DNA of 64,000 bases, taken from NCBI RefSeq assembly GCF_013249015.1, contig NZ_JABRPL010000003.1, positions 306,467-370,466 on the forward strand, in the 5' to 3' direction. The notes below the pieces were generated by a model, which saw nothing but the letters and a program-made list of their open reading frames with translations, searched no databases and was not told the origin of the DNA. The translations under genes and the position numbers were made by a program. The stretch comes from Rathayibacter agropyri (GTDB lineage Bacteria; Actinomycetota; Actinomycetes; Actinomycetales; Microbacteriaceae). Below are positions 1-64,000 of this stretch, piece by piece. Within the stretch, counting starts at the first letter, position 1. Each line of letters begins with the position of its first letter.

Positions 1-2
1 AG

Positions 3-368
3 GACATCGCGCGGGTGTCGGCGCGTCTCGCGAGTGCAGGCTGGCCGCTCGCCGGTCCGGATGTGCTTGTCGAGCCGGATCCGCCCGAGGGCGTCGTCAC
101 ACGTACCGTGCGCTGGCTGCGCGCCGGCTATCCCGCCGGGCTGCCCGAGCAGGATTTCGTCCCGCTGCTGGCGCTGCTTCGGCGACGTCTGAGCGACGAG
201 GAGGTGGCGGAGGTGGCCGTCGGCCTGGCCGCCGAGGCTCCCGCTTCTCGGATCGACGTCGGCACGGCGATTGCGGAAGTGACGTCGGAGTTGCCCTCGG
301 AGGAGGACATCGAGCGGGTGCGGCGCTCGCTGGTCGAGCTGGGGTGGCCGGAGGACCTCACGGTGTGA
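3..368 (+). CDS. DUF3349-like protein, 5' end outside window
   Basis: The frame is open to the left edge. A GTG at 15 could be taken as a start, but the codons before it read D-I-A-R-V and form a helix-like repeat (DIARVSARLASAGWPL) that recurs near the C terminus as DIERVRRSLVELGWPE. I therefore think the true start lies upstream. The middle part (RAGYPAGLPEQDFVPLLALL, then RRRLSDEEVAEVA) matches the actinobacterial DUF3349 family as I remember it. These are small soluble helical proteins of unknown function. The family call is from memory of the pattern, not a search. Confidence 0.7.
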   Translation, partial: DIARVSARLASAGWPLAGPDVLVEPDPPEGVVTRTVRWLRAGYPAGLPEQDFVPLLALLRRRLSDEEVAEVAVGLAAEAPASRIDVGTAIAEVTSELPSEEDIERVRRSLVELGWPEDLTV

Positions 369-525
369 CTGGGCTTCCGTGGCCTGTCACGGGGCGGGGC
401 TGGGAGTTGCGCGCATCATCCGTCTTGTGGAGGAGCGGCACCGTCGCAGGGTCGGCTCCCTGCCGTCTCGAAAACTAGATTGATGCTGCGTGCTTGACTG
501 AGGCAAGCTCGGGGATAATGATCGT

Positions 526-846
526 ATGTCAGAACGCCCGTGCCCCGTCAATCTCCCAGAGGCCCTTGACCGGGCGATCGATGTGCTCGGCAACCGGGTC
601 AAGATCGCTGCCCTGCTCGCCCTCCGAGAAGGTGGAGCCACCGGTACTGAGTTGGCTGCGCGTCTCGGCGTGAGTCAAGTGCTCGTGCGGTACCACCTGG
701 TCGCTCTCGAACGGCTCGGCATCCTGACAGTGCAGCCTCCCCGCACCGAGGTCGATGTCAGGCGTCGCTACTTCTACGTCAACCACTGCGCTCTGGCGCG
801 CGTCGTCGACGCGCTGAATGTGGTCGTTGCGAGCACGAGCAAATAG
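526..846 (+). CDS. ArsR-type winged-helix transcriptional regulator
   Basis: A 106-residue protein with a single winged-helix domain. The HTH lies near residues 40-68 (TGTELAARLGVSQVLVRYHL) and is followed by a wing and a short C-terminal helix. Length and layout fit ArsR/SmtB-like repressors. The sensing site is not obvious: there are Cys6 and Cys92 but no paired CxC motif in the recognition helix, so a metal ligand cannot be claimed. It stands alone, with no co-directional partner immediately downstream, so its target is unknown. The ATG start is preceded by AT-rich sequence (ataatgatcgt) rather than a clear ribosome site and may be leaderless. Confidence 0.8.
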   Translation: MSERPCPVNLPEALDRAIDVLGNRVKIAALLALREGGATGTELAARLGVSQVLVRYHLVALERLGILTVQPPRTEVDVRRRYFYVNHCALARVVDALNVVVASTSK

Positions 847-1239
847 ATGCGGTCTCTCGGTGGCGCGTGCCGCAGGTCCGGCCGTTCGTCGGGTCCGGGA
901 CGTACGGATCGACAAGCCAGGTAGGTGATGGCGCCGAGCGCGACTGCCTCGGGTGCTCTGGCTGTGCACATCGTGAATTCGAGTGGGTGGCGGGCGCGGA
1001 GCCGGTGACCTCGCTCGAACGAGCCAGCAATTGGTACCGATAGCGGCAGATGACGAATTCCTCATCTGACCCTAGAACACGACGCAGCTCGAGAACGTTG
1101 GTGCCTGGCTGACGACGGTCATCAGTTGGCTGCGTCTCGACCGGTTGCGCGCGTGCATCCGGTGCCGGTCGACGCGATCGAGCAGGAGGGGCGTTGAGCT
1201 CCCTCCCGAGGGTGTGCGAGGGTCGCGGTCGGCAGCGCA
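847..1239. other. Intergenic stretch without a recognisable gene
   Basis: Frames on both strands here are short or compositionally uncharacteristic. I see no motif, repeat or hairpin to report. It probably holds the decayed remains of genes, as the next segment does. Confidence 0.5.
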
Positions 1240-1557
1240 CTAGCTGGTATGCCGGCCCCCCGCATGGTCTGAGGTGGCGAGGGAGAAGAAGCCGACGGTG
1301 CCAAGCGGGATCGCCACGATCGCGAGACCAATGTAGATGCCGAGCCGAAAGCCCTACTACACGAAGGCCAGGGGCCCGATCAGGAGAAGTTGGCCGATAC
1401 CGCGTCGGAGGGGTTCGGTGAGGCGGAAGTACGTCTCCCGCGCGAGAGCGTGGGCGAGCACCTGAAGCGACAGAAGGACCGCCGCTACGCCTACGGAAAC
1501 GAAGTCACCGTCGGAGCGAATGCGGTTACGTCGTCGTCGGGACTCCGACGAACTCAC
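1240..1557 (-). pseudogene. Decayed small membrane protein
   Basis: Read on the minus strand, one frame gives a hydrophobic segment ending in GQLLLIGPLAFV, then two consecutive TAG stops (1354-1359). The same frame then continues sensibly as GFRLGIYIGLAIVAIPLG, another membrane span, until a TAG near 1250. The uninterrupted hydrophobic pattern across the stops indicates a broken two- to three-span membrane protein rather than a chance open frame. The 5' end runs into the 3' end of the cupin gene. I do not recognise the family. Confidence 0.45.
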
Positions 1558-1885
1558 CCAGTGTCAGTTCCGCGTCCGTGCCAGCAGCGAGAGGGAACCA
1601 GCCGACGAAAGTGACGCCCTCGTGTGTGGCGTCGAACCGGATGATGGTCGTGTGAGCAGGCTCGTAGAACGTGTCTCCGGCGTGAAGGATTACCGGCTCC
1701 TGGCCCTCTACATGGAAGTGGACCGACCCAGATTCCACAATGCCCATCACAGGCCCGTTATGCCAGTGTGCACCGGGATGGATGTTCGGGGCGATGGTAA
1801 TCCGCCTGACCTCGACGGTAGCGACGCTGGCGTCGCCCAGGTTCAGGGAGTCGAGGGTGAGACGTTGCACGGGAGGCTGATCCAT
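1526..1885 (-). CDS. Small single-domain cupin protein
   Basis: A 119-residue protein with the cupin barrel pattern. Motif 1 is around residues 35-50 (HPGAHWHNGPVMGIVESG), with two histidines and a glycine turn. A second strand pair (GDTFYEPAHTTIIRFDATH) supplies the third histidine. Such proteins bind a divalent metal and act as dioxygenases, isomerases or simple sensors of small molecules; nothing here settles which. The usual cupin glutamate after the HxH is replaced by other residues, so catalytic competence is uncertain. It starts at ATG and is not in an operon. Confidence 0.8.
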   Translation of the reverse strand: MDQPPVQRLTLDSLNLGDASVATVEVRRITIAPNIHPGAHWHNGPVMGIVESGSVHFHVEGQEPVILHAGDTFYEPAHTTIIRFDATHEGVTFVGWFPLAAGTDAELTLGEFVGVPTTT

Positions 1886-2194
1886 CAGGTGATCGTGTCA
1901 CGAAGAGGATGCCGAGCGCGGTATGTCTCATGGCAGCCTTTATTAGGATTTCGCTGCGGCGACAGATGAATCGGAACAAGAAACGCTGATCCGACTCAAT
2001 GACATCAATCCCCACTGCGAGGACTGAACGAGCTGGTTCTCTGCGCTCATGGCTATAAAGGTCACCGGCGGGAGCGACCAGCGCCGTCCTCGAGGAAGGT
2101 CACCCCAGAAATCCCTGGTCAGGCCCGCTTTCCGCACGCGAGCGAATGTCGCGTATAGTTGACTAAATCTTACTTTTTGCGCAGGATGGTAGCC

Positions 2195-2638
2195 ATGATT
2201 CTTCTTGCTTCTGCATCAGCAGTATCGACCGCCCACCCGTCCGGGTTCTACGCTCGGTGGATAGATCTTCGAGGCCACCCGACGTGGAGTTCAAACATGA
2301 TCTCGATGGACGCCCCTACTCCGCCTCGCGTCGGCACCCGTGGTGTTCTTCGCCCCAAAAAGGGGCCAACCTCGAAGTTCGTCGTCACTGCGCTCATCCC
2401 TGATCGCCTCTACGAGGACACGACGCTCCTCCCCGGGGCGCGTCTCGTGTTCAGACACGAGGCCGCCGAGCTGGACGGACGCACGCGGTTGAGTGCTACC
2501 GCGACAGTGTCAGGCCCCACCTCTTATCTGTGGGCGGGCCTTCTTCGGAAAGAGATTTCTGGGGCCTTGCAGCGCGACCTGAACACGTTGGTTGGACTCG
2601 TCGAGACAACTACTCCCTCGCAATCGAAAGAGCTTTAA
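2195..2638 (+). CDS. SRPBCC (START/Bet v1-like) protein
   Basis: About 147 residues. The start is placed at the ATG at 2195 because AGGATGG lies just upstream and because SRPBCC domains begin with a strand such as MILLASASAV. The frame is open further up to a TTG at 2159, and an ATG at 2186 is also possible. The run GFYARWIDLRGHPTWSSNM is the typical helix before the first turn of a polyketide-cyclase/dehydrase-like SRPBCC fold, which forms a hydrophobic ligand pocket. The ligand is unknown. It is a single gene, convergent with the hydrolase downstream and separated from it by a strong hairpin. Confidence 0.75.
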   Translation: MILLASASAVSTAHPSGFYARWIDLRGHPTWSSNMISMDAPTPPRVGTRGVLRPKKGPTSKFVVTALIPDRLYEDTTLLPGARLVFRHEAAELDGRTRLSATATVSGPTSYLWAGLLRKEISGALQRDLNTLVGLVETTTPSQSKEL

Positions 2639-2692
2639 CCCCGCCGGTCTATTCGCTCTTTACTACGAGATGACGCGAATGCGGCGGGGTGC

Positions 2693-2725
2693 GCAGGTGC
2701 GCCCGGAACGGCCGGGCGCACCTGC
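2693..2725. terminator. Bidirectional hairpin between convergent genes
   Basis: Perfect 14-bp inverted repeat (2693-2706 with 2712-2725) and a 5-base loop, between the SRPBCC gene and the oppositely oriented hydrolase. There is no T tract, as is common for hairpins of high-GC actinobacteria. Confidence 0.7.
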
Positions 2726-2736
2726 AGATCGAGGCG

Positions 2737-3573
2737 CTACTCCTGGATGAAGGCCAGCAGGTCGGGGTTGATGACGTCGGCGTGGACCGTCAGCATGCCG
2801 TGTGGGTAGCCCTCGTAGATCGTGAGCGTGGAGTTCTGGAGCAGCTCGTGCTGCTTCAGTGCCGCGTCCTTGTAGGGCACCACCTGGTCGTCGTCGCCCT
2901 GCATGACGAGGACCGGGACCGTGATGGCCTTCAGATCCTCGGTCTGGTCGGTCTCGGAGAACGCCGTGATGCCCTCGTAGTGAGCGAGCGCTCCGCCCAT
3001 CATGCCCTGACGCCACCAGTTGTCGATCACCGGCTGCGAGACGTCCACGCCGGGTCGGTTGAAGCCGTAGAACGGGCCGGAAGCGACGGCCTGGAAGAAG
3101 TCGGCGCGGTTGGCGGCAAGCGCCTCGCGGAAGCCGTCGAAGACGGAGATCGGCGTCCCCTCGGGATTCGACTCGGTCTGCACCATCAGCGGGGGTACCG
3201 CCGACACGAGAACCGCCTTCGCCACCCGGCCCTGCGGCTGGCCGTACTTCGCGACGTAACGGGCGACCTGGCCGCCGCCGGTGGAGTGGCCGATGTGGAT
3301 CGCGTTGCGCAGGTCAAGGTGCTCGACCACGGCGTTGACGTCGCTGGCGTAGTGGTCCATGTCGTGGCCAGTGCCCACCTGGGTCGAGCGTCCGTGGCCG
3401 CGGCGGTCGCTCGCGATGACGCGATAGCCGTGGGCGTGGAAGAACAGCATCTGCGCGTCCCAGTCGTCGGAGGACAACGGCCAGCCGTGGTGGAACACGA
3501 TGGGCTGCGCATCCGTGCTGCCCCAGTCTTTGTAGTAGATCTCCACGCCATCGTCCGTGGTCACAAACGGCAT
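2737..3573 (-). CDS. Alpha/beta hydrolase, cofactor-free haloperoxidase/esterase type
   Basis: A 278-residue protein. The start at 3573 is chosen over an open extension to 3627 because GGAGG lies eight bases before this ATG and the family begins with MPFVTTDDGVEIYYKDWG. The triad is visible: Ser97 in the nucleophile elbow GHSTGG, an Asp in QGDDD near residue 228, and His258 in GYPHGM. An HHGWP oxyanion-hole strand and DRRGHGRS complete the signature of non-heme chloroperoxidases, which act in practice as esterases or perhydrolases. A cap of about 80 residues lies between strands. It is monocistronic. Confidence 0.9.
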   Translation of the reverse strand: MPFVTTDDGVEIYYKDWGSTDAQPIVFHHGWPLSSDDWDAQMLFFHAHGYRVIASDRRGHGRSTQVGTGHDMDHYASDVNAVVEHLDLRNAIHIGHSTGGGQVARYVAKYGQPQGRVAKAVLVSAVPPLMVQTESNPEGTPISVFDGFREALAANRADFFQAVASGPFYGFNRPGVDVSQPVIDNWWRQGMMGGALAHYEGITAFSETDQTEDLKAITVPVLVMQGDDDQVVPYKDAALKQHELLQNSTLTIYEGYPHGMLTVHADVINPDLLAFIQE

Positions 3574-3807
3574 CTTCGAGCCTCCGTGTTCAGGTAGATC
3601 CCGAGCCGGGGCCCGGGATGAGTTCAAGGTGATGTCTCCCCTGAATGGGTGGGGAGTTGTTCCACGATAGGGCCGTGGGAGCGCTCTATGAAAGGCTCGT
3701 GGGGATCTGCCGTGTGCTGTTCAATCGGCGTCCTCTCGCTCGTCAGGGTCGGCGGGCGGGACGCGGTGGGTCGGGTCCGAGACGTGATTGCGCGGCTGGC
3801 CCCCGCC

Positions 3808-4428
3808 TTACTCTCCACGTCCGCGGAACGTGACGATCGGAGTGATCTCCGACCAGCCGAGGCTGCCGTAGAGCTTGCGCCCGCTGACGCTCGCCAGGAG
3901 CAGGCCTGTCGAGGCGCCGTGTTCCGCAGCCCAGGCGCTCAGACCGGTCATAACTAGGCGGCCGAAGCCGCGGCGGCGGAACTCCGGACTCGTTTCGATG
4001 CGGTCGAACACGACGTCTCCTGCGCGCACCGCGGCCTGCCCGCGGGCGGCGATCGCGCCCCCTACCTCGATGGAGGCGTGCGCGACGAAGTCGTCCTCCT
4101 CGATGCGCACCTCCGCTGGCACCGCAGTGGGCAGGACGCGCGTGGTCATCATGCGCTCGTCGCTCGTCACGGCATCGAGGGCGGCGACGGCGGCGAGGCT
4201 GTGGGCGTCGAGGTGTCCGACGAGGGTGAGCCACGTGTCCGGCGCGGTGGTGGCGGCGACCAGTCTGCGGAGTTCGGGGAGTGACGGCATCGCGCTGATG
4301 CGCTCCCGGGTTCGTGTATCGGCGGCGACCTCGACGAGCCAGCCGTTGCCGTCGCGTCGGCCGAGTATGCGGCGAGAGTCCATCCAGCCCTCGATCCAGC
4401 GGTCGAGGAGGGTGTTCGTGTCGAGCAT
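3808..4428 (-). CDS. GNAT family N-acetyltransferase
   Basis: A 206-residue protein starting at ATG 4428 (MLDTNTLLDRWIEGW). The C-terminal half is a GNAT fold. Motif A reads RIETSPEFRRRGFGRLVMTG, with the acetyl-CoA-binding R-R-x-G-x-G. It is followed by GASTGLLLASVSGRKLYGSL, the usual strand and Y-x-x-L-G-W end. The N-terminal half, about 100 residues, is a degenerate second GNAT-like domain without the binding loop. Substrate is unknown. The reading frame remains open far upstream, but that part has arginine-rich, non-coding composition and is not included. Confidence 0.8.
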   Translation of the reverse strand: MLDTNTLLDRWIEGWMDSRRILGRRDGNGWLVEVAADTRTRERISAMPSLPELRRLVAATTAPDTWLTLVGHLDAHSLAAVAALDAVTSDERMMTTRVLPTAVPAEVRIEEDDFVAHASIEVGGAIAARGQAAVRAGDVVFDRIETSPEFRRRGFGRLVMTGLSAWAAEHGASTGLLLASVSGRKLYGSLGWSEITPIVTFRGRGE

Positions 4429-4496
4429 GGGGACACGGTAGCGGGGGGCGGGCGTGACGGCGTATGTAAGAGGTCGAGTTATGGCGGCAGGCCGCT

Positions 4497-5024
4497 TCAA
4501 GTGATCGTTCTGGCGATTGCTGTGATGATGCAGGCGGGCGTCACGATGATGAGGACAGCGAATCCGAATGCCGCGTTCTTGCAGGCGGCAAATTTTCGAT
4601 TGGCTGTCTGCGCGAGGTCGTGGGTCTGACGCCACGCGTCTTCGTCTCGGAGTGTTGTGCGGGCGTGGTGCTGTAAGTCTTGCAGGGGAAGCCGCGACAT
4701 GGCTGGCCACGCAAAGCGGTTCGGCTCCGGCGTCCCGATAGTTCTTGTGGGCGTGATCGCACGGATAATCCAGAAGACTGTCCAAAGCAGCGCTACGGCG
4801 GAAGCGCCAGCCAAGACGGTTACGGCTACTCCGGTGGGGGAGCCGTCGATTTGTTGGATCACCGTCGTCGCGTTTGTGACGGACATTGCGAGAACTGCGG
4901 CGACGCCGGCGCTGAGGATCGTCGCCTTGGTGTCGGCAAAGCGCACCCAATTGGCGACGTGATCCATCGCTTCCAGCGCGAGGTCAAAAACATGATCGGC
5001 AGCGCGATCCCGCTCGCCCTTCAC
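4497..5024 (-). CDS. PycTM-like (DUF5706) membrane protein, orphan Pycsar-effector homologue
   Basis: About 175 residues, beginning at GTG 5024 (VKGERDRAADHVFDLALEAM). A soluble helix is followed by the family hallmark ADTKA (VRFADTKATILSAGVAAVLA) entering the first membrane span. A second span (VTVLAGASAVALLWTVFWII) follows, then a cytoplasmic stretch and a third hydrophobic segment near the C terminus (GFAVLIIVTPACIITAIA). ADTKA at the head of TM1 is what marks DUF5706/PycTM proteins, which in Pycsar phage defence are membrane-disrupting effectors gated by cCMP or cUMP. No pyrimidine cyclase is visible nearby, so a defence role is inference. The start codon is uncertain because the frame is open upstream. 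Confidence 0.65.
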   Translation of the reverse strand: MKGERDRAADHVFDLALEAMDHVANWVRFADTKATILSAGVAAVLAMSVTNATTVIQQIDGSPTGVAVTVLAGASAVALLWTVFWIIRAITPTRTIGTPEPNRFAWPAMSRLPLQDLQHHARTTLRDEDAWRQTHDLAQTANRKFAACKNAAFGFAVLIIVTPACIITAIARTIT

Positions 5025-5080
5025 CGCGCGCGTGCAGCCACATCGGAGCGGTAATCCTCCAAGCCTGCCCCCGCTTCTCA

Positions 5081-5542
5081 CTATCGGGGAACCCCTGTCA
5101 TTCCCCCGGCGAGGAACGCCCCGCGTTCCTCGAGCAGCCGGCGCAGGTGCCGACTGAGGACCAGGCGCTCGGCGATTCGCCCGAGGACTCCCAGGGGCGC
5201 GGCATACGACAGTCGGTCGATCATCACAGATCCGGCCCCGTCGGGCTCGAACCGGTGCTCGTGCCGGAACTGCGCGAAGGGTCCCCGCGTCTGCTCGTCC
5301 ACGAAGGAGCGGGGTGCGTCGAGCGCGGTGATGGTGCTGGTCAGCCGGAAGGGGATGCCGAAGTGGCGGGCGCTCCAGGTGACGTTCTCGCCCAGGCCGA
5401 TCAGGCCGGTGACCACTCCGGAGACGGCGCGCTCGCGGGCGCCCGCCTGGGACTGGGTGTGCAGGTCGATGTCGCGCGCTCGGTCGAACATCTCGGCGGC
5501 AGGGCGGGCGGAGCGGGTCACGACCTCGATGAGCAGGGGCAT
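5081..5542 (-). CDS. SRPBCC family protein (YfcH-N/cell-division-inhibitor-like ligand domain)
   Basis: About 153 residues from ATG 5542 (MPLLIEVVTRSARPAAEMFD). The sequence follows the pattern of the SRPBCC domain found alone or fused to YfcH-like epimerases: the helix AAEMFDRARDIDLHTQSQ, the strand pair ENVTWSARHFGIPFRLTS, and DEQTRGPFAQFRHEHRFEP, ending in ERLVLSRHLRRLLEER. It is a lipid- or pigment-like ligand-binding pocket with no identified reaction. A homologous C-terminal fragment is preserved as a pseudogene about 1 kb away (6583-6790), suggesting an old duplication. Confidence 0.75.
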   Translation of the reverse strand: MPLLIEVVTRSARPAAEMFDRARDIDLHTQSQAGARERAVSGVVTGLIGLGENVTWSARHFGIPFRLTSTITALDAPRSFVDEQTRGPFAQFRHEHRFEPDGAGSVMIDRLSYAAPLGVLGRIAERLVLSRHLRRLLEERGAFLAGGMTGVPR

Positions 5543-5790
5543 GGCCTCGATCCTGCCCGGCCGCGGCACCCGCCACCAGCGGGAGGCCCGCACCGATGAC
5601 GTGGGAGTTGACAGGAATCTTCATGTTCTCGTAGCTTCCGAGCATCGAAGCCTGACCTGGACGCTCAGTCCGGGCAGCTCGCCAGCCGGAGGACCCGGCG
5701 TGAACTGGAAAGGACCATCTTCCTGATGCGCTTCAGCCGACGACAACTTTTGGTAACGGCTGACGACCTGAAATCCCGGATCGCTGGAAA

Positions 5791-6339
5791 ATGACCCCTT
5801 TCAACGATCAGGCGATGGAAGCCGAGCACAAGCTCGGTAATTTCTCGGTCCTCATCCTCGCCATCGTGGCGCTTCTCTGCGCGGTTGGGCCGACAGCAAC
5901 CGATTCTCCCCTTGTCGGCATAGCATTCGTCGTCCAGGCGCTGGTCCTAGTCATGATCGGATGGCGCACGCTACAAGTTCAGACAAGGCAACGACGCATC
6001 ATGTTGAGTCTCGCCACGCTGGTGACGGTCGGAATACCAATCTGGACCGCGGCTGTAACACTTGGCGTGCTGAAGGTGATGCGGTCTGACAACCAGCAGC
6101 AGATCGTCTCATGCGGCCAAGCCGCGTCAGCCGACGGTCTCCACCAAAGGATTGGTGATGTTACCGACCAATTGCTGCCGCCCGCGACCATATGTCGAAC
6201 AGTCGAAGGAAATGTCTATTTCCTGACACCGGTTCCGCAGACTGCCATTCTAACTGTCGTATATGTGGTCTTGCACCTCGTGGTTATCGGACTTCTCTGG
6301 ATTTCCTTTTTTGGGATAAGAATGCCTAAGCGCTTTTAG
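5791..6339 (+). CDS. Unrecognised four-span membrane protein
   Basis: About 182 residues from ATG 5791; an in-frame ATG at 5815 is an alternative. Four hydrophobic segments are visible, roughly residues 16-34, 43-59, 71-90 and 152-175. An extracytoplasmic or cytoplasmic loop of about 60 residues holding two cysteines (VSCGQAASADG and ATICRT) lies between spans three and four. Base composition is lower in GC than the surroundings and codon choice is less biased, which suggests recent acquisition. I do not recognise the family. It is divergent from the PycTM-like and SRPBCC genes. Confidence 0.6.
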   Translation: MTPFNDQAMEAEHKLGNFSVLILAIVALLCAVGPTATDSPLVGIAFVVQALVLVMIGWRTLQVQTRQRRIMLSLATLVTVGIPIWTAAVTLGVLKVMRSDNQQQIVSCGQAASADGLHQRIGDVTDQLLPPATICRTVEGNVYFLTPVPQTAILTVVYVVLHLVVIGLLWISFFGIRMPKRF

Positions 6340-6494
6340 TTCATGTTGCATTAACGGAAACTCCCGCGGGGTCCGATGTGGCTGCGTACGGCCGGGTTAC
6401 CCCGACCTGGCCTTTCAGGAGTACAAGGATTCAGGCGTCCCAACTTGACAGAAGGCCGCCCGCAATGGCGGTTCAATTGAGAGGAGACCTATAA

Positions 6495-6662
6495 ATGAAG
6501 AAATGGAATCGAGGATGGGGCCCGATGCGTCCACCGCTCCCGACGTGGCTAGCCGCCGTTTCGACGTCGACCGGATCCTCGGCTAGCACTCATAGTGAAG
6601 GGTCGGCGTCTCCTCGGCCGGGAAACCCTGCGCCTCGAGTGGGCGGCGCAGGTGCCGCGTGA
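6495..6662 (+). CDS. Possible small ORF behind a good ribosome site
   Basis: GAGGAG at 6481-6486 precedes an ATG by eight bases. The frame encodes MKKWNRGWGPMRPPLPTWLA and runs to 55 residues, but its second half overlaps the pseudogene on the other strand and looks non-coding. It may be the surviving 5' end of a truncated gene. Confidence 0.25.
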   Translation: MKKWNRGWGPMRPPLPTWLAAVSTSTGSSASTHSEGSASPRPGNPAPRVGGAGAA

Positions 6663-6990
6663 GCACCAGCCGCTCAGCGATCCGGCTGCGGATGCCGAAG
6701 GGCGCGGAGTAGGACAGCCAGTCGATCATCACGTAGCCCGGGCTGTCCGGGTCGAATCGGTGATCGTGCGGGACGTGAGCGCCGGATGGGCGGCGCCGCC
6801 CGAAACGGCGCTCTCGACGTGGTCGATCAGGTGGTGCTCCTTGCGCGCCCGGTCGATGGCGGCGAGCCACTCCTCCCGCGACTGCACCAGGCCCTTGGGG
6901 TGCTCGATGACTCATTGTTCGTCGAGGAGGGCGTCGAGCGCGGGCAGGTCGACGAGCTCCAGGGCGTTGAAGCGCGCGGTGTGCACCGCA
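6583..6990 (-). pseudogene. Chimeric remnant: NTF2/SnoaL fragment fused to an SRPBCC C terminus
   Basis: Reading the minus strand from about 6985, one frame gives FNALELVDLPALDALLDEQ, a TGA at 6912-6914, then VIEHPKGLVQSREEWLAAI. This is the N-terminal half of a SnoaL/DUF4440-like protein with an internal stop. Near 6790 it breaks off, and in another frame the C-terminal half of an SRPBCC protein begins (HDHRFDPDSPGYVMIDWLSY, then AERLVLTRHLRRPLE), close in sequence to the gene at 5081-5542. The piece thus joins two broken genes across a deletion. Confidence 0.6.
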
Positions 6991-7023
6991 CCGGACCGTC
7001 GTCGGTTAGGTCGTTTGAGAGGC

Positions 7024-8034
7024 TCACGCCGCCGCCACTCCCGGAGGCCCAGTCGTCGCCCGCCGCACCAGCTGCGTCGGCAGCTGCACGTGCAGCGAAT
7101 GCGGCGCACGCCCGGCCATCAGGGTGATCAGCATCTCGGCGGCGGTCGCGCCGAGGGTCTGCATGGGCTGGCGGACGGTGGTCAGGGGCGGGTCGAAGCG
7201 GGAGGCTTCGGGCACGTCATCGAAGCCGATCACCGAGAGATCGTGTGGCACGGCGAGTCCGAGGTGGGTGGCGGTCTCGATGATGGCGAGGGCCGAGACG
7301 TCGTTCGCGGCGAAGACGGCGGTTGGCCGGTCCGGGAGGGACAGCATCCAGGAGGCGGGACGCCGTGCGGTGTCGTGGTGGTAGTTGCCCACCCGCAGGA
7401 GGCGCTCGTCAAAGGCGACGCTCGCCTCCGCCAGCGCCGCCCGGTAGCCGGCCTCACGCAGCCGCGCCGAGCGCAGGTCGCCGCGGCCGGCCACGAAGCC
7501 GATGCGGCGGTGCCCGAGGGCGAGCAGGTGCCGGGTGGCGAGTAGGGCGCCGCCGAAATTGTCGGATTCGACGGTCGGCAGGTCGGCCCGGCCGGTATGC
7601 GGGTCGACGGCGACGAGCGGGATATCGGTGGGCGCGCTCACGACGGAGGGGGTCACGAGGATGGCGCCGTCGAGCAGCGTGCCGCTGAGTCGGCTGAGCG
7701 AGCGCCGCTCCCAGCCCTCCTGCTCGCCCTCGTGCGAACCGGAGTAGGCGAGCAGGTCGAAGCGGGAGTCGGCGAGTACCGAGCCGACGCCCTTGAGGAT
7801 CTCGGCGCTGAACGGCTCGAAGCCCGCGACGAGTACCCCTATGACGCCGGTGCGCCGTGAGCGCATGCTGCTGGCGACGAGGCTCGACTCGTAGCCGAGT
7901 TCGCGCACGATCTCGAGGACGCGGGTGGCCGTGGCGGGCGCGATCCCGTACCGGCCGTTAACGGCTTTCGACACCGTTGCAACCGAGACTCCGGCCGCTG
8001 CGGCGACGTCGTGGATGGTCGGACGCAAGGTCAT
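7024..8034 (-). CDS. LacI family transcriptional repressor of the adjacent sugar locus
   Basis: A 336-residue protein with the canonical LacI layout. The N-terminal HTH is residues 5-25 (IHDVAAAAGVSVATVSKAVN), followed by the hinge (AASSMRSRRTGVIGV) and a periplasmic-binding-protein-like sensor with FAANDVSALAI and VIGFDDVPEA near the C terminus. It is transcribed divergently from the ABC importer and glycosidase genes and should repress them until a glycoside-derived inducer binds. Candidate operators lie in the shared 153-bp intergenic region. A C-terminal fragment of a related LacI protein survives at 19750-20037. Confidence 0.92.
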   Translation of the reverse strand: MTLRPTIHDVAAAAGVSVATVSKAVNGRYGIAPATATRVLEIVRELGYESSLVASSMRSRRTGVIGVLVAGFEPFSAEILKGVGSVLADSRFDLLAYSGSHEGEQEGWERRSLSRLSGTLLDGAILVTPSVVSAPTDIPLVAVDPHTGRADLPTVESDNFGGALLATRHLLALGHRRIGFVAGRGDLRSARLREAGYRAALAEASVAFDERLLRVGNYHHDTARRPASWMLSLPDRPTAVFAANDVSALAIIETATHLGLAVPHDLSVIGFDDVPEASRFDPPLTTVRQPMQTLGATAAEMLITLMAGRAPHSLHVQLPTQLVRRATTGPPGVAAA

Positions 8035-8054
8035 GCCCGACTGTAGCTCCTGCC

Positions 8055-8080
8055 TCGAAAACCATTTCGAAAACGTTTGA
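8055..8080. promoter_or_regulatory. Candidate LacI operators
   Basis: Two adjacent symmetrical elements in the divergent intergenic region: TCGAAA-acca-TTTCGA at 8055-8070 and AAACGTTT at 8071-8078, the latter with the CG centre typical of LacI-family sites. Position and symmetry fit repression of the genes starting at 8188 and autoregulation. Confidence 0.5.
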
Positions 8081-8187
8081 CCCCTCCGAAACCGCCGCTG
8101 ACACTGACTGTGCCCGCCCTCGCGGCGGACGCACCAGAGCGCCGCTTCCCTCGGCGGTGCTTCTCGACGAAGAGAAACGGTTGAACA

Positions 8188-9474
8188 ATGAAGTTCAGGA
8201 AAATAGCGGTGGCCACAGCAGCCCTGCTCGGCGCGGCGGCGGCCCTCAGTGGCTGCTCGGCACAGAACTCGGGGTCGAGCGACGGCACCGTCGCCATGAC
8301 CCTCTGGCAGAACTCGACCACCGGTCCCGGTCAGAAGTTCTGGGACAAGACGATCAAGGACTTCGAGGCCGCGAATCCCGGAGTGACGATCGAGTCGCAG
8401 GCCATCCAGAACGAGGACCTCGACGGCAAGCTGCAGACGGCGCTCAACTCGGGCGACGCGCCTGACGTGTTTCTCCAGCGCGGCGGCGGCAAGCTCGCGG
8501 CGATGGTGGCGGGCGGTCAGCTCAAGGACATTACGGGCGGCATTTCGGATCAGGCGCGCAGCGAGATCCCCGAGGGCTCGTTCTCGGCGAACACGCTCGA
8601 TGACAAGGTGTGGGCGATGCCGGTTGCCGTCCTCCCGGGCGGCCTCTTCTACAGCCAAGACCTTTTCACCGCGGCCGGAATCACCGAGACGCCGAAGACG
8701 ATCGATGAACTCAACTCCGCGATCACGAAGCTCAAGGGCAGCGGCACCCAGGCGGTCGCGCTCGGCGGCAAGGACGCGTGGCCCGCCGCGCACTGGTACT
8801 ACTTCTTCGCCCTGCGCGAGTGCAGCGCCGACACGATGGCTGAGGCGGCCGACACCAAGGACTTCTCGGATGACTGCTGGGTCCGCGCGGGCAAGGACCT
8901 GAAGGACTTCGCCGCCACCGAGCCGTTCAACGAGGGCTTCCTCACCACCGCCGCCCAACAGGGGGCGGGCAGCTCGGCCGGCCTCCTCGCCAACCACCAG
9001 GCATCGATGGAACTCATGGGCGCGTGGGACCCGGGCGTGATCGCCTCCCTCACTCCCGACGAGAAGCCGCTGCCCGACCTGGGCTGGTTCCCGTTCCCCG
9101 AGATCGACGGCGGCGACGGCGAGGCCGGCGCGATCATGGGAGGTGTCGATGGCTACTCCTGCTCGGCCGGCGCGCCCGACGAGTGCGTCGACTTTCTCAA
9201 CTACCTGGCCACCGCTGACGTGCAGAAGGAGTATTACGCGGCCTTCAACGCTCCTCCGGTGAACACCGTGGCGCAGGAGGCGGTCACGGAGCCGTACCTC
9301 CAGCAGATTCTCGCGGCCTACAACTCGGCGCCCTCCGTTTCGCAGTGGCTCGACACCGTCTATGGCCTCAACGTCGGCAACGCGCTGAACGTCGGAGTCG
9401 TCGACCTGCTCGCCGGCAAGAGCGACCCGGAGAAGCTGGTCCAGGCCGTCAACGCCGCCGCGGCGAAGGCGTAA
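8188..9474 (+). CDS. ABC sugar importer, substrate-binding lipoprotein
   Basis: A 428-residue protein with a lipoprotein signal peptide: positively charged start, a hydrophobic stretch, then the lipobox LSGC with Cys23 as the lipidation site. The mature part begins with a serine/glycine linker and has the family-1 solute-binding pattern (VAMTLWQNSTTGPGQKFWDK, FEAANPGVTIE, GDAPDVFLQRGGGKLA). It captures an oligosaccharide or glycoside outside the membrane and delivers it to the two permeases encoded next. As in many actinobacterial sugar importers, no ATPase is encoded here; a shared MsiK-type ATPase elsewhere is likely. Confidence 0.92.
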   Translation: MKFRKIAVATAALLGAAAALSGCSAQNSGSSDGTVAMTLWQNSTTGPGQKFWDKTIKDFEAANPGVTIESQAIQNEDLDGKLQTALNSGDAPDVFLQRGGGKLAAMVAGGQLKDITGGISDQARSEIPEGSFSANTLDDKVWAMPVAVLPGGLFYSQDLFTAAGITETPKTIDELNSAITKLKGSGTQAVALGGKDAWPAAHWYYFFALRECSADTMAEAADTKDFSDDCWVRAGKDLKDFAATEPFNEGFLTTAAQQGAGSSAGLLANHQASMELMGAWDPGVIASLTPDEKPLPDLGWFPFPEIDGGDGEAGAIMGGVDGYSCSAGAPDECVDFLNYLATADVQKEYYAAFNAPPVNTVAQEAVTEPYLQQILAAYNSAPSVSQWLDTVYGLNVGNALNVGVVDLLAGKSDPEKLVQAVNAAAAKA

Positions 9475-9479
9475 CGACC

Positions 9480-10487
9480 GTGGCACTCCGCGAGAGCCCG
9501 CTCCTGCCCGTGGAGCCGACCCGCGGGACCGAGCGCACCGGAGGCGTCACCGCGACGCTTCCGGTGCGCCGGCGCCGCCGCAGTGTGGGCTGGTCGGGGC
9601 GGCTCGAGATCGCGCTCCTGGTCGGCCCCGCGCTGATCGTGTTCCTCGCCTTCGTGATCTTCCCGGTCGTGATGGCGGCGTATTACGGCTTCTTCAGTTG
9701 GCAGGGCTACGGCGCCCCGACCGACTTTGTCGGGCTCCGCAACTACCTCACGATCCTCCAGGACCCGACGTTCCACGACGCGCTTGCGCACAACGGGATC
9801 ATCGTGGTGCTCTCGCTGGTGCTCCAGGGGCCGGTCGCGATCCTTCTGGCGCTGCTGCTGAACCGCAAGCTGCGCGGGCAGTCGATCATCCGCGTGCTGA
9901 TCTTCGTGCCGTACGTGATCTCGGAGGTCGTCGTCGGCACCGGCTGGAGCCTGATGCTCCAGACGAGCGGAGCGGTGAACGGGCTACTCGAAAAGGTCGG
10001 CCTGGGTGCGCTGAAGCAGGACTGGCTCTCGGATCCGGCTATCGCGATCTGGACGCTGATGCTGATCATTACGTGGAAGTACGTCGGCTTCGCGGTCATC
10101 CTTTTCCTCGCCGGGCTCCAGGGCATCCCCGAGGAGCTTTCGGAGGCCGCGGCGATCGATGGCGCCTCTTACTGGCAGGTGCAGCGACGGATCACCCTGC
10201 CGCTGCTCGCGCCGACCCTCCGGATCTGGGCGTTCCTCTCGATCATCGGCGCGCTGCAACTGTTCGACCTCGTGTACATCATCTGGGGGCAGTACGTGTC
10301 CTCGACCGCGGGTACCTCGACGATGGCGATCTACCTCGTCACCAACGGGCGGAACGCGGGTAATTACGGGTACGGGAACGCCGTCGCGGTGGTCCTGTTC
10401 TTGATCTCGCTCGTGGTGGCGCTGCTTTATCAGCGCTTCGTGCTGCGGCGCGATACCGCGGGTGCACTGACGGGAGAGAAGCGATGA
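9480..10487 (+). CDS. ABC sugar importer, permease (MalF type)
   Basis: About 335 residues from GTG 9480, five bases after the stop of the binding protein; the upstream open frame overlaps that gene and is not coding. An arginine-rich N terminus precedes six membrane spans. The EAA loop, which docks the ATPase, is visible as EAAAIDGASYWQVQRRITLP. The pair with the next gene forms the heterodimeric channel of a carbohydrate importer of the CUT1 type. Its stop overlaps the next start as ATGA. Confidence 0.92.
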   Translation: MALRESPLLPVEPTRGTERTGGVTATLPVRRRRRSVGWSGRLEIALLVGPALIVFLAFVIFPVVMAAYYGFFSWQGYGAPTDFVGLRNYLTILQDPTFHDALAHNGIIVVLSLVLQGPVAILLALLLNRKLRGQSIIRVLIFVPYVISEVVVGTGWSLMLQTSGAVNGLLEKVGLGALKQDWLSDPAIAIWTLMLIITWKYVGFAVILFLAGLQGIPEELSEAAAIDGASYWQVQRRITLPLLAPTLRIWAFLSIIGALQLFDLVYIIWGQYVSSTAGTSTMAIYLVTNGRNAGNYGYGNAVAVVLFLISLVVALLYQRFVLRRDTAGALTGEKR

Positions 10488-11377
10488 GCACCCTGACCGC
10501 CGTGCCCCCGGGCACCGCCTCCCCTCTGGCGTCGATGCCGCCGAAGCCGCGGCGGAAGCCGCTCGGCCGCGGCACCACCATCGCCTATATCGTCGCGATC
10601 GTCGTGATTGCGCTGATGCTCGCTCCGGTGGGGTACATCATCCTTGGCGGGTTCCGTACTAACGCGCAGATTACGACCGATCCGGCCGGGCTCCCGTCGC
10701 CGTGGAATGTGCAGAACTACCTCGACGTGATCACCGGTGGCGTCTTTTGGCAGGAGGTGGGAAACTCCACGATCGCCGCGCTCGCCACGACGCTCGGCGT
10801 TGTCGTGCTGGGCCTGATGGCCAGCTACGTTCTCGCCCGCTACGACTTCACCGGCCGCGGCGTGTTCTACGCGCTCTTCGCCGCCGGCCTGATGTTCCCG
10901 ATGACCGTGGCGATCACTCCGCTCTACCTGGTGATCAAAAGCCTCGGCCTGATGAACTCGCTCGCCGGAGTCGTGCTGCCGCAGATCGCGTTCGGCCTGC
11001 CGACCACGATCATCATCCTGGTGCCATTCCTGCGGGCGATTCCGGACGAGATTCAAGAGGCGGCGTTTATTGATGGCTGTAGCCGAATCGGGTTCTTTTT
11101 CCGGATGGTCGTGCGCCTCGCACTGCCGGGCGTGATTACCACGGGGATTCTCGCGTTCATCGCGAGCTGGAACAGCTACCTGCTGCCCCTGTTCATCCTC
11201 AATAACGAGTCGACGTTCACGCTCCCACTCGGGGTGCAGGCGTTCTCGTCGCAGTACTCCGTCGACACGGCGAAGGTGCTCGCCTTCGTGTCGCTGTCGA
11301 TGATCCCGGCGCTGATCTTCTTCAGCGTCTTCGAGCGCCGCATCGTCGGTGGCCTGACCGGGGCGGTCAAGGGATGA
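10484..11377 (+). CDS. ABC sugar importer, permease (MalG type)
   Basis: A 297-residue protein with six spans and the MalG-type EAA loop EAAFIDGCSRIGFFFRMVVR. The proline-rich N-terminal tail (PPKPRRKPLGRG) is cytoplasmic. It partners the preceding permease. A four-base overlap couples the two genes, which form one operon with the binding protein and, 46 bases later, the glycosidase. Confidence 0.92.
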   Translation: MSTLTAVPPGTASPLASMPPKPRRKPLGRGTTIAYIVAIVVIALMLAPVGYIILGGFRTNAQITTDPAGLPSPWNVQNYLDVITGGVFWQEVGNSTIAALATTLGVVVLGLMASYVLARYDFTGRGVFYALFAAGLMFPMTVAITPLYLVIKSLGLMNSLAGVVLPQIAFGLPTTIIILVPFLRAIPDEIQEAAFIDGCSRIGFFFRMVVRLALPGVITTGILAFIASWNSYLLPLFILNNESTFTLPLGVQAFSSQYSVDTAKVLAFVSLSMIPALIFFSVFERRIVGGLTGAVKG

Positions 11378-11423
11378 GTTCCGCCGTGCCCGTCGTCCAC
11401 CCATCTACAGAGAGGGTCACACC

Positions 11424-13754
11424 GTGACCGCATCGCACGCACCCCGAGACCCGTCCCCGCAGGCTCCCTCCGCTCGTGTCGCCGAGCTGCTGGGCCGGAT
11501 GACGCTCGAGGACAAGCTCGCCCAGCTCGTCGGCTACTGGGTCGACCAGGGCGGAGAGGTCGTCGCTCCGCTCGCCGGCGAAATGGCTACGTCGACCGGA
11601 TACGCGGAGGCCACCCGAGACGGGATCGGCCAGCTGACCCGGGTCTACGGCACGCGCCCCGTCGATCCGCTCGAGCGTGCGCAGTGGCTCTGGGCCGAGC
11701 AGCGCAGACTCGTCGAGGAGACCCGGCTGGGCATTCCGGCGATCGTGCACGAGGAGTGTCTCACCGGGCTTGCGGCCTGGCGGGCCGCGACGTTCCCCAC
11801 TCCGCTGGCCTGGGGCGCCGCCTTCGACCCGGTGCTCGTGGAGGAGTTGGGGCGGGTAATCGGCGGCTCGATGCGCGAGCTGGGGATTCACCAGGGCCTC
11901 GCGCCTGTGCTCGACGTGATCCGCGACCCTCGCTGGGGCCGGGTGGACGAGTGCATCGCCGAGGACCCCTACGTTGTCGGCACCCTCGGCACCGCCTACG
12001 TGCAGGGGTTGCAGTCGGCCGGAGTCGACGCGACGCTGAAGCACTTCGTCGGCTACTCCGCCTCCCGCGGCGGGCGCAACCACGCGCCCGTCCACGCCGG
12101 GCCGCGCGAGATTGCGGATGTGCTGCTGCCCCCGTTCGAAATGGCGATCCGCGATGGCGGCGCCCGCTCGGTGATGAACTCGTACGCGGAGATCGACGGC
12201 GACCCCGTCGGCGCCACTCCCGCCTACCTGACAGGGGTGTTGCGCGAGCGCTGGGGCTTCGACGGAGTAGTGGTCGCCGACTACTTCTCGGTCGCGTTCC
12301 TGCACCTCATGCACGCGGTCGCCGCCGACCTCGGCGAGGCGGCAGAACTGGCGCTGTCCGCAGGGATCGACGTGGAGCTGCCCACGGGTGACGCGTTCCT
12401 CGCTCCGCTCGCCGCGCGCATCCGTTCAGGAGCGACCGACGAGACGCTGGTCGACCGGGCCGTGCTGCGCGTGCTCGCACAGAAGGAACGGCTCGGGCTG
12501 CTCGACGCGCGTTTCGACGACGTGCCGCACTCGATCGATCTCGATTCGCCGGCCCACCGCGATGTCGCCCGCCGCCTGGCCGAGGAGTCGGTGGTGCTGC
12601 TGTCGAACGACGGGACGCTGCCGCTCGCCGCTCCGCGCCGACTCGCGCTGATCGGGCCGAACGCCGACAGCGCACCCGCGCTGATGGGCTGCTACTCCTT
12701 CGCGAACCACGTGCTGGCGCACCATCCTGACGTGCCGCTCGGCTTCGAGATCCCGACGGTCGCCGACGCGCTCGCCGCGGAGTTCGCCGCGGCGGAGTTG
12801 CTTCTCGCCGAGGGCTGCTCGGTCGAGGGCGACGACGGCTCGGGGATTGCCGCGGCGGTCGATGCGGCTGCCGGCGCCGACGTGGCGGTCGTGGTCGTCG
12901 GCGACCGCGCGGGCCTCTTCGGCCGCGGCACGGTCGGTGAGGGCAACGACGTCGAGAGCCTTGAGCTTCCGGGCCGTCAGCGCGAGCTAGTGGAAGCGGT
13001 AGTCGCCACGGGTACGCCGGTCGCGCTCGTCCTGCTCACTGGCCGCCCGTACGCGGTGGGCTGGGCGTTCGAGGGTCCGTCGGCTCCGGCTGCGGTCCTC
13101 CAGGCGTTCTTCCCGGGGGAGGAGGGCGCAGGCGCGATCGCGGGCGTCCTCTCCGGCCGCGTCGCGCCCTCGGGGCACCTGCCGGTGTCGCTCCCGCGCT
13201 CGGCGGGGGCGCAGCCGTTCTCGTACCTGCACCCGATCCTCGGCGGACCCTCCGACGTGACCAGCGCCGACAGCACTCCGGTGCTGCCGTTCGGGCACGG
13301 GCTCACTTACACGTCGTTCTCGCGCTCGGAGTTGGCGGTCACGGGATCCTCGGCGGCCACCTCCGGTTCGTTCACCGCGACCGTACGCGTGCGCAACACG
13401 GGCGAGCGCGCGGGCACCGACCTGGTGCAGCTGTACGCGCGTGACGTCGTCGCGAGCGTCACCCGGCCGGTGGCGCAGCTGCTCGGATATGCCCGCATTG
13501 GGCTCGAGGCCGGCGAGGAGGCGGAGATTCGCTTCGAGGTGCCGGCCGCGCGCCTGGCCTTGACCGGGCGCCACGGTGTGCGCATCGTCGAACCGGGACG
13601 GATCGAACTCTGGGTCGGACCGGACTGCGCGACCCGCGAGACGGAGGCCGCGGTCGAGCTGGTCGGCGACGCCGCGCCTGTCGACGGCTCCTCGCAGCGG
13701 TTCGTGCTGGTGGAGGTGCTGCGCGAGGAGGCACTGGTGGCGCTCGCCGACTGA
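11424..13754 (+). CDS. Glycoside hydrolase family 3 (beta-glucosidase/xylosidase type)
   Basis: A 776-residue cytoplasmic enzyme without a signal peptide, from GTG 11424 behind AGAGGG. The N-terminal TIM barrel carries the GH3 landmarks: RWGRVDECIAEDPYVVG, the KHF motif at residues 206-208, and the nucleophile Asp286 in GVVVADYFSV. The alpha/beta sandwich domain follows (residues about 370-590), then a fibronectin-III-like domain ending near residue 755. It should hydrolyse the glycoside imported by the upstream ABC system. The exact sugar (glucose, xylose or arabinose) cannot be told from sequence alone. Confidence 0.92.
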   Translation: MTASHAPRDPSPQAPSARVAELLGRMTLEDKLAQLVGYWVDQGGEVVAPLAGEMATSTGYAEATRDGIGQLTRVYGTRPVDPLERAQWLWAEQRRLVEETRLGIPAIVHEECLTGLAAWRAATFPTPLAWGAAFDPVLVEELGRVIGGSMRELGIHQGLAPVLDVIRDPRWGRVDECIAEDPYVVGTLGTAYVQGLQSAGVDATLKHFVGYSASRGGRNHAPVHAGPREIADVLLPPFEMAIRDGGARSVMNSYAEIDGDPVGATPAYLTGVLRERWGFDGVVVADYFSVAFLHLMHAVAADLGEAAELALSAGIDVELPTGDAFLAPLAARIRSGATDETLVDRAVLRVLAQKERLGLLDARFDDVPHSIDLDSPAHRDVARRLAEESVVLLSNDGTLPLAAPRRLALIGPNADSAPALMGCYSFANHVLAHHPDVPLGFEIPTVADALAAEFAAAELLLAEGCSVEGDDGSGIAAAVDAAAGADVAVVVVGDRAGLFGRGTVGEGNDVESLELPGRQRELVEAVVATGTPVALVLLTGRPYAVGWAFEGPSAPAAVLQAFFPGEEGAGAIAGVLSGRVAPSGHLPVSLPRSAGAQPFSYLHPILGGPSDVTSADSTPVLPFGHGLTYTSFSRSELAVTGSSAATSGSFTATVRVRNTGERAGTDLVQLYARDVVASVTRPVAQLLGYARIGLEAGEEAEIRFEVPAARLALTGRHGVRIVEPGRIELWVGPDCATRETEAAVELVGDAAPVDGSSQRFVLVEVLREEALVALAD

Positions 13755-13864
13755 CGGTCGCGTCGACAACGAAGGAGGGAATGCTTGGGCGAGCCGGACA
13801 TCAGCGGGCTCGCCGAGCAGATCCTTCCTTCGGCGTCTTTCACGGGCGCTCCTGAAAAGAGAAA

Positions 13865-13896
13865 ATCGGCCCGAGCCAGGAGGCGAGCGGGCCGAT
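13865..13896. terminator. Hairpin after the glycosidase operon
   Basis: Nine-bp perfect stem (13865-13873 with 13888-13896) flanked on the left by an A-rich run, so it could stop transcription in either direction. Confidence 0.55.
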
Positions 13897-14014
13897 CGTG
13901 TTGAGTCGACCGTACTCCATAATCCCAGGCATGTCCTGTGGCAGGCGCGTCGCGCAGCTCCCGTCAGCTCCCGCGGTCCTGGCGGGTCTGCGGTCGGCGC
14001 GGCAGGCTGGGGGG

Positions 14015-14599
14015 ATGAGCGACGACGCGAAGCAGACCCTCCTCCGCTACCTGCAGGAGGGGCGCGACGCCCTGCTGCACAAGCTCGACGGACTCGGCGA
14101 GTACGACGTCCGGCGACCGCTGGTCGCGACCGGCACGAACCTGCTCGGGCTGGTGAAGCACGTGGCGGGCACGGAAGCGGGCTACCTCGGCGCCGTCTTT
14201 GGCCGCCCGTTTCCGGAGCAAATGCCCTGGATGGAGGCGGATTCCGCTCCGAACGCCGATATGTGGGCCACTGCCGAGGAGTCGCTCGAGGACGTGATCG
14301 CGCTGTACCGCCGCGTCTGGACGCACTCGGACGCGACCGTCGCCGCGCTCCCACTGGACGCGCCGGGGGTCGTGCCGTGGTGGACCACGCGCGACGTGAC
14401 GCTGCAGCGGATCCTCGTGCACCTCATCGCCGAGACGCACCGGCACGCGGGGCACGCCGATATCGTTCGCGAGCTGATCGACGGGCGGGTCGGGCTTCGG
14501 TCGACGGGAGACAACCTCCCGTCGGTGCCGAGCGAGTGGTGGCCGGACTACACGGCCGGCCTGGAGGCCGTGGCGCGCGACGTGCGCGACCGGGGCTGA
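14015..14599 (+). CDS. DinB/DUF664-like protein
   Basis: About 194 residues from ATG 14015, preceded by a G-rich ribosome site; the open frame upstream is non-coding in style. The pattern is the DinB-like four-helix bundle: LLRYLQEGRDALLHKLDGL at the start, LLGLVKHVAGTEAGYLGAVF with the first metal-ligand histidine, and LQRILVHLIAETHRHAGHAD carrying the H-x3-H-x3-H-like cluster. This fold holds thiol-dependent transferases such as mycothiol S-transferases, but substrate and thiol are not indicated. It is a single gene. Confidence 0.85.
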   Translation: MSDDAKQTLLRYLQEGRDALLHKLDGLGEYDVRRPLVATGTNLLGLVKHVAGTEAGYLGAVFGRPFPEQMPWMEADSAPNADMWATAEESLEDVIALYRRVWTHSDATVAALPLDAPGVVPWWTTRDVTLQRILVHLIAETHRHAGHADIVRELIDGRVGLRSTGDNLPSVPSEWWPDYTAGLEAVARDVRDRG

Positions 14600-14750
14600 A
14601 GCGGGGGCAAACGGGTCCGGTGCCGAGATGCCGAATTCCGATGCCGGGTCTCATGCACCCCGTCAAGGGGGTAGGGACGCCCGCGGCCCGGCCATAGCGT
14701 CAGAGCCTGAGGCCCACCGGGAGGTTGCGGTCGAGACGGAGGAGGATGCC

Positions 14751-15083
14751 ATGCAAAAGCTGTACTACGCGAGCGGCTACGTGCTACTGGGGAACGAGGT
14801 GTGCACGGCGGTCGTCGAGTACGCGCAGGCGTTGGCGAACGTAGGTAAATCGGACCTGGTGGTGGTCCCCTCTCTCTCGGACGAGGGGTTGCGTGGGGAG
14901 ACCCGACTCCTGCTCGGCCCAGCCAGCCAACTCTTCACCAGCCCGGCGCTCGACCGCGGCGTCGACCTTGACGACCCGACCGCCGTGGAGTCCATGCGCG
15001 AGAAGACGCGCCACCTCCAGCCCTCCCGGCCGACCGTCCAGCCCCGAGGCGAGGTCGAACTGGATGAGACCGACTACCTCTGA
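14751..15083 (+). CDS. Conserved-looking hypothetical protein (110 aa)
   Basis: 110 residues from ATG 14751 behind a strong GGAGGAGG site. The sequence MQKLYYASGYVLLGNEVCTA continues with an alternating strand/helix pattern and a charged tail (GEVELDETDYL). I do not recognise a family. The excellent ribosome site and coding-like composition support it as a real soluble protein. Confidence 0.65.
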   Translation: MQKLYYASGYVLLGNEVCTAVVEYAQALANVGKSDLVVVPSLSDEGLRGETRLLLGPASQLFTSPALDRGVDLDDPTAVESMREKTRHLQPSRPTVQPRGEVELDETDYL

Positions 15084-15227
15084 TGCGGCTCAGATTCAAG
15101 AGGCCCCTCATGTCAGGGTGATCTTTGCGCGCTTCATAGCGTGGAGTGTGAGTGATCAACGGGGCGGTTCTTGCGCCACTCACACACCCTCCGTCGCTTC
15201 CCAGCGAAAACTGTTACTGTGCGCTGC

Positions 15228-16022
15228 ATGACCTCGACCACGGTGACTCCGCGCCTGCGACTTGCAAGGCCGCCAGTCATTCGCGTGCGGACGACAATTC
15301 ATTTTGCCGAGATTGAGGACCTTACTCTTAGTGAGTTGGCACCATTTGTCGTCGAAATGAGTCAAAATTACCCGAGCATCTCGGAACACTTCCCCTTGCC
15401 TCCTATTGGGGATGATGGTAGTGCCGTTGAATTTGCAGGAAGAAGTTCGGGGCTGCCGATGCCGCTTGTCTCAATGGTCGCCGACTCGGGTAACGAGATA
15501 AGTTTTCAGGCGGACAGATTGAGCCTGTCGTGGAACTTCGACCGACTGAAGCCCGACAAAATCTACCCTGGCTTCGAGCTTCTCAGAGAAGAGCTTTTGC
15601 AAGCGTTTTCGACCTTCGAAGAACAGTTGCAATCGCTTGGTCACCAAATTACTATTCAAGCGTCTCAGGTTCTCTACCGAAATTCGGTGAACGAGTTGCC
15701 GGGCGCCGGAGTGGCGCTCTACCTTTTGACCGGTCTTGAAAACATTACTGCCAGGCATATAACAGACGACCGAACGTATGCTGGCGCTCGTCTTCGCTTT
15801 CCAGCTAACGAAGGCGGCATTCGTCGATCGGTCGCAGCCGGAGTTGACAGTTCATCAGACGAAACGACTGTCCTCTGGATAAAAGTTCTCTCCCGGCCGG
15901 CTAGCAGCGAAAGCGCGTTTGTTTTGCTTGACGACGCGCACGACGAGTCAATCCGCCGGTTCATTCAATTCACGCCCGGATGGCTTCGGGAGACGTGGGG
16001 TGTCGTAGGAGGTTCCTCTTGA
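15228..16022 (+). CDS. TIGR04255-like protein, first gene of an AT-richer cassette
   Basis: 264 residues from ATG 15228. The layout resembles the sporadically distributed TIGR04255 family: an opening strand ending RVRTTIHFAEI, a helix with SQNYPSISEHFP, an all-beta middle (NEISFQADRLSLSWN), then a long helix (LLREELLQAFSTFEEQLQSL) and a second beta region (QASQVLYRNSVNELP). No catalytic motif is visible. Base composition drops sharply compared with the flanks and codon use includes many AT-ending codons, so transfer is likely. The last bases overlap the TTG start of the next gene, implying translational coupling. The family assignment is from memory of the pattern. Confidence 0.65.
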   Translation: MTSTTVTPRLRLARPPVIRVRTTIHFAEIEDLTLSELAPFVVEMSQNYPSISEHFPLPPIGDDGSAVEFAGRSSGLPMPLVSMVADSGNEISFQADRLSLSWNFDRLKPDKIYPGFELLREELLQAFSTFEEQLQSLGHQITIQASQVLYRNSVNELPGAGVALYLLTGLENITARHITDDRTYAGARLRFPANEGGIRRSVAAGVDSSSDETTVLWIKVLSRPASSESAFVLLDDAHDESIRRFIQFTPGWLRETWGVVGGSS

Positions 16023-16582
16023 CTCTGCTGCAAGACGAATTTTTGACTTCCCCGAGGCATGAGGTGAAAGAGCCTTATTTCCGGGCGCGGACGTGTGCAA
16101 CTGTAACTGCACGGGAATCAAGTCCTACAAGCGGCTCTGGCGGATTCGGAGAAATGGCGGATGACGCCATCGATCAAGTCGCTCCGACTCCTCGTCCTGA
16201 CTGTGACCACTACCTTCGCCACCTCCTGTTTTCAATGGCTGCTGACCCTCGTTCAGGTTTTACCTATAGAATAGTAAATTATTTGCTGATTCTCTTGCGA
16301 CGGGTAATGGACGAAAGTAGTGTTTATCCTGCTATTACTCCCGATGGTGAAGGTGGAGTTTCGTTTGAATGGTCTTCTCAGGACTGGCTGATCGAACTAG
16401 ACCTCATTGCTGATGGTTCGTATATTCTTGTGCGGCGGCGCGGGGATGGGGTTAATGGTCAAGCGACCGTCTCTCACGGCCGCATCAAGCAGATGCCGAT
16501 AGCGTACCTGCGCTCACTTATTGACGACTATTCGAGATTCGTAGAGCTACGAAACCCGAACTGGCGCCTTAACTTTAAATAA
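16019..16582 (+). CDS. Unrecognised cassette protein B
   Basis: 187 residues if started at TTG 16019, which overlaps the upstream stop and has AGGAGG ten bases before it; I prefer it to an ATG further up that lies inside the previous gene. The N-terminal 60 residues are low in structure. Residues about 65-180 look folded: a helix (HYLRHLLFSMAADP), a second helix (YRIVNYLLILLRRVMDE), then YPAITPDGEGGVSFEWSSQD and WLIELDLIADGSYILVRR, a beta-hairpin pattern. I know no function. AT-rich codon use matches its neighbours, not the chromosome. Confidence 0.6.
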   Translation: MTLLQDEFLTSPRHEVKEPYFRARTCATVTARESSPTSGSGGFGEMADDAIDQVAPTPRPDCDHYLRHLLFSMAADPRSGFTYRIVNYLLILLRRVMDESSVYPAITPDGEGGVSFEWSSQDWLIELDLIADGSYILVRRRGDGVNGQATVSHGRIKQMPIAYLRSLIDDYSRFVELRNPNWRLNFK

Positions 16583-16583
16583 C

Positions 16584-17036
16584 ATGAGCCAGTGGATCAA
16601 GGATCAGTCCGATATTGCGGATGACGGTTGGATTTACCGTCGAATACGTCTCATCCCCGAGCACTATGTACCCATTGATCCAATTTCGGGTTTGCCAAAG
16701 ATTACAAACGCCGCCTTGGCTTATCGAGATGATGGCATGTCTGTTGCAATTGGTGAGCTTATGCAGCATCAGCAGGTGGAGGTATCGGACTTAGCCGATT
16801 TTGCTCGTCACGCGGTTGCTCGTTGTGGAGTTATAGATATCCGTGCTGCGACTGCCGGCGTTATTGCCTCTGTAGACGAGCGTGATGAGAATGAAGGACG
16901 CGGCCGGGCTCACGGCTTGGTTCGAACTGATGCACCGCCGCCGGATCGCGAACGGTGGGCGCTTGTTCGTGACCAGATTAGGCGAAAGATGTCTCTCTGC
17001 GACTCGCCCGCTCTCGAGTGGGTTCACACTAGTTAG
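16584..17036 (+). CDS. Unrecognised cassette protein C
   Basis: 150 residues, starting one base after the stop of protein B, so the three genes form one operon. The sequence opens with MSQWIKDQSDIADDGWIYRR, continues with a GMSVAIGELM turn, and ends with GRAHGLVRTDAPPPDRERWA. No transmembrane segment, HTH or nuclease motif is seen. The pattern of a small protein always read with partners A and B suggests a complex or toxin-antitoxin-like arrangement, but that is inference only. Confidence 0.6.
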   Translation: MSQWIKDQSDIADDGWIYRRIRLIPEHYVPIDPISGLPKITNAALAYRDDGMSVAIGELMQHQQVEVSDLADFARHAVARCGVIDIRAATAGVIASVDERDENEGRGRAHGLVRTDAPPPDRERWALVRDQIRRKMSLCDSPALEWVHTS

Positions 17037-17037
17037 C

Positions 17038-17056
17038 GTGCCTCTTGTGGAGGCAC
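17038..17056. terminator. Hairpin closing the cassette
   Basis: GTGCCTC and GAGGCAC pair around a five-base loop directly after the cassette stop, with the AraC-family gene converging from the other side. Confidence 0.55.
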
Positions 17057-17066
17057 TGATGCACAG

Positions 17067-18020
17067 TCACGACTCAAGCGTCGTGCTGGGGCGCTCGCCG
17101 AAGCGGTGAGCGTAGGAGGCCGAAAAGCGGCCCAGATGCGCGAAGCCCCAGCGCCGCGCGACCTCGCTCACGCTGACGATCCCGGACTCGCCGGCGCGCA
17201 GCTCCGAGCGCACGCCATCGAGGCGGATGCGGCGCAGATAGTCGACGGGAGTGACGCCGAACTCGCGGCGGAACTCGCTTTGCAGCGTGCGGAGGCCGAC
17301 TCCGGCCGCCTGGGCGATGTGCTCCATGCGCAGTGGCTCGTGCGCGTGGGCGTACATGAAGTCGATCGCCGAGCGCAGCCGTCCTGAGCGGGGCACGGCG
17401 AGGTCGCTGGGCGCCTCGAGTGCGGCGTGCGGGAAAGTCTCGAGGAGGGCGACCGCGACGGTGCGGTCGGCTTCGCGGCGCAGAAGCGGTGAGCTCTCGG
17501 CGTCGTAGATCACTCGGGCGACCGTCGCGACGGTGGCGGACCAGCGGCGGAGGGCTGCGCCCTCGGGTCGGGCTGTCGTGTCGAAGAGGAGGGGGCCGCC
17601 GTGCGTGCCCTCCACTTCCTCCGCGATGTGCTCAAGGTAGACGCCGTCGAAGTGGATGAGGTTCTGCCGGTAGTCGTGGAATTCGAACCGGCTCGGCCTG
17701 TTGGTGACGAAGACCGCCGGCCGCCCGACTCCAAGGGTCACGGCGTCGCCGTCGAGGTCCGTGGCTCCCTCTCCGGCGGTCAGCCACGAGACAACGTACT
17801 CGCCCTCCGTCTGGATCGAGCCCTGCACCGATCCGGCGAACTGACTGCCGCGGAGGGTAACGTCGCCGTCGCCGACGGAGGTGTAGCGGTAGGAGAAGTC
17901 GGGGCTGGGCTCGACCACGAATCGGTCCCCGTTATAGGACTGCTCAAAGAGCGCCCGTGCTTGCTCGATGTCCCGCCCGTGGATGTCGGAGCGGAGGACC
18001 TCGCCGTTCTGTGCATCCAT
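17067..18020 (-). CDS. AraC family transcriptional regulator
   Basis: 317 residues. The N-terminal two thirds form an AraC-binding-like domain that resembles those of AraC-type regulators of aromatic degradation genes (FVTNRPSRFEFHDYRQN). The C-terminal double HTH is clear: MEHIAQAAGVGLRTLQSEFR, then GVTPVDYLRRIRLDGVR and VSEVARRWGFAHLGRFSASY. It stands alone and its target is not indicated; no obvious catabolic genes lie alongside. Confidence 0.92.
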   Translation of the reverse strand: MDAQNGEVLRSDIHGRDIEQARALFEQSYNGDRFVVEPSPDFSYRYTSVGDGDVTLRGSQFAGSVQGSIQTEGEYVVSWLTAGEGATDLDGDAVTLGVGRPAVFVTNRPSRFEFHDYRQNLIHFDGVYLEHIAEEVEGTHGGPLLFDTTARPEGAALRRWSATVATVARVIYDAESSPLLRREADRTVAVALLETFPHAALEAPSDLAVPRSGRLRSAIDFMYAHAHEPLRMEHIAQAAGVGLRTLQSEFRREFGVTPVDYLRRIRLDGVRSELRAGESGIVSVSEVARRWGFAHLGRFSASYAHRFGERPSTTLES

Positions 18021-18078
18021 CGGCGCCAGGGTCGCACGACCTCTGGTCGATTGCGGCTCATGCAGCGGTGACAGTTCG

Positions 18079-18450
18079 CTAGGCGGATACGGCGTCCGCC
18101 GGGCCGGCCGCTCGCGTCATGGCCTGCACGCTCGCGGCGTGGAACTGGGCAAGCAGGACGACGGTGTGCCGCGCCTTCGCTTCGATCGCGAGGGAGAAAG
18201 TGGCACCGGAGAGGGTGACGCGCCACGAGCGGATGTCGTCGGTGCCGACCCTGGCCGTGATGCCCACTGGTGCGCCGCCGCTGGTGTCGCTCCCGCCGAG
18301 CACGAGCGTGGTGTCGGTGACGCAGAGACTGCCGCTGACTCCGCCGATCGTGGAGGAGCACTCGAAAGCCGCATTCTGCTCCGCGGGCCCCGCGAGTTGC
18401 ACGAAGTCAGAGGCGTCCTCTGCGTCCGGCGCCCGCGCGCGGTGCGTCAT
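18079..18450 (-). CDS. Hypothetical protein (123 aa)
   Basis: 123 residues, eight bases downstream of the DUF7882-like gene and probably co-transcribed with it. The middle is beta-rich (SLCVTDTTLVLGGSDTSGG, then DDIRSWRVTLSGATFSLAIE), looking like a small PH-like or lipocalin-like barrel. It ends with an alanine-rich tail. The function is unknown. Confidence 0.6.
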   Translation of the reverse strand: MTHRARAPDAEDASDFVQLAGPAEQNAAFECSSTIGGVSGSLCVTDTTLVLGGSDTSGGAPVGITARVGTDDIRSWRVTLSGATFSLAIEAKARHTVVLLAQFHAASVQAMTRAAGPADAVSA

Positions 18451-18457
18451 CGGATGC

Positions 18458-18793
18458 TCAGGCCGCGTGCGTCAGCCCGGCGGAATCCGGCTGCTGCGCG
18501 GGCTCGGCGACGAGGCGCAGGCCTCGACCGCTGTTCGCCTCCTCCATCAGTACCCGAACCCAGCCGGCGTTAATGGCCGGCATGCGGCTGCCGTGGAACG
18601 AGAACTGCAGGGGGATGCTTGGGTGCAGCCACAGAGTCTGGCGGCCGGTGCCGTGGGCACTGGAGGCGTCGAGTTGGAACGCGAACGCCTCGTCGCGCCG
18701 GAACTTGTTGATCATGACGATTTGAAGGTGCGCGAGTGCGCGGTCGTCGATCTCGTGGGAGGTAGGAGGAGTGCCGTAGAGGAGTGCGCCCAT
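18458..18793 (-). CDS. DUF7882-type small protein
   Basis: 111 residues from ATG 18793; an ATG at 18808 would add five residues. The sequence MGALLYGTPPTSHEIDDRAL, then LHPSIPLQFSFHGSRMPAIN and a closing NSGRGLRLVAEP, is the pattern of a small family abundant in Microbacteriaceae, often mis-annotated as ATP-dependent DNA ligase and now called DUF7882. No function is established. It leads a two-gene operon. Confidence 0.8.
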   Translation of the reverse strand: MGALLYGTPPTSHEIDDRALAHLQIVMINKFRRDEAFAFQLDASSAHGTGRQTLWLHPSIPLQFSFHGSRMPAINAGWVRVLMEEANSGRGLRLVAEPAQQPDSAGLTHAA

Positions 18794-19112
18794 GTGCGGT
18801 GCCGCCATTCTGTGCTGGTGCCGCGGTGCCGGCCGCAGCGGAGAGGGGAGAGGACGCCCCGGCGAGCGCCGTCGAGGATGGTTGCGGTTGTCGTGGTGTT
18901 CAGTTGCTCCGAGGCCGGACTCTTCGGACGCCTGCTCAGCAGGGCGGTGGAGTCGGGCGGTCGGGCCGTCCCTCCGGCTGTTCTTCGAACGTACGCGCCT
19001 CCTCCGACCGCCGCGGGCGACTATCCGCATTGCGAAACGTGTTATCGGGTCACTGTGCTGACTCCCAGCAACGCGGCGCTCGGTTCCGGGGCGCGTCAGT
19101 AGAGTCCGCTTG
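18794..19112. other. Divergent intergenic region
   Basis: This holds the promoters of the DUF7882-type gene and of the SnoaL-like gene. The segment around 19030-19060 is locally AT-richer. No repeat or hairpin stands out. Confidence 0.4.
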
Positions 19113-19562
19113 ATGAACGACCCAACAGAAGGCCCGCGTCCCGTCGATTTGTTCGCGCTGCCGCCGGAACTCGCCGCCGCGCTCGCCTCGGTCGACCAAG
19201 CCCTCTCGGCAATGGCGGCGGGGGATCCGGAGCCGTACCGCCGCTGCTGGGCTGACTCCGCCGACTCCACCCTGTACGGCGCCTTCGGCACGATCGAGCG
19301 AGGTCGAGCGGACATCGACGAGACCCTCGGCTGGGTCGCTGGTCGCTTCGCCGACGGGGAGCTGCATCCCCGCTATGACGTGGTGTACACCTCGGGCGAC
19401 CTCGCTTACGCGGTGGGCAGCGAGAGCGGGAGGACCCGGCTCGACGGTGGGGAGGTGCGTCCGCTCGTCATCCGGGTGACTCACATCCTCCGGCGCATCG
19501 ACGGGCAGGGGTGGCGGATCGTGCACCGGCACGGCGACCACCCGCCCGCGCTCGACCGCTGA
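19113..19562 (+). CDS. SnoaL/DUF4440-like (NTF2-fold) protein
   Basis: 149 residues from ATG 19113. The pattern of an NTF2-like fold is clear: the helix LASVDQALSAMAAGDPEPYR, WADSADSTLYGAFGTIERGR, then strands YDVVYTSGDLAYAVGSE and LVIRVTHILRRIDGQGWRIV, with the usual R-x-G-x-W-R-I-V-H-R-H close. Such proteins are small ligand-binding domains or isomerases; here the ligand is unknown. A long palindrome follows 41 bases after its stop. Confidence 0.85.
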   Translation: MNDPTEGPRPVDLFALPPELAAALASVDQALSAMAAGDPEPYRRCWADSADSTLYGAFGTIERGRADIDETLGWVAGRFADGELHPRYDVVYTSGDLAYAVGSESGRTRLDGGEVRPLVIRVTHILRRIDGQGWRIVHRHGDHPPALDR

Positions 19563-19603
19563 GGTGTCGCGGTCGGCTCGGCCGCAGCACGGAGGCCCGG
19601 AAC

Positions 19604-19669
19604 GCGCGCGACTGTCCAAAAGTTGTCGCACTCGACGTCGAGTGCGACAACTTTTGGACAGTCGCGCGC
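19604..19669. repeat. Palindrome family A, copy 1 (66 bp, perfect)
   Basis: Perfect 33+33 inverted repeat without a loop. The shared core of the family is AAAAGTTGTCGCACTCG and its complement. It lies just after the SnoaL-like gene and before a lacI fragment. Other copies are at 26008, 32899 and 47486. Confidence 0.95.
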
Positions 19670-19706
19670 CCGGCTCAGGCCCGGTCGCGGTGGGATTGCC
19701 TGCCTC

Positions 19707-19749
19707 CCCGACGCCGCGGCCGCTGCGGCTGGCGCGTACATCGCACCGC
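19707..19749. repeat. 43-bp exact inverted copy of an MFS gene segment
   Basis: These 43 bases are identical, in reverse complement, to 20557-20599 inside the MFS exporter gene. In the right frame they encode the same alanine-rich stretch (PDAAAAAAGAYIAP). The copy is fused directly to the lacI fragment that follows. Confidence 0.9.
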
Positions 19750-20037
19750 ATCTTCGCCGCGAACGACCAGATGGCGCTCGGCGTGCTGCGGGCGCTGCAC
19801 GAGGCGGGGCGCGCGGTGCCGGGAGACGTGAGCGTCGTCGGCTTCGATGACGTGGAGGAGTCGGCGAGCTTCTGGCCGCCGCTGACGACGGTGCGGCAGT
19901 TCTTCGGCGACACGGGGCGCCGCTCGGTCGACCTGCTGCTGCGCGAGCTGGAGTCGGGCGAGCGCACCGGCGTCTCGCTGGTGCCGACGCGCCTGATGGT
20001 GCGCGAGAGCACGGGGCCGCCGCCGCCGGGGTCCTAA
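19750..20037 (+). pseudogene. C-terminal fragment of a LacI-family regulator
   Basis: About 95 residues match the end of a LacI sensor domain (FAANDQMALGVLRALHEAG, VSVVGFDDVEESASFWPPLT, ending in VPTRLMVRESTGPP). There is no HTH or N-terminal lobe upstream: the frame instead runs back through a 43-bp piece of MFS gene and the palindrome. It is a truncated relic, related to but distinct from the LacI at 7024-8034. Confidence 0.8.
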
Positions 20038-20052
20038 GGTGCGATGTGCAGG

Positions 20053-20137
20053 GTGCGATCTGCAGGACTTCCGTGGTCCTGGAGCCTGCTCGCGCGGGTG
20101 AGAGCGCTCTTCTGGGCGTAGATCCGGCAGATCGCAC
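20053..20137. terminator. Inverted repeat between convergent lacI fragment and MFS gene
   Basis: GTGCGATCTGC (20053-20063) pairs with 20127-20137. A smaller hairpin AGGAC/GTCCT sits inside the loop. The left arm is also half of a short tandem repeat beginning at 20039. Confidence 0.5.
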
Positions 20138-20146
20138 GCCCGCGGG

Positions 20147-21535
20147 TCAGACCGGACGTCGCGCGTGCAGACGCTTTCTCAGAGCGACGAGGGCTATGGC
20201 CGTCCCCGCAATCAGTGCGATCACTCCGCCGCCGAGAGTCCCGGACTGGAGCTGCGCCGAGATCTCCACGAGTGATGATCCGAGTGCCAGGCCGGCTGCG
20301 ACTCCCCACTGCTGGGCGGCGGTGAGAATCCCTGCGGAGGCTCCGTGCTCGCCGCTCCGAAGGCCACGAGAACCAACGACGGTCGCCACGACACCGCACA
20401 GCACAAGACCGAAGCCGGCGAGACTCGTGCCGACGACGACTTGCACGAGTGCGGCGACCCCGTGGTCGACCGGGGCTGACAGGGTCACTAGGCCGAGCGC
20501 CATGGCGACGAATCCGCTGAGCGCGGCGCGGTGGGGGCCGATCGTTCGCAGAAAACGCGGTGCGATGTACGCGCCAGCCGCAGCGGCCGCGGCGTCGGGA
20601 AGGAAGGCACTCCCGGAGGCAAACCGAGACCACCCGAGGACGTCCTGCATATAGATGGAGGCGAAGTAGACCATCGCCCCGCCGGAGAGCGGTGCTGCGA
20701 AGCTGAGTAGCGCGGCGGCGCGGACCGATCGGCGTGCGAGAAGCCCGGGCGGCACCAAGGGGTTCGAGGTCCGCCGCTGCTGACGAGAGAGCACCACGAA
20801 TCCTGAGAGAGAGACGGCGGCGAGGCCGAGAAGCCACGGTCCTCGGCTGGCTTCGTTACTCAGCACCGACAATGCTGCGACCAGGCTGACACTGGCCGTC
20901 GCAAAAAGCAGGGCACCGACAATGTCGACTCGCTCACCGGGCACTCTCGTTCGAGGGAGCACCGAGGCGGCGGCAGCCCCGAGCACTGCCGCGAGGATGG
21001 TGCAGAAGACGAAGACGCTCCGCCAGTCGGCGAATCCGACGAGTACGCCACCGAGGACGACACCGGCGGCGAATCCGGCTGACGCCGCTGCCCCCCACAG
21101 ACCGAGCCACCTCGGCCGCTCCGCCGAGCTAGTGAGTTGAGTGAGAAAGGCGAGAGCTGATGGCGCCAACAATGCTGCGGATGCTCCCTGCGCAACCCGA
21201 GCGACGATCAGCACACTGAAAGACCAGGCCAGTGCGGCGAGCAGACTCGTCATCGCGAAACCGCTGATACCCCAGAGAATCAGGTTCTTCGGACCCCAGC
21301 GTTCTGAGGCGCGCCCACCCAAGAAGAGGAGCGCGGCGAACCCGACCGCGTACCCCGTCACAACCCAGTGCGAGAGAGCTGGGCTGACGCCGAAGTCGTC
21401 CTGGAGGTCAGGGATCGCAATATTGATGATGGAGAACTCCATCGCAACCAGCAGCTGCATGCCGCAGAGCAGCCACAGACCCGCGGGATCACGACGGGAC
21501 CGTAGTTGAGTTCCGGCGCGGGCGCTCCCTGTCAC
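20147..21535 (-). CDS. MFS exporter, last gene of the nucleoside operon
   Basis: 462 residues from GTG 21535, overlapping the upstream PRTase stop by four bases. About 14 hydrophobic spans fit the DHA2/EmrB drug:proton antiporter group. Span 1 reads MQLLVAMEFSIINIAIPDLQ, with the motif-D1-like run, and the loop between spans 2 and 3 reads GGRASERWGPKN. Being translationally coupled to five sugar-phosphate and nucleotide enzymes, it most likely exports their product and may give self-resistance. A 43-bp piece of the gene is copied in inverted orientation about 0.8 kb beyond its 3' end. Confidence 0.88.
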   Translation of the reverse strand: MTGSARAGTQLRSRRDPAGLWLLCGMQLLVAMEFSIINIAIPDLQDDFGVSPALSHWVVTGYAVGFAALLFLGGRASERWGPKNLILWGISGFAMTSLLAALAWSFSVLIVARVAQGASAALLAPSALAFLTQLTSSAERPRWLGLWGAAASAGFAAGVVLGGVLVGFADWRSVFVFCTILAAVLGAAAASVLPRTRVPGERVDIVGALLFATASVSLVAALSVLSNEASRGPWLLGLAAVSLSGFVVLSRQQRRTSNPLVPPGLLARRSVRAAALLSFAAPLSGGAMVYFASIYMQDVLGWSRFASGSAFLPDAAAAAAGAYIAPRFLRTIGPHRAALSGFVAMALGLVTLSAPVDHGVAALVQVVVGTSLAGFGLVLCGVVATVVGSRGLRSGEHGASAGILTAAQQWGVAAGLALGSSLVEISAQLQSGTLGGGVIALIAGTAIALVALRKRLHARRPV

Positions 21536-22074
21536 CGTCCCTCGGCCGGAAAGAGCGGAAGGTGCGTCAGGACATCAACGTCACTGCGTTCATCGCCCTC
21601 GGTAGCGATCGCGAGTACCTGGATGACGTGCCCGCCTGCTTGATCAGCGAGGCTACGCAGTGCTTCGACAGTTGCTCCGCTACTGACGACCTCATCAACG
21701 ATCGCGACACTATTGCCGTGAAGCTTCGCTCTGTCCGCCTCGTCGATAAATAGCATTTGCTCGCCAGCGGTGCCCATTGTTGTCAGCGATACAGCGAGCG
21801 GCTGACGCATAGTGGGTCTCCTTTTCTTGCGCGCGAGCACATAGCTGAGACCTCGACGTCTGGCGATCCCATGAGCGAGCAGTATCCCGCCGCTCTCTCC
21901 GGCGAGCAGCACATCGGCATGAGACGTGAGCCGGGCGGTTAGCTGATCGGCGCAATGCTCGGTCAGTTCGACATCGCCATAGAGTTTCAGGAAGGCGACG
22001 CTCACCATCTTCGACACCGGGACCACAGGGAGATCCCTGCTCACGCCGTCAAAAGACGCAGTGTGCGCGGTCAT
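21532..22074 (-). CDS. Adenine phosphoribosyltransferase-like transferase (AgmE-like)
   Basis: 180 residues from ATG 22074. The type-I PRTase fold is clear: an APRT-like N terminus (DLPVVPVSKMVSVAFLKLYG), VLLAGESGGILLAHGIARRR, the basic loop ARKKRRPTM, and the PRPP-binding loop near residues 122-136 (VAIVDEVVSSGATVEAL). Ordinary APRT joins adenine to PRPP. In the angustmycin pathway, a homologue joins adenine to the 2-pyrophosphate of D-allulose 6-phosphate instead. The presence of dedicated epimerase and pyrophosphokinase genes in the same operon favours that second role. It overlaps both neighbours by four bases. Confidence 0.85.
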   Translation of the reverse strand: MTAHTASFDGVSRDLPVVPVSKMVSVAFLKLYGDVELTEHCADQLTARLTSHADVLLAGESGGILLAHGIARRRGLSYVLARKKRRPTMRQPLAVSLTTMGTAGEQMLFIDEADRAKLHGNSVAIVDEVVSSGATVEALRSLADQAGGHVIQVLAIATEGDERSDVDVLTHLPLFPAEGR

Positions 22075-22766
22075 TGAAGTTTCTCCTTCTCGGGTCGGTG
22101 TGCCACCGCTGCCCGTAGGTCGGCAAGGCGGTTGGGGAAAGTTTCGCGCGCGGGAAAAACCGAACTGCCCAGAACGAACGAATCGGCTCCTGCCTCGAGG
22201 AGTGGTGTCACGCGTTCGGGACTGATCGCTCCGTCGACCTCCACACGGCGAACGGAGGACTGACCCACCCACGAAGCCGCCGCCCGAACAGTCTGCACCG
22301 CCTCTGGACGGAACGGTCGTCCGGTTCCGCCGGGCACGACGCTCATCACGGTCAGTCGCTGGGGCTCGACCGCGTCCATAACCCACGGCTCGGGAAGCTC
22401 GTCGCCGTCCAGCACCAGACCGACCTCCACGCCTGATGCGGCGGCAGACCTTAGCATCGAGATAGCCCTCGGGTTCAGTGAGCACTGATGCAGGCATATG
22501 GCGGCGGGCGTGCGATCAAGGATCAGTGGGAGGAGCTGTTCGGGCTCGGCGAGCATGACGTGAACATCCACGGGCATGGTGAGGCGTGCCTGAAGGTCGC
22601 TGATCACCTCGGGCGGCAGTCCGAGGTTCTTGTAGGACGGGTCGATGATGTCAATGTGCAAACGTTCGACACCCAGAGCCGCGATCTTTGTCAGCTCATG
22701 CTCGAGACGCGTCTGGTCAATACAGATGACCGATATCGACAGTCGCAGATACCGCGGACGCGTCAT
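22071..22766 (-). CDS. Ribulose-phosphate 3-epimerase family protein (allulose-6-P epimerase-like)
   Basis: 231 residues forming a TIM barrel of the RPE family. The metal ligands line up with those of known enzymes: His37 and Asp39 (HIDIID), His69 (VDVHVML) and Asp178 (VEVDGAIS). The phosphate loop is VVPGGTGRPF, with the C-terminal glycine-rich site FVLGSSVF. RPE proper acts on ribulose 5-phosphate, while close relatives epimerise D-fructose 6-phosphate and D-allulose 6-phosphate. Its place between PRPP-synthetase-like and APRT-like genes suggests the latter, supplying the psicose sugar of an angustmycin-type nucleoside. Confidence 0.85.
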   Translation of the reverse strand: MTRPRYLRLSISVICIDQTRLEHELTKIAALGVERLHIDIIDPSYKNLGLPPEVISDLQARLTMPVDVHVMLAEPEQLLPLILDRTPAAICLHQCSLNPRAISMLRSAAASGVEVGLVLDGDELPEPWVMDAVEPQRLTVMSVVPGGTGRPFRPEAVQTVRAAASWVGQSSVRRVEVDGAISPERVTPLLEAGADSFVLGSSVFPARETFPNRLADLRAAVAHRPEKEKLQ

Positions 22767-23755
22767 GCGAACACTCCGCTGTGATCAGTGTGGTCACAGC
22801 GGTCGGACGCCGGCGCGAGTAGCGGTCGAAGCTGCTCGGCGCATCCATCGACGAAGGACGTGGTCGACACCCGCGCGATCGAAGGGTCGGGGTAGGTGTC
22901 AAGAGCGGCGAGATTCTCTAGTCGTCCGTCACTGAGGAGCCGGCGGACTCGGTTCCGACCGGTCTCCGTTAGCCGAAGGTGGGCCGCTGCCGCAGCTATT
23001 CTGGACGCCCCGAGCGCTTCGAGCGCGTCTACCGCCTCCTTCATGGTGCCGGCACTGCACACGAGGTCGTCAAGGATGAGGACGTCGCGTCCCGCGAGAC
23101 TGTCTCCGTCAATCTCCAGCGTCACCGTGACGGTGGACGCTCCAAGCCGCAGCTTCTCGGCCACGAGGTACTCGAGTCCGACTGTTCGGGCTACTTCGGT
23201 GACCAGCCCCGCAGAACCAGCGTCTGGTGCGACGAGCACGGGGTTGACGAAACCGGAGTTCGACACGCTCGAGCGGAAGAAATCGATCGCCGACGCTTGA
23301 GAGAGACGAAGCGGTTCATAGGCCTTCGACAGCACGTCGACTGAGCCCGACTGGATCGTCACGATGCGGTCTGCTCCTGCGACTCGGAGGAGATCCGCAA
23401 CGAGCGCGGCCGTCGTTGACCGATACTCTCCTTCGACCGGGCGGTCTTCTCTCGAGTACGGAAGGTGTGGCACGAACACGGTCACCTCTGCCGCGCCGTA
23501 TTGGCGGTAGGCACGCACAGTGACAAGCAGGGCGAGTAGCGCCGTATGCAGATCCTCCTCTGCGCCGGACAGCGACTGGAGAATCAGCACGTGAGCACCA
23601 TCCGCTCGCCCTGGAAGCTGAGCATAAATCTCTCCGTCGGGGAACGTTCCATCACTGCAGCGGCATAGCCATGTGACTGACGGCAGCAGGGCGAGTATCC
23701 GTTGAGACGCCCCCGGGTGGCTGGCTTCGAAAGCAGAACACGTCGTAAGGATCAT
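22763..23755 (-). CDS. PRPP-synthetase-like sugar-phosphate pyrophosphokinase (AgmC-like)
   Basis: 330 residues with two tandem PRTase-like folds, the layout of ribose-phosphate pyrophosphokinase. CSDGTFPDGEIYAQL matches the F-x-D-G-E motif of the N-terminal half. The ATP/flexible region is HLPYSREDRP at residues 97-106, diverged from the PYARQDR of housekeeping enzymes. The PRPP loop is DVLILDDLVCSAGTM near residues 224-238. The divergence at the nucleotide and sugar loops suggests a specialised substrate. In angustmycin synthesis a homologue pyrophosphorylates D-allulose 6-phosphate at C2. Four-base overlaps on both sides. Confidence 0.85.
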   Translation of the reverse strand: MILTTCSAFEASHPGASQRILALLPSVTWLCRCSDGTFPDGEIYAQLPGRADGAHVLILQSLSGAEEDLHTALLALLVTVRAYRQYGAAEVTVFVPHLPYSREDRPVEGEYRSTTAALVADLLRVAGADRIVTIQSGSVDVLSKAYEPLRLSQASAIDFFRSSVSNSGFVNPVLVAPDAGSAGLVTEVARTVGLEYLVAEKLRLGASTVTVTLEIDGDSLAGRDVLILDDLVCSAGTMKEAVDALEALGASRIAAAAAHLRLTETGRNRVRRLLSDGRLENLAALDTYPDPSIARVSTTSFVDGCAEQLRPLLAPASDRCDHTDHSGVFA

Positions 23756-24375
23756 GCTGGACGACTTCCCTGATCGTCAGAGAGATCGATTTCGAGAGCA
23801 AGCGCGTCCATCATGTTCGAGCCGGAGTATGAATGCCGCGCGAGTGCAAGCAGATCCTCAGTGGCGTTGACGGCGATCGTCCGCTTGTATTTCGTGAAAA
23901 GAGGCACATCTGATGCGGAGTCGCCCAGCGCGACGATATCGTCATCAGCAGCGCCGATCGCTGACTGGATCTGCGCGGCAATGCGGGGCTTGTCTTCGGG
24001 GTTCAGTATCTTCATGCCGTACTGAGAGCCACGAACATGGTCGAAGTCTCCGACGAGGCGCGCAAATTCTTCCGGTGCCATTGTGAGGAGGCAGGTGACG
24101 ATTCCGACGCTGCGGAGCCCCGAGATGGCAGCATCCAGGTCGTCGATCTTCGCCACACTCGCCCAAGCGTCGCTGAAGTACATGAGGTGATCCGGCCCCC
24201 ACAACTCGAGTGCTCGACGCGAGAAGTGAACACTGTCTATGTGGCCGGCGCGGAATTCGGCCTCGAGGAGTTGAATTTCAGGTAGAGTTCCCGCCGCCAG
24301 CGAAATCGCTTGCGCCGCCGTGGAATCGCGGATGATAGTTCCGTCGAGGTCGAAGATGACCAGTTTTGTGGTCAC
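23752..24375 (-). CDS. HAD-family phosphatase (SerB/AgmB-like)
   Basis: 207 residues from GTG 24375. The HAD motifs are complete: motif I FDLDGTI with Asp9 and Asp11, motif II in CLLTMAPEEF, a lysine in PEDKPRIA, and motif IV GDSASD with Asp152 and Asp156. A small helical C1 cap sits after motif I, as in phosphoserine phosphatase. In the proposed pathway it would dephosphorylate the nucleoside 6'-phosphate to release the free nucleoside. It overlaps the LOG fragment upstream (GTGA) and the kinase downstream (ATGA). Confidence 0.85.
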   Translation of the reverse strand: MTTKLVIFDLDGTIIRDSTAAQAISLAAGTLPEIQLLEAEFRAGHIDSVHFSRRALELWGPDHLMYFSDAWASVAKIDDLDAAISGLRSVGIVTCLLTMAPEEFARLVGDFDHVRGSQYGMKILNPEDKPRIAAQIQSAIGAADDDIVALGDSASDVPLFTKYKRTIAVNATEDLLALARHSYSGSNMMDALALEIDLSDDQGSRPA

Positions 24376-24581
24376 GATGCGGCGACCTCGATGGCCGCCT
24401 CGACGTCGCCGCCATTCACCAGCACTTCATCGGCGATCGCGCCCGTCAACCCTGGAGCACAGCCGTCGATCACGGCGCTGCCGCTCGATGCCAGAAGAGC
24501 ACCCCTAGGCGGCGCAGCGACCTCAGAGGACGGAAACGTTCCCATTGACGCTCCGCAGAACACAGCACTATCACTCAACAC
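24372..24581 (-). CDS. LOG-like phosphoribohydrolase fragment, first gene of the operon
   Basis: 69 residues. The run AVFCGASMGTFPSSEVAAPP and then DGCAPGLTGAIADEVLVNGG aligns with the first third of LOG (Lonely Guy) nucleoside 5'-monophosphate phosphoribohydrolases, which are about 190 residues long. The catalytic PGGxGTxxE motif and everything after it are missing, and the residues around the nucleotide-binding glycines have drifted. It ends in a four-base overlap with the phosphatase. It may be a relic that survives because it leads translation of the operon, or a domain of a split bifunctional protein. Confidence 0.6.
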   Translation of the reverse strand: MLSDSAVFCGASMGTFPSSEVAAPPRGALLASSGSAVIDGCAPGLTGAIADEVLVNGGDVEAAIEVAAS

Positions 24582-25099
24582 GACCCCCCGGTCAAGTTCT
24601 GTATGTCAGTCACGTTCTGCGCGATGTCAGTCACGTTCTGCGCGGTGAACTAAGCTTGCCCGAGCCTAGTCGCGCTCATGATGATGCGCAACCGGCATCG
24701 AAAGCTCGCGCAATGCTCGTGAGCAATCAGGTTGGCGGCGAAGAGGCACTGCGTATCCGTTCTTCGCGCAGCCCACGCGCTCATATGCTGATTCCGCGTT
24801 CAGCGAGTTGAGAGCGTTAATGGATTTTTGTCGATCGGACCGAGGCTGCGTCTGCTGCGAGAGCGCTACTGATCGTGGTCACGGAGTGAGCCCGGCAGGA
24901 ATCCCGCCTGGATCCTCAGTGCTGTGCGACATCGATCACCTGCACGTGTGATTCTGATTGCCTCGCTCAGGTCCTGGGAAGCAGCGCGGAGGAGGTGCAT
25001 GGTCGTATCGCTCTCGCAATCGAGCTAGGCCTTGGCCGCGGAGTCGACAGCGCACGATACTGTGAGTATTTTCACCCCCCGAACTACAAGGAGATGCAC
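24582..25099. other. Divergent intergenic region (about 520 bp)
   Basis: This lies between the minus-strand nucleoside operon and the plus-strand DUF808 gene. Apart from the 21-bp tandem repeats there is no convincing gene; open frames here are short and have non-coding character. Composition is closer to 60% GC than to 70%. Confidence 0.5.
24603..24644. repeat. Two exact 21-bp tandem repeats upstream of the nucleoside operon
   Basis: Units 24603-24623 and 24624-24644 are identical and carry GTCAGTCACGTTCTGC. They sit 21-63 bases before the first start codon of the operon. A 21-bp spacing equals two helical turns, which fits a pair of regulator sites on one face of the DNA. Confidence 0.85.
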
Positions 25100-25990
25100 A
25101 TGTCGGTCGGCCTGCTGGCGGTTGTCGATGACATCCTCACCGCTGCCCTGAAGGCGAGCGCCAAGACGGCGGGTGTCGTGATCGATGACGCGGCGGTGAC
25201 TCCGCAGTATGTGCAGGGACTCACGCCCGCGCGGGAGCTGCCGGTGGTGTGGCGGATTGCGCTCGGGAGCCTGTTCAACAAGTTCATCATCATTATTCCG
25301 CTGGCGCTGCTGCTCTCGGCGTTCGCGCCCTGGGTGCTGCCGTACTTGCTGATCCTCGGCGGCGGCTTCCTCTGCTTCGAGGGAGCGGAGAAAGTGCTGG
25401 AGTGGTTCGGCGTGCAGCACGCGGCGGGTGAGACTCAGGCGCGCGACGAGAAGAAGCTCGTCTTCGGCGCCATCCGCACCGACCTGATCCTGAGCACCGA
25501 GATCATGCTCATCGCGCTCGACGGCCTCGACCCCGACTTCGGCGTCGGTCCGACGCTCGGCGCGCTGGCTCTCGTCGGGTTGGGGATGACCCTGCTCGTG
25601 TACGGCGCGGTCGCCCTGCTGGTCAAGATCGATGACGTGGGCCTGGGGATGATGAAGAACGCGGCCCGGGGCGTGCGGCGCGCGGGAGCGAGGATCGTTG
25701 CGTCGATGCCCGCCGTCTTCCGTGCGATCAGTATCGTCGGCACGCTCGCCATGCTGTGGGTCGGTGGCCACCTCGTCGTCGCGAACCTGGCCGAGACGTT
25801 CTGGCATGCGCCCTCCGACCTGGTTCACGCCGTCACGCACGCCGTCGAGACGGCCGGGCCGGTCGTCGTCTGGCTCGCGGATACGGCTGTCTCGATGGTG
25901 TTCGGCCTTGTGCTGGGGCTGGTCATCGCCGCCGTGGTGCTGGGCGTCTCGCGCCTCCTCCAGCGCGATACGGCGGCCGCCACGCACTGA
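25100..25990 (+). CDS. DUF808 (YedI-type) inner-membrane protein
   Basis: About 296 residues from ATG 25100, with AAGGAG six bases upstream. It opens with the family signature of a small N-terminal helix (MSVGLLAVVDDILTAALKAS, then VIDDAAVTPQYVQGL). About seven hydrophobic spans follow. The charged loop GAEKVLEWFGVQHAAGETQA between early spans, and EKKLVFGAIRTDLILSTEI, are typical of DUF808. The function is unknown; it is thought to be an integral membrane protein of the cell envelope. A family-A palindrome follows the stop. Confidence 0.88.
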   Translation: MSVGLLAVVDDILTAALKASAKTAGVVIDDAAVTPQYVQGLTPARELPVVWRIALGSLFNKFIIIIPLALLLSAFAPWVLPYLLILGGGFLCFEGAEKVLEWFGVQHAAGETQARDEKKLVFGAIRTDLILSTEIMLIALDGLDPDFGVGPTLGALALVGLGMTLLVYGAVALLVKIDDVGLGMMKNAARGVRRAGARIVASMPAVFRAISIVGTLAMLWVGGHLVVANLAETFWHAPSDLVHAVTHAVETAGPVVVWLADTAVSMVFGLVLGLVIAAVVLGVSRLLQRDTAAATH

Positions 25991-26007
25991 CGCCCGGCGT
26001 GCGCTCG

Positions 26008-26059
26008 AGTGTCCAAAAGTTGTCGCACTCGCGGTCGAGTGCGACAACTTTTGGACACT
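26008..26059. repeat. Palindrome family A, copy 2
   Basis: 24-bp perfect arms and a four-base loop, between convergent genes, where it can act as a bidirectional terminator. Confidence 0.95.
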
Positions 26060-26097
26060 GGGCGTGGGGGGTGCGCGCGAAGGGCCGCCCCCGCGCC

Positions 26098-26997
26098 TCA
26101 GGGCCGGTGTGTCGACTCCGGGAACGCCTCGGGCTCGCACTGGATCGTCGCGTGCTCGATGCCGTGGCGGTCGCGGAGGACGGCGAGCACCCGCCCGAGC
26201 GCCGTGCGGTAGTCAGCGTCCGGAGCGACCACCACGTGGCCGCTCGCGCTCTCCATGCCGGAGGTGATCGTCCAGACGTGCAGATCGTGTAGCGCCAGCA
26301 CGCCCGGCACGGCGCAGACATCGCGTTCTAACGCGTCGAGGTCCACGTGCGCGGGCGCCGACTCCATCAGGATTCCGAGTGCCTGCCGTGTCAGCGACCA
26401 GGTGCGCGGCAGGATCAGCAGCCCAATCAGCACGCCCACGATCGGATCGACCCAGGCCCAGCCAGTGCTGAGCAGCACGATCCCGGCGACGATCACACCC
26501 ACCGAGCCGAGCGCATCCCCGAGCACCTCGAGCGAGGCTCCGCGGAGGGTGATGCTCTCTTTCGCGCCGACCGAGAGCAGGCGCAGACTCAGCAGGTTCA
26601 CGGCCAGTCCGACGACGGCGGTGATCAGGAGGGGACCACCTGGCACCGCGGGCGGCTCGGCGAAGCGCCGCACCGCCTCCACGATCACGAAGCCGGCGAC
26701 GGCGAACAGCAGCAGGCCGTTCGCGAGGGCGGCGAGCACTTCAAGGCGGTAGGAGCCGTAGGTGCGCCCCTTCGTGGCGGGACGTGCAGCGAGGGTGATC
26801 GCCGCGAGCGACATCCCGAGCGCGAGGACGTCGGTGCCCATGTGTGCGGCGTCCGAGAGCAGCGCGAGCGAGCCTGTCGACACTCCGACGGCGAACTCGA
26901 CCACCATGAACGCCGCGGTCAGCAGGAAGGCGGCGACCAGCGGACGCCGGTGCCGCGCGGCAGCGGACCCGGCCGCACCGCCGTGCGAGTGGCCCAT
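26098..26997 (-). CDS. Cation diffusion facilitator metal exporter (CzcD/ZitB type)
   Basis: About 299 residues from ATG 26997 (MGHSHGGAAG, with a metal-binding histidine tail); two further in-frame starts lie upstream but inside the operator. There are six spans. The transport-site motifs are HxxxD-type: LLSDAAHMGTDVLALG in span 2 and GDALGSVGV in span 5. The cytoplasmic C-terminal domain (VCAVPGVLALHDLHVWTITS) is the ferredoxin-like dimer domain. Zinc, cobalt or cadmium efflux is likely. A symmetrical element upstream suggests control by an ArsR/SmtB repressor. Confidence 0.92.
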   Translation of the reverse strand: MGHSHGGAAGSAAARHRRPLVAAFLLTAAFMVVEFAVGVSTGSLALLSDAAHMGTDVLALGMSLAAITLAARPATKGRTYGSYRLEVLAALANGLLLFAVAGFVIVEAVRRFAEPPAVPGGPLLITAVVGLAVNLLSLRLLSVGAKESITLRGASLEVLGDALGSVGVIVAGIVLLSTGWAWVDPIVGVLIGLLILPRTWSLTRQALGILMESAPAHVDLDALERDVCAVPGVLALHDLHVWTITSGMESASGHVVVAPDADYRTALGRVLAVLRDRHGIEHATIQCEPEAFPESTHRP

Positions 26998-27017
26998 TAG
27001 CTCTGCGCATCCCTGTT

Positions 27018-27039
27018 CATATGCGTAGTCTTGCATATG
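27018..27039. promoter_or_regulatory. ArsR/SmtB-like operator of the CDF gene
   Basis: CATATGC and GCATATG face each other across eight bases, 21 bases before the chosen start. Sites of this ATAT-rich inverted type are bound by metal-sensing ArsR/SmtB repressors. Confidence 0.5.
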
Positions 27040-27098
27040 TCTCGCCGACACGCCGCCCCGCCCTGCGCACTGCGGTCGCGAGGTCCCGTCGGCTCAGC

Positions 27099-29195
27099 TC
27101 AGCTCAGCAGCGGATCCAGCGCGCGTCCGAGGTAGGGCGCGAGTGTGCGCGCATACGTCTCGGTGAGGTGTCCGAGATCGCGATACACCTTCACCCCACC
27201 GATGACCAGCGGGCAGCCGTCGTCGTCGCAGAACCAGCGGGTCATGTCGGCGGCGGCGGCGCCTGGCCAGCCCTCGGCGGCGGCGGCCATCAACTCGCGG
27301 TCGGCGAACGCCTCGTCCAGCGGGATCCGGCAATCCTCGGCGGTTGCCGGCCCTTCGGCGCAGGCGAGTAGCGAGAGGGACGGCAGGACGGGATTGTCGC
27401 GAATCGCGACGACCGTGGATCCGCGGGCGATCAGCGGCGCCCACGATTCGCGGAAACCGTCGATCGCCGCCTGCTCGTCTGGCGTGCCCGAGGCATCGAC
27501 GAACACCGACTTCTTCGCCGAGTAGGCCGTGACCATCAGGTCGTACGGTTCCTGCTCGGCCAATGCCTTCTGGAGTGACTCGTTCCAGGTGGCGCAGGAG
27601 CGGCGGGAGGCGGAGGAGTCGTCGCGGCGCTCGGCCGTTGAGAAGACGCAGCCGGTCTTGTAGTAGGTGTGCAGGTCCCAGCCCCGTTCCTCGGCGACGA
27701 TGCGCAGCGCCGGGAAGAAGGAGGCGGCATGGGAGTTGCCGATCAGGAGGACGCGGCGTCCGGTCGGGTCGCCGAAGCGGCACTCCTTGAGCTCGATGCC
27801 CGAGTTACCGGTGCTGCACTCGTCGGTGTTGAGGGCCGAGCCGTCCTCGGAGGCATCGACGGCGGGGACGCTCGTGGTCCACGAGCGCGTCGCGGCACAG
27901 GCCTCGGCGTTCTCGAGGGCAGCGGCGCCGACACAGCCCTGCGTCGAGACGGGGAGTTCGTGCGCGCGGGAGAGGTCGGCGCCAATAGCGGCAGTGGTGC
28001 CCGTGAGGGCGGCGACTCCGACGAGAGCGGCGACACTCAGCAGGGCTGCCGGAGCGAGCGTGCGGTGTCGCTGAGGACGGTCGGCAGGTGCGCGGCGGTG
28101 CAGCGGATCCTCGACGAAGGTCTTCGAGAGCAGGGCGAGCAGGACCGCGGCGGCGATGATCCCGAGGCCGGCGAGGGCACCCGGATCCTCGCCCGTACTC
28201 TCGCGCCAGAAGACGAGGATCGGCCAGTGCCAGAGGTACAGGCCGTAGCTGATGCCGCCCAGCCAGACGAGCGGGCGCAGGGCGAGCAGGCGAGCGACTC
28301 CGTACGTCGGGGCCGGGCCGGAGCCCGCCACGAGCACCAGTACCGCCGAGAGCGTCGGCCAGAGCGCTGCCGCGCCGGGGAACGCGGTCGAGACCTGCAA
28401 GACGACACCGCAGGTGACGACTCCGATCAGCCCGAGCCAGCCGGCGATCACTCGCAGGGCGGTCGGCAGCGTGCGGCCGGGCAGCACGAGCGCGGCGAGC
28501 GAGCCGAGGCCGAACTCCCACGAGCGGGCGAGGGTGCTGTAGTAGGCGGTCGGCTGATCGATGCCGACCCGCACCACCGAGAACGCAAACGAGAGGGCGG
28601 TGAGTGCCGCGATGAGGACCAGGAGGATCCGCAGCGCGTGAGCGCGACGCCGCACAAGCACGGCAAGGAGGAGGGCGATCAGGGCCATCCCGAGCCAGAT
28701 CACGTAGAACTGCCCCTGCACCGACATCGCCCAAAAGTTCTGCACGGGCGAGTGGAAGTCGTCCTGCGCGAGGTAGTCGACCCCGGCCCTAGCGAGCGCG
28801 ATGTTCTCGACGTAGAAGGTCGAGGCGAGCACTTCGGTGAAGGTTTGCAGCAGCTGCGAGGGGCGCAGGAGTACCGGGGCCAGCGCGGCGACCGCGACCA
28901 GCACCACCGCGGCGGCGGGGAACAGGCGCGAGGCGAGCCGCGAGATAAACGCGATCGGGCGTACACGGCCGTAGCGGCGAATGTGGCCGACGAGGGTGAT
29001 CGTGGTGAGGAAGCCGGCGACGACGAAGAAGACGTCGACGCCTCCGGAGACGCGCCCGAGCCAGATGTGGAAGGTCGCGACCAGGAGTGAGGCGACTGCG
29101 CGCAGTCCCTCGATCTCGGGGCGGTAGCCGGTCGCATCGGCCTTGCGCACCAGCGTGGGCCGACTGGTGACGGGCGCTGCGGAGGGAGCGGGCAC
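27099..29195 (-). CDS. OafA/YrhL-type acyltransferase with SGNH domain
   Basis: About 698 residues from GTG 29195, which has AAGGAA nine bases upstream; the open frame extends further but reads as non-coding. The N-terminal 370 residues are an acyltransferase-3 domain of about ten spans: YRPEIEGLRAVASLLVATFH with the catalytic His, GGVDVFFVVAGFL, and GGISYGLYLWHWPIL. The extracytoplasmic C-terminal part is an SGNH-like esterase domain (GRRVLLIGNSHAASFFPALR; the end block is GVKVYRDLGHLTETYA with His). Such proteins O-acetylate cell-wall polymers or exported glycans. Confidence 0.9.
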   Translation of the reverse strand: MPAPSAAPVTSRPTLVRKADATGYRPEIEGLRAVASLLVATFHIWLGRVSGGVDVFFVVAGFLTTITLVGHIRRYGRVRPIAFISRLASRLFPAAAVVLVAVAALAPVLLRPSQLLQTFTEVLASTFYVENIALARAGVDYLAQDDFHSPVQNFWAMSVQGQFYVIWLGMALIALLLAVLVRRRAHALRILLVLIAALTALSFAFSVVRVGIDQPTAYYSTLARSWEFGLGSLAALVLPGRTLPTALRVIAGWLGLIGVVTCGVVLQVSTAFPGAAALWPTLSAVLVLVAGSGPAPTYGVARLLALRPLVWLGGISYGLYLWHWPILVFWRESTGEDPGALAGLGIIAAAVLLALLSKTFVEDPLHRRAPADRPQRHRTLAPAALLSVAALVGVAALTGTTAAIGADLSRAHELPVSTQGCVGAAALENAEACAATRSWTTSVPAVDASEDGSALNTDECSTGNSGIELKECRFGDPTGRRVLLIGNSHAASFFPALRIVAEERGWDLHTYYKTGCVFSTAERRDDSSASRRSCATWNESLQKALAEQEPYDLMVTAYSAKKSVFVDASGTPDEQAAIDGFRESWAPLIARGSTVVAIRDNPVLPSLSLLACAEGPATAEDCRIPLDEAFADRELMAAAAEGWPGAAAADMTRWFCDDDGCPLVIGGVKVYRDLGHLTETYARTLAPYLGRALDPLLS

Positions 29196-29619
29196 GGCGC
29201 TGAGTTCCTTATCTCGGGGACGGGATCGAGCTCCCGGCGGAGGAGCCCGGCCGACCGCCGGAGTCCAGGATCGCGCGCTCGTGCTCCGAGGGGAAGACCG
29301 ACTGTCGTATTTTCCGCCCCCAATTGGGGGTTTCAGTAGCGGCTTGTGTCCCGTCTCTCTGCGCCTGGTTCTGTGCCTGCGTGCGCGCCTCGCGCGATCC
29401 AGCACGGTGCGGCACTCAGGCGCGAATGCCGTGTTCCTTGAGGAGGAGAGGCCCGAAAAGCAGTGCCTGAGGTGAGAGGGAGCCGGGCTGGCGCGAAATG
29501 ATCGGCGCGCATTGACGGGGTCAAGAGAGGTAAGGCTATGCTTACCCGCGCTGTGCACCGGCTCCTCTGCCGAACGCTCACAGCACACGCGCCAGCACGC
29601 CGACCACTCCGGGAGATCT
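29196..29619. other. Divergent intergenic region with regulatory symmetry
   Basis: Between the acyltransferase and the siderophore operon. It holds a self-complementary CCCCCAATTGGGGG at 29317-29330 and the iron-box candidate at 29529-29546. No gene is seen. Confidence 0.5.
29529..29546. promoter_or_regulatory. DtxR/IdeR-like iron box
   Basis: GGTAAG-gctatg-CTTACC, an inverted repeat resembling the DtxR/IdeR consensus core, 73 bases before the start of the siderophore-binding lipoprotein. Repression by iron is the expected consequence. Confidence 0.5.
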
Positions 29620-30672
29620 ATGTCCACGTCTCGACGACGCCCCGCCGCCCTCGTCCTCGCCGCTCTGACCCTCGTGGCCCTCACCGGCTGTGGCGCCTCC
29701 GAGGCGGTCGCGCCCGCGAGCACGGCCGCAGTCGGCGAGGGCACCACGAGCTACCCGGTGACCCTCGACAACTGCGGCGTGCAGACCACCGTCTCGGCGC
29801 CTCCGCAGCGGGTGGTGTCGCTCGATCAGGACTCGACCGAGATCCTGCTCTCCCTCGGCCTCGAGGACCGGATGGTCGGCACCGCCTCCTGGACCGACCC
29901 CGTGCTCGAAACCCTCGCTGCCGCCAACGAGAAGGTGCCCCGGCTGTCCGACAACGCGCCCACCTACGAGGTGCTGCTGAACGCGAATCCCGACTTCGTC
30001 ACCGCCTCCTTCGGCCGGCACTACTCAGCGGAGGGAGTCGCCTCGCGCGACCGGCTCGCCGAGACGGGCATCGGCTCCTACCTCGCACCCACCGACTGCG
30101 ACAACGGAGCAAGCGTCAACGGCGGTACCGGCACGCGCACGGTCCCGCTCACGGTCGACGTGCTCTACCAGGAGATCCACGAGCTGGCCACGATCTTCGA
30201 CGTGCAGGAGCGCGGCGATGCGCTCATCGCGCAACTGAAAACCCGGGCGGCGGCCGCGACGGAGGGCGTCGACTTCCACGGACACTCGGTCGCGTTCTGG
30301 TTCGCCGACACCAAGGTTCCCTACATGGCGGGCGGCTACAATTTCGCCTCAATGCTGGCCACCATGACAGGCATGACGAACGTCTACTCCGACCGCACCG
30401 CCGACTGGGCCGCGGAGGGCTGGGAAAACCTCGTCGCGGCCGATCCGGACATCCTGGTGCTGGGGGACTTGCAGCGCGACCGGTTCCCCGGCGATCGCCT
30501 CGCCGACAAGACCGCCTTCCTGGAGAGCGACCCGCTCACGAGCACGCTTCCCGCGGTGCGCGACAAGCGCTACATCGCCTTGCACGGCGCCGAGCTGAAC
30601 CCCTCCATCCGCTTTGTTGATGCCCTCGACAAGATCAAGGCGTGGTGGGACTCGAACGGGGCGGCGCTCTGA
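29620..30672 (+). CDS. Iron-siderophore ABC importer, binding lipoprotein
   Basis: 350 residues from ATG 29620 behind GGGAG. The lipoprotein signal ends in the lipobox LTGC (VALTGCGASEA). The mature part has the FecB/FepB pattern: PPQRVVSLDQDSTEILLSLG, NPDFVTASFG and WENLVAADPDILVLGDLQRD. The class-III binding-protein fold, with a rigid helix between lobes, is expected. It feeds the permease and ATPase encoded directly downstream. The permease start lies inside its last ten codons. Confidence 0.92.
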   Translation: MSTSRRRPAALVLAALTLVALTGCGASEAVAPASTAAVGEGTTSYPVTLDNCGVQTTVSAPPQRVVSLDQDSTEILLSLGLEDRMVGTASWTDPVLETLAAANEKVPRLSDNAPTYEVLLNANPDFVTASFGRHYSAEGVASRDRLAETGIGSYLAPTDCDNGASVNGGTGTRTVPLTVDVLYQEIHELATIFDVQERGDALIAQLKTRAAAATEGVDFHGHSVAFWFADTKVPYMAGGYNFASMLATMTGMTNVYSDRTADWAAEGWENLVAADPDILVLGDLQRDRFPGDRLADKTAFLESDPLTSTLPAVRDKRYIALHGAELNPSIRFVDALDKIKAWWDSNGAAL

Positions 30673-31721
30673 CCGCCGCGGCTCTCGAGCGGGAGCTGCG
30701 CCGGCCGCAGCGGGGAGTGGTTGCGGCGGCTCTCGTCGTCGGCGGCCTCCTTGCGCTCGCCCTCTCGGTCGGAGTCGCGGTGACCCTCGGTCCGGCGGAC
30801 GTCTCGCTCGTGAATGTGCGCGACATCCTGCTGAACCACCTCGGGCTCGCGGACATCCCCGTCCGCACCGCCGAGGACGCTATCGTCTGGCAGGAGCGCC
30901 TACCGCGCGCGCTCGTGGCTGCCTCCTGCGGCGCGGGACTTGGTGTGTGCGGCGTGATCCTGCAGTCGCTGCTGCGCAATCCGCTCGCCGACCCGTTCGT
31001 GCTTGGCGTCTCCTCCGGGGCGTCGACGGGCGCCGTCGTCGTGGGTGTGCTGGGGGTCGGCGGCGGCGCGATCGGCCTCTCCGGAGGCGCCTTCGTCGGC
31101 GCGCTCGTCGCGTTCGGCTTCGTCCTGCTGCTCACGCGGTTCTCGTCTGGCGGCACGTCGGGAGTGATTCTGGCCGGAGTGGCGAGCACACAGCTGTTCT
31201 CGGCGCTGACCTCGCTGATCGTCTTCGCGCTCGCCGACTCGGACGAGACGCGCGGAGTGATGTTCTGGCTGCTCGGCTCGCTGGAGGCGATGCGCTGGGA
31301 CGACGTGGCGCTGAGCGGCTCCGTCGTGCTGGTCGGATCGCTGGTGTGTCTCGCCTGCGCGCGCACCCTCGACGCGTTCGCGTTCGGCGAGGACGTCGCC
31401 GCCTCCCTCGGGGTGCATGTGGGGCGCACGCGGCTCCTGCTGCTCGTCGTGACGGCGCTGCTGACGGCGACCCTGGTCAGCATCGCGGGCGCGATCGGCT
31501 TCGTGGGGCTGGTGCTGCCGCACGCGGCGCGGCTCGTGTTCGGGCAGCGGCACTCCCGGGTGATCCCGGCGACCATCCTGCTCGGCGCGGTCTTCATGGT
31601 GTGGGTCGATGCGGGATCGCGGGTCGTCTTCGCGCCGACGCCGCTCCCGGTCGGGGTTGGCACGGCACTCGTTGGCGTGCCGGTATTCATGCTGCTGCTG
31701 CTGCGCCGGGGGCGCTCGTGA
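30642..31721 (+). CDS. Iron-siderophore ABC importer, FecCD permease
   Basis: 359 residues from GTG 30642, overlapping the upstream gene by 31 bases. About ten spans are seen, with the family landmarks WQERLPRALVAASCGAGLGV, LLRNPLADPFVLGVSSGAS, GAIGFVGLVLPHAARLVFG and the ATPase-contacting region near it. A single permease gene implies a homodimeric channel. Its stop overlaps the GTG of the ATPase. Confidence 0.92.
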   Translation: MVGLERGGALTAAALERELRRPQRGVVAAALVVGGLLALALSVGVAVTLGPADVSLVNVRDILLNHLGLADIPVRTAEDAIVWQERLPRALVAASCGAGLGVCGVILQSLLRNPLADPFVLGVSSGASTGAVVVGVLGVGGGAIGLSGGAFVGALVAFGFVLLLTRFSSGGTSGVILAGVASTQLFSALTSLIVFALADSDETRGVMFWLLGSLEAMRWDDVALSGSVVLVGSLVCLACARTLDAFAFGEDVAASLGVHVGRTRLLLLVVTALLTATLVSIAGAIGFVGLVLPHAARLVFGQRHSRVIPATILLGAVFMVWVDAGSRVVFAPTPLPVGVGTALVGVPVFMLLLLRRGRS

Positions 31722-32503
31722 CGCTCGAGGCCGATCGCGTCGCATGGCGGCGGGGCGGGCGGCTCGTCATCGACGGCGTCACCCTCCGCCCGCGGCCCGG
31801 ATCGACGGTCGGCCTGCTCGGGCCGAACGGCTCCGGCAAGTCGTCGCTCCTGCGGCTGCTTCAGGGGGTTGCCGCGCCGGATACGGGAGTGGTCACCCTC
31901 GACGGCACGGTGCTCTCGACCCTGCGCCGGCGCGAGGTCGCGCGAGCGGTCGCAACGGTCACGCAGCAGGCCGAGACGGAGGCGGACCTTCCCGTGCGCG
32001 ACGTCGTGCGGCTCGGACGCACCCCGCACCGCTCCCTCCTGGGCGGCGATTCCGCCGAGGATCTCCGCGCCATCGATCGTGCGCTGGAGCATGTCGGCTT
32101 GCTGGCGAAGGCCGACCACCTCTGGCGCACCCTCTCGGGCGGCGAACGTCAGCGCGCGCACATCGCCCGTGCCCTCGCTCAGGAGCCGCGCGAGCTGCTG
32201 CTGGACGAGCCGACGAACCACCTCGACATCCGCCACCAGCTCGAGCTGCTCGCCCTGGTGCGGGAACTGCCCGTCACCACGATCGTGGCGCTGCACGACC
32301 TGAACCTCGCCGCGCTCTTCTGCGACGACCTGCTGGTGCTGCGGGAAGGACGTGTCGTCGCGGGCGGGACGCCGGAGCAGGTCCTGACTCCGGCGCTGAT
32401 CGCGGACGTCTACGGGGTGCGCGCCCGGGTGATCCTCGACGCGGGACGTCCGCACGTCCTCTTCGACGCCCTCGATGCCGCGAGGGCTGAGACGCCGTAC
32501 TGA
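31718..32503 (+). CDS. Iron-siderophore ABC importer, ATPase
   Basis: 261 residues from GTG 31718. Walker A is GPNGSGKSS, the Q loop VTQQAE, the signature LSGGERQRAHIARALAQE, Walker B ELLLDEPTNHLDI, and the H loop ALHD. It is a FecE/FhuC-type ATPase for siderophore uptake. It completes a three-gene operon likely to be iron-repressed. Confidence 0.93.
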   Translation: MTLEADRVAWRRGGRLVIDGVTLRPRPGSTVGLLGPNGSGKSSLLRLLQGVAAPDTGVVTLDGTVLSTLRRREVARAVATVTQQAETEADLPVRDVVRLGRTPHRSLLGGDSAEDLRAIDRALEHVGLLAKADHLWRTLSGGERQRAHIARALAQEPRELLLDEPTNHLDIRHQLELLALVRELPVTTIVALHDLNLAALFCDDLLVLREGRVVAGGTPEQVLTPALIADVYGVRARVILDAGRPHVLFDALDAARAETPY

Positions 32504-32653
32504 CAGACGATCGTCGATCAGTCAATGCCCTCGTCCTCCACGGCGGGGTCGATCTACGGTCGATATACCGGCTTCGCGACCTCACAGGTTCTCGCGTTCG
32601 AGGGACTCTCGTGGAGAGGGTCGACGACCCGCCGGACGAGGAGGGGAGTCGAG

Positions 32654-32839
32654 ATGTCGAGAGACGATGTAGCGCCGGGACGGTTCGCCCGGTTCGTGAA
32701 GTGGGTGCACAAGGCCGACGGCTGGGAGCCCCAGTACCTCCGCGGCCGCGTCGTTGCGAAGAAGGACGGCGAGTGGATCGTCGCGGTCGACGGCGAGGAG
32801 CGCCGGATCGTGAAGAAGGAGTGGAGCGTCTACCGCTGA
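32654..32839 (+). CDS. Small basic hypothetical protein (61 aa)
   Basis: 61 residues from ATG 32654, with GAGGGGAG upstream. The sequence (MSRDDVAPGRFARFVKWVHK, then EWIVAVDGEERRIVKKEWSV) is compact, charged and beta-rich, like an SH3-type small fold. I do not recognise the family. Confidence 0.65.
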   Translation: MSRDDVAPGRFARFVKWVHKADGWEPQYLRGRVVAKKDGEWIVAVDGEERRIVKKEWSVYR

Positions 32840-32889
32840 GTCCGGCCCGCTGAGTCCGCCCGCTGAGTCCGGCCGCTGAGTCCGGCCGC
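32837..32889 (+). repeat. Four tandem copies of a 13-14 bp unit
   Basis: TGAGTCCGGCCGC and close variants, repeated four times directly after the 61-residue gene, the first copy including its stop codon. It probably arose by slippage. Confidence 0.9.
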
Positions 32890-32898
32890 GAGAAGCCA

Positions 32899-32933
32899 CA
32901 AGTTGTCGCAGTGGGCACCGAGTGCGACAACTT
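32899..32933. repeat. Palindrome family A, copy 3 (degenerate)
   Basis: The core AAGTTGTCGCA pairs with TGCGACAACTT. The inner arms have decayed. It lies between convergent genes. Confidence 0.75.
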
Positions 32934-32977
32934 TCGGACACTCGCGGCAGCGCGTTGCCGGGTCGGCCCGCGTCGGC

Positions 32978-34258
32978 TCACACGGACGGGGTAAAGAACT
33001 CCTCGATGGCGCGCGTCAGCGCGACCAGGTCGTCCACGTGCGCCAGCTCCCGCGCCGAGTGCATGGAGAGCAGCGGCACTCCCACGTCGACGGTGGCGAT
33101 CCCGAGCCGGGTCGCGGTGAGCGGGCCGATCGTCGAGCCGCACGGGACCGTGTTGTTCGAGACGAACTCCTGGTACTCGACGCCGGCCCGCGTGCAGATG
33201 CCCGCCCAGAGCGCCGCGCCCCGTGCATCTGTGGCGTAGCGCTGTGACGCGTTGATCTTGAGCAGCGGCCCGCCGCCGGCAACCGGCTGGTTCACGGGGT
33301 CGTGCTTCTCGGGGTAGTTGGGATGGACGGAGTGCCCTGCGTCCGCCGAGAGGCACCATGAGGCGGCGAGTGCCCGGGCGCGCTCGTCCACGCCAGCGCC
33401 GAGCGCGGCGCTGATCCGGTTCAGCACGTCCTCGAGGAACGGGCCGCTCGCGCCGGAGCGCGACGCGGAGCCGAGTTCCTCGTGGTCGAAGGCGGCGAGC
33501 ATGCTGATGTGGGGTGTCGCAGTCTGTGTCTCGGCGCTCGCCGCGAGGAGCGCGACGAGACCGGCGTGCACCGAGCTGAGGTCGTCCATCCGGCCGGCGG
33601 CGAGGAACGCCTCGTCGAGGCCAAAGCGGCGGGGCGCCTGCGTGTCGGCGGTGACGAGGTCGTAACCGGCGATGTCCGCGGCGTCCTCGAGCCCGGCCTC
33701 CGCGGCGAGCAGATCGAGCAGGTCGACCTCGGACACGTCGCCGATCCCGAACACGGGGACGGTGTGCTTCTGCCGATCCAGGGTCAGGCTGTCGTTGGCC
33801 GACCGGTCGAGGTGGATGGCGAGCTGCGGGATGCGCAGGAACGGGCCGGTGCGCAGGAGCAGTTCCCTGCCGTCTCGCGCGACGACGCGGCCGGCCAGCT
33901 CGAGTTCGCGGTCCAGCCACGAGTTCAGTAACGGCCCGCCGTAGACCTCGACACCGGCCTGGAGCCACCCCTTCGATCCGATCGTCGGGCGCGGCTTGAG
34001 CGTGAAGCCGGGCGAGTCGGTGTGCGCGCCCAGGATGCGGAACGGCGTCACCGCGTCGGCCCCCGCCGGAAGGTGCCAGGCGATGACGGCACCGTCGCGG
34101 CGGACGTAGTAGCGTCCCGGCGCGGTCGGCCACGTCTGCGTCTCCTCCAGCCCCGTGAATCCGGCGCCCTCAAGCCGACGCGCGCTCTCACTCGCAGCGT
34201 GAAAGGAGGAGGGAGAGGCCGTCAGAAACGCGCAGAAGTCGGCAATATGGTCAATCAT
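32978..34258 (-). CDS. M18 family aminopeptidase
   Basis: 426 residues, full length for the family. Metal-binding motifs are visible: GAHTDSPGFTLKP (His and bridging Asp), the catalytic AAFDHEELGSASRSGASGP, an Asp in DAGHSVHPNYPEKHDP, and SMHSARELAHVDD with the last His ligand. These two-zinc, tetrahedral enzymes clip N-terminal, mostly acidic or neutral, residues from peptides in the cytoplasm. It is monocistronic and starts at ATG. Confidence 0.93.
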   Translation of the reverse strand: MIDHIADFCAFLTASPSSFHAASESARRLEGAGFTGLEETQTWPTAPGRYYVRRDGAVIAWHLPAGADAVTPFRILGAHTDSPGFTLKPRPTIGSKGWLQAGVEVYGGPLLNSWLDRELELAGRVVARDGRELLLRTGPFLRIPQLAIHLDRSANDSLTLDRQKHTVPVFGIGDVSEVDLLDLLAAEAGLEDAADIAGYDLVTADTQAPRRFGLDEAFLAAGRMDDLSSVHAGLVALLAASAETQTATPHISMLAAFDHEELGSASRSGASGPFLEDVLNRISAALGAGVDERARALAASWCLSADAGHSVHPNYPEKHDPVNQPVAGGGPLLKINASQRYATDARGAALWAGICTRAGVEYQEFVSNNTVPCGSTIGPLTATRLGIATVDVGVPLLSMHSARELAHVDDLVALTRAIEEFFTPSV

Positions 34259-34286
34259 CCCCCCAGTGAAGCATGGGACTCACGCG

Positions 34287-34350
34287 CGCTGAGGTGCCCG
34301 AGATGGCGATGCCCTGCGGCGTGTCGGGAGCATTCTCGGGCACCTCAGCG
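34287..34350. repeat. Palindrome family B, copy 1
   Basis: 17-bp perfect arms (34287-34303 with 34334-34350) containing GCTGAGGTGCCCGAGA. It sits between two minus-strand genes, downstream of the surface locus and before the aminopeptidase start. Confidence 0.9.
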
Positions 34351-34365
34351 ACCAAGGGAGGCGCG

Positions 34366-35094
34366 TTAGAGGTGGCGGCCCGGTCGTTGGACGCCGACGA
34401 CGGTGACCGTCAGGGTTGCGGAGGTGGACTGCGCGGAGGAGGGCGCCGACTCCGCCAGGCGCAGGGTGAGGCGGAGATGGTCGGTCGCGCCGACCGCGAG
34501 GGCGGGGGAGCCGGGCAGGTCGATGTGGGAGGAGGAGGGGCGGTCAGCGGTGACGGTGCTCACGGTGCCGGCACAAGTCGCCGCGTCGGCGGACCAGGCG
34601 AGCGAGCAGCGTTCGACGGTGAGTTGCAGGCCGTCCGAGCTGCTGGTCGCCGTGCTGGTCGCAAGCTGGAGGGCCGACAGGGGCACGGTGCCGGCGTGGG
34701 TGACGTCGAGCAGGCGCTGCACGGTGCCACCGGGGAGCAGGCCGGTGATCGGGACGGGCACGGTGGTCGCTCCGGTGGCGTCGACGTCGACGATCACGGT
34801 GCCGGACGCGACTCCGGCACCCGCGGAACCGCGGTCGAGGAGCACGGCTGCGGCGGTCGCGGCGGCGGTGAGCACGAGCACGCCGGAGACGAGTGCGATG
34901 ACGCCCGCGCGCGAGACGACGCGCCGACGCACGTCGGGCACATGCCGCGGAGTGCCGCGCTCGTGCGGGGTGCGGCGACCGCTGCGGCGGCCGTGCTGCT
35001 CCGCAGGCTGTTTCTCGCTCAGATGCCGCTCCTCGAACCCCTCCGGCTGTTCCACGCCCGGCGCGTCCTCGGGCGAGCGGTGCCCGCCGCTCAC
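34366..35094 (-). CDS. Secreted TasA/camelysin-like protein, second copy
   Basis: About 242 residues from GTG 35094, which overlaps the signal-peptidase stop. A cytoplasmic arginine-rich tail precedes one membrane span (VIALVSGVLVLTAAATAAAV), followed by a beta-rich exported domain (GTVIVDVDATGATTVPVPIT, then LQLTVERCSLAWSADAATCA with a probable disulphide). Signature and length resemble the SipW-processed fibre proteins (TasA, camelysin). It shares the C-S-x-A-W cysteine motif with its paralogue at 36511-37215. It is probably a fibre subunit or anchor. Confidence 0.65.
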   Translation of the reverse strand: MSGGHRSPEDAPGVEQPEGFEERHLSEKQPAEQHGRRSGRRTPHERGTPRHVPDVRRRVVSRAGVIALVSGVLVLTAAATAAAVLLDRGSAGAGVASGTVIVDVDATGATTVPVPITGLLPGGTVQRLLDVTHAGTVPLSALQLATSTATSSSDGLQLTVERCSLAWSADAATCAGTVSTVTADRPSSSHIDLPGSPALAVGATDHLRLTLRLAESAPSSAQSTSATLTVTVVGVQRPGRHL

Positions 35095-35627
35095 GAGGCG
35101 ACCTCGACGGGCCGGCGCCAGATGGCGAAGAGGACGGCGGCGATGACCGCCGCGCCGCCCGCGGCGAACAGGGCGAAGCGCGCTTCGGGATGCGCGAGCG
35201 CAATGCTCGGCCAGCCCAGCAGCGGGAGCACCGACTGCTCTCGCCAGATGCGCTCGTCGGCGATCGTGACGATCCACGGGTCTGCGGATGGGTTGTTGTC
35301 GCCCTTGGTGGTCAGGGCTAGCTGGCCGGGCTCGCGGCCGCGCAGGGCGGCCGCCTCCGCCTCGGGGTAGACGAAGGTCACGCGGTGAATCACGCGGCGC
35401 CCCGGATCGTCGGGGTCGGTGAAGACGATCACGTCGCCGGTGCCCACCTCGGGCTGGCTGATGGGGAGCGTGACAGCGAGGGAGCCGACGGGCATCTCCG
35501 GCGCCATCGAGTTCGAGAGCACGGGCACGAGGCGCACGACCCCGAGGGCCGAGAGCACGAAGACGGCGAGGCCGGCGAGGGCAATGAGCCCGACCAGACC
35601 GGCGAGGAGGGCGCGGAGGAGTCTCAC
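35091..35627 (-). CDS. Signal peptidase I of the SipW (ER) type
   Basis: 178 residues. The catalytic serine is Ser40 in VLSNSMAPEMPVGSL. The general base is His81 (RRVIHRVTF) rather than the lysine of ordinary bacterial enzymes, which defines the ER/SipW class. The box KGDNNPSADP is also present, with membrane spans at residues 8-30 and 155-172. SipW enzymes process fibre proteins of the TasA type, and genes for two such proteins flank it. Overlaps with both neighbours show one operon. Confidence 0.9.
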   Translation of the reverse strand: MRLLRALLAGLVGLIALAGLAVFVLSALGVVRLVPVLSNSMAPEMPVGSLAVTLPISQPEVGTGDVIVFTDPDDPGRRVIHRVTFVYPEAEAAALRGREPGQLALTTKGDNNPSADPWIVTIADERIWREQSVLPLLGWPSIALAHPEARFALFAAGGAAVIAAVLFAIWRRPVEVAS

Positions 35628-36427
35628 GAGCGGCCCTCCCGTCGGCGGCGGCCCGCGACGACCAGGGCGGCGCCGACTCCGAGGGCCACCAACCCGCCGA
35701 GCAGGGCAGCGCCAATGTCGCGGCCGGTCACGGCGAGGCCGTCGGAGGCGACCGGCGGCTGGCCGGAGCCGTCCCCTGAGCCGTCGGATGAGCCGTCAGA
35801 CGAATTGCCCCCTGAGCCGTCCCCTGAGCCCTCCGAAGGGTCGCCACCCAAGCCGTTCGAAGGGTCGCCCCCGTCCGTGGCGTTGGCCGCGCCAACCTCG
35901 ACGCGGAGCGAGGCCGTCGCGAGCTCGAGATCGTTGCCGGCGGTCGCCGGGAATTCGACGCGGACGCGGATCCCGGCCGTCGCTCCGCCCTCGACCGGGC
36001 GCACGCCGTCGAGGCGCCCCAGCCGTGCAGCCGGACCCGCGGCCAGGGGCAGGGTGCCGCCTGGGCAGACGTAGCGCTCGACGGTCCGGTCGACGCCCGC
36101 GGGCACCTCGACCACCGAGAAGGCGGAGTCGCACAGGTCGACCGTGAGTTGGAGTCCGTCGCGCGGGTCCTCGGCCAGTGCGCCTCGGCCATCGACCGCG
36201 AAGCTCACGGCGACGTCGTGCGGAGTGGAGCCGGAGTTGGTGACTTCGACGGCCCATTCGGCCTGATCCCCGGGCGCGAGATCGCTGAGCGAATCCGGAG
36301 CCGAGAGTTCCCGCACGTCGAGCGCGCTCGCGGGCTCGGCGCTCGCCGCGGGTGCGAGGACCACCACTGCGAGCAGCGTGAGGAGCACCGCCGAGAGGGC
36401 GGCTCCGTGCGCGCGGGCCTGAGGCAT
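35624..36427 (-). CDS. Cell-wall-anchored surface protein with LAVTG sorting signal
   Basis: 267 residues. A signal peptide ends at APAASA. The mature domain (ELSAPDSLSDLAPGDQAEWA onwards) is a beta-sandwich with two cysteines. A low-complexity linker of G, D and S repeats precedes LAVTG, a hydrophobic span and the tail GRRRREGRS. LAxTG is the motif used by class E sortases of actinobacteria. No sortase gene lies in this window. It is likely the base or wall attachment of the fibre. Confidence 0.85.
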   Translation of the reverse strand: MPQARAHGAALSAVLLTLLAVVVLAPAASAEPASALDVRELSAPDSLSDLAPGDQAEWAVEVTNSGSTPHDVAVSFAVDGRGALAEDPRDGLQLTVDLCDSAFSVVEVPAGVDRTVERYVCPGGTLPLAAGPAARLGRLDGVRPVEGGATAGIRVRVEFPATAGNDLELATASLRVEVGAANATDGGDPSNGLGGDPSEGSGDGSGGNSSDGSSDGSGDGSGQPPVASDGLAVTGRDIGAALLGGLVALGVGAALVVAGRRRREGRS

Positions 36428-36510
36428 GGGGTGACTCCGAAAGAAGAGAGGGGGCCTCCGCCCCGCACCGACGGATCGGGCGGGGCGGAGGCGGGGTGGG
36501 AACGGTCGGG

Positions 36511-37215
36511 CTACTGCTGGATGCCGGCGCGCTGGATGGCGGCGGCGGTGAAGGTGAGCGTGGTGGAGGCGTTCTCGTAGGCGTTGTCGGCCGTGGTGGG
36601 CAGGACGAGTTCGATCAGCGTGTTCAGCGTCACGTCGCCGGCGTCCGAGGGGAAGGTCCCGGTCGCCGTGGGGGTGATGCCGAAGTCCGCAGGGGTGAAG
36701 TCCGCCGCATTGGCAACTCCGCCGATGGTCGAGAGCTTGCCGCTACCGGTGATGGTCTGGGTACCGCCACAGGTGTAGGGACCGCTCTCCGCGGGAGCGG
36801 CGGCGGGGACCCAGGCGACGGAGCAGGTCAGCAGGCGGTAGTCGAGGCCGTCCGCGCCCGTGACGAGCGAGGCGCCGACGCGGGTCGGCTCGGTCGTGTC
36901 GGAGCCCACGACGTCGTTGGTCACGTCCTGGTAGAAGCGGACCGTCGAGACGAGGTCACCGTCGTTGGTGGCGTTCGGCAGCACGAGGCTGATCGGGCGC
37001 TGGACCGTGTCGCCGGGCGCGATGTTCGCGACGGTGAACGCTCCCGTGACCGAGATGTCGGTCTGGCCGGCGTCGACATTGCCGACGGCAGTTCCGGAGT
37101 CAGTGAAGACGGCGAAGGCGCCGGCGCCAGCGAGGGCTCCCGCGGCGAGCAGGACTCCTCCAGTGAGCGCGATCTTTTTCCACGGGGTGCGGCGGGTGGG
37201 TGCTGTGGAGGTCAT
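36511..37215 (-). CDS. TasA/camelysin-like fibre protein
   Basis: 234 residues from ATG 37215. An N-terminal span with the family pattern (WKKIALTGGVLLAAGALAG, then GAFAVFTDSGTAVGNVDAGQ) leads into a jelly-roll-like domain with SVTGAFTVANIAPGDTVQRP and LLTCSVAWVPAAAP. Proteins of this kind are exported, cut by SipW-type peptidase and assembled into biofilm fibres. Its place just upstream of the LAVTG protein and SipW enzyme supports that. There is a good ribosome site, GAAAGGAACGG, before the start. Confidence 0.8.
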   Translation of the reverse strand: MTSTAPTRRTPWKKIALTGGVLLAAGALAGAGAFAVFTDSGTAVGNVDAGQTDISVTGAFTVANIAPGDTVQRPISLVLPNATNDGDLVSTVRFYQDVTNDVVGSDTTEPTRVGASLVTGADGLDYRLLTCSVAWVPAAAPAESGPYTCGGTQTITGSGKLSTIGGVANAADFTPADFGITPTATGTFPSDAGDVTLNTLIELVLPTTADNAYENASTTLTFTAAAIQRAGIQQ

Positions 37216-37310
37216 GGCGACCGTTCCTTTCGATGGGGTGGTGCCCGGTGCGGGCGTGGTCTCCCTCACGAGGACAGGTGCAGGACGAGAGGGGAGGTTG
37301 AGGGGAGGCA

Positions 37311-40300
37311 TCAGCAGCCTCCGGCGGAGGCGACGGCCGGCTGAGCGACGGCGGTCGAGGCGGCGGAGGCGACTCCGAGCCAGCGTTGGAGGTCGGGACG
37401 GATCCGCCACTGGTAGCTGCGGCCTTCGCCGACGCGGTCGTCGGTGAAGGAGGTGGCAGCGGCGGCGGGTGTGGCCACGACGGTCCACGGGCCGGGGGTA
37501 GTGCCGGCGAGCCGGCGCTCGAGTGACCAGCCGGTCGCTCCGGAGACGGGCGCCCAGCTCACGAGCGTGCTCGGCCGGGCGGCCGTGCAACTCGCGACGG
37601 GGGTCGCCACGACGGAGGAGAGGGTCCATGCGCCGAGGCTGGTCGCTCCACTCGTGCTGTCGGTCCCGGTGAAGCCCTGGCGCGCGAGCGGGGCGGGATC
37701 GACCCACACAGCGATCGTGCTGCTCGCCGTGAGCGCGCCGTCGGACACGGTGTAGGCAATCGTGATGCTTCCGGTCCAGCCGTCGGCGGCGGGCGTGTAG
37801 GTGCAGGTCGCTGCGGAGCAGGAGAAGGTGCCGTGCAGGCCCGTAGGGGCGCTGGTGCCGGCGAGAGTGAGGGTGGTTCCCGCGTCCTGGTCGGTGTCGT
37901 TGGCGAGCGGAGAGACGGCGACGGCTGTGCCTCCGGTGGTCGCGACCACGCGGTCGGGGCGCGCGACGGGCGCGTGGTTCACCGCGGTGACCGTGACGGT
38001 GACCCGCACATTCCAGGTGCCGTAGCTGCTCGAGAGGACGTAGTCGAAGACATCGGTGCCGACGAAGGCCGTGATCGGCCGGTAGGTGCACTGCCCGCGG
38101 GTGCCGCCGGTGTCGACGCAGGCGACCGATCCCTGAACGGGCGTGGCGGGGGCGGGGCTGGCGGCGCCTCCGATGACCTTCGGAGTGGCCGAGAGCTGCA
38201 CCCGCGAGAACGTTGCGCCGGTGGCGGCCGGCCCGTCGTTGGCCAGCACGTCGATCACGACGGAGCCGCCCTGGACGACAGTGGCGGTGTCGGGAGCCGG
38301 ATCCGAGATCGCCGAGATGCTGACCGAGGCCGTGCGGGTGAAGGCGCCGCCGACGGGGCCGGTCGCCGTCGCGGTGGCGGTGTTCGCGATGGTGCCCGCG
38401 GTGACATCGGCCGCGGTGATCGTGTAGGTGGCGGTCGCGGTGACGACCTGGCCCGGGAGGAGCCGGCCGGCGGTGCCTGGCCAGGTGTAGCTCAGTGTCG
38501 ACAGGCCGCTCTTGGGGTCGCTGACCGCGACGGCGGTCAGGGTCGTGGTGCCGGTGTTGGTCGCGCGGAACGTGTAGGTGACCACGGTTCCGGCTGCGCT
38601 GATGAATGCCGGAGTTGCCGACTTGGTGAAGGCGAGGTCATTCGTGCGGGTGAGGGTGACGGTCTTCGAGGCGGTCGCGGTGACGGCCGAGCCCGTCGGA
38701 GGCGTGCCGGTGGCGGTCGCGGTGTTGAGCACCGAGCCCGCGTCGATGTCGGCCTGGGTCAGCGTGTAGGTCGCGGAGGCGGTGACCGATTGACCGACGC
38801 CGAGCTGCCCCGCGGTGCCGGGCCAGGCACCGTAGGCGACGGTGACGCGCGGATCGCTGATGGCCACTCCGCTCAGCGACGTGTTGCCGGTGTTGGTGAC
38901 GGTGAACGTGTAGGCGATGGTGGAGCCCGCGGTCGAGCCGGCCGTCAGTGCGCCGTTCTTGGTCAGGCTGATCGAGGGGGCGTAATGGATCGGCGTGGTC
39001 GCGGTCGAGGAGGCCGTGACAGTCGTCGGGGAGGCGGCAAGGGTCCGGCCGCTGACGGTCGCGGTATTGCTCACGGCCGTGCCCGTGTCGATATCGGCCT
39101 GCGTGACCGTATAGGCGGCGGCGGTAAAGGTCGCCGAGGCGCCGGGCGCCACCTGCGTCGAGGTCGGGGTGATCCCGGTGACTCGCGGATCCGAGATGGC
39201 GACGTCCTGCAGGGTGACGTTGCCCGTGTTGTGGGCGGTGAAGGAGTAGGTGATCTGCTCGCCCGCGTCGGCCTGGGCGTTGCCGTTGGTGTCGGTGAGG
39301 GCGCCCGTCTTCGCGAGGGTGAGCGCGGGGGCGGGAGTGCTGATCGGCGCCGTGGCGGAGGAGGCGGCGCTCGTCACTGTCGACGCGCCGCTGAGAGCGG
39401 AGGCGGTCGCCGTGTTCACGAGGGTGCTGGCGGTCGCCTCCGCTGCTGTGACGACGTGCGAACCGGTGCAGGTGACGCTGCCGAGCGGGGCGAGCGTGGT
39501 CACGGGGCAGGTGACGACGGCCTTCGGATCGCTCACGGCGACTCCGGTCAGCGATGCGAGCGACGAGGTGTTCGTGACCACGAACTGGTAGGGGATGCTC
39601 GCCCCTTCGGCGTAGGCCGCGGGCTGCGTCGTCGTCTGGTCGATCTGTTTGACGAGGTTGAGGGCACCGAGGTCGTTGATCGACGAGACGCGGACGTTGC
39701 GGATGAGGTGCGTGTCGGTCGATCCGCCGGTGGAGGCGGTAAAGCCGAGCTTGTATGTGGGAGGTGCGGCTGTCGTCATCGTGAACCGCATCACCTCGGT
39801 GAGGCTCGCGGCCGACATCCCGGCCGAAGCGCCGTACGAGACGACTACCTCGGGGAACGCCGCGGGGGAGACGGTGACCCGGACGGTCCGCCCGAGGGAC
39901 GCCGGGGGCGCGCTCAAGTTCTCCAGGAAGGGCGTCGACCGCAGCGTGCCGCCCGCCGGAGGGGTGGCACCGCGCAGATAGCAATAGCCGGACAGGCCCT
40001 GACCCGGACCGCGGGCGACGATCCGGTTCGCCTGCAGGCCGGGCGCCGCAGGAGTGGCCGGGCAGCCCGCGCCGAGGCCGTTGCCGCCCGAGGCGGTGCT
40101 CGAGTAGTTGCCGAAGGCGTCGAGTCCGACGCCGAGATAGCCGCCGTTCACTCCGTCCACCGGGGGGAGGGAGGTCGTGTTCTGGCCGTAGCCGAGTGCG
40201 CCGCCCGTCGCTCCCGCCGCGGTGAGGCTCTTAGAGCCGTCGGTGAGGAAGAAGCCGATTCCGTCGCCGCCCGCGAACACGAGGCTCGCGCCGTACTGGT

Positions 40301-40679
40301 ACTGGTCGAAGAGCACGTCGAGTCCGCCGGTGGCGGGGATGGGCCGGTTGAACACGGCGCCACCCTTGGCGGTTGTGCGGTTGTCGGTCAGTTGCAGGAA
40401 GCCGGGAGTGGTGGATGAGGCGGGGGCAAAGATGCGGCTCGAGCAGACGCCCAGCTTGGATGCGGTCGACGGGGGAGCCGTGGTCGCGTGGGTGATGCAG
40501 CCGGAGTCGAGGGGCTGCCAGGCCGGATCGACAACGCTCGTGCCGCCGAAGCCCTCTTGTACGAGGAGGGTCGCGGCCTCCGCTCGCACCACGGGGAGCA
40601 CCGTGAGCACGGCCGCCAGCAGGAGGAGGACGAGGCCCAGCGCGACAGTGCGGGCCGAGCGTTGCGCTGCCTTCGTCAC
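37311..40679 (-). CDS. Giant secreted adhesin with lectin-like and DUF11/DUF7507 repeats
   Basis: About 1122 residues from GTG 40679 behind GAGA. A signal peptide ends near VVRAEA. Residues about 40-270 form an L-type-lectin-like domain (GLDVLFDQYQYGASLVFAGG, DGIGFFLTDGS). Four DUF11/DUF7507 beta repeats of about 110 residues follow, each with a VTNTGN-like and VAVSDP-like landmark. Two cadherin/CshA-like repeats come next (DVLANDGPAATG and PLANDTDQDAG), and an FN3-like C terminus ends in AGGC. There is no sorting signal, so it may be held by the co-expressed fibre proteins. It leads the locus. Confidence 0.85.
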   Translation of the reverse strand: MTKAAQRSARTVALGLVLLLLAAVLTVLPVVRAEAATLLVQEGFGGTSVVDPAWQPLDSGCITHATTAPPSTASKLGVCSSRIFAPASSTTPGFLQLTDNRTTAKGGAVFNRPIPATGGLDVLFDQYQYGASLVFAGGDGIGFFLTDGSKSLTAAGATGGALGYGQNTTSLPPVDGVNGGYLGVGLDAFGNYSSTASGGNGLGAGCPATPAAPGLQANRIVARGPGQGLSGYCYLRGATPPAGGTLRSTPFLENLSAPPASLGRTVRVTVSPAAFPEVVVSYGASAGMSAASLTEVMRFTMTTAAPPTYKLGFTASTGGSTDTHLIRNVRVSSINDLGALNLVKQIDQTTTQPAAYAEGASIPYQFVVTNTSSLASLTGVAVSDPKAVVTCPVTTLAPLGSVTCTGSHVVTAAEATASTLVNTATASALSGASTVTSAASSATAPISTPAPALTLAKTGALTDTNGNAQADAGEQITYSFTAHNTGNVTLQDVAISDPRVTGITPTSTQVAPGASATFTAAAYTVTQADIDTGTAVSNTATVSGRTLAASPTTVTASSTATTPIHYAPSISLTKNGALTAGSTAGSTIAYTFTVTNTGNTSLSGVAISDPRVTVAYGAWPGTAGQLGVGQSVTASATYTLTQADIDAGSVLNTATATGTPPTGSAVTATASKTVTLTRTNDLAFTKSATPAFISAAGTVVTYTFRATNTGTTTLTAVAVSDPKSGLSTLSYTWPGTAGRLLPGQVVTATATYTITAADVTAGTIANTATATATGPVGGAFTRTASVSISAISDPAPDTATVVQGGSVVIDVLANDGPAATGATFSRVQLSATPKVIGGAASPAPATPVQGSVACVDTGGTRGQCTYRPITAFVGTDVFDYVLSSSYGTWNVRVTVTVTAVNHAPVARPDRVVATTGGTAVAVSPLANDTDQDAGTTLTLAGTSAPTGLHGTFSCSAATCTYTPAADGWTGSITIAYTVSDGALTASSTIAVWVDPAPLARQGFTGTDSTSGATSLGAWTLSSVVATPVASCTAARPSTLVSWAPVSGATGWSLERRLAGTTPGPWTVVATPAAAATSFTDDRVGEGRSYQWRIRPDLQRWLGVASAASTAVAQPAVASAGGC

Positions 40680-41311
40680 TCTCGGTTCTCCCCACCTAAC
40701 GCCGCGCCGGCCAGTCCGGGTGGAGCGAGGATCACGATAAGTCGGGCGGCGGAGACACCCTGTCCCCCGGAGACGGCACACGGGCGAGAAGCAGGGCCCG
40801 CCGCCGTCCGGGTGAGAGTCAGCAAGAGATCAGAGCGATAGAAGCTAACGGGCAGGTTGCGCTCAGAAAGGGGCTGCGCCGAGGGTGGTATCGAGTGCGA
40901 TGGTGACGTCCGCATCGTCCATTCGGCGGGCGTTAAGGAGGCCCGGGGGCAGAAATGCGTCTCGCGCGAGTCGGCCCGTCCGACTCCGACCGGTCCCCGC
41001 CTGCCCTGGCGGGCCCTGGCGAAGAACGACGAGTCTCCGGCGTGAGATCGCGTCGCCACCGCGCCAACACTGAGGGTGCGCGTGGCGCGAGGGGGCCCGG
41101 CGGACTGTCCACCAGACGAGGGTCTGGCGACTCCGCGGGAGGAGAAGCAAAAATCAACCGACGTTTGTGCGTCTCGCCCGGCAGTCCACACCTCGGATAG
41201 CCCACAATGGGTGACAAGCGCGAGTTGCCTCGACCGTCCCGCAGCGTCGCCCTCGCTCCTCCCGGTCCGGCAGCCCGCCCGAGCCGGCCCCCTCGTCGCA
41301 TTGGGTCACAC
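40680..41311. other. Divergent intergenic region (about 630 bp)
   Basis: Between the adhesin and the secreted hydrolase. Long frames here are arginine-rich GC shadows. No riboswitch or repeat was recognised. Confidence 0.4.
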
Positions 41312-43060
41312 ATGCCTGGAACACCGCAGCACAGCCGCCGACTCGTCCTCACCGGAGCCGCTCTCGGCCTCGGCTCCGCTCTCGTCTACGCCGCCTCCGC
41401 GTCCGCCGCGCCCGATTACAGCGTCATCCCCCTCCTGCCCGGCGAGATCCAGCGCAGCGACACCGTCTACTCCCGCTACGGCCGCAAGCCCTACCAGATC
41501 ATCGACGTCTCGATTGCGGGCGACCGCACTCGGCTGTTCGTCCCGCACACCGCCCCGCCCTCGGCGACTGTCGGCCAGGTCTTCTACTGGTACTACCACG
41601 CCAACGGCAGCAGCTACGCGGCGCTCAGCGGCGCCTTCCAGTTCACCGCCGACCAGGCCGTCGACGACGGTGTGATCAGCATCTGCCCCAACTACGGCGG
41701 CAGTATCTGGACCAGCCGCCCCGCCATCACCGCCCAGACCAACGCGGTGGCGTGGGTGCAGAAGAGCTGGCGGATCGGCGCCAGCTTCCTCCGCTCCAAC
41801 TCCGGCGGCGGCGCCCTGCTCTGCTGGACCTACGGCAACCGGCTGGTCCCCGAAATCCGCGGCGCCTACCACGCCAGCGGTGTCTACGACATGATCGCCA
41901 TCGCGCGCACCGACCCGACGCGGGTGCTGCCCGCCTACGGCAACGACCCCTCCACCATCCCCGCCACCGACCCCGCCGGCCTGCCGCAGGCGTCCTGGGC
42001 CGGCACCCGGCTGCGAATCACCGGCTCCCACGACGACACCATCGTCCCCATCGACGAGCACGGCGGCGCGCTCTACTCGTTGGCCACGCCCGTGGCGAAG
42101 GAGGCGGTCATCACCTACCACTCCGCCGACGGGGCCCAGTACGGGCACACCGTGCCGAGCTTCACGCAAAAGGACATGCTCGACACCTTCCGGCGCTGGC
42201 TCGCCGAGGAGCCGGTCGTCGCCCTCCCCGAGCCGCCGGCCCCCGTCGTGGCCGGGGCCGGGACCTACCAGAACGGCTCCTCGTTCATCGTGACCGCGGG
42301 CACATGGGCGACCCTCTCCTCCTCCGGCGACAGCGGAGGCAGCATCAGCTACTCGAGTTCCACCGGCGCCACCGCGTCGCTGACCTTCACGGGGACCGGC
42401 GTGAGCTGGGTGAGCCGCACGACGGCGTCCTCCGGGATCAACGAGGTGCTTGTCGACGGTGTACTCGTCGCCACGATCGACCGCTACAGCGCCACGACGC
42501 GCTCGGCAGTGACCGTCTGGTCGAGTGGGCCGCTGCCGGCCGGCCAGCACACGGTGACCCTTCGGCGCGGGTCCACGCGCAACCCGGCGGCGACCGGGGC
42601 GACGCTGATTCTGGACGCCTTCGTGGTGACGGACGGGGCGACTCCGGCGCCGTCTGTTCCTCCCACTCCGTCGCTCCCGTCGGCCGGCACCTACCACAAC
42701 GGAGCCGCGGAGATCACGACCGTCGGCACCTGGGCGACCCTCTCCTCCACGGCCGACAACGGCGGAAGCATCTCGTACTCGAGCTCGACGGGCGCCTCGG
42801 CGACCCTCCGCTTCACGGGCACGCAGGTGAGCTGGGTGAGCCGCCTGACACCGTCCTCGGGCATCAACGAGGTGCTGCTGGACGGCGTGGTCGTCGCGAG
42901 CGTCGACCGCTACAGCGCGACGAACCGCTTCAACCGCACTGTGTGGACAAGCGCGGCGCTGCCCGCGGGCGAGCACACGGTGACGATCCGCCGCGGTTCG
43001 ACGCGCAACCCGGCCGCGAACGGGTCGACGCTGATCCTGGACGCGTTCGTCGTCGCGTGA
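41312..43060 (+). CDS. Secreted alpha/beta hydrolase with two C-terminal beta repeats
   Basis: About 582 residues from ATG 41312; an upstream ATG at 41207 is less likely. The signal carries a twin-arginine motif (SRRLVLTG) and ends at ASASAAP. Residues about 35-310 look like an alpha/beta hydrolase: LRSNSGGGALLCWTYGN holds the probable Ser nucleophile and SHDDTIVPIDEHG the acid. Two near-identical beta domains of about 125 residues follow (AGTYQNGSSFIVTAGTWATL and its second copy AGTYHNGAAEITTVGTWATL), probably carbohydrate-binding. The substrate is unknown, perhaps a plant polymer ester. Confidence 0.75.
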   Translation: MPGTPQHSRRLVLTGAALGLGSALVYAASASAAPDYSVIPLLPGEIQRSDTVYSRYGRKPYQIIDVSIAGDRTRLFVPHTAPPSATVGQVFYWYYHANGSSYAALSGAFQFTADQAVDDGVISICPNYGGSIWTSRPAITAQTNAVAWVQKSWRIGASFLRSNSGGGALLCWTYGNRLVPEIRGAYHASGVYDMIAIARTDPTRVLPAYGNDPSTIPATDPAGLPQASWAGTRLRITGSHDDTIVPIDEHGGALYSLATPVAKEAVITYHSADGAQYGHTVPSFTQKDMLDTFRRWLAEEPVVALPEPPAPVVAGAGTYQNGSSFIVTAGTWATLSSSGDSGGSISYSSSTGATASLTFTGTGVSWVSRTTASSGINEVLVDGVLVATIDRYSATTRSAVTVWSSGPLPAGQHTVTLRRGSTRNPAATGATLILDAFVVTDGATPAPSVPPTPSLPSAGTYHNGAAEITTVGTWATLSSTADNGGSISYSSSTGASATLRFTGTQVSWVSRLTPSSGINEVLLDGVVVASVDRYSATNRFNRTVWTSAALPAGEHTVTIRRGSTRNPAANGSTLILDAFVVA

Positions 43061-43068
43061 TGGGCCGG

Positions 43069-43131
43069 CGCTGAGGTGCCCGAGAATGCGGTGATGTGGG
43101 GGGTTTGGGAGCATTCTTGGGCACGTCAGTG
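43069..43131. repeat. Palindrome family B, copy 2 (imperfect)
   Basis: Arms 43069-43089 and 43111-43131 match the copy at 34287 but with several mismatches. It lies directly after the hydrolase stop. Confidence 0.8.
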
Positions 43132-43152
43132 CCGTTGTGGCAGCATGCGGGG

Positions 43153-44106
43153 ATGAGGATGCTGATCCTGGGAGGCACGGGTTGGCTCGGCGGCTACCTC
43201 GCGGCGGAAGCGCTGCGGCGCGGCCACGATGTGACCTGCCTTGCGCGTGGCTCGGCCGTGCCCGTCGGGGTGCGCGCCGTGCGGGCCGACCGGGATCGCG
43301 ACGATGCGCTCGGTGCGGTGAACGGGTCGTCGTGGGATGCCGTGATCGACGTGTCGTCGCGTCCCGCTCACGTGCGCAGGGCTGTCCGCGACCTGCGCTG
43401 CGGCAGCTACGCGTTCGTCTCGACCACGAGCGTGTACGCGTCGCACGCCTCCGTTGACGCGGATGAGGACGCCGAGCTGCTTTCCCCCTCCGATGACCCC
43501 GCCTCGTACGGCTCCGCGAAAGTCGCCTGCGAGCAGGCCGTGCTGGGCGGAGCAGCGCCCGCCCTGATCGCGCGCGCCGGGCTGATTGGGGGGCCTGGCG
43601 ACCCGACCGGGCGCTCGTCGTACTGGCCGTGGCGGTTCGCGCATCCCGCCGTGCCCGGAGCGGTGCTGGTGCCCGATGCGCCGGATCTTCCGACGTCGGT
43701 GCTCGATGTGCGGGACCTGGCGGGATGGCTCGTCGATGGTGTGTCGCGAGGGGTGGTCGGGGTGATGAACGTGTGCGGGCCTGCGGTGCCGCTCGGGGAG
43801 CATTTGGCGGTGGCGCGCGGCGATGGTGCGGCTGCGCCGATTGCCGTGGCGGAGGAGTGGCTGCTGGCGCAGGGCGTCGAGCAGTGGGCTGGTCCTGGAT
43901 CGCTGCCGCTGTGGATCGCGGACCCCGCGTGGCGCGGCATGAACGCGCGTTCGACGGCGCGGGCGGAGGCGGCGGGACTGGAGCGGCGGCCGCTGGCGGA
44001 GACGCTGCGGGAGGCGGCGGTGGGCCACGTGCCAGGCCGCGGCGCGGGGCTGGGAGAGGAGCGCGAGCGGGCGTTGCTGGGGGCGTGGGGTGGGCGCCGC
44101 TCGTGA
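43153..44106 (+). CDS. NAD-dependent epimerase/dehydratase-like protein
   Basis: About 317 residues from ATG 43153 behind a GGGG site; a second in-frame ATG lies two codons on. The Rossmann start LILGGTGWLGGYLAAEALRR binds NAD(P). The extended-SDR triad appears as STTSVYAS (Ser) and SYGSAKVACEQAVL (Tyr-x3-Lys). The C-terminal third is less conserved. It resembles mRNA-binding-protein-like or sugar-nucleotide reductases of actinobacteria; the substrate cannot be told. It is a single gene, closed by a perfect 25-bp palindrome. Confidence 0.85.
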   Translation: MRMLILGGTGWLGGYLAAEALRRGHDVTCLARGSAVPVGVRAVRADRDRDDALGAVNGSSWDAVIDVSSRPAHVRRAVRDLRCGSYAFVSTTSVYASHASVDADEDAELLSPSDDPASYGSAKVACEQAVLGGAAPALIARAGLIGGPGDPTGRSSYWPWRFAHPAVPGAVLVPDAPDLPTSVLDVRDLAGWLVDGVSRGVVGVMNVCGPAVPLGEHLAVARGDGAAAPIAVAEEWLLAQGVEQWAGPGSLPLWIADPAWRGMNARSTARAEAAGLERRPLAETLREAAVGHVPGRGAGLGEERERALLGAWGGRRS

Positions 44107-44124
44107 CAGCTGGTCCGCGGCGCT

Positions 44125-44180
44125 GAGTCGCCCGAGAAGGCTCGTTCTCCGCGTCGAGAACGAGCCTTCTCGGGCGACTC
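44125..44180. repeat. Palindrome family C, copy 1 (perfect)
   Basis: 25-bp perfect arms and a six-base loop, with core TCGCCCGAGAAGGCTCG. It lies 19 bases after the epimerase stop, in the position of a terminator. Confidence 0.92.
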
Positions 44181-44323
44181 GAGCTCGAGGGTCGCCGGAG
44201 TGGGCTTCGCTTCCTCTTGCGAAGCCGCTCATTTACTGTCTGAGAGCACTCTGACGAAAAGAAGGGGTTCCTGGACTGGTCCCCAGAAGAGTGCTCCCAT
44301 TCGCTGATAAATCTACGAGGGTA

Positions 44324-44353
44324 TTGACCCCACTTTGCAAACCGGAGTAGACA
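44324..44353 (+). promoter_or_regulatory. Putative sigma-A promoter, leaderless start
   Basis: TTGACC and TAGACA separated by 18 bases. Transcription would begin close to 44360, exactly where the GTG start of the next frame lies, so the message is probably leaderless. Confidence 0.5.
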
Positions 44354-44359
44354 GGCTTA

Positions 44360-44874
44360 GTGCCCAGAACTCCAACACTCGTCTATGCGAAAAAGATCCG
44401 TAAGGAATTCGTACTAGCTGTAGTAGCTGCACTGGTAGCAGCTGGGATGGCCTCCCTATCACGAGCACTTGCCGCGGAAACCGCTCCTCAAAAAGGTTTG
44501 ACCCCACGAAGGTCCCAGCCGCAACCCTGGAGAGCGAGGTGGGAAAGGCATTTACTGCTGCGATCTCCGTGCGCCAAAAGGGCGCTAGTAATTCTCTCGG
44601 CCTGGGTGTCTTCGTAGCAGGCGGCGCGGACCCGTGGCTATATGTTCAACTTCCCGGAACGGAGCAACAAGCATTGGTGACAGGATCCTCCGCTACTCTC
44701 ATCGCGTCGATTTGCGCGGTCGCTGGTCCAGAGACGGGAGGAGTCGGATGCGGTACTGGCGCCGCACTGAGAGCCATGATCGTGGGGATCATCGTCGCGA
44801 ACGGCGTGTGCCCAGACGGCAGAGAAATGCGAATCTATCCCCTCGTCGGTCCGACAGGATTTAGCTGCCCATGA
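44360..44874 (+). pseudogene. Secreted low-GC protein, interrupted by a frameshift
   Basis: The first frame encodes a signal peptide (KKIRKEFVLAVVAALVAAGM, cleavage near ALAAE) and breaks at a run of five A near 44494. The other frame continues sensibly (TKVPAATLESEVGKAFTAAI, GASNSLGLGVFVAGGADPW) to a cysteine-containing C terminus (GVCPDGREMRIYPLVGPTGF). Joined, it is a secreted protein of about 170 residues with four cysteines in the mature C-terminal part. Composition is far lower in GC than the flanks. It is either a pseudogene, a sequencing slip or a shift in the A-run. I do not know the family. Confidence 0.55.
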
Positions 44875-45005
44875 CGAAGAAGAATCGAATCAGTCCGGCG
44901 CTCTTCGCAACCGTCGTCATGGCCCCCGTGGCCATATTTCAAGTCGTCTTCAACCTCGTAACTACCCAGAGCATATCCTGGGATATCCTATTGACAATTC
45001 TCTGA
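44871..45005 (+). CDS. Small membrane protein (44 aa), possibly frameshifted
   Basis: ATG 44871 overlaps the upstream stop by four bases. The frame encodes MTKKNRISPALFATVVMAPV and one membrane span, ending at 45005. An overlapping frame, open from about 44981 to 45070, continues with a second likely span (INAAFWLCIHYIWHRTGR), so the intact gene may have been longer. With the preceding secreted protein it forms a low-GC pair, like a secreted factor and its membrane partner or immunity protein; this is inference. Confidence 0.45.
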   Translation: MTKKNRISPALFATVVMAPVAIFQVVFNLVTTQSISWDILLTIL

Positions 45006-45173
45006 TAAATGCTGCTTTCTGGTTATGCATTCACTATATCTGGCACCGAACTGGTCGCGCGCGCTCCTGATGATCGGGCTCGGACACATCAAGTAAATTA
45101 AGGAACGATGTCCGACCATCATGATTGAAGAATGCGCACTGCCCGCCTGCTCCTGCCTGCGTGCGGCATTCAC

Positions 45174-45223
45174 TCGCCCGAGAAGGCTCGTTCTCCGCCC
45201 CGAAGTCGAGCCTTCTCGGGCGA
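45174..45223. repeat. Palindrome family C, copy 2
   Basis: 17-bp arms (45174-45190 with 45207-45223) share the core of the copy at 44125. It lies directly against the stop of the GNAT gene. The two family-C copies bracket the low-GC pair of genes. Confidence 0.9.
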
Positions 45224-45224
45224 C

Positions 45225-45746
45225 TCAGCGCACGCGCTTGAGCATTCGGTAGTTCGTGAGTTCCACGCCCGCGCGGACGGGGTGCTGCTCGGCGACCACG
45301 GTGAAACCGTGGTGCTCGAAGAACGGGCGGGCGGTGATGCTCACATCCGCCGCGAGTTCGGGAGTGCCTGCGGCTTCCGCGTGGGCGAGGAGCCGCGACG
45401 CCACGCCGCGGCGCAGGAAGCGGGGCGCGACGAACATCATGTCGATCCAGCCTGCGGCGCTCACGTCCGAGAAGCCGGCGAGTTCGCCGCCGATGGTCGC
45501 GACGAAGGCGTGACGGGTCTGCATCGCGGCATGCCAGGTCGGCAGGTTGCGCTCGCCCGCCCAGGCGCGGGTTTGCGCGGGGGAGTAGTCGGCGGCGGCG
45601 GTCTCGGTGACGGCGGCCAGGAACACGGCGAGGGTGCCGATCGCATCGTCCTCGACGTAGGGGCGGATCGTGACGTTGTCTCTCTGGCCGTCGTCGCTGG
45701 CGCGGATCGTGACGTTGTCGTCGGCGCGCACCGAGATCTCGTCCAT
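45225..45746 (-). CDS. GNAT family N-acetyltransferase
   Basis: 173 residues from ATG 45746. The GNAT fold is complete: IRPYVEDDAIGTLAVFLAAV, the WIDMMFVAPRFLRRGVASRL motif A with R-R-G-V-A, and ITARPFFEHHGFTVVAEQ. The first 28 residues contain an internal duplication (DNVTIR twice, 39 bp apart), so the original start may have been closer to IRPYV. Substrate is unknown; the family pattern resembles YafP-like acetyltransferases. Confidence 0.85.
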   Translation of the reverse strand: MDEISVRADDNVTIRASDDGQRDNVTIRPYVEDDAIGTLAVFLAAVTETAAADYSPAQTRAWAGERNLPTWHAAMQTRHAFVATIGGELAGFSDVSAAGWIDMMFVAPRFLRRGVASRLLAHAEAAGTPELAADVSITARPFFEHHGFTVVAEQHPVRAGVELTNYRMLKRVR

Positions 45747-45816
45747 CACGCCACTCTTCCATCGTCCGACTGCACCGCACGACTACCTGGGGGCAGTGGT
45801 CGACTGCCGCGCCCGA

Positions 45817-46017
45817 CTACTCGAGCAGGAAGGCGCGCCCGTTGATCAGCAGGGTGTCGCCGTCGGTCGTGGTGAGCTCGTCGGCCGCCGTGAGCTCGTC
45901 GGTCGAGCGGGTGGAGTTGTCAGCGGTGTCCAGGGTCGCGGCGACCGCGGGAGTCGCTGCGGCGGCGGAGAGGAGCAGCCCGCAGGCGAGTGCGGTGATC
46001 ATGGTGGTTCGGTTCAT
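45817..46017 (-). CDS. Small secreted protein (66 aa)
   Basis: A clear signal peptide (MITALACGLLLSAAAATPA, cleavage near AVAA) is followed by about 38 mature residues rich in D and T, ending in LLINGRAFLLE. No cysteines and no known family. Codon use is normal for the genome. Confidence 0.6.
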   Translation of the reverse strand: MNRTTMITALACGLLLSAAAATPAVAATLDTADNSTRSTDELTAADELTTTDGDTLLINGRAFLLE

Positions 46018-46187
46018 CGGCGTCGTCCTTAACGTCGTGGCGGGCCGCTTCTCGTGGAGGTGGCGGGAACTGATCTCGAGCCTAGGCCGAGGAGCCTGTC
46101 GGCGCGCTGGGCCGTTCCTCTGCTTCCGCTATGAGGCGCCGTGCAGGCGCGTTCCGGCACGCCAGGGTCGCTCCCGCCCCGCCGCCG

Positions 46188-46223
46188 CTCGCCGAGGTGC
46201 CGCGCCCTCGCCGAGGTGCCGCG
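46188..46223 (+). repeat. 17-bp direct repeat
   Basis: CTCGCCGAGGTGCCGCG occurs at 46188-46204 and 46207-46223, in the 260-bp gap downstream of the LtrA gene. No gene is seen in that gap. Confidence 0.85.
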
Positions 46224-46278
46224 TCCGTCGTGGTGGGTCGGGGCAGGTGGTGGTGTCCCGCCGCCTGTCAGCTCGGCG

Positions 46279-47457
46279 TCACTCTGCGGTGCGACCCCGC
46301 CCGACGACAGCGGAGACCAGCCCGGCCGCCACGAGCGCCAGCGCCACGAGCGCCCCGCTCACTCCGACAGCTCCGGCGAGCAGCGGAGTCGTGAGCGCCA
46401 GGACGACGCCGGGGAGCGCCAGGCGCGCGGGCATCGGCTGGTGCTCGCCGAGTGGCGCATGCACCGCCCACAGCATTAGCACGAACGCGGCGACCGGGAC
46501 GGCGACGGCCGCGCCGATCACCGTGTCGGAGGCTTCGAGGTGCCCGGCGGTCGCAGCGACGGCGGCCTCGAGCCCGGAACCGAGCGCCGCGAGCGCCACG
46601 AACGCCACGAAGTACGCGTAGCCCCAGCGGTACGAGAGGCCGCGCCGCTGCTCCAGCAGTTCCCCGGACGGATGCGTGAACGACAACCACCACAGCGCGA
46701 ACACGATCACCAGCCCGCACACCGCGACCAGAACGAGCGAGGCGCTGACGCCGGCCTCCGTCACCGCCCGCTGCACCCCGGTCACCGCCGCGAGCACGCC
46801 CTCACCGAGCAGGATGATCGTGAACAGTCCGTATCGCTCGGCGATGTGGTGCGGGTGCCACGACGCATCCCCTGCGCGCTGCGCCCAGAGCGGCACGGCC
46901 AGCTCGCAGAGCATCAGCAGCAGGAAGGTCGGCACCGCGGTCTCCTGGGGAAGGAGCAGCCGCAGCAACCAGCCGATCTGCACCACCGAGAAGCCCACGG
47001 CGTTGCGCACGGCGCAGGCGCGGTGCTCGGGAGTGGAGACGGCAACGCGGATCCACTGGCTCACCAGCGCGAATCGCATGATCGCGTAGCCGACCGTGAT
47101 CGCACCGAAGTCGTCGTTCTCGAAGCCGGCCGGGACTCCGGCTGCGAGCACGAGGACGCCGCCCATCTGCGCGAGGGTCAGCAATCGATAGGGCACGTCG
47201 TCGGTGTCATAGCCGGAGGCGAACCAGGTGAAGTTCATCCACGCCCACCAGATGGCGAAGAAGACCATGCCGAAGGGGAGGAGGCCCTCGGCGAGGTGCC
47301 CCTCCTCGGTCGCGTGGGCGAGCTGTTGCGCGATCTGAGCGATCGCGACGACGAAGGTCAGGTCGACCAGCAACTCGAGCGGGCTCGAGACGCGGTGCGC
47401 CTCGTCGATCGCTCGCGGCCGCATCCGCACGCGGAGCGGGAGCGCGGAGGAGGGCAT
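46279..47457 (-). CDS. LtrA (low temperature requirement A) membrane protein
   Basis: 392 residues from ATG 47457. It opens with the family hallmark SSPLELLVDLTFVVAIAQIA, then WWAWMNFTWFASGYDTDDV, ERYGLFTIILLGEGVLA and about ten spans. LtrA was first linked to cold growth of Listeria; the biochemical role is unknown. A family-A palindrome lies 28 bases upstream of its start, in the divergent promoter region. Confidence 0.92.
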   Translation of the reverse strand: MPSSALPLRVRMRPRAIDEAHRVSSPLELLVDLTFVVAIAQIAQQLAHATEEGHLAEGLLPFGMVFFAIWWAWMNFTWFASGYDTDDVPYRLLTLAQMGGVLVLAAGVPAGFENDDFGAITVGYAIMRFALVSQWIRVAVSTPEHRACAVRNAVGFSVVQIGWLLRLLLPQETAVPTFLLLMLCELAVPLWAQRAGDASWHPHHIAERYGLFTIILLGEGVLAAVTGVQRAVTEAGVSASLVLVAVCGLVIVFALWWLSFTHPSGELLEQRRGLSYRWGYAYFVAFVALAALGSGLEAAVAATAGHLEASDTVIGAAVAVPVAAFVLMLWAVHAPLGEHQPMPARLALPGVVLALTTPLLAGAVGVSGALVALALVAAGLVSAVVGRGRTAE

Positions 47458-47485
47458 GCGCTCATCCTGCACCCGGCGGCGGCGC

Positions 47486-47541
47486 CGAGAGTCCAAAAGT
47501 TGTCGCACTCGCGGCCGAGTGCGACAACTTTTGGACTCTCG
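47486..47541. repeat. Palindrome family A, copy 4
   Basis: 26-bp perfect arms with a four-base loop. Unlike other copies it lies between divergently transcribed genes, upstream of both, so it is not acting as an ordinary terminator here. Confidence 0.95.
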
Positions 47542-47616
47542 CGCGGCGCGGGCGCCGAAGGGGCGCGCGGGGCGCGCGAGCGCCGCGCGGGCGCCGCCCG
47601 CCTACGATGGGGCGGG

Positions 47617-48645
47617 ATGACGTCCGGACCCGCGCTCGCCGATCCGGTCCGCGCGACGGCGCGGACGGGCACACGCGTGACCCTCGGCGTCGCGCTCGTG
47701 GCCGCACTCGTCGCGACGCGGCTCCTCGCCCCCGACAGCACGGGTGACGCCCTCTCGGACGCCCTCCGCGACTTCCTCACCCTCTCGATCAGCGTCGTCA
47801 TCGAGTCGCTGCCGTTCGTCTTCCTCGGCATCGTGCTCTCGATCGCGGTCCAGCTCTGGGTACCCGAGGCTGTGCTGCTGCGGATCCTGCCGAAGCGGGC
47901 GCTCCCGCGGCGCCTCGTGATCTCGCTGCTCGGCGTACTCCTTCCCGTCTGCGAGTGCGGCAACGTGCCGCTGGCCCGCGGGCTCATCGTGAAGGGCCTC
48001 TCGGTTTCGGAGTCGATGACGTTCTTGCTCGCGGCGCCGATCGTGAATCCGATCACCATCGTCACCACCTACCAGGCCTTCGGCTGGTCCGACGGGATCC
48101 TCGTCTGGCGCATCGTCGGCGGTTTCGCGATCGCCAATCTCGTCGGCTGGGTCTTCAGCCGCCACGGGGAGCCGATGGCGCTGCTGACCGACCGGTTCCG
48201 CGCGGCCTGTGAGGCGGGAGAGCGGCCGTCCCGCTCCGTCCGCGAGCGCTCACGCCGCAGTGTGCTGCTCTTCGCGGAGGAGACCGGAGCGATGATGCCG
48301 GCCCTGTTCGTCGGAGCGTCGATCGCGGGGCTCATCCAGGTCGGCGTTTCGCGCGATGTGCTTACAGCGCTTGGCGGCGATCCGCTCTGGTCGGTGCTGG
48401 CGCTGATGGTGCTCGCCTTTGTCATCTCGATCTGCTCGAACGTGGACGCTTTCTTCGTCCTCTCCTTCGGCTCGACCTTCCTCCCGGGAGGGATCATTGC
48501 GTTCCTGGTCTTCGGTCCGATGATTGACGTCAAGATGCTCGCGCTGCTTCGCACCACGTTCTCGGTCAGGACGCTGGTGCGCGTGAGTGTGCTGGTCGCC
48601 CTCGCGTCGGCCGTCCTCGGATTGGCGGTGAACTATGCGCTCTGA
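47617..48645 (+). CDS. UPF0718 (DUF318) family permease
   Basis: 342 residues from ATG 47617; the frame is open for another kilobase upstream but that part is antisense to LtrA. About eight spans are seen, with the family landmark VCECGNVPLARGLIVKGLSV (C-E-C-G-x-x-P), AAPIVNPITIVTTYQAFGW and SICSNVDAFFVLSFGS. The C-x-C-G motif in a membrane span suggests metal or sulphur handling. It overlaps the TIGR03943 gene, its usual partner. Confidence 0.9.
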   Translation: MTSGPALADPVRATARTGTRVTLGVALVAALVATRLLAPDSTGDALSDALRDFLTLSISVVIESLPFVFLGIVLSIAVQLWVPEAVLLRILPKRALPRRLVISLLGVLLPVCECGNVPLARGLIVKGLSVSESMTFLLAAPIVNPITIVTTYQAFGWSDGILVWRIVGGFAIANLVGWVFSRHGEPMALLTDRFRAACEAGERPSRSVRERSRRSVLLFAEETGAMMPALFVGASIAGLIQVGVSRDVLTALGGDPLWSVLALMVLAFVISICSNVDAFFVLSFGSTFLPGGIIAFLVFGPMIDVKMLALLRTTFSVRTLVRVSVLVALASAVLGLAVNYAL

Positions 48646-49396
48646 ACGGCTCCTCGCCCGCTGGAAGGGCGTGGTCCTCAGTCTGATCGGCGTGGTCTCG
48701 ACCCTGTGGCTGGCGGCGACCGGAAGGCTCGGCCTCTACATCCACCCGCGCTATTTCGTGTTCTCGGTGGTGCTCTCGGTGATCGCGGCGGTGCTGCTGC
48801 TGCTCGCGTTCGCGATCGTGCCGGGGGCCGAGGAGGAGGACGACCACGCACATGACCACGCGCCAACCGGGCCGGGGCGCCGATGGCTGGCGGTGCTGGC
48901 TCCGGCCGCGGTGATCGTCTTCGCCGCCGTCGCCCTGCTGGTGCTGCCGCCCGCGGCGCTCACCGCGTCGACCGCGACGCAGCGAGAGGTCAATACCAGC
49001 GCGGTCGACGCCTCCGCAACGGTCGCGGCGCCGACCGGCGACACCGCCTCCTTCACCGTGCGCGACTGGGCGACGCTGCTGCGGCAGGGCGCGAGCGAGC
49101 AGTTCCTGGCCGGGCGCACGGCGACGGTCAGTGGATTCGTGACCCCCGACGCCTCCGACCCCAAGAACGTGTTCTACGTGGCCCGCTTCATCGTGACGTG
49201 CTGCGCCGTGGACGCGCAGCCGGTGGGCGTGCCGATTTACCGGGCCAACTGGGCGGACACCTACAGCGAGGGGCAGTGGGTGGAAGCGACCGGCGGCTTC
49301 GAGGCGAACCCGAGTGTGACGAGCGTGGAGGCGGTCGTGCTGGAGCCGGACGTCGTCACTCCGATCGATGAGCCGGCGATGCCCTATGTCTACTGA
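48635..49396 (+). CDS. TIGR03943 family membrane protein
   Basis: 253 residues from ATG 48635. Two spans near the N terminus are followed by a histidine/acid-rich loop (EEEDDHAHDHAP) that could bind metal, a third span, then an extracytoplasmic beta domain (GRTATVSGFVTPDASDPKNV, VTCCAVDAQPVGVPI). It pairs with UPF0718 in many Gram-positive genomes and the pair is often linked to metal homeostasis. The last bases overlap the next gene. Confidence 0.9.
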   Translation: MRSERLLARWKGVVLSLIGVVSTLWLAATGRLGLYIHPRYFVFSVVLSVIAAVLLLLAFAIVPGAEEEDDHAHDHAPTGPGRRWLAVLAPAAVIVFAAVALLVLPPAALTASTATQREVNTSAVDASATVAAPTGDTASFTVRDWATLLRQGASEQFLAGRTATVSGFVTPDASDPKNVFYVARFIVTCCAVDAQPVGVPIYRANWADTYSEGQWVEATGGFEANPSVTSVEAVVLEPDVVTPIDEPAMPYVY

Positions 49397-50861
49397 GGGT
49401 GGCGGGTTTCCCGGGGGAGCGCGCAGAACTAAGGCTGAGCGCCGTAGAACGGCCGCAACCGGCTCTCGGCGAGCTCTCAACCTTGGTTATGAACGCGCGA
49501 GCGGCTTCACCCGCGCCTTCTGGGCCGCCACCGCCGCTCTGGTGCTCGCGGTCGGCGGGCTGACCGCCGCGACCGTCTCGAAAGGCCCCCGGGTCGCCTC
49601 CCTCGAGGTCAGCACCGACGGCATCGTGGAGCGCGACGGCGGACGCGTGCGCCTGCACCTCGACCAGGCGGTTGAGCCCGACGCGCTAAAGCGCGTCACC
49701 GTCACTCCGGATGCCCCGCACACCGCCGAACTCGACGGCGGCCTGCTGACGCTGACTTTCGCCCAGACCCTCCGCTACGCCACCACCTACGAGATCGGGA
49801 TCGACGACGCCCGCAGCGTCGCGACGGGCTCCACCGCCGACCTCACCGCGTCCTTCACCACGAAAAATCCCGACCTGTTCACCCTCGACCGCACCGCCGA
49901 CGACCCGTCGCAGCCCGACACGATCCGCGTCCGCCCCCTCTCGGGAGGCGACACCAGGGTCCTATTCACCGCCGACCGGATCCAGGACTACGCCGTGGTC
50001 GGCCCGGTACTGGTCGTGGTGACGATCGAGCCCGACGACACGAACCGGGTCCGCACGCTCACCCTCGACACGGGATCGGAGGGGATCATCCCGCTCCCCG
50101 GCCCTGGCACAGTGCGCGAGCTGCACGCCTCCCCGGAGAAGGGCGTGCTCGGCTGGACGTTCAGCGGCCAGACGCCGACCGGTCCGCTCGACCGCGCGCT
50201 CTACTCCTACGACCTGACGGATCAGAAGGGGGAGGCAGTACCCGTGCTGGGGATCGACGGCGGGCCGCTGCGGGCACGCGACTGGCTCTTCGTGCCGGGG
50301 ACGACCTCGGTCGTGACGCACTCGCTCGATGACACTGTGCTGCTGGTCGACCTGCTGACACCCGGCTCGATCAGCCCGCTCGGCCAGCACGCGGAGCTGC
50401 GCGGCTTCGTGCCGGGCGCAAACCGGCTGGTCGTCGCAGATCCCGAGTCCGGTTCGCTCATCAACCTGGCCGACGGGTCGGTCGAGACGCTTGCGCTCCC
50501 GCCCGCCGAGGTTGGCGCCAGCGCCTCACCGGTGCAGGTCCTCCTGCTCGACTCCGGCAGTTACGTCGAGCTCGAGGCGGAGTACTCCTCCGAGACGGGG
50601 GCAACCCAGTACTCCGTGGTGCGGGTCGACGCCTCGGGAACCTCCGACATCTTCCGCACCTCGCCGACGGGACGCATCCGCGGCATCTGCCTCTCGCCGA
50701 ATGGGCAGTACCTGGCGGTCGAGGCGGTGTCTGTCGAGGGCAAGCCGGATGATTACCCCGACGTGCCGGGATTCAGCGCGACCTCGACGGTGCTGGTCGA
50801 CCTCGGCTCGGGCGACACGGCGCGCAGCGTGAACGGAGTCTCGCGGGACTGGTGCGCGTAG
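49386..50861 (+). CDS. Membrane-anchored protein with SbsA-like Ig domain and beta-propeller
   Basis: 491 residues from ATG 49386, inside the end of the previous gene. An N-terminal basic tail and one span (AFWAATAALVLAVGGLTAAT) anchor it, and a bacterial Ig-like domain follows (VEPDALKRVTVTPDAPHTAE, then LRYATTYEIGIDDA). Residues about 180-490 repeat short strands in the manner of a seven-bladed beta-propeller (GGDTRVLFTADRIQDYAVVG, ELHASPEKGVLGWTFSG). The function is unknown; it is co-transcribed with the UPF0718/TIGR03943 pair. Confidence 0.75.
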   Translation: MSTEGGGFPGGARRTKAERRRTAATGSRRALNLGYERASGFTRAFWAATAALVLAVGGLTAATVSKGPRVASLEVSTDGIVERDGGRVRLHLDQAVEPDALKRVTVTPDAPHTAELDGGLLTLTFAQTLRYATTYEIGIDDARSVATGSTADLTASFTTKNPDLFTLDRTADDPSQPDTIRVRPLSGGDTRVLFTADRIQDYAVVGPVLVVVTIEPDDTNRVRTLTLDTGSEGIIPLPGPGTVRELHASPEKGVLGWTFSGQTPTGPLDRALYSYDLTDQKGEAVPVLGIDGGPLRARDWLFVPGTTSVVTHSLDDTVLLVDLLTPGSISPLGQHAELRGFVPGANRLVVADPESGSLINLADGSVETLALPPAEVGASASPVQVLLLDSGSYVELEAEYSSETGATQYSVVRVDASGTSDIFRTSPTGRIRGICLSPNGQYLAVEAVSVEGKPDDYPDVPGFSATSTVLVDLGSGDTARSVNGVSRDWCA

Positions 50862-51025
50862 GGCATTAGTCGTCGCCGTCAAGGACTCCGCTGACTACCC
50901 GGTCTGATGGAACAGGCGCAGGACGACTGCGACATCCTCTCAGCCCTGCTCGTCACGCACGCGGTCACGCATCTGGTGTGCGAGTCTTCCAGCGCTGGAG
51001 GACGTCACATCTGGGATAACACGCG

Positions 51026-51048
51026 CGCCGCCGTCTTGGGAGGCGGCG
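51026..51048. terminator. Hairpin between convergent genes
   Basis: A seven-bp stem CGCCGCC/GGCGGCG with a nine-base loop, placed between the propeller gene and the FAD oxidase gene. Confidence 0.45.
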
Positions 51049-51061
51049 GAGAAGGCGGTGC

Positions 51062-52513
51062 TCACTCGAAGAATCCCTGACCGGGGGTGAGGACGCGGCT
51101 CGGGTCATGCTGGCGCTTAAGCGTCGAGAACCGCGCGTAGCTCTCGGGCCCAAAGTGGCGGCGCCAGTCGACGGTCGTCATCCTCGGGATCGCGCCGATG
51201 ATGGAGCGCTTGCCGCCCAGCGAGACGAGACGGTCATAGAGGCGGCGGTTGCGCTCGAGCATGGCGTCGACGTCCGGCTCGGCCGGATCGGGGAAGGTGA
51301 GAAGGTCGAGGGTGAAGGCAAATCCGTCGCGGCCGCGGGGCACCGCGAACATCGGAGCCGTGATCTTCCCCGGGTCCAGCGGCGAGAACAGGCACAAACC
51401 GGCGCCGAGGTCCGCGGGGGTGAGCCCGGAGAGGAGTTCGCCGACGAATGTCTCGACCGCGTCGCTCGGGATGAGCAAGCTCAGCCACGGCTTGCGCTGC
51501 TGCCAATGGCCGCCCTCGATAAGGTCCTCGATGAACGACTCGAGGCGGAATGCCCAGTCGCGGTAGGGCAGTGAGAAGCGTGTGCGGTCGCTCGCGATAT
51601 CGCCCAGTCCGGCCTCGAGGTCCTCGACCCCTGCGGCCTCGGGAGTCGAATGATAGGAGCCCAGCTCCATCGCGAGGCGCCACCCCGTGTTGTCAGGCGT
51701 CCGGACAATCGAGCCGGAGTGGTGGTCGAAGCGTGCAGCCGCCATCACCGTCTCCTGGTCGGCGACGAAGCGCTTCAGATCGGTGTAGTAGTAGGTGCGG
51801 ATCGTCGCCGTCGACTCGGCGGGCACCAGATCGAGTTCGACCTTGGTGATCACGCCGACCTGACCTCCGCCTGCCCGGGCCGCGTCGAAGAGTTCGGTAT
51901 GGCACTGACGGGAGGCAGTCACTACCTCTCCGCGTCCGGTCACGATTTCGAGCGACCGGACGATATCGGCCGAGAGACCCACGCGCTGCACGTTGCCTCC
52001 GATTCCGCCAACCGAGACGGTGCCGCCCACCGAGAGCTTGAGGTAGTCGGGGAGGGTGGGGACCGTGGCTCCGATTTCGAGGGCGGCTACCACGACCTCG
52101 GCCCAGGTCGCACCCGCGCCGACGACCGCGCGGGTCGGCTCGATCGTCTCGATCGTTGCGAACGAGCGGGCGTCGATCTGGATGCCGCCCTCGGTCAGCG
52201 CCTGGCCGTAGTTGGAGTGCGATTCGAGCAGACCCGGCCCGTCGCTCTGACCGTTGACGGCGATCCGCAGGCCGTTGCGGCGAGCGAAATCGATCATCTT
52301 GACGATGTCGCCCGTCGAGCCTGCGCGCAGGACGGCCCACGGCGTGCGTGTGATGAAGCCGCCGAAGTCGTGGTGGAAGTCGCCCACGTCCGAGAACTCC
52401 AGCCTGCCGTCGAGCGGGGGGACCAGTTGCATGCCGGTCGTTGAACCATCGGCCGCGGCGGCCTGCTCGGCGAGGATGTCGGTGCCAAGTGGGGTGTCGA
52501 TCTCGGCGTTCAT
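51062..52513 (-). CDS. FAD-linked oxidase, cytokinin-dehydrogenase-like
   Basis: 483 residues from ATG 52513. Residues about 55-235 are a PCMH-type FAD domain. The segment LLESHSNYGQALTEGGIQID corresponds to the covalent-FAD region GHSxxGQAxxxGGI of plant CKX, with the His kept, and VGGTVSVGGIGG follows. The C-terminal part matches the cytokinin-binding domain pattern: KPWLSLLIPSDAVETFV, FAFTLDLLTFPD, and the closing HFGPESYARFSTLKRQHDP then TPGQGFF. Oxidation of adenine-type cytokinins or a related amine is likely but not proven. No signal peptide is seen, so it is cytoplasmic. Confidence 0.75.
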   Translation of the reverse strand: MNAEIDTPLGTDILAEQAAAADGSTTGMQLVPPLDGRLEFSDVGDFHHDFGGFITRTPWAVLRAGSTGDIVKMIDFARRNGLRIAVNGQSDGPGLLESHSNYGQALTEGGIQIDARSFATIETIEPTRAVVGAGATWAEVVVAALEIGATVPTLPDYLKLSVGGTVSVGGIGGNVQRVGLSADIVRSLEIVTGRGEVVTASRQCHTELFDAARAGGGQVGVITKVELDLVPAESTATIRTYYYTDLKRFVADQETVMAAARFDHHSGSIVRTPDNTGWRLAMELGSYHSTPEAAGVEDLEAGLGDIASDRTRFSLPYRDWAFRLESFIEDLIEGGHWQQRKPWLSLLIPSDAVETFVGELLSGLTPADLGAGLCLFSPLDPGKITAPMFAVPRGRDGFAFTLDLLTFPDPAEPDVDAMLERNRRLYDRLVSLGGKRSIIGAIPRMTTVDWRRHFGPESYARFSTLKRQHDPSRVLTPGQGFFE

Positions 52514-52978
52514 TTGCTTCAACCTTCGGTGACGAGGTCCCGTGCGGGCGGAGACAGTGGTGCGCAGGTGATCGGAGGGGGAGAAGGCGGAGGTCATCCG
52601 CTCGAATCGGGTCGTGGTCGACGGCCAGATAGTTGGGTTGCGTCCCGAGTCGTCTGCGTACCAGCTGGCGCAGCCACCGTCCTGCCAGACGGTTCCGGCG
52701 ACGCGGCCACCGCGACCTCGGAATCCTCACACGCTTCCACGCGGGGAGCGTTCGACAAGCCGTGGGGGCGCGCGAACGGCGTGCGCGCGGTAGTGGTGGC
52801 TCCTTCCTGAGTCTCGGCCTCGCGTTGTTCGCGACTGCATGACCGGGCCGGGCCTGCTCGGCGGCGTGCTGCCGCGAGAACGGGAATCAGGTCGATGAGC
52901 ACGAACGCCTACCTGCTGGTGGGGCCGGTCGGTCCGCAGGCCACCGTGGGCGATGCATCTGGCGGCCACGGACGACCA
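52514..52978. other. Intergenic region without a recognisable gene (about 465 bp)
   Basis: This contains the promoter of the FAD oxidase and the 3' flank of the DUF805 gene. Open frames are short and non-coding in style. No repeat was noticed. Confidence 0.4.
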
Positions 52979-53437
52979 CTACCGAGTGTTGCGCTTCGAG
53001 TCGAAGCGCGTCCCCTCGGGCTTCGACGGCAGCACGAACAGGATCACGAGGAAGATGATGCCGGCGATCGGCACGAACGACGCGAGGATCCAGAGGCCGC
53101 TGAAGTTCACGTCGTGCAGCCGACGCCAGATCAGCGCGAGCGACGGGATCAGGGTGGCCAGGGCGATCACCGCGGCGAGCACTCCGACCCACGGCGTGTC
53201 GTACACCGAGCCGCTCCGGAACGGGGTGAGCCTGACGTCGAGGTCGGACCCGGAGCCGTCAAGCAGCCGCAGAAGCACCGACACGATCGTGCCCGCGAGG
53301 ATGATCCACCAGTACTCGGCGCGACTGGCGCGCCCGCGGAACGTGGCGTACTTCGCGAAGAAGCGGCGGACGGCGGCGGCGGGCGGAGCACCGTAGTACG
53401 GGAGTGACAGCGGCGGCTCGGCGGTGCGCGGGCTCAT
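52979..53437 (-). CDS. DUF805 family membrane protein
   Basis: 152 residues with the DUF805 pattern: FFAKYATFRGRASRAEYWWI before span 1, a conserved LALIWRRLHDVNFSG loop, and closing spans WILASFVPIAGIIFLVILF and PSKPEGTRF. About four spans. These are inner-membrane proteins of unknown role. Monocistronic. Confidence 0.9.
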   Translation of the reverse strand: MSPRTAEPPLSLPYYGAPPAAAVRRFFAKYATFRGRASRAEYWWIILAGTIVSVLLRLLDGSGSDLDVRLTPFRSGSVYDTPWVGVLAAVIALATLIPSLALIWRRLHDVNFSGLWILASFVPIAGIIFLVILFVLPSKPEGTRFDSKRNTR

Positions 53438-53543
53438 CGGGGACGGGTGGGGGACAGGCGCGGCGGAGTCATACTCCGACCGTAGCCGGGGCGCCGCGGG
53501 TCACAGTATCGGCCGTATGGGGGAGATCCCCACGCTGCGATGT

Positions 53544-53630
53544 GTTCATAACTCAGGAAAAGTGTCGAAGTCGGAGCCCGTTTCTGCGGATCGGCCGGCT
53601 CCGACACAGACTTCTTCCTTCGTTATGAAC
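53544..53630. repeat. Palindrome family D, copy 1
   Basis: An imperfect 87-base hairpin with GTTCATAAC/GTTATGAAC ends and GTCGGAGCC/GGCTCCGAC inside, directly downstream of the MFS gene and likely its terminator. Its left arm shares GTTCATAACTCAGGA with the copy at 58449. Confidence 0.8.
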
Positions 53631-53642
53631 GCGATGACCTCC

Positions 53643-54866
53643 TCAGCCGCCCACGATCGCCTCTGCTCGCACCGCCGCAGTCGCCCGGGCGTCCACGACC
53701 AGGCTGACAACCAACCCAACCGCCACGATCACGATCGCGACCCACGGCAGTACGTCCAGCCCACTCGCGTCGATCGCGAGACCGCCGACGATCGCGCCGC
53801 CGCCGATACCGATGTTGAACGCGGTCGTCTGCAGGGCTGCCGCCAGGCTCCGCAACTGGAAGGAGGACGTGCGCAGCATCCGGGTCTGCAGCATGGCCGG
53901 GATGCCGCCGAACGCGATGTTCCAGATCACGGCGGCCGCGACTACGGCCGTCGTGGCTCCGCTACCCGCGGCGACCGCGAGACCGATCAGCGCCAGCACC
54001 ACCGCGACCGCGGCGACCACGAAACCGGCCCGGGGGAAGCGGTCCGTCGTGAAGCCGGCGATGACGAGTCCGACGGCGCCCGCGCCACCGAACGCGAAGA
54101 GCACCAACGGCACCGAGTCGGGAGCGAACGAAGCATTCTCGAGCCACGGCGTGATGTAGGTCGAGAGGGTGTTGTGCCCGATCAGCACGAGGAGGATCAC
54201 GAGGCAGACCCCGATCACGCGCGGCAGGGTGCGATCTTTGCGCGCGGGGAGGCGGATCTCGCCGGTCCGCAGCGGGACGTGGTGGTCGACGGCGGGGAGG
54301 AACCGCACGACGATCAGCGCCAGCACCAGCACGATCCCCCCGAGGATCGCGAAGGTCGGCCGCCAGCCGAAGGCGTGCCCGAGTGCGGTGCCGACCGGCA
54401 CGCCGAGGACGAATGCCGCAGAGCCTCCGCCCGCCGTGATCGCGGTCGCCCGGCCGAGCTGCTCTGGAGCGACGAGGTGCGCGGAGTAGGCGGCGACGAC
54501 CGCCCAGAAGAGGCCGTGTGCGAGTCCGCCGAGGATGCGCGCGCCGATCAACAGTTCGAAGGTCGGCGCGAGCGCGGCGAGGACGTTCGCCAGCGCGATG
54601 GTGCACAGCGCCACCAGGACGAGGCTCTTGCGCGAAAAGCGTTGCGTGACGAGGGTCAGCGGAGTCGTCGCCACGACGACCGTTGCGGCGAAGATCGTCA
54701 CGAGCTGACCGGTCAGCGAGATGCTGACGCCGAGGTCGCGTGACATATCAGGGATGAGGCCGGTCGGCAAGAATTCGCTGGTGACCGAGACGAAGATGGC
54801 GCCGGCGAGCGTGAGCAGGCCGATCCAGGGGAAGACGGGGGGTTTCGCGGTGTCCAAGGGGTTCAC
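53643..54866 (-). CDS. MFS exporter (AraJ/DHA1 type)
   Basis: About 407 residues from GTG 54866, preceded by AGGA; the upstream open frame is arginine-rich and rejected. Twelve spans are expected. The start SVTSEFLPTGLIPDMSRDLG, motif A-like TLVTQRFSRKSLVLVALCT and GARILGGLAHGLFWAVVAAY are typical of sugar-efflux/AraJ-like and chloramphenicol-type exporters. The substrate is unknown. Confidence 0.88.
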   Translation of the reverse strand: MNPLDTAKPPVFPWIGLLTLAGAIFVSVTSEFLPTGLIPDMSRDLGVSISLTGQLVTIFAATVVVATTPLTLVTQRFSRKSLVLVALCTIALANVLAALAPTFELLIGARILGGLAHGLFWAVVAAYSAHLVAPEQLGRATAITAGGGSAAFVLGVPVGTALGHAFGWRPTFAILGGIVLVLALIVVRFLPAVDHHVPLRTGEIRLPARKDRTLPRVIGVCLVILLVLIGHNTLSTYITPWLENASFAPDSVPLVLFAFGGAGAVGLVIAGFTTDRFPRAGFVVAAVAVVLALIGLAVAAGSGATTAVVAAAVIWNIAFGGIPAMLQTRMLRTSSFQLRSLAAALQTTAFNIGIGGGAIVGGLAIDASGLDVLPWVAIVIVAVGLVVSLVVDARATAAVRAEAIVGG

Positions 54867-54969
54867 GGTGTCCTGCTGAAGGGGGGTGGGAGGGAGACGA
54901 CCACCAAGCCTCGCACGTCGGCGCGGCCCGTTCGCCCGGGTCGTTCGTCGAGGCACCGCGGCGTGGGCC

Positions 54970-55015
54970 GAGACGCCGCGGCCGGAGGGACGTCTCGCCA
55001 ACGGAGCGGCGTCTC
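54970..55015. terminator. Hairpin after the HATPase-LuxR gene
   Basis: Ten-bp perfect arms GAGACGCCGC/GCGGCGTCTC (54970-54979 with 55006-55015), 26 bases beyond the regulator stop. Confidence 0.6.
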
Positions 55016-55040
55016 GCGACGGCGCCGTTCCGCGTGCGCC

Positions 55041-55853
55041 TCAGCGGGCGAGAGCCGCCAGCTCCGCGCGAGTCCGCGCACCCGCCTTGCGCAGCAGGTT
55101 CGAGACGTGGAACTTCGCCGTGTTCTCGCTGATCCCAAGTTCCACCGCGATCCCGTGATTGGAGGCGCCGAGCGTAATCAGGTGCAGCACCTCCCGCTCC
55201 CGCCCGCTGAGTGCGGCGAGCTCAAGCCCGTCCGGCTGCGCTGGCGGGTCAAGGGGCAGGCGGATCGACAGGGTCGAGCCCCAGCCCGCGGTCGAGGCGA
55301 TGTCGAGGTCGCCATCCAGCCCCCGCACCCGCTCCGCAATCGGTCGCAGCGCCTCGTCGCGCGCGCTCAGCTCCCCGCGCCCGTCGTCCCGAATCTCGAT
55401 CAGCAGGTTCAACCCGTCGCAGTCCCACTGGATCCGCACCCGCCGCGTCTCCTCCGCCTCCACGAACGCGAGCACCGCACGCCGGACGATCGCGCGTGCC
55501 GCGTGCGCCACCTCACCCGGCAGCGCGCGCCCGTTTGCGGGCGGCTCGACAAACTGCACGTCGAGGTCGGCGAAGCGCACGAGCGGGCGCAGGTCACCGC
55601 GCAGGCGCGCGAAGGCGCCCACAACCGGCTCCAGCATCGCGCTGCGCTGCTCGTCGGTCGTGGTCCGCAGCTCGACCAGGGCGTTCGTCGCGATCTCGAC
55701 CGCCTCGGCGCGCGCGGCTCGGTCATCGAGTCGGGGCGAGCGGAGCGCGGCGAGCACGGATTCGAGGGTCACGGCGTGCCGGTCGGCCTGCTCGGCTACC
55801 AGACGGGCGTGCTCAAGCAGCACCGAGCGGGAGGCGGGGGCGGAGGGATCCAT
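55041..55853 (-). CDS. Fused HATPase-LuxR regulator beside hxlBA
   Basis: 270 residues. Residues about 90-200 look like a histidine-kinase ATPase domain (GLNLLIEIRDDGRGELSARD, an N-to-G2-like region, and GLDGDLDIASTAGWGSTLSI). No phospho-accepting histidine or receiver domain is present. The C-terminal 60 residues are a LuxR/GerE HTH (LSGREREVLHLITLGASNHG, NTAKFHVSNLLRKAGARTRA). It is transcribed divergently from the formaldehyde-fixing operon and is its likely regulator, sensing a ligand or ATP directly. Confidence 0.85.
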   Translation of the reverse strand: MDPSAPASRSVLLEHARLVAEQADRHAVTLESVLAALRSPRLDDRAARAEAVEIATNALVELRTTTDEQRSAMLEPVVGAFARLRGDLRPLVRFADLDVQFVEPPANGRALPGEVAHAARAIVRRAVLAFVEAEETRRVRIQWDCDGLNLLIEIRDDGRGELSARDEALRPIAERVRGLDGDLDIASTAGWGSTLSIRLPLDPPAQPDGLELAALSGREREVLHLITLGASNHGIAVELGISENTAKFHVSNLLRKAGARTRAELAALAR

Positions 55854-55860
55854 CCCCCGA

Positions 55861-55912
55861 ACCTACCCGGGAAGCCTACCCGTCGGCAGCCGACCCGCCC
55901 GATCGGGTAGGT
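55861..55912. promoter_or_regulatory. Repeated CCTACCCG motifs between regulator and hxlB
   Basis: ACCTACCCG at 55861, CCTACCCG at 55875 and the inverted CGGGTAGGT at 55904, three copies within 52 bp of the divergent promoter region. They probably bind the adjacent LuxR-type regulator. Confidence 0.55.
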
Positions 55913-55967
55913 GCTCCTCCTCGGTCAGGGGGCGGCACCTCCTCGAGAGAACGAGCAGGGTTAACGG

Positions 55968-56555
55968 ATGAGCGACACCGCCGATCCGACCACCGACCCC
56001 GCTGCCGCGCTCACCGCGATCACCGCCGAGGTCTCCGCTGCCGCCGCTGCCCTGGGCGATGCCGGCGCCGGGCAGCTCGAGAGTGTGGCCTCGCTCCTCG
56101 CCGACGCCAACCGCGTCTTCGTGCACGGAGCCGGCCGCTCCGGCCTCGCGCTGCAGATGACCGCGATGCGCCTGATGCACCTCGGCCTGCGCGTCCACGT
56201 CGTCGGCGACGCGACCACTCCCGCGATCACCTCGGGCGATGTCTTGCTCACCGCGAGCGGCTCCGGTACGACCGGCGGCATCGTCCGCGCCGCGCAGAAC
56301 GCCGTCGACGCCGGAGCCCGGGTCGCCGCGCTCACCACAGCCGCTGACTCGCCGCTCGCCGCGCTCGCTTCCGCCGTGGTCATCGTGCCCGCCGCCGACA
56401 AGCTCGACCGCTCCGGCCGCGCCTCCGCCCAGTACTCGGGGGGCCTGTTCGAGCAGGTCGTCGTCGTCGCCGGCGACGCGCTCTTCCACGCCCTGTGGCA
56501 GCGGAGCGGCCTCGACGCCGACGAGCTCTGGCCGCGCCACGCAAACCTCGAGTGA
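55968..56555 (+). CDS. hxlB: 6-phospho-3-hexuloisomerase
   Basis: 195 residues. The SIS domain is clear: VFVHGAGRSGLALQMTAMRL, the phosphosugar-binding LLTASGSGTTGGIVRAAQNA, and LDRSGRASAQYSGGLFEQVV with the conserved S-x-Q-Y-x-G-x-L-F-E. It converts 3-hexulose 6-phosphate to fructose 6-phosphate. With the next gene it forms the ribulose-monophosphate route that fixes or detoxifies formaldehyde in the cytoplasm. Confidence 0.93.
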   Translation: MSDTADPTTDPAAALTAITAEVSAAAAALGDAGAGQLESVASLLADANRVFVHGAGRSGLALQMTAMRLMHLGLRVHVVGDATTPAITSGDVLLTASGSGTTGGIVRAAQNAVDAGARVAALTTAADSPLAALASAVVIVPAADKLDRSGRASAQYSGGLFEQVVVVAGDALFHALWQRSGLDADELWPRHANLE

Positions 56556-56617
56556 CCCCCGAACCCCTCCGGGAGCGCATCCTGCGCCCCTTCTCCACCG
56601 ATGAGAAAGAAGCACCC

Positions 56618-57241
56618 ATGAAGCTCCAGTTCGCCATGGACACCCTCAGCACCGAGGCCGCCCTCGAACTCGCCGCCGCCGCGGCCCCGCACGTCGACAT
56701 CCTCGAGCTGGGTACCCCGCTCATCAAGAGTGCCGGAGTCTCGGCCATCACCGCGATTAAGCAGGCGCACCCCGACAAGACCGTGTTCGCCGACCTCAAG
56801 ACGATGGACGCCGGCGAACTTGAGGCCGACCTGGCTTTCTCAGCCGGAGCGGACCTGGTCACCGTCCTCGGCGTCGCCGGTGACAGCACGATCACGGGCG
56901 CCGTCGCCGCCGCGAAGAAGCACGGCAAGGGCGTCGTCGTCGACCTCATCGGCGTCCCCGACAAGGCCGAGCGCGCGAAGCAGGTCGTCGCCCTGGGCGC
57001 CGAATTCGTCGAGATGCACGCCGGCCTCGACGAGCAGGCCGAGGACGGTTACACGCTCGACTCCCTGCTGACCGACGGCACCTCCTCGGGCGTCCCGTTC
57101 TCGGTCGCGGGAGGCGTCAGCACCGCCACGATCGAGGCCGTTCGGCGCTCGGGCGCCCAGGTCGCCGTCGCGGGCAGCGCCATCTACAGCGCTCCCGACG
57201 TCGGACAAGCCGCCGCCGCCCTCCGCGCCGCCATCGCCTGA
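56618..57241 (+). CDS. hxlA: 3-hexulose-6-phosphate synthase
   Basis: 207 residues from ATG 56618. A TIM barrel of the orotidine-phosphate-decarboxylase suprafamily: MKLQFAMDTLSTEAALELAA, the catalytic VFADLKTMDAGELEAD (D-x-K-x-x-D), and VAGGVSTATIEA. It condenses formaldehyde with ribulose 5-phosphate. It lies 62 bases after hxlB. In a non-methylotroph such a pair normally serves formaldehyde detoxification or pentose supply. Confidence 0.94.
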   Translation: MKLQFAMDTLSTEAALELAAAAAPHVDILELGTPLIKSAGVSAITAIKQAHPDKTVFADLKTMDAGELEADLAFSAGADLVTVLGVAGDSTITGAVAAAKKHGKGVVVDLIGVPDKAERAKQVVALGAEFVEMHAGLDEQAEDGYTLDSLLTDGTSSGVPFSVAGGVSTATIEAVRRSGAQVAVAGSAIYSAPDVGQAAAALRAAIA

Positions 57242-57274
57242 CCCGCCCTGCCCCGCCCTGCCTCTCGCGAAATG

Positions 57275-57348
57275 TCGCGAGATCTCCTCGAACGGACGAG
57301 ATCCCCTGCCCCGGCGGAAGATCTCGTCCGTTCTTCTGCATCTCGCGA
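57275..57348 (+). terminator. Two-storey hairpin after hxlA
   Basis: An outer stem TCGCGAGAT/ATCTCGCGA (57275-57283 with 57340-57348) encloses a 13-bp stem (57290-57302 with 57321-57333), beginning 34 bases after the hxlA stop. Confidence 0.7.
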
Positions 57349-57438
57349 GCCGCCAGCCGAGCCGCCAGCCGGGCCGCCAGCACTGCTCAGCGCCTGCCCA
57401 GCGCGCTCAGGCAAGCTTGCGAGAGCCGATGGTGGCGA

Positions 57439-57489
57439 CCGGACGAGGGAGCAGTACCCGGACAGCGACAAGACTGACTCGTGGGAGTC
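57439..57489 (+). ncRNA. Guanidine-III (ykkC-III) riboswitch
   Basis: The segment CCGGACGAGG, then GTACCCGGACAG and GACAAGACTGACTC, matches the ykkC-III consensus block by block, including the ACAAGAC core and the CCGG/CCGG elements that form the pseudoknot. Immediately downstream GACTC (57476-57480) can pair with GAGTC (57485-57489), which overlaps the GGGAG ribosome site of the exporter. Guanidine binding should hold the 3' strand of the aptamer in the pseudoknot, freeing the ribosome site and turning translation on. The gene behind it is an SMR exporter, as expected. Confidence 0.85.
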
Positions 57490-57492
57490 GCC

Positions 57493-57807
57493 ATGTCCTG
57501 GATCGTCCTCATCCTCTCCGGTGTTCTCGAGGCTGTGTGGGCCACCGCCCTCGGCAAGTCGGAGGGATTCACCCGGCTCGGCCCGTCGGTGGTCTTCGGA
57601 GTCGGCGTCGTCGCGAGCATGGCGGGACTCGCCTACGCGATGCGTGAGCTGCCCACCGGCACCGCTTACGCGGTGTGGGTCGGGATCGGCGCGTCCCTGA
57701 CCGTCCTCTACGGGATGTTCTTCGGCGACGAGGGCTTCTCGCTCGCGCGCACCCTCCTGGTCCTCGGCATCGTCACCTGCGTGATCGCCCTCAAGCTCGT
57801 CCCCTAA
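57493..57807 (+). CDS. SMR-family guanidinium exporter (SugE/Gdx)
   Basis: 104 residues from ATG 57493 behind GGGAG. Four spans with the SMR landmarks: the active glutamate in SGVLEAVWATALGKSEGFTR, and AYAMRELPTGTAYAVWVGIG, ending GIVTCVIALKLVP. The WATALGKSEGF version belongs to the SugE/Gdx branch, which exports guanidinium in exchange for protons. The riboswitch directly upstream strongly supports that assignment. Confidence 0.92.
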   Translation: MSWIVLILSGVLEAVWATALGKSEGFTRLGPSVVFGVGVVASMAGLAYAMRELPTGTAYAVWVGIGASLTVLYGMFFGDEGFSLARTLLVLGIVTCVIALKLVP

Positions 57808-57986
57808 CCCCCGCACCCCACCCGCCAGCCTCGCGGGTTACGCGACACGCCGACGGAGGTGTACCCAAGAGGCATCCCGCGAGGCGTGATGCGGTGGTTG
57901 CAGGAGAACGCGCGTTCCCCCTAGGCTCGGAGGATCAGGGGAGAACGATCGTTCTACTGCTTTTCCCCGCTCGCCTAGGAGGATTC

Positions 57987-58427
57987 ATGCCCACTCGTAC
58001 CGCCCGCACTGCCTGGAACGGCTCCCTCGAGACCGGCGAGGGCCAGGTCGAGCTCTCGAGCTCGAAGCTCGGCACCTACGACGTCTCGTTCCCCAAGCGT
58101 GCCGCTGACGACGCGAACGGATCGACGAGCCCCGAAGAGCTTCTCGGCGCAGCGCACTCCGCCTGCTACGCCATGCAGTTCTCGGCAGTTCTCGGCCAGG
58201 CCGGCGGCACCGTCGAGGCCCTCGACGTCCGCGCCGACGTCTCGCTCGGACCGGATCCGGCCGGCGGTTTCAGGCTCACCGGCATCAAGCTGGTCGTCAG
58301 CGGCGAGGTCAGCGGTATCGACGAGGCCACCTTCCTCAAGGCCGCCGAGGAGGCCAAGGCGACCTGCCCCGTCAGCAAGGCGCTCACCGGAGTCGACATC
58401 ACGCTCGACGCCACCTTCGAGAGCTGA
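57987..58427 (+). CDS. OsmC family peroxiredoxin
   Basis: 146 residues from ATG 57987 with a perfect AGGAGG. The OsmC pattern is clear, with the catalytic cysteines in LLGAAHSACYAMQFSAVLG and EEAKATCPVSKALTGVDITL, and the N-terminal strands TAWNGSLETGEG. It reduces organic hydroperoxides in the cytoplasm. Confidence 0.94.
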   Translation: MPTRTARTAWNGSLETGEGQVELSSSKLGTYDVSFPKRAADDANGSTSPEELLGAAHSACYAMQFSAVLGQAGGTVEALDVRADVSLGPDPAGGFRLTGIKLVVSGEVSGIDEATFLKAAEEAKATCPVSKALTGVDITLDATFES

Positions 58428-58448
58428 GCACCTCCGCACAGTCGTTCT

Positions 58449-58535
58449 GTTCATAACTCAGGATGGATAGCCCCTCGGGCGTCCCGGAGCCGCGGATCTA
58501 CGGTGCTCGCTGACCATCCATCCTGAGTTGTGAAC
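58449..58535. repeat. Palindrome family D, copy 2
   Basis: 20-base arms (58449-58468 with 58516-58535) with a single G-T pair, separated by 47 bases, between convergent OsmC and monooxygenase genes. Confidence 0.9.
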
Positions 58536-58581
58536 GGTACCGCCCGCGAAGAGGCCAACGTCACGCTTTCGCGGCCGCTGC

Positions 58582-59943
58582 CTAGCGGAAGCTCGAGCCG
58601 AGATGCTCCTCCGGCAGCCGGTCCCCACGACCGTGCAGCTTGTTCCGCAGGCTCCCCTCGACGTACTCCTGGGGGTACGCCCCGCGGCGCCGCAGCTCCG
58701 GGACGATGAACTCCACCACGTCCTCGAACGTGCCCGGCGTGATCGCGTAGGCGAGGTTGAACCCGTCCACGTCCGTCTCCGCCACCCACTCCTGCAGATG
58801 GTCCGCCACCTCCGACGGCGAGCCGACGACGAACGGACCCAGCCCGCCGATCGCGCCCAGTCGGGCGATGTCGCGCACCTTCCACTCCGACCCGTCCGCA
58901 TTCGCCTCCTGAAAGTTGGCCACCGTCGACTGGATCGCGTTGCTCTTCACGTTGCCGATCGGCTCGTCCAGGTCGTACTGCGACAGGTCGATGCCCATCC
59001 AGCCCGACATGAACACGAGCGCGCCCTCCTCGCTCGCGTAGGAGAGGTAGTCGCGGTGCTTCGCCTGCGCCGCTTCGCTGGTCTCGGCCGTGATGATCGT
59101 GAGCAGCGTGTAGATCTTCGCGGAGTAGCGGTCCCGGCCCGCCTCTTCCAGGGCGTCGCGGATGCGCGAGACGGTGGCCGCGAGGCCCGCCTTCGTCGAC
59201 GACGCGACGAAGATCGCCTCCGCGTTGCCCGCCGCGAAGCGGATGCCGCGGGGTGAGGCGCCCGCCTGGTAGATGACTGGCGTGCGCTGCACCGACGGCT
59301 CCGAGAGGTGGATGCCGGGCACGGTGAAGTTTTTCCCGCGGTGCCCGATCTCGTGCACCTTCGCCGGGTCGGTGAAGACGCCGGAGTCGCGGTCGCGGAT
59401 CACCGCGTCGTCCTCCCACGACCCCTCCCACAGCTTGTAGAGCACTTCGAGGTACTCATCGGCGACGTCGTAGCGGTCGTCGTGCTCGAGCTGGTCCTCG
59501 TGACCCATGTTGCGGGCGGCGCTCGGGAGGTAGCCGGTCACGACGTTCCAGCCGACGCGGCCTTTCGTGAGGTGGTCGAGCGTCGACATGCGCCGGGCGA
59601 AGGGATACGGATGCTCGTACGCTGTCCCCGCGGTGATGCCGAAGCCGAGGTGTTCGGTCGCGGCGGCCATCGCCGATACGAGGAGGATCGGGTCGTTCAC
59701 CGGAACCTGCGCGCCGTGGCGGATCGCGGCCTCGTTGGAGCCGCCGTAGACGTCGTAGGTGCCGAGCACGTCGGCGATGAAGATGCCGTCGAACGTGCCG
59801 CGTTCGAGCAGCTTCGCGAGGTCGGTCCAGTACGAGAGGTCTTTGTACCGCCAGGACTGGTCCTGGGGGTGGCGCCACATGCCCGAGGACTGGTGGGCGA
59901 CGCAGTTCATGTCGAAGGCGTTGAAGCGGATCTGCCGGGTCAT
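58582..59943 (-). CDS. LLM-class flavin monooxygenase (NtaA/SnaA/DmoA type)
   Basis: 453 residues from ATG 59943 (MTRQIRFNAFDMNCVAHQSS). The subgroup signature is clear: GMWRHPQDQSWRYKDLSYWT, AKLLERGTFDGIFIADVLGT, NVVTGYLPSAARNMG, TPVIYQAGASPRGIRFAAGN. These FMNH2-dependent enzymes cleave C-S or C-N bonds in sulphonates, sulphides or aminopolycarboxylates. The missing reductase partner is presumably elsewhere. Confidence 0.93.
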   Translation of the reverse strand: MTRQIRFNAFDMNCVAHQSSGMWRHPQDQSWRYKDLSYWTDLAKLLERGTFDGIFIADVLGTYDVYGGSNEAAIRHGAQVPVNDPILLVSAMAAATEHLGFGITAGTAYEHPYPFARRMSTLDHLTKGRVGWNVVTGYLPSAARNMGHEDQLEHDDRYDVADEYLEVLYKLWEGSWEDDAVIRDRDSGVFTDPAKVHEIGHRGKNFTVPGIHLSEPSVQRTPVIYQAGASPRGIRFAAGNAEAIFVASSTKAGLAATVSRIRDALEEAGRDRYSAKIYTLLTIITAETSEAAQAKHRDYLSYASEEGALVFMSGWMGIDLSQYDLDEPIGNVKSNAIQSTVANFQEANADGSEWKVRDIARLGAIGGLGPFVVGSPSEVADHLQEWVAETDVDGFNLAYAITPGTFEDVVEFIVPELRRRGAYPQEYVEGSLRNKLHGRGDRLPEEHLGSSFR

Positions 59944-60041
59944 GCCTTGATAGTGCCGAGCGCACCAGGAATCCGCGTTCAGGAGTGACATGCGGCGTCA
60001 CATAGCGTTCGCACGACAGCCCTAACTGAGGCGTGGCATAA

Positions 60042-60089
60042 TTCGGGTTAACGGCATAACCCGAACTGTGATGATCGTTACTTCGGGTT
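60042..60089 (+). promoter_or_regulatory. Operator-like inverted repeat before the Fic gene
   Basis: TTCGGGTTA and TAACCCGAA face each other across six bases (60042-60065). A third half-site, TTCGGGTT, is at 60082-60089, directly before the ribosome site. It probably binds a repressor. Confidence 0.6.
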
Positions 60090-60105
60090 GTAGGAGGGGC
60101 ACCGC

Positions 60106-61079
60106 ATGCCCGAGTGGGCGAAGCACGGGCACGAGACTCGGCCGTGGCGGCAGATCGCGCGCGCTGGCTCCCGAGCCGACCGGACCGTCAGCGAGGTCGT
60201 TGTCTCGCTGCCGCCTCTTCTCGCCGGAACGTCGTGGGAGGCGTCTCCCGCGTCGCGCCCGGCGCTCGACGCAGCAGCTCGGTCTGTCATCGCTCTGGAC
60301 GCGGAACACGGCAGCCGTCTGGGTGCGCTCGGCCGGCTCCTCACGCAGGCCGAGGCGATCTCCTCTTCGCGGATCGAGCAGGTCGACGCGACTCTTGAGG
60401 AGTATGCCCGCGCGACGATCGGCATCCGGTCGAACCCCAGTGCGACGTCGATGGTGGCGGCAACGGAAGCAATCGGAGCGACATCGATCCGATCGTGCAG
60501 GCCGCGATCGCGCACGCGCAGTTCGAGTCCATCCACCCCTTCACCGACGGTAACGGCCGGATCGGCCGCGCGCTGATCAACGCGATCTTCCGCCGCAGAG
60601 GTCTGACGACGACGACGGTGGTGCCTGTGGCGTCCGCGCTGGTCGCGGATCGCGAGCGCTACTTTGCGATGGTGAACGGGTACCGGGAGGTCGTGCTCGC
60701 TCCACTCGTCGATGAGCTCGCACGAGCGTGCACGGTAGCGGCCCTCGAATCCGCTCGGACCGCCGCCCTGGAGTTGTTTCTCGTTGAGTGGGCGACCGCG
60801 GTCCGGCTTCGGGCAGGTAGCGCGGCGGCCTTGCTCCTGCCGAGCCTGCTGGAGCAGCCGATCCTCACGACCGCTCGCGCCGTCGAGTTCACGGGGCGCG
60901 CGCCGTCGAGCGTCGGCGCCGCCATAGGCCAGCTCGTCGACGCGGGAGTGCTCGTGCCGTTGACACAGCGGCGGAAGGACCAGGTCTGGGTCGTGGCCGA
61001 CGTCCTGGAGGAACTCGCTGACCTCGAAGATCGCATCGGCTCCGCGATGGTCGCGGTCGGCACAACTCTGGACCATTGA
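60106..61079 (+). pseudogene. Fic-family AMPylase gene, internally deleted and frameshifted
   Basis: From ATG 60106 (with AGGAGGGG) the first frame gives a Fic N-terminal domain, including SSRIEQVDATLEEYARATIG and SATSMVAATEA. At about 60460 the sequence jumps. The other frame then continues with DIDPIVQAAIAHAQFESIHP and the catalytic HPFTDGNGRIGR, followed by a full C-terminal region with a winged helix (TTARAVEFTGRAPSSVGAAI). About 100 residues of the core and the reading frame are lost. The gene was probably a toxin- or regulator-type Fic protein and is now inactive. Confidence 0.8.
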
Positions 61080-61222
61080 CTCCGTGCCGCGGAGGAATCC
61101 GGCTGGAGCGGTTGGCTTCGGTGGGTTGAGGCGGGTAGGCATGTGTGATCTCGCGCCAGTGTGGCTTCTGTCTGCTGGCGTCTGACTAGTGTCCTGGAGC
61201 GAAGCTCATGTGGGAGGTGGTC

Positions 61223-63253
61223 ATGGAGACGTTTCGGTTTGATGACGAGGTGGCGGAACGGTTTGCGCGGAAGCTGGTTGCGGTGGCGGATGTGTTGCAT
61301 TCGCAGGCGTTGGTGCGCGGCGCTGCTGCTGAGCAGGCGATGCAGGATTTTGAGGGGCCTTATGCGCAGGTGTTCTGGGTCGCTCATCTCACGCAGACGA
61401 CGAATCGGTCGCGGCTGGATGCTGTGCTGTTCGATCTGTCGGAGGTGGTGCTCACCGCGATTTTGACGGCGCGGAAGGAGCGGGAGCGGCTGGAGGAGAT
61501 GGCTGCGTGGGAGGCGCGTCAGGCTGAGCGGGAGCAGCGGCGGCGCATGGATCCGACGGCCGGTATGGGTTTTGATCCCGACGAGATTTTTGATCGGCGT
61601 CCGTCGGAGGATCGGATTGTTCCGCCGACGTTGTCGGCGTCGTATTCGCCGGACGAGCCGCCCCGCACGTCGGCGGCGGTAGGGGCTACTCCGGGGCAGA
61701 CGTCTGCTGATCCTGATCGTTTGGATGTGTTCGTGTCGGATGCGCGGCAGGCGAATACGGCGTTGCGGGCGGAGCGGGAGGAGTTGCTGACAGCGTTTGC
61801 GACGTTCCAGGATGCGTGTGCGTGGGTGCCGTGGGAGTCGACGACGGCGTTGGGCGGGTTTGAGCGGTTGCTGACGATCAATGAGTCGCATGCGGACTGG
61901 GTCGAGCGGGTTTCTCTGGCGTTCGCTGCGGCGGGCGGGGGGCTGTTGTCGACTCCGACTTTGGAGGTGGTGGCTACTGCGGGGCCGCCGAGGACTGATC
62001 AGAGCGTGCTGGATCTGCTGTCGACGGTTCCTGCGGATGAGCTTGCGGTGCTGTTCAAGACGAGGCCGGAACTGGGCGCGCAACTGAAGCGGATTCCGGC
62101 GACGGAGGTGAACGCGTGGTGGACGCGGCTCGGGCCGGCGGAGGATGGGGCCCGGTTCTCTGCGCGGCAGGAGGCGTTGATTGGTGGGCTGCCCGAGGTG
62201 ATTGGGAATCTTGAGGGGGTGCCGTATGGGGCGCGGGCGGAGGCGAACGAGAGTGTGTTGACGGCGCGGATTACGGCGCTGACGGATGAACTCGCGCAGG
62301 AGCCGACGGACGGCGACTACGTGAAACTCAGGACCATGCAGGAGGACCTCAAGGCGCTGGAGGACATCGCGGAATCGCTGGACCACCGTCCTCACCAGGT
62401 GGACCGCTTCCTTATCGCACTGACCGATGATCATCCGCCCTTGGCGGCCGTTTCGATCGGTGATCTTGATACTGCGACGAGTGTGACCTACGCGGTGCCG
62501 GGGATGGGGCAGACGACGGCGACCATGACGTCGTGGGTGAAGGCGTCGCAGAATGTGCAGTCACTGTTGCCGGCCGGGAGTGCTGTGGTGGCGTGGATTG
62601 GCTACGAGACGCCTCCTAACGCTGCCCAGACGGGTGATCAGTCGGTCCTGAACATTGATGATGCTATTGCCGGTGGCGCCGCTCTTGCCTCGTGTGTGCA
62701 GGGGCTCTCTGCTGTTCGGGGGGACTCGATACCGAAGCCGGATGTTGTTGGACATTCGTATGGGACGACGGTCGTTGCCGTTGCTGCTTCCCGGTCTGAT
62801 GTCGAGTTCGGGACGTTCGTTGCTCTCGGGTCGGCGGGGTTGCCGGACAGCGTCGATTCCGTGAGTGATCTCCACGTGGAAGGGATGTATGCGGGACAGG
62901 CGCGCAACAAGCTGCTGTTTGAGGAGGAGAGTGGCGATGAGGCGGCCTGGATGGGCCGTCAGGCTAGCCGTGATCATCATGTGAATCCTGTCGATCCCGA
63001 GTTTGGTGCGCAGGCGTTTGGTGTGGAGACTGGCGGGGACGCGGGGCGGATCGTCACGAACCATGACGCGTTGAAAAGTGATGACGGTGACCTCGCGGGC
63101 TACTTCGATGTCGAGACGGAGTCGCTTGCGAATATTGGGCGGGCTCTTCGAGGCGAGGATGATGCTGTGACGGATTATAAGCCGCTCGGCCCTACCCCGT
63201 TTATGAAGTTCTTGGGGGAGGTGGCCGATGGTGCGGAAAGCTTCTTGCGATAG
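61223..63253 (+). CDS. DUF1023 alpha/beta hydrolase with ESX/WXG-like N terminus
   Basis: About 676 residues from ATG 61223 behind GGGAGGTGG. Residues 1-260 are helical (METFRFDDEVAERFARKLVA onwards) with a spacing resembling WXG100-type secretion substrates and long coiled stretches. Residues about 420-600 form the DUF1023 hydrolase, with the nucleophile in DVVGHSYGTTVVAVAASR and AWIGYETPPNAA. The layout resembles secreted, type-VII-linked effectors of actinobacteria. Codon use is notably richer in TTG and GTG and poorer in CTC than in the rest of the window. The downstream lipoprotein overlaps it. Confidence 0.8.
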   Translation: METFRFDDEVAERFARKLVAVADVLHSQALVRGAAAEQAMQDFEGPYAQVFWVAHLTQTTNRSRLDAVLFDLSEVVLTAILTARKERERLEEMAAWEARQAEREQRRRMDPTAGMGFDPDEIFDRRPSEDRIVPPTLSASYSPDEPPRTSAAVGATPGQTSADPDRLDVFVSDARQANTALRAEREELLTAFATFQDACAWVPWESTTALGGFERLLTINESHADWVERVSLAFAAAGGGLLSTPTLEVVATAGPPRTDQSVLDLLSTVPADELAVLFKTRPELGAQLKRIPATEVNAWWTRLGPAEDGARFSARQEALIGGLPEVIGNLEGVPYGARAEANESVLTARITALTDELAQEPTDGDYVKLRTMQEDLKALEDIAESLDHRPHQVDRFLIALTDDHPPLAAVSIGDLDTATSVTYAVPGMGQTTATMTSWVKASQNVQSLLPAGSAVVAWIGYETPPNAAQTGDQSVLNIDDAIAGGAALASCVQGLSAVRGDSIPKPDVVGHSYGTTVVAVAASRSDVEFGTFVALGSAGLPDSVDSVSDLHVEGMYAGQARNKLLFEEESGDEAAWMGRQASRDHHVNPVDPEFGAQAFGVETGGDAGRIVTNHDALKSDDGDLAGYFDVETESLANIGRALRGEDDAVTDYKPLGPTPFMKFLGEVADGAESFLR

Positions 63254-63851
63254 GCGTCGAGTTGTCCTGCGCGTCGGCGCGCTGGTGATGGTGATGATGA
63301 CAGGAATGATGTCCGCGTGTGCGGAGAATGGAGCAAAGCCGGTGAAGACGATGAGCCCTCGGGAGGGACGCGACCAGGTGGTCGAGTTGGTGATCGAGAC
63401 GACGAAGCAGCTGGATATCGGTGGCTGGTGGCCACGGAACGGCGAGTCGGGGCCTGACGTATGCTCGCTCCAGGGCGGGGCGAAAGGTGCGAGTTACAGC
63501 TATGAGCAGTGGGCCCCAGAAGGAACGGATTTCGAGGGCGATGCGCACAAAGTCGCGGCGTATTGGGAGTCGTTGGGGATGACGGTGCGGGTTGCGGATT
63601 CGACTCGTCGACCGAGTGTGTATGGAGAGGGTGGTCCTGTGCTGAGGGCCAGTTTTGACACGGGCGCGGCTGACGCCTCGTATCGGATAGGTGCTGTCGC
63701 TCCTTGTGTTCCCGGTAATTTCCACGACCTTCTCATGGAGGACAACGCGCAGCGCGAGGCGGGTGTGGTTCTTCCTGGTGATGAGGGGGTGAGAGAGAAG
63801 CCCGATCCGCGCAACACGCCCGCGCCAACTGATTCACCGCCGTCTCAGTGA
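63228..63851 (+). CDS. Lipoprotein partner of the DUF1023 protein
   Basis: 207 residues from an ATG 26 bases inside the preceding gene. The lipoprotein signal ends in MMSAC. The mature domain holds DQVVELVIETTKQLDIGGWW, a cysteine pair (GPDVCSLQG and VAPCVPGNF) and beta strands resembling small immunity-type lipoproteins found behind such hydrolases. A proline/threonine tail closes it. The role as immunity or chaperone is inference. Confidence 0.75.
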   Translation: MVRKASCDRRRVVLRVGALVMVMMTGMMSACAENGAKPVKTMSPREGRDQVVELVIETTKQLDIGGWWPRNGESGPDVCSLQGGAKGASYSYEQWAPEGTDFEGDAHKVAAYWESLGMTVRVADSTRRPSVYGEGGPVLRASFDTGAADASYRIGAVAPCVPGNFHDLLMEDNAQREAGVVLPGDEGVREKPDPRNTPAPTDSPPSQ

Positions 63852-63870
63852 TCCGTACAGACGTTGTTTG

Positions 63871-63963
63871 CCGCCCGGAAGCGCTGTGGTGGGGTTGATA
63901 GTCTATGAGACGCCTCCTCCGGCGGTCGAGAATATCGATCCGTCGATATCGAGTCTTGATTAA
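63871..63963 (+). pseudogene. Degenerate fragment paralogous to the DUF1023 core
   Basis: The frame PPGSAVVGLIVYETPPPAVE matches AGSAVVAWIGYETPPNAAQ of the hydrolase upstream, then drifts and stops at TAA 63961. It is a residue of a second copy of the cassette. Confidence 0.65.
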
Positions 63964-63973
63964 ACCTCTCGGC

Positions 63974-64000
63974 ATGACCGAGTTTCAGAAGTCCGTGAAG
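63974..64000 (+). CDS. Possible gene start running off the window
   Basis: ATG followed by TEFQKSVK up to the window edge. No ribosome site is obvious; too short to judge. Confidence 0.2.

What the first reader, a model, noticed from the sequence alone, without database searches (positions are those of the whole stretch)
20147..24581. Angustmycin (psicofuranine)-type nucleoside operon in a putative Microbacteriaceae genome
Seen: six minus-strand genes, each overlapping the next by four bases, encode a LOG fragment, HAD phosphatase, PRPP-synthetase-like kinase, RPE-like epimerase, APRT-like transferase and MFS exporter. Known: angustmycin C is made from fructose 6-phosphate by an allulose-6-P 3-epimerase, a pyrophosphokinase of the PRPP-synthetase family, an APRT-like transferase and a phosphoribohydrolase/phosphatase (AgmD, C, E, B). 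The same four activities plus an exporter are here. No AgmF-like dehydratase is present, so the expected product is angustmycin C-like rather than A. Inference: this strain may make an adenine-psicofuranose nucleoside with antibiotic and cytokinin activity.
Basis: partly seen in the sequence, partly recalled or inferred. Interest (0 to 1): 0.92.

Follow-up and report, generated by a model that had tools for sequence, protein, structure and literature searches.

The report
Psicofuranine-type nucleoside operon in Rathayibacter
This plant-associated bacterium carries a compact, horizontally acquired set of genes that very probably builds psicofuranine, a nucleoside antibiotic known from Streptomyces, but one of the usual genes is a broken stump and the final-step gene is absent.

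Summary
Observation confirmed: five intact minus-strand genes and a 69-codon LOG stump (20147-24581), joined by five 4-base overlaps. Interpretation largely supported. The PRPP-synthetase-like, RPE-like, APRT-like and HAD proteins group with angustmycin/guvermectin-type cluster enzymes, not with housekeeping or other relatives; the housekeeping alternative, tested for RPE and PRS, is rejected. The APRT's best PDB match is GvmE, adenine phosphopsicosyltransferase. Gene order matches a Streptomyces guvermectin-type cluster (L089). The window is a Rathayibacter near R. iranicus, which shares the operon under purifying selection (dN/dS 0.15-0.29). It is a low-GC insertion at a LacI/DUF808 junction lacking it in all 8 of 14 other Rathayibacter genomes examined there. 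Corrections: the LOG gene (AgmA) is a remnant, and R. iranicus has no LOG-family gene; no AgmF-like protein or second guaA was found there. Cytokinin activity, in the texts read, belongs to angustmycin A (and guvermectin), not to C, the product predicted here. Most likely function: making psicofuranosyl-adenine (angustmycin C) from fructose 6-phosphate and adenine, adenine coming perhaps from MTA/SAH nucleosidase. A new member of a known kind; no product has been shown.

The parts
20147..21535 (-). MFS exporter, last gene; relatives sit directly after the APRT gene in L127 (52% id) and L003 (43% id)
   Evidence: Pfam MFS_1 2.4e-44
21532..22074 (-). AgmE/GvmE-like adenine phosphoallulosyl(psicosyl)transferase
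   Evidence: best PDB hit 7f06 'adenine phosphopsicosyltransferase' 174.6 bits, next 138.6; 51% id; 8 of 8 signature columns
22071..22766 (-). AgmD-like D-allulose-6-phosphate 3-epimerase; H37, D39, H69, D178 invariant in the 5 cluster rows aligned
   Evidence: 8 of 9 signature columns
22763..23755 (-). AgmC-like allulose-6-phosphate pyrophosphokinase (PRPP-synthetase family; Gly137 where the 5 comparison rows have His)
   Evidence: 13 of 16 signature columns
23752..24375 (-). AgmB-like HAD phosphatase; D9, D11, T98, K129, D152, D156 invariant in the 4 cluster rows aligned
24372..24581 (-). remnant of agmA (LOG, AMP phosphoribohydrolase): N-terminal third only
24603..24644 (.). two head-to-tail copies of a 21-base sequence just upstream of the operon; function unknown
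   Evidence: read by eye, reprinted
20081..25039 (.). extent of the inserted DNA relative to the L151 arrangement
   Evidence: flank matches 93 bases apart in L151, 4959 apart in the window

Best explanation
The operon is an acquired agm/gvm-type pathway that makes 9-beta-D-psicofuranosyl-adenine (psicofuranine = angustmycin C) and exports it. Steps, all inferred from homology to enzymes proved in Streptomyces: the AgmD-like epimerase turns fructose 6-P into allulose 6-P; the AgmC-like kinase adds pyrophosphate from ATP at the anomeric carbon; the AgmE-like transferase swaps the pyrophosphate for adenine; the AgmB-like phosphatase removes the 6'-phosphate; the MFS protein exports the nucleoside. 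AgmF is absent, so angustmycin A is not expected. The dedicated adenine source (AgmA/LOG) has been lost, so adenine must come from general metabolism, perhaps MTA/SAH nucleosidase.
For: Order LOG-HAD-PRS-RPE-APRT is shared by L089 (Streptomyces G311; its APRT differs from GvmE at 3 of 173 aligned residues, read), L002 (Nocardia ninae), L003 (Streptomyces NRRL F-5727) and L127 (a Microbacteriaceae genome). Trees: RPE and PRS of the 6 cluster rows form clades at 100/100; holding window + R. iranicus with housekeeping enzymes is rejected (p-AU 1.5e-4 and 3.2e-32, which warns of some long branches); APRT clade 100/99 with GvmE against 11 other PRK07322-type rows, HAD clade 100/99 against 4 other HADs. 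Signature columns defined without Rathayibacter rows: cluster-type residue in 13 of 16 (PRS), 8 of 8 (APRT), 8 of 9 (RPE), 2 of 3 (HAD); one housekeeping residue in all. No indel in the four enzymes and purifying selection against R. iranicus: dN/dS 0.15-0.29 over five genes. Acquired: GC3 0.65-0.73 against 0.85-0.87 for five neighbours (0.78 for one more), near-empty site in L151, L155, L156. Pathway biochemistry: PMC8599513, parts 1-4 of 6 read. R. iranicus has an MTA/SAH nucleosidase, 114.8 bits, cut-off 73.8, and nothing like an SAH hydrolase at 1e-10.
Against: No metabolite or enzyme assay. The LOG gene is broken in the window and no LOG-family gene is found in R. iranicus. In R. iranicus the HAD frame has no ATG/GTG/TTG before position 8000 of L001. 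No cluster regulator: the LacI piece beside the operon is a truncated chromosomal gene. dN of operon genes (0.064-0.121) is above that of four of six flank genes (0.016-0.106 over the six). Single guaA in R. iranicus. The genome of L003 has an MTA/SAH nucleosidase and yet a full LOG gene, against a simple swap.
Confidence: 0.72

Rival explanations
1. Same pathway by descent, but it is decaying and makes nothing in this strain.
For: LOG reduced to a stump, no own regulator, R. iranicus HAD lacks an ordinary start codon, somewhat raised dN.
Against: Five full-length frames with five exact 4-base overlaps in the window; no indel in four enzymes between two species at dS 0.33-0.51, dN/dS 0.15-0.29.
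Confidence: 0.2
2. An Agm-like pathway with a different product: another ketose phosphate, or another purine (for example a base taken from the plant), in place of allulose or adenine.
For: No LOG-family gene, the adenine supplier, in R. iranicus; identities to the L089 enzymes are only 39-52%; the epimerase lies below the D-allulose-6-P epimerase cut-off.
Against: All 8 of 8 signature residues of the transferase are kept; order and content match a guvermectin-type cluster.
Confidence: 0.15
3. Ordinary nucleotide salvage: duplicated housekeeping RPE, PRPP synthetase and APRT.
For: The fold families are the same.
Against: Trees, AU tests and signature columns; R. iranicus has separate RPE and PRPP-synthetase genes whose products are about 30% identical to the window's.
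Confidence: 0.02

Closest known systems
agm cluster of Streptomyces angustmyceticus / S. decoyicus (angustmycins A and C; PMC8599513, parts 1-4 of 6 read)
   Same: homologues of AgmB, C, D, E and an MFS exporter; order compared with L089, since the paper's cluster figure was not seen; 4-base overlaps LOG/HAD and HAD/PRS also in L089 and L002 with the starts chosen here
   Different: no agmF, no agmR, agmA only a stump, exporter unlike the L089 one (26% over 148 residues) and placed where L089 has agmF
gvm (guvermectin) cluster of S. caniferus (PMC12292694, passages read); GvmE structure 7f06
   Same: transferase 51% identical, best PDB hit
   Different: as above
Unnamed Microbacteriaceae genome G731 (L127) and Streptomyces NRRL F-5727 (L003) clusters found here
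   Same: LOG-HAD-PRS-RPE-APRT-MFS without an agmF-like gene in the DNA seen (18 kb; 11.9-kb contig); L127's four enzymes are 44-61% identical, the nearest outside R. iranicus
   Different: L003 has a full LOG; L127 has a LacI gene and a LOG that changes frame in the held sequence
Nocardia ninae cluster L002
   Same: LOG-HAD-PRS-RPE-APRT
   Different: has an agmF-like gene, two LacI genes and a GMP-synthetase gene

Membership tests
agm/gvm (angustmycin/guvermectin) cluster | AgmD-like epimerase distinct from RPE and AlsE | tested here: met
   clade 100/100, 8 of 9 signature columns
agm/gvm (angustmycin/guvermectin) cluster | AgmC-like pyrophosphokinase distinct from PRPP synthetase | tested here: met
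   clade 100/100, 13 of 16 signature columns
agm/gvm (angustmycin/guvermectin) cluster | AgmE/GvmE-like phosphoallulosyltransferase | tested here: met
agm/gvm (angustmycin/guvermectin) cluster | AgmB-like HAD phosphatase | tested here: met
   clade 100/99 of 6 cluster rows against 4 other HAD rows; signature columns 2 of 3
agm/gvm (angustmycin/guvermectin) cluster | AgmA (LOG) phosphoribohydrolase | tested here: not met
   N-terminal remnant only; 0 PF03641 matches in R. iranicus; the window's own genome is not held
agm/gvm (angustmycin/guvermectin) cluster | AgmF dehydratase (needed for angustmycin A, not for C) | tested here: not met
   not found in the window nor in the R. iranicus genome at 1e-10
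agm/gvm (angustmycin/guvermectin) cluster | LacI-family cluster regulator (AgmR/GvmR) | tested here: not met
   only a C-terminal piece of a chromosomal LacI beside the operon, matching from 19745; GvmR motif not found within 2 mismatches in 19001-25213, one site with 3 at 19467. A whole LacI gene lies 12 kb away within 7024-9486 and was not tied to the operon
agm/gvm (angustmycin/guvermectin) cluster | MFS exporter(s) | tested here: met
   MFS gene present, but hardly similar to the L089 one
agm/gvm (angustmycin/guvermectin) cluster | production of psicofuranine or angustmycin A | not testable with these tools
   needs LC-MS

The most novel reading that the evidence does not exclude
In this Rathayibacter lineage the psicofuranine pathway has shed its own adenine-releasing enzyme (AgmA) because the cell already frees adenine in every methylation cycle through MTA/SAH nucleosidase and has no SAH hydrolase; the LOG stump survives only as a leader frame that couples translation into the phosphatase gene. 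The result would be a minimal four-enzyme-plus-exporter psicofuranine operon used by plant-colonising bacteria.
Probability: 0.25. Interest if true: 0.62.

Novelty: new member of a known kind. Interest (0 to 1): 0.5.

Why it matters
It extends a proved Streptomyces nucleoside-antibiotic pathway to plant-associated Microbacteriaceae, and points to a set of clusters (window, R. iranicus, L127, L003) in which an exporter stands where L089 has agmF, so that angustmycin C rather than A is predicted. It makes a simple question testable: how a producer gets adenine without AgmA. If psicofuranine is made in planta it could act on competing bacteria through GMP synthesis. Variants without AgmF or AgmA were already anticipated in general terms in a 2025 review (PMC12648386, its mining section read).

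Tried and rejected
LacI piece beside the operon as AgmR: rejected. It is the end of a chromosomal LacI gene, 86-93% identical at protein level in 8 of 8 other Rathayibacter regions. GvmR 14-base palindrome (motif from PMC12292694 passages): nothing within 2 mismatches in 19001-25213. Viral contigs: 61 pattern matches, none a relative. Second guaA: one copy each in the genomes of R. iranicus, L003, L004 and L089; two in Nocardia, one of them inside its cluster. The first RPE and PRS trees held three housekeeping rows read on the wrong strand (hk_L112, hk_L117, hk_L087); corrected and rebuilt. HAD hits of G752, G191 and G113 have no other core gene within the fetched 18 kb (G113 has an MFS gene like L089's), and G1154 has only a distant PRPP-synthetase-like and a LacI-like gene. 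The S. angustmyceticus, S. decoyicus and S. caniferus clusters did not turn up by name in the one genome scan, which returned its ceiling of 80 loci, so L089 and GvmE stand in for them. Literature: 'angustmycin' with 'Rathayibacter' gives 1 paper (the agm paper, one mention), with 'Microbacteri' 0; three Rathayibacter-related papers or listings seen gave no report of this operon (listings; passages of PMC6965331 and PMC7143919). Supplementary Fig. 25 of PMC8599513, which may list related clusters, could not be read.
Full report
OBSERVATION. The six reading frames are present on the minus strand at the stated places, and 5 of 5 junctions overlap by exactly four bases. Pfam and NCBIfam give MFS_1, phosphoribosyltransferase (PRK07322 type, over the curated cut-off), ribulose-phosphate epimerase (top NCBIfam hit D-allulose-6-phosphate 3-epimerase, below its cut-off), PRPP synthetase and HAD. 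The first frame (24372-24581) is a 69-codon remnant of a LOG protein. It covers profile positions 4-58 of 178, matches two PDB LOG sequences at 1.5e-5, and ends before the PGGxGTxxE motif that PMC8599513 names as conserved.

WHOSE GENOME. No genome is held for the window. The closest named relative found is Rathayibacter iranicus: 89.6% DNA identity over 15.8 kb of flanks and 85.9% over 4.2 kb of the operon. In the genus search 1 of 15 genomes, R. iranicus itself, has the kinase at 1e-30. The species is unknown. GC in 2-kb steps runs from 0.54 to 0.735.

IS IT AGM? The transferase's best PDB match is 7f06, adenine phosphopsicosyltransferase (174.6 bits; next an APRT at 138.6); identity 51%. 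One scan of genome contigs returned 80 loci, its ceiling. L001 (R. iranicus), L002 (Nocardia ninae) and L003 (Streptomyces NRRL F-5727) hold HAD, PRS, RPE and APRT in the same order. L004 has APRT alone; of the other 76, 75 have APRT alone and 1 APRT plus an RPE-like hit (many of these loci are short). Genome searches added L089 (2 of 392 Streptomyces genomes with a PRS hit, the other being that of L003) and L127 (HAD in 3 of 398 Microbacteriaceae genomes; 2 of the 3, R. iranicus and G731, have the whole set). In a phylum draw 4 of 396 had the HAD and only the Nocardia the set. Searches scored at most 5-7 candidates per genome, so the counts are lower bounds. L089 has LacI, MFS, LOG, HAD, PRS, RPE, APRT and SAH-hydrolase-like genes, and an APRT that differs from GvmE at 3 of 173 residues. 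I use it as stand-in for the proved clusters, whose own sequences I did not obtain and whose figure I did not see.

TREES AND RESIDUES. RPE: six cluster rows form a clade at 100/100, apart from seven housekeeping-type RPEs, E. coli Rpe and AlsE; forcing window + R. iranicus with the housekeeping RPEs costs 51 log units, p-AU 1.5e-4. PRS: clade 100/100 against 4 housekeeping rows and L131; 125 units, p-AU 3.2e-32. The tool warned of long branches (L002, L003, E. coli Rpe and one housekeeping row in RPE; L002 in PRS). APRT: clade 100/99 of 8 rows with GvmE against 5zgo and 10 of the other 76 loci. HAD: clade 100/99 against 4 other HADs. Signature columns defined without Rathayibacter rows: cluster residue in 13 of 16 (PRS; 1 housekeeping, 2 neither), 8 of 8 (APRT), 8 of 9 (RPE; 1 neither), 2 of 3 (HAD; 1 neither). 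Changes shared with the cluster enzymes include His to Gly137 in PRS, FPDGE where most comparison rows read FANGE, a SAGT-like loop where they read DTGGT or close to it, and VDE for VDD in the transferase. That these are the catalytic, nucleotide and sugar-phosphate loops is recalled. The title of the GvmE paper speaks of an 'active glutamate' (seen only in a reference list); whether it is E128 is not known to me.

SELECTION. Window against R. iranicus: dN/dS is HAD 0.15, MFS 0.18, PRS 0.26, APRT 0.27, RPE 0.29, with dS 0.33-0.51 and no indel in the four enzymes. Six flank genes gave 0.065-0.385. The LOG remnant matches its R. iranicus counterpart at 47% over 38 residues and is hardly alignable beyond, so it is not kept as a LOG. 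Its frame is open in both species and its stop overlaps the HAD start by four bases in both (GTGA, ATAA), which would fit translational coupling; this is speculation. In R. iranicus the HAD frame then begins at ATA, with no ATG/GTG/TTG before position 8000 of L001.

ORIGIN. Operon genes have GC3 0.65-0.73; DUF808, CDF, AraC, SnoaL and the LacI piece 0.85-0.87, DUF7882 0.78. DUF808 is in 15 of 15 Rathayibacter genomes. I fetched the region from 8 of the 14 others: 0 of 8 hold an operon gene at 1e-8. In three the LacI-end and DUF808 matches are 93, 33 and 33 bases apart (L151, L155, L156); in five 1.3-5.8 kb of other DNA lies between. In the window the same matches are 4,959 (L151) or 5,028 (L155, L156) bases apart. 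The junction is a place where DNA comes and goes.

ADENINE. PMC8599513 shows AgmA releasing adenine from AMP. R. iranicus has no PF03641 match; 3 of 16 genomes searched have one (2 of 15 Rathayibacter, plus G731). R. iranicus has an MTA/SAH nucleosidase and nothing like an SAH hydrolase at 1e-10; G311 and G731 show the reverse; the L003 genome has both and also a full LOG, which does not fit a simple swap. That nucleosidase-derived adenine makes AgmA dispensable is an inference from four genomes, and from R. iranicus rather than the window strain.

PRODUCT AND ACTIVITY. Without AgmF the expected product is angustmycin C. Cytokinin activity is reported for A in the text read, and the C-only recombinant did not inhibit M. 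smegmatis; guvermectin is called a plant growth regulator (abstracts). A review says that both A and C act by inhibiting GMP synthesis. The Nocardia cluster carries a GMP-synthetase gene and that genome has 2 copies, against 1 each in R. iranicus and the L003, L004 and L089 genomes.

PRIOR ART. PMC8599513 notes that AgmB is 51% identical to a Rathayibacter toxicus HAD protein. A 2025 review names AgmB-E as the minimal set and foresees clusters without AgmF or AgmA; it does not mention Rathayibacter or Nocardia. I found no paper that describes this operon, but the library lacks most subscription papers, and supplements could not be read. PMC6965331, PMC7143919 and PMC12292694 were seen as passages only.

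VERDICT. A real, acquired, probably working angustmycin-C-type operon: a new member of a known kind, with an instructive loss of AgmA.

Noticed in passing
window 19745-20037 (+): C-terminal piece of a chromosomal LacI regulator, N-terminal half lost; 86-93% identical to LacI ends in 8 other Rathayibacter regions. No match to the piece in R. iranicus L001.
   Followed up: yes
window 15084-17048: Low-GC block (its three ORFs GC 0.51-0.54) without a match in R. iranicus L001; one TIGR04255 match below cut-off and a weak PADLOC PDC-M32A match, no Pfam hit.
   Followed up: partly
L002 4161-5732 (-): Nocardia ninae agm-like cluster contains a GMP-synthetase gene, a likely self-resistance copy.
   Followed up: partly
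L004 10001-10516: Streptomyces pinistramenti has a lone GvmE-like transferase beside arginase and MFS genes of the same families as those near L089's cluster; perhaps a cluster remnant.
   Followed up: no
L127 9910-10489: The LOG gene of the Microbacteriaceae genome G731 is read in two frames in the held sequence; real change or sequencing error not known.
   Followed up: partly
L001 7706: R. iranicus HAD frame starts at ATA; no ATG/GTG/TTG before 8000.
   Followed up: partly
window 19600-19669, 26010-26064, 47482-47536: Copies of a short dispersed repeat, also in R. iranicus L001 near 6126-6193, matched in both orientations.
   Followed up: no
window 24603-24644: Tandem 21-base repeat just upstream of the operon, possible operator.
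   Followed up: no
L131 7851-9409: Distant HAD plus PRPP-synthetase-like pair in another actinobacterium; a possible different pathway.
   Followed up: no
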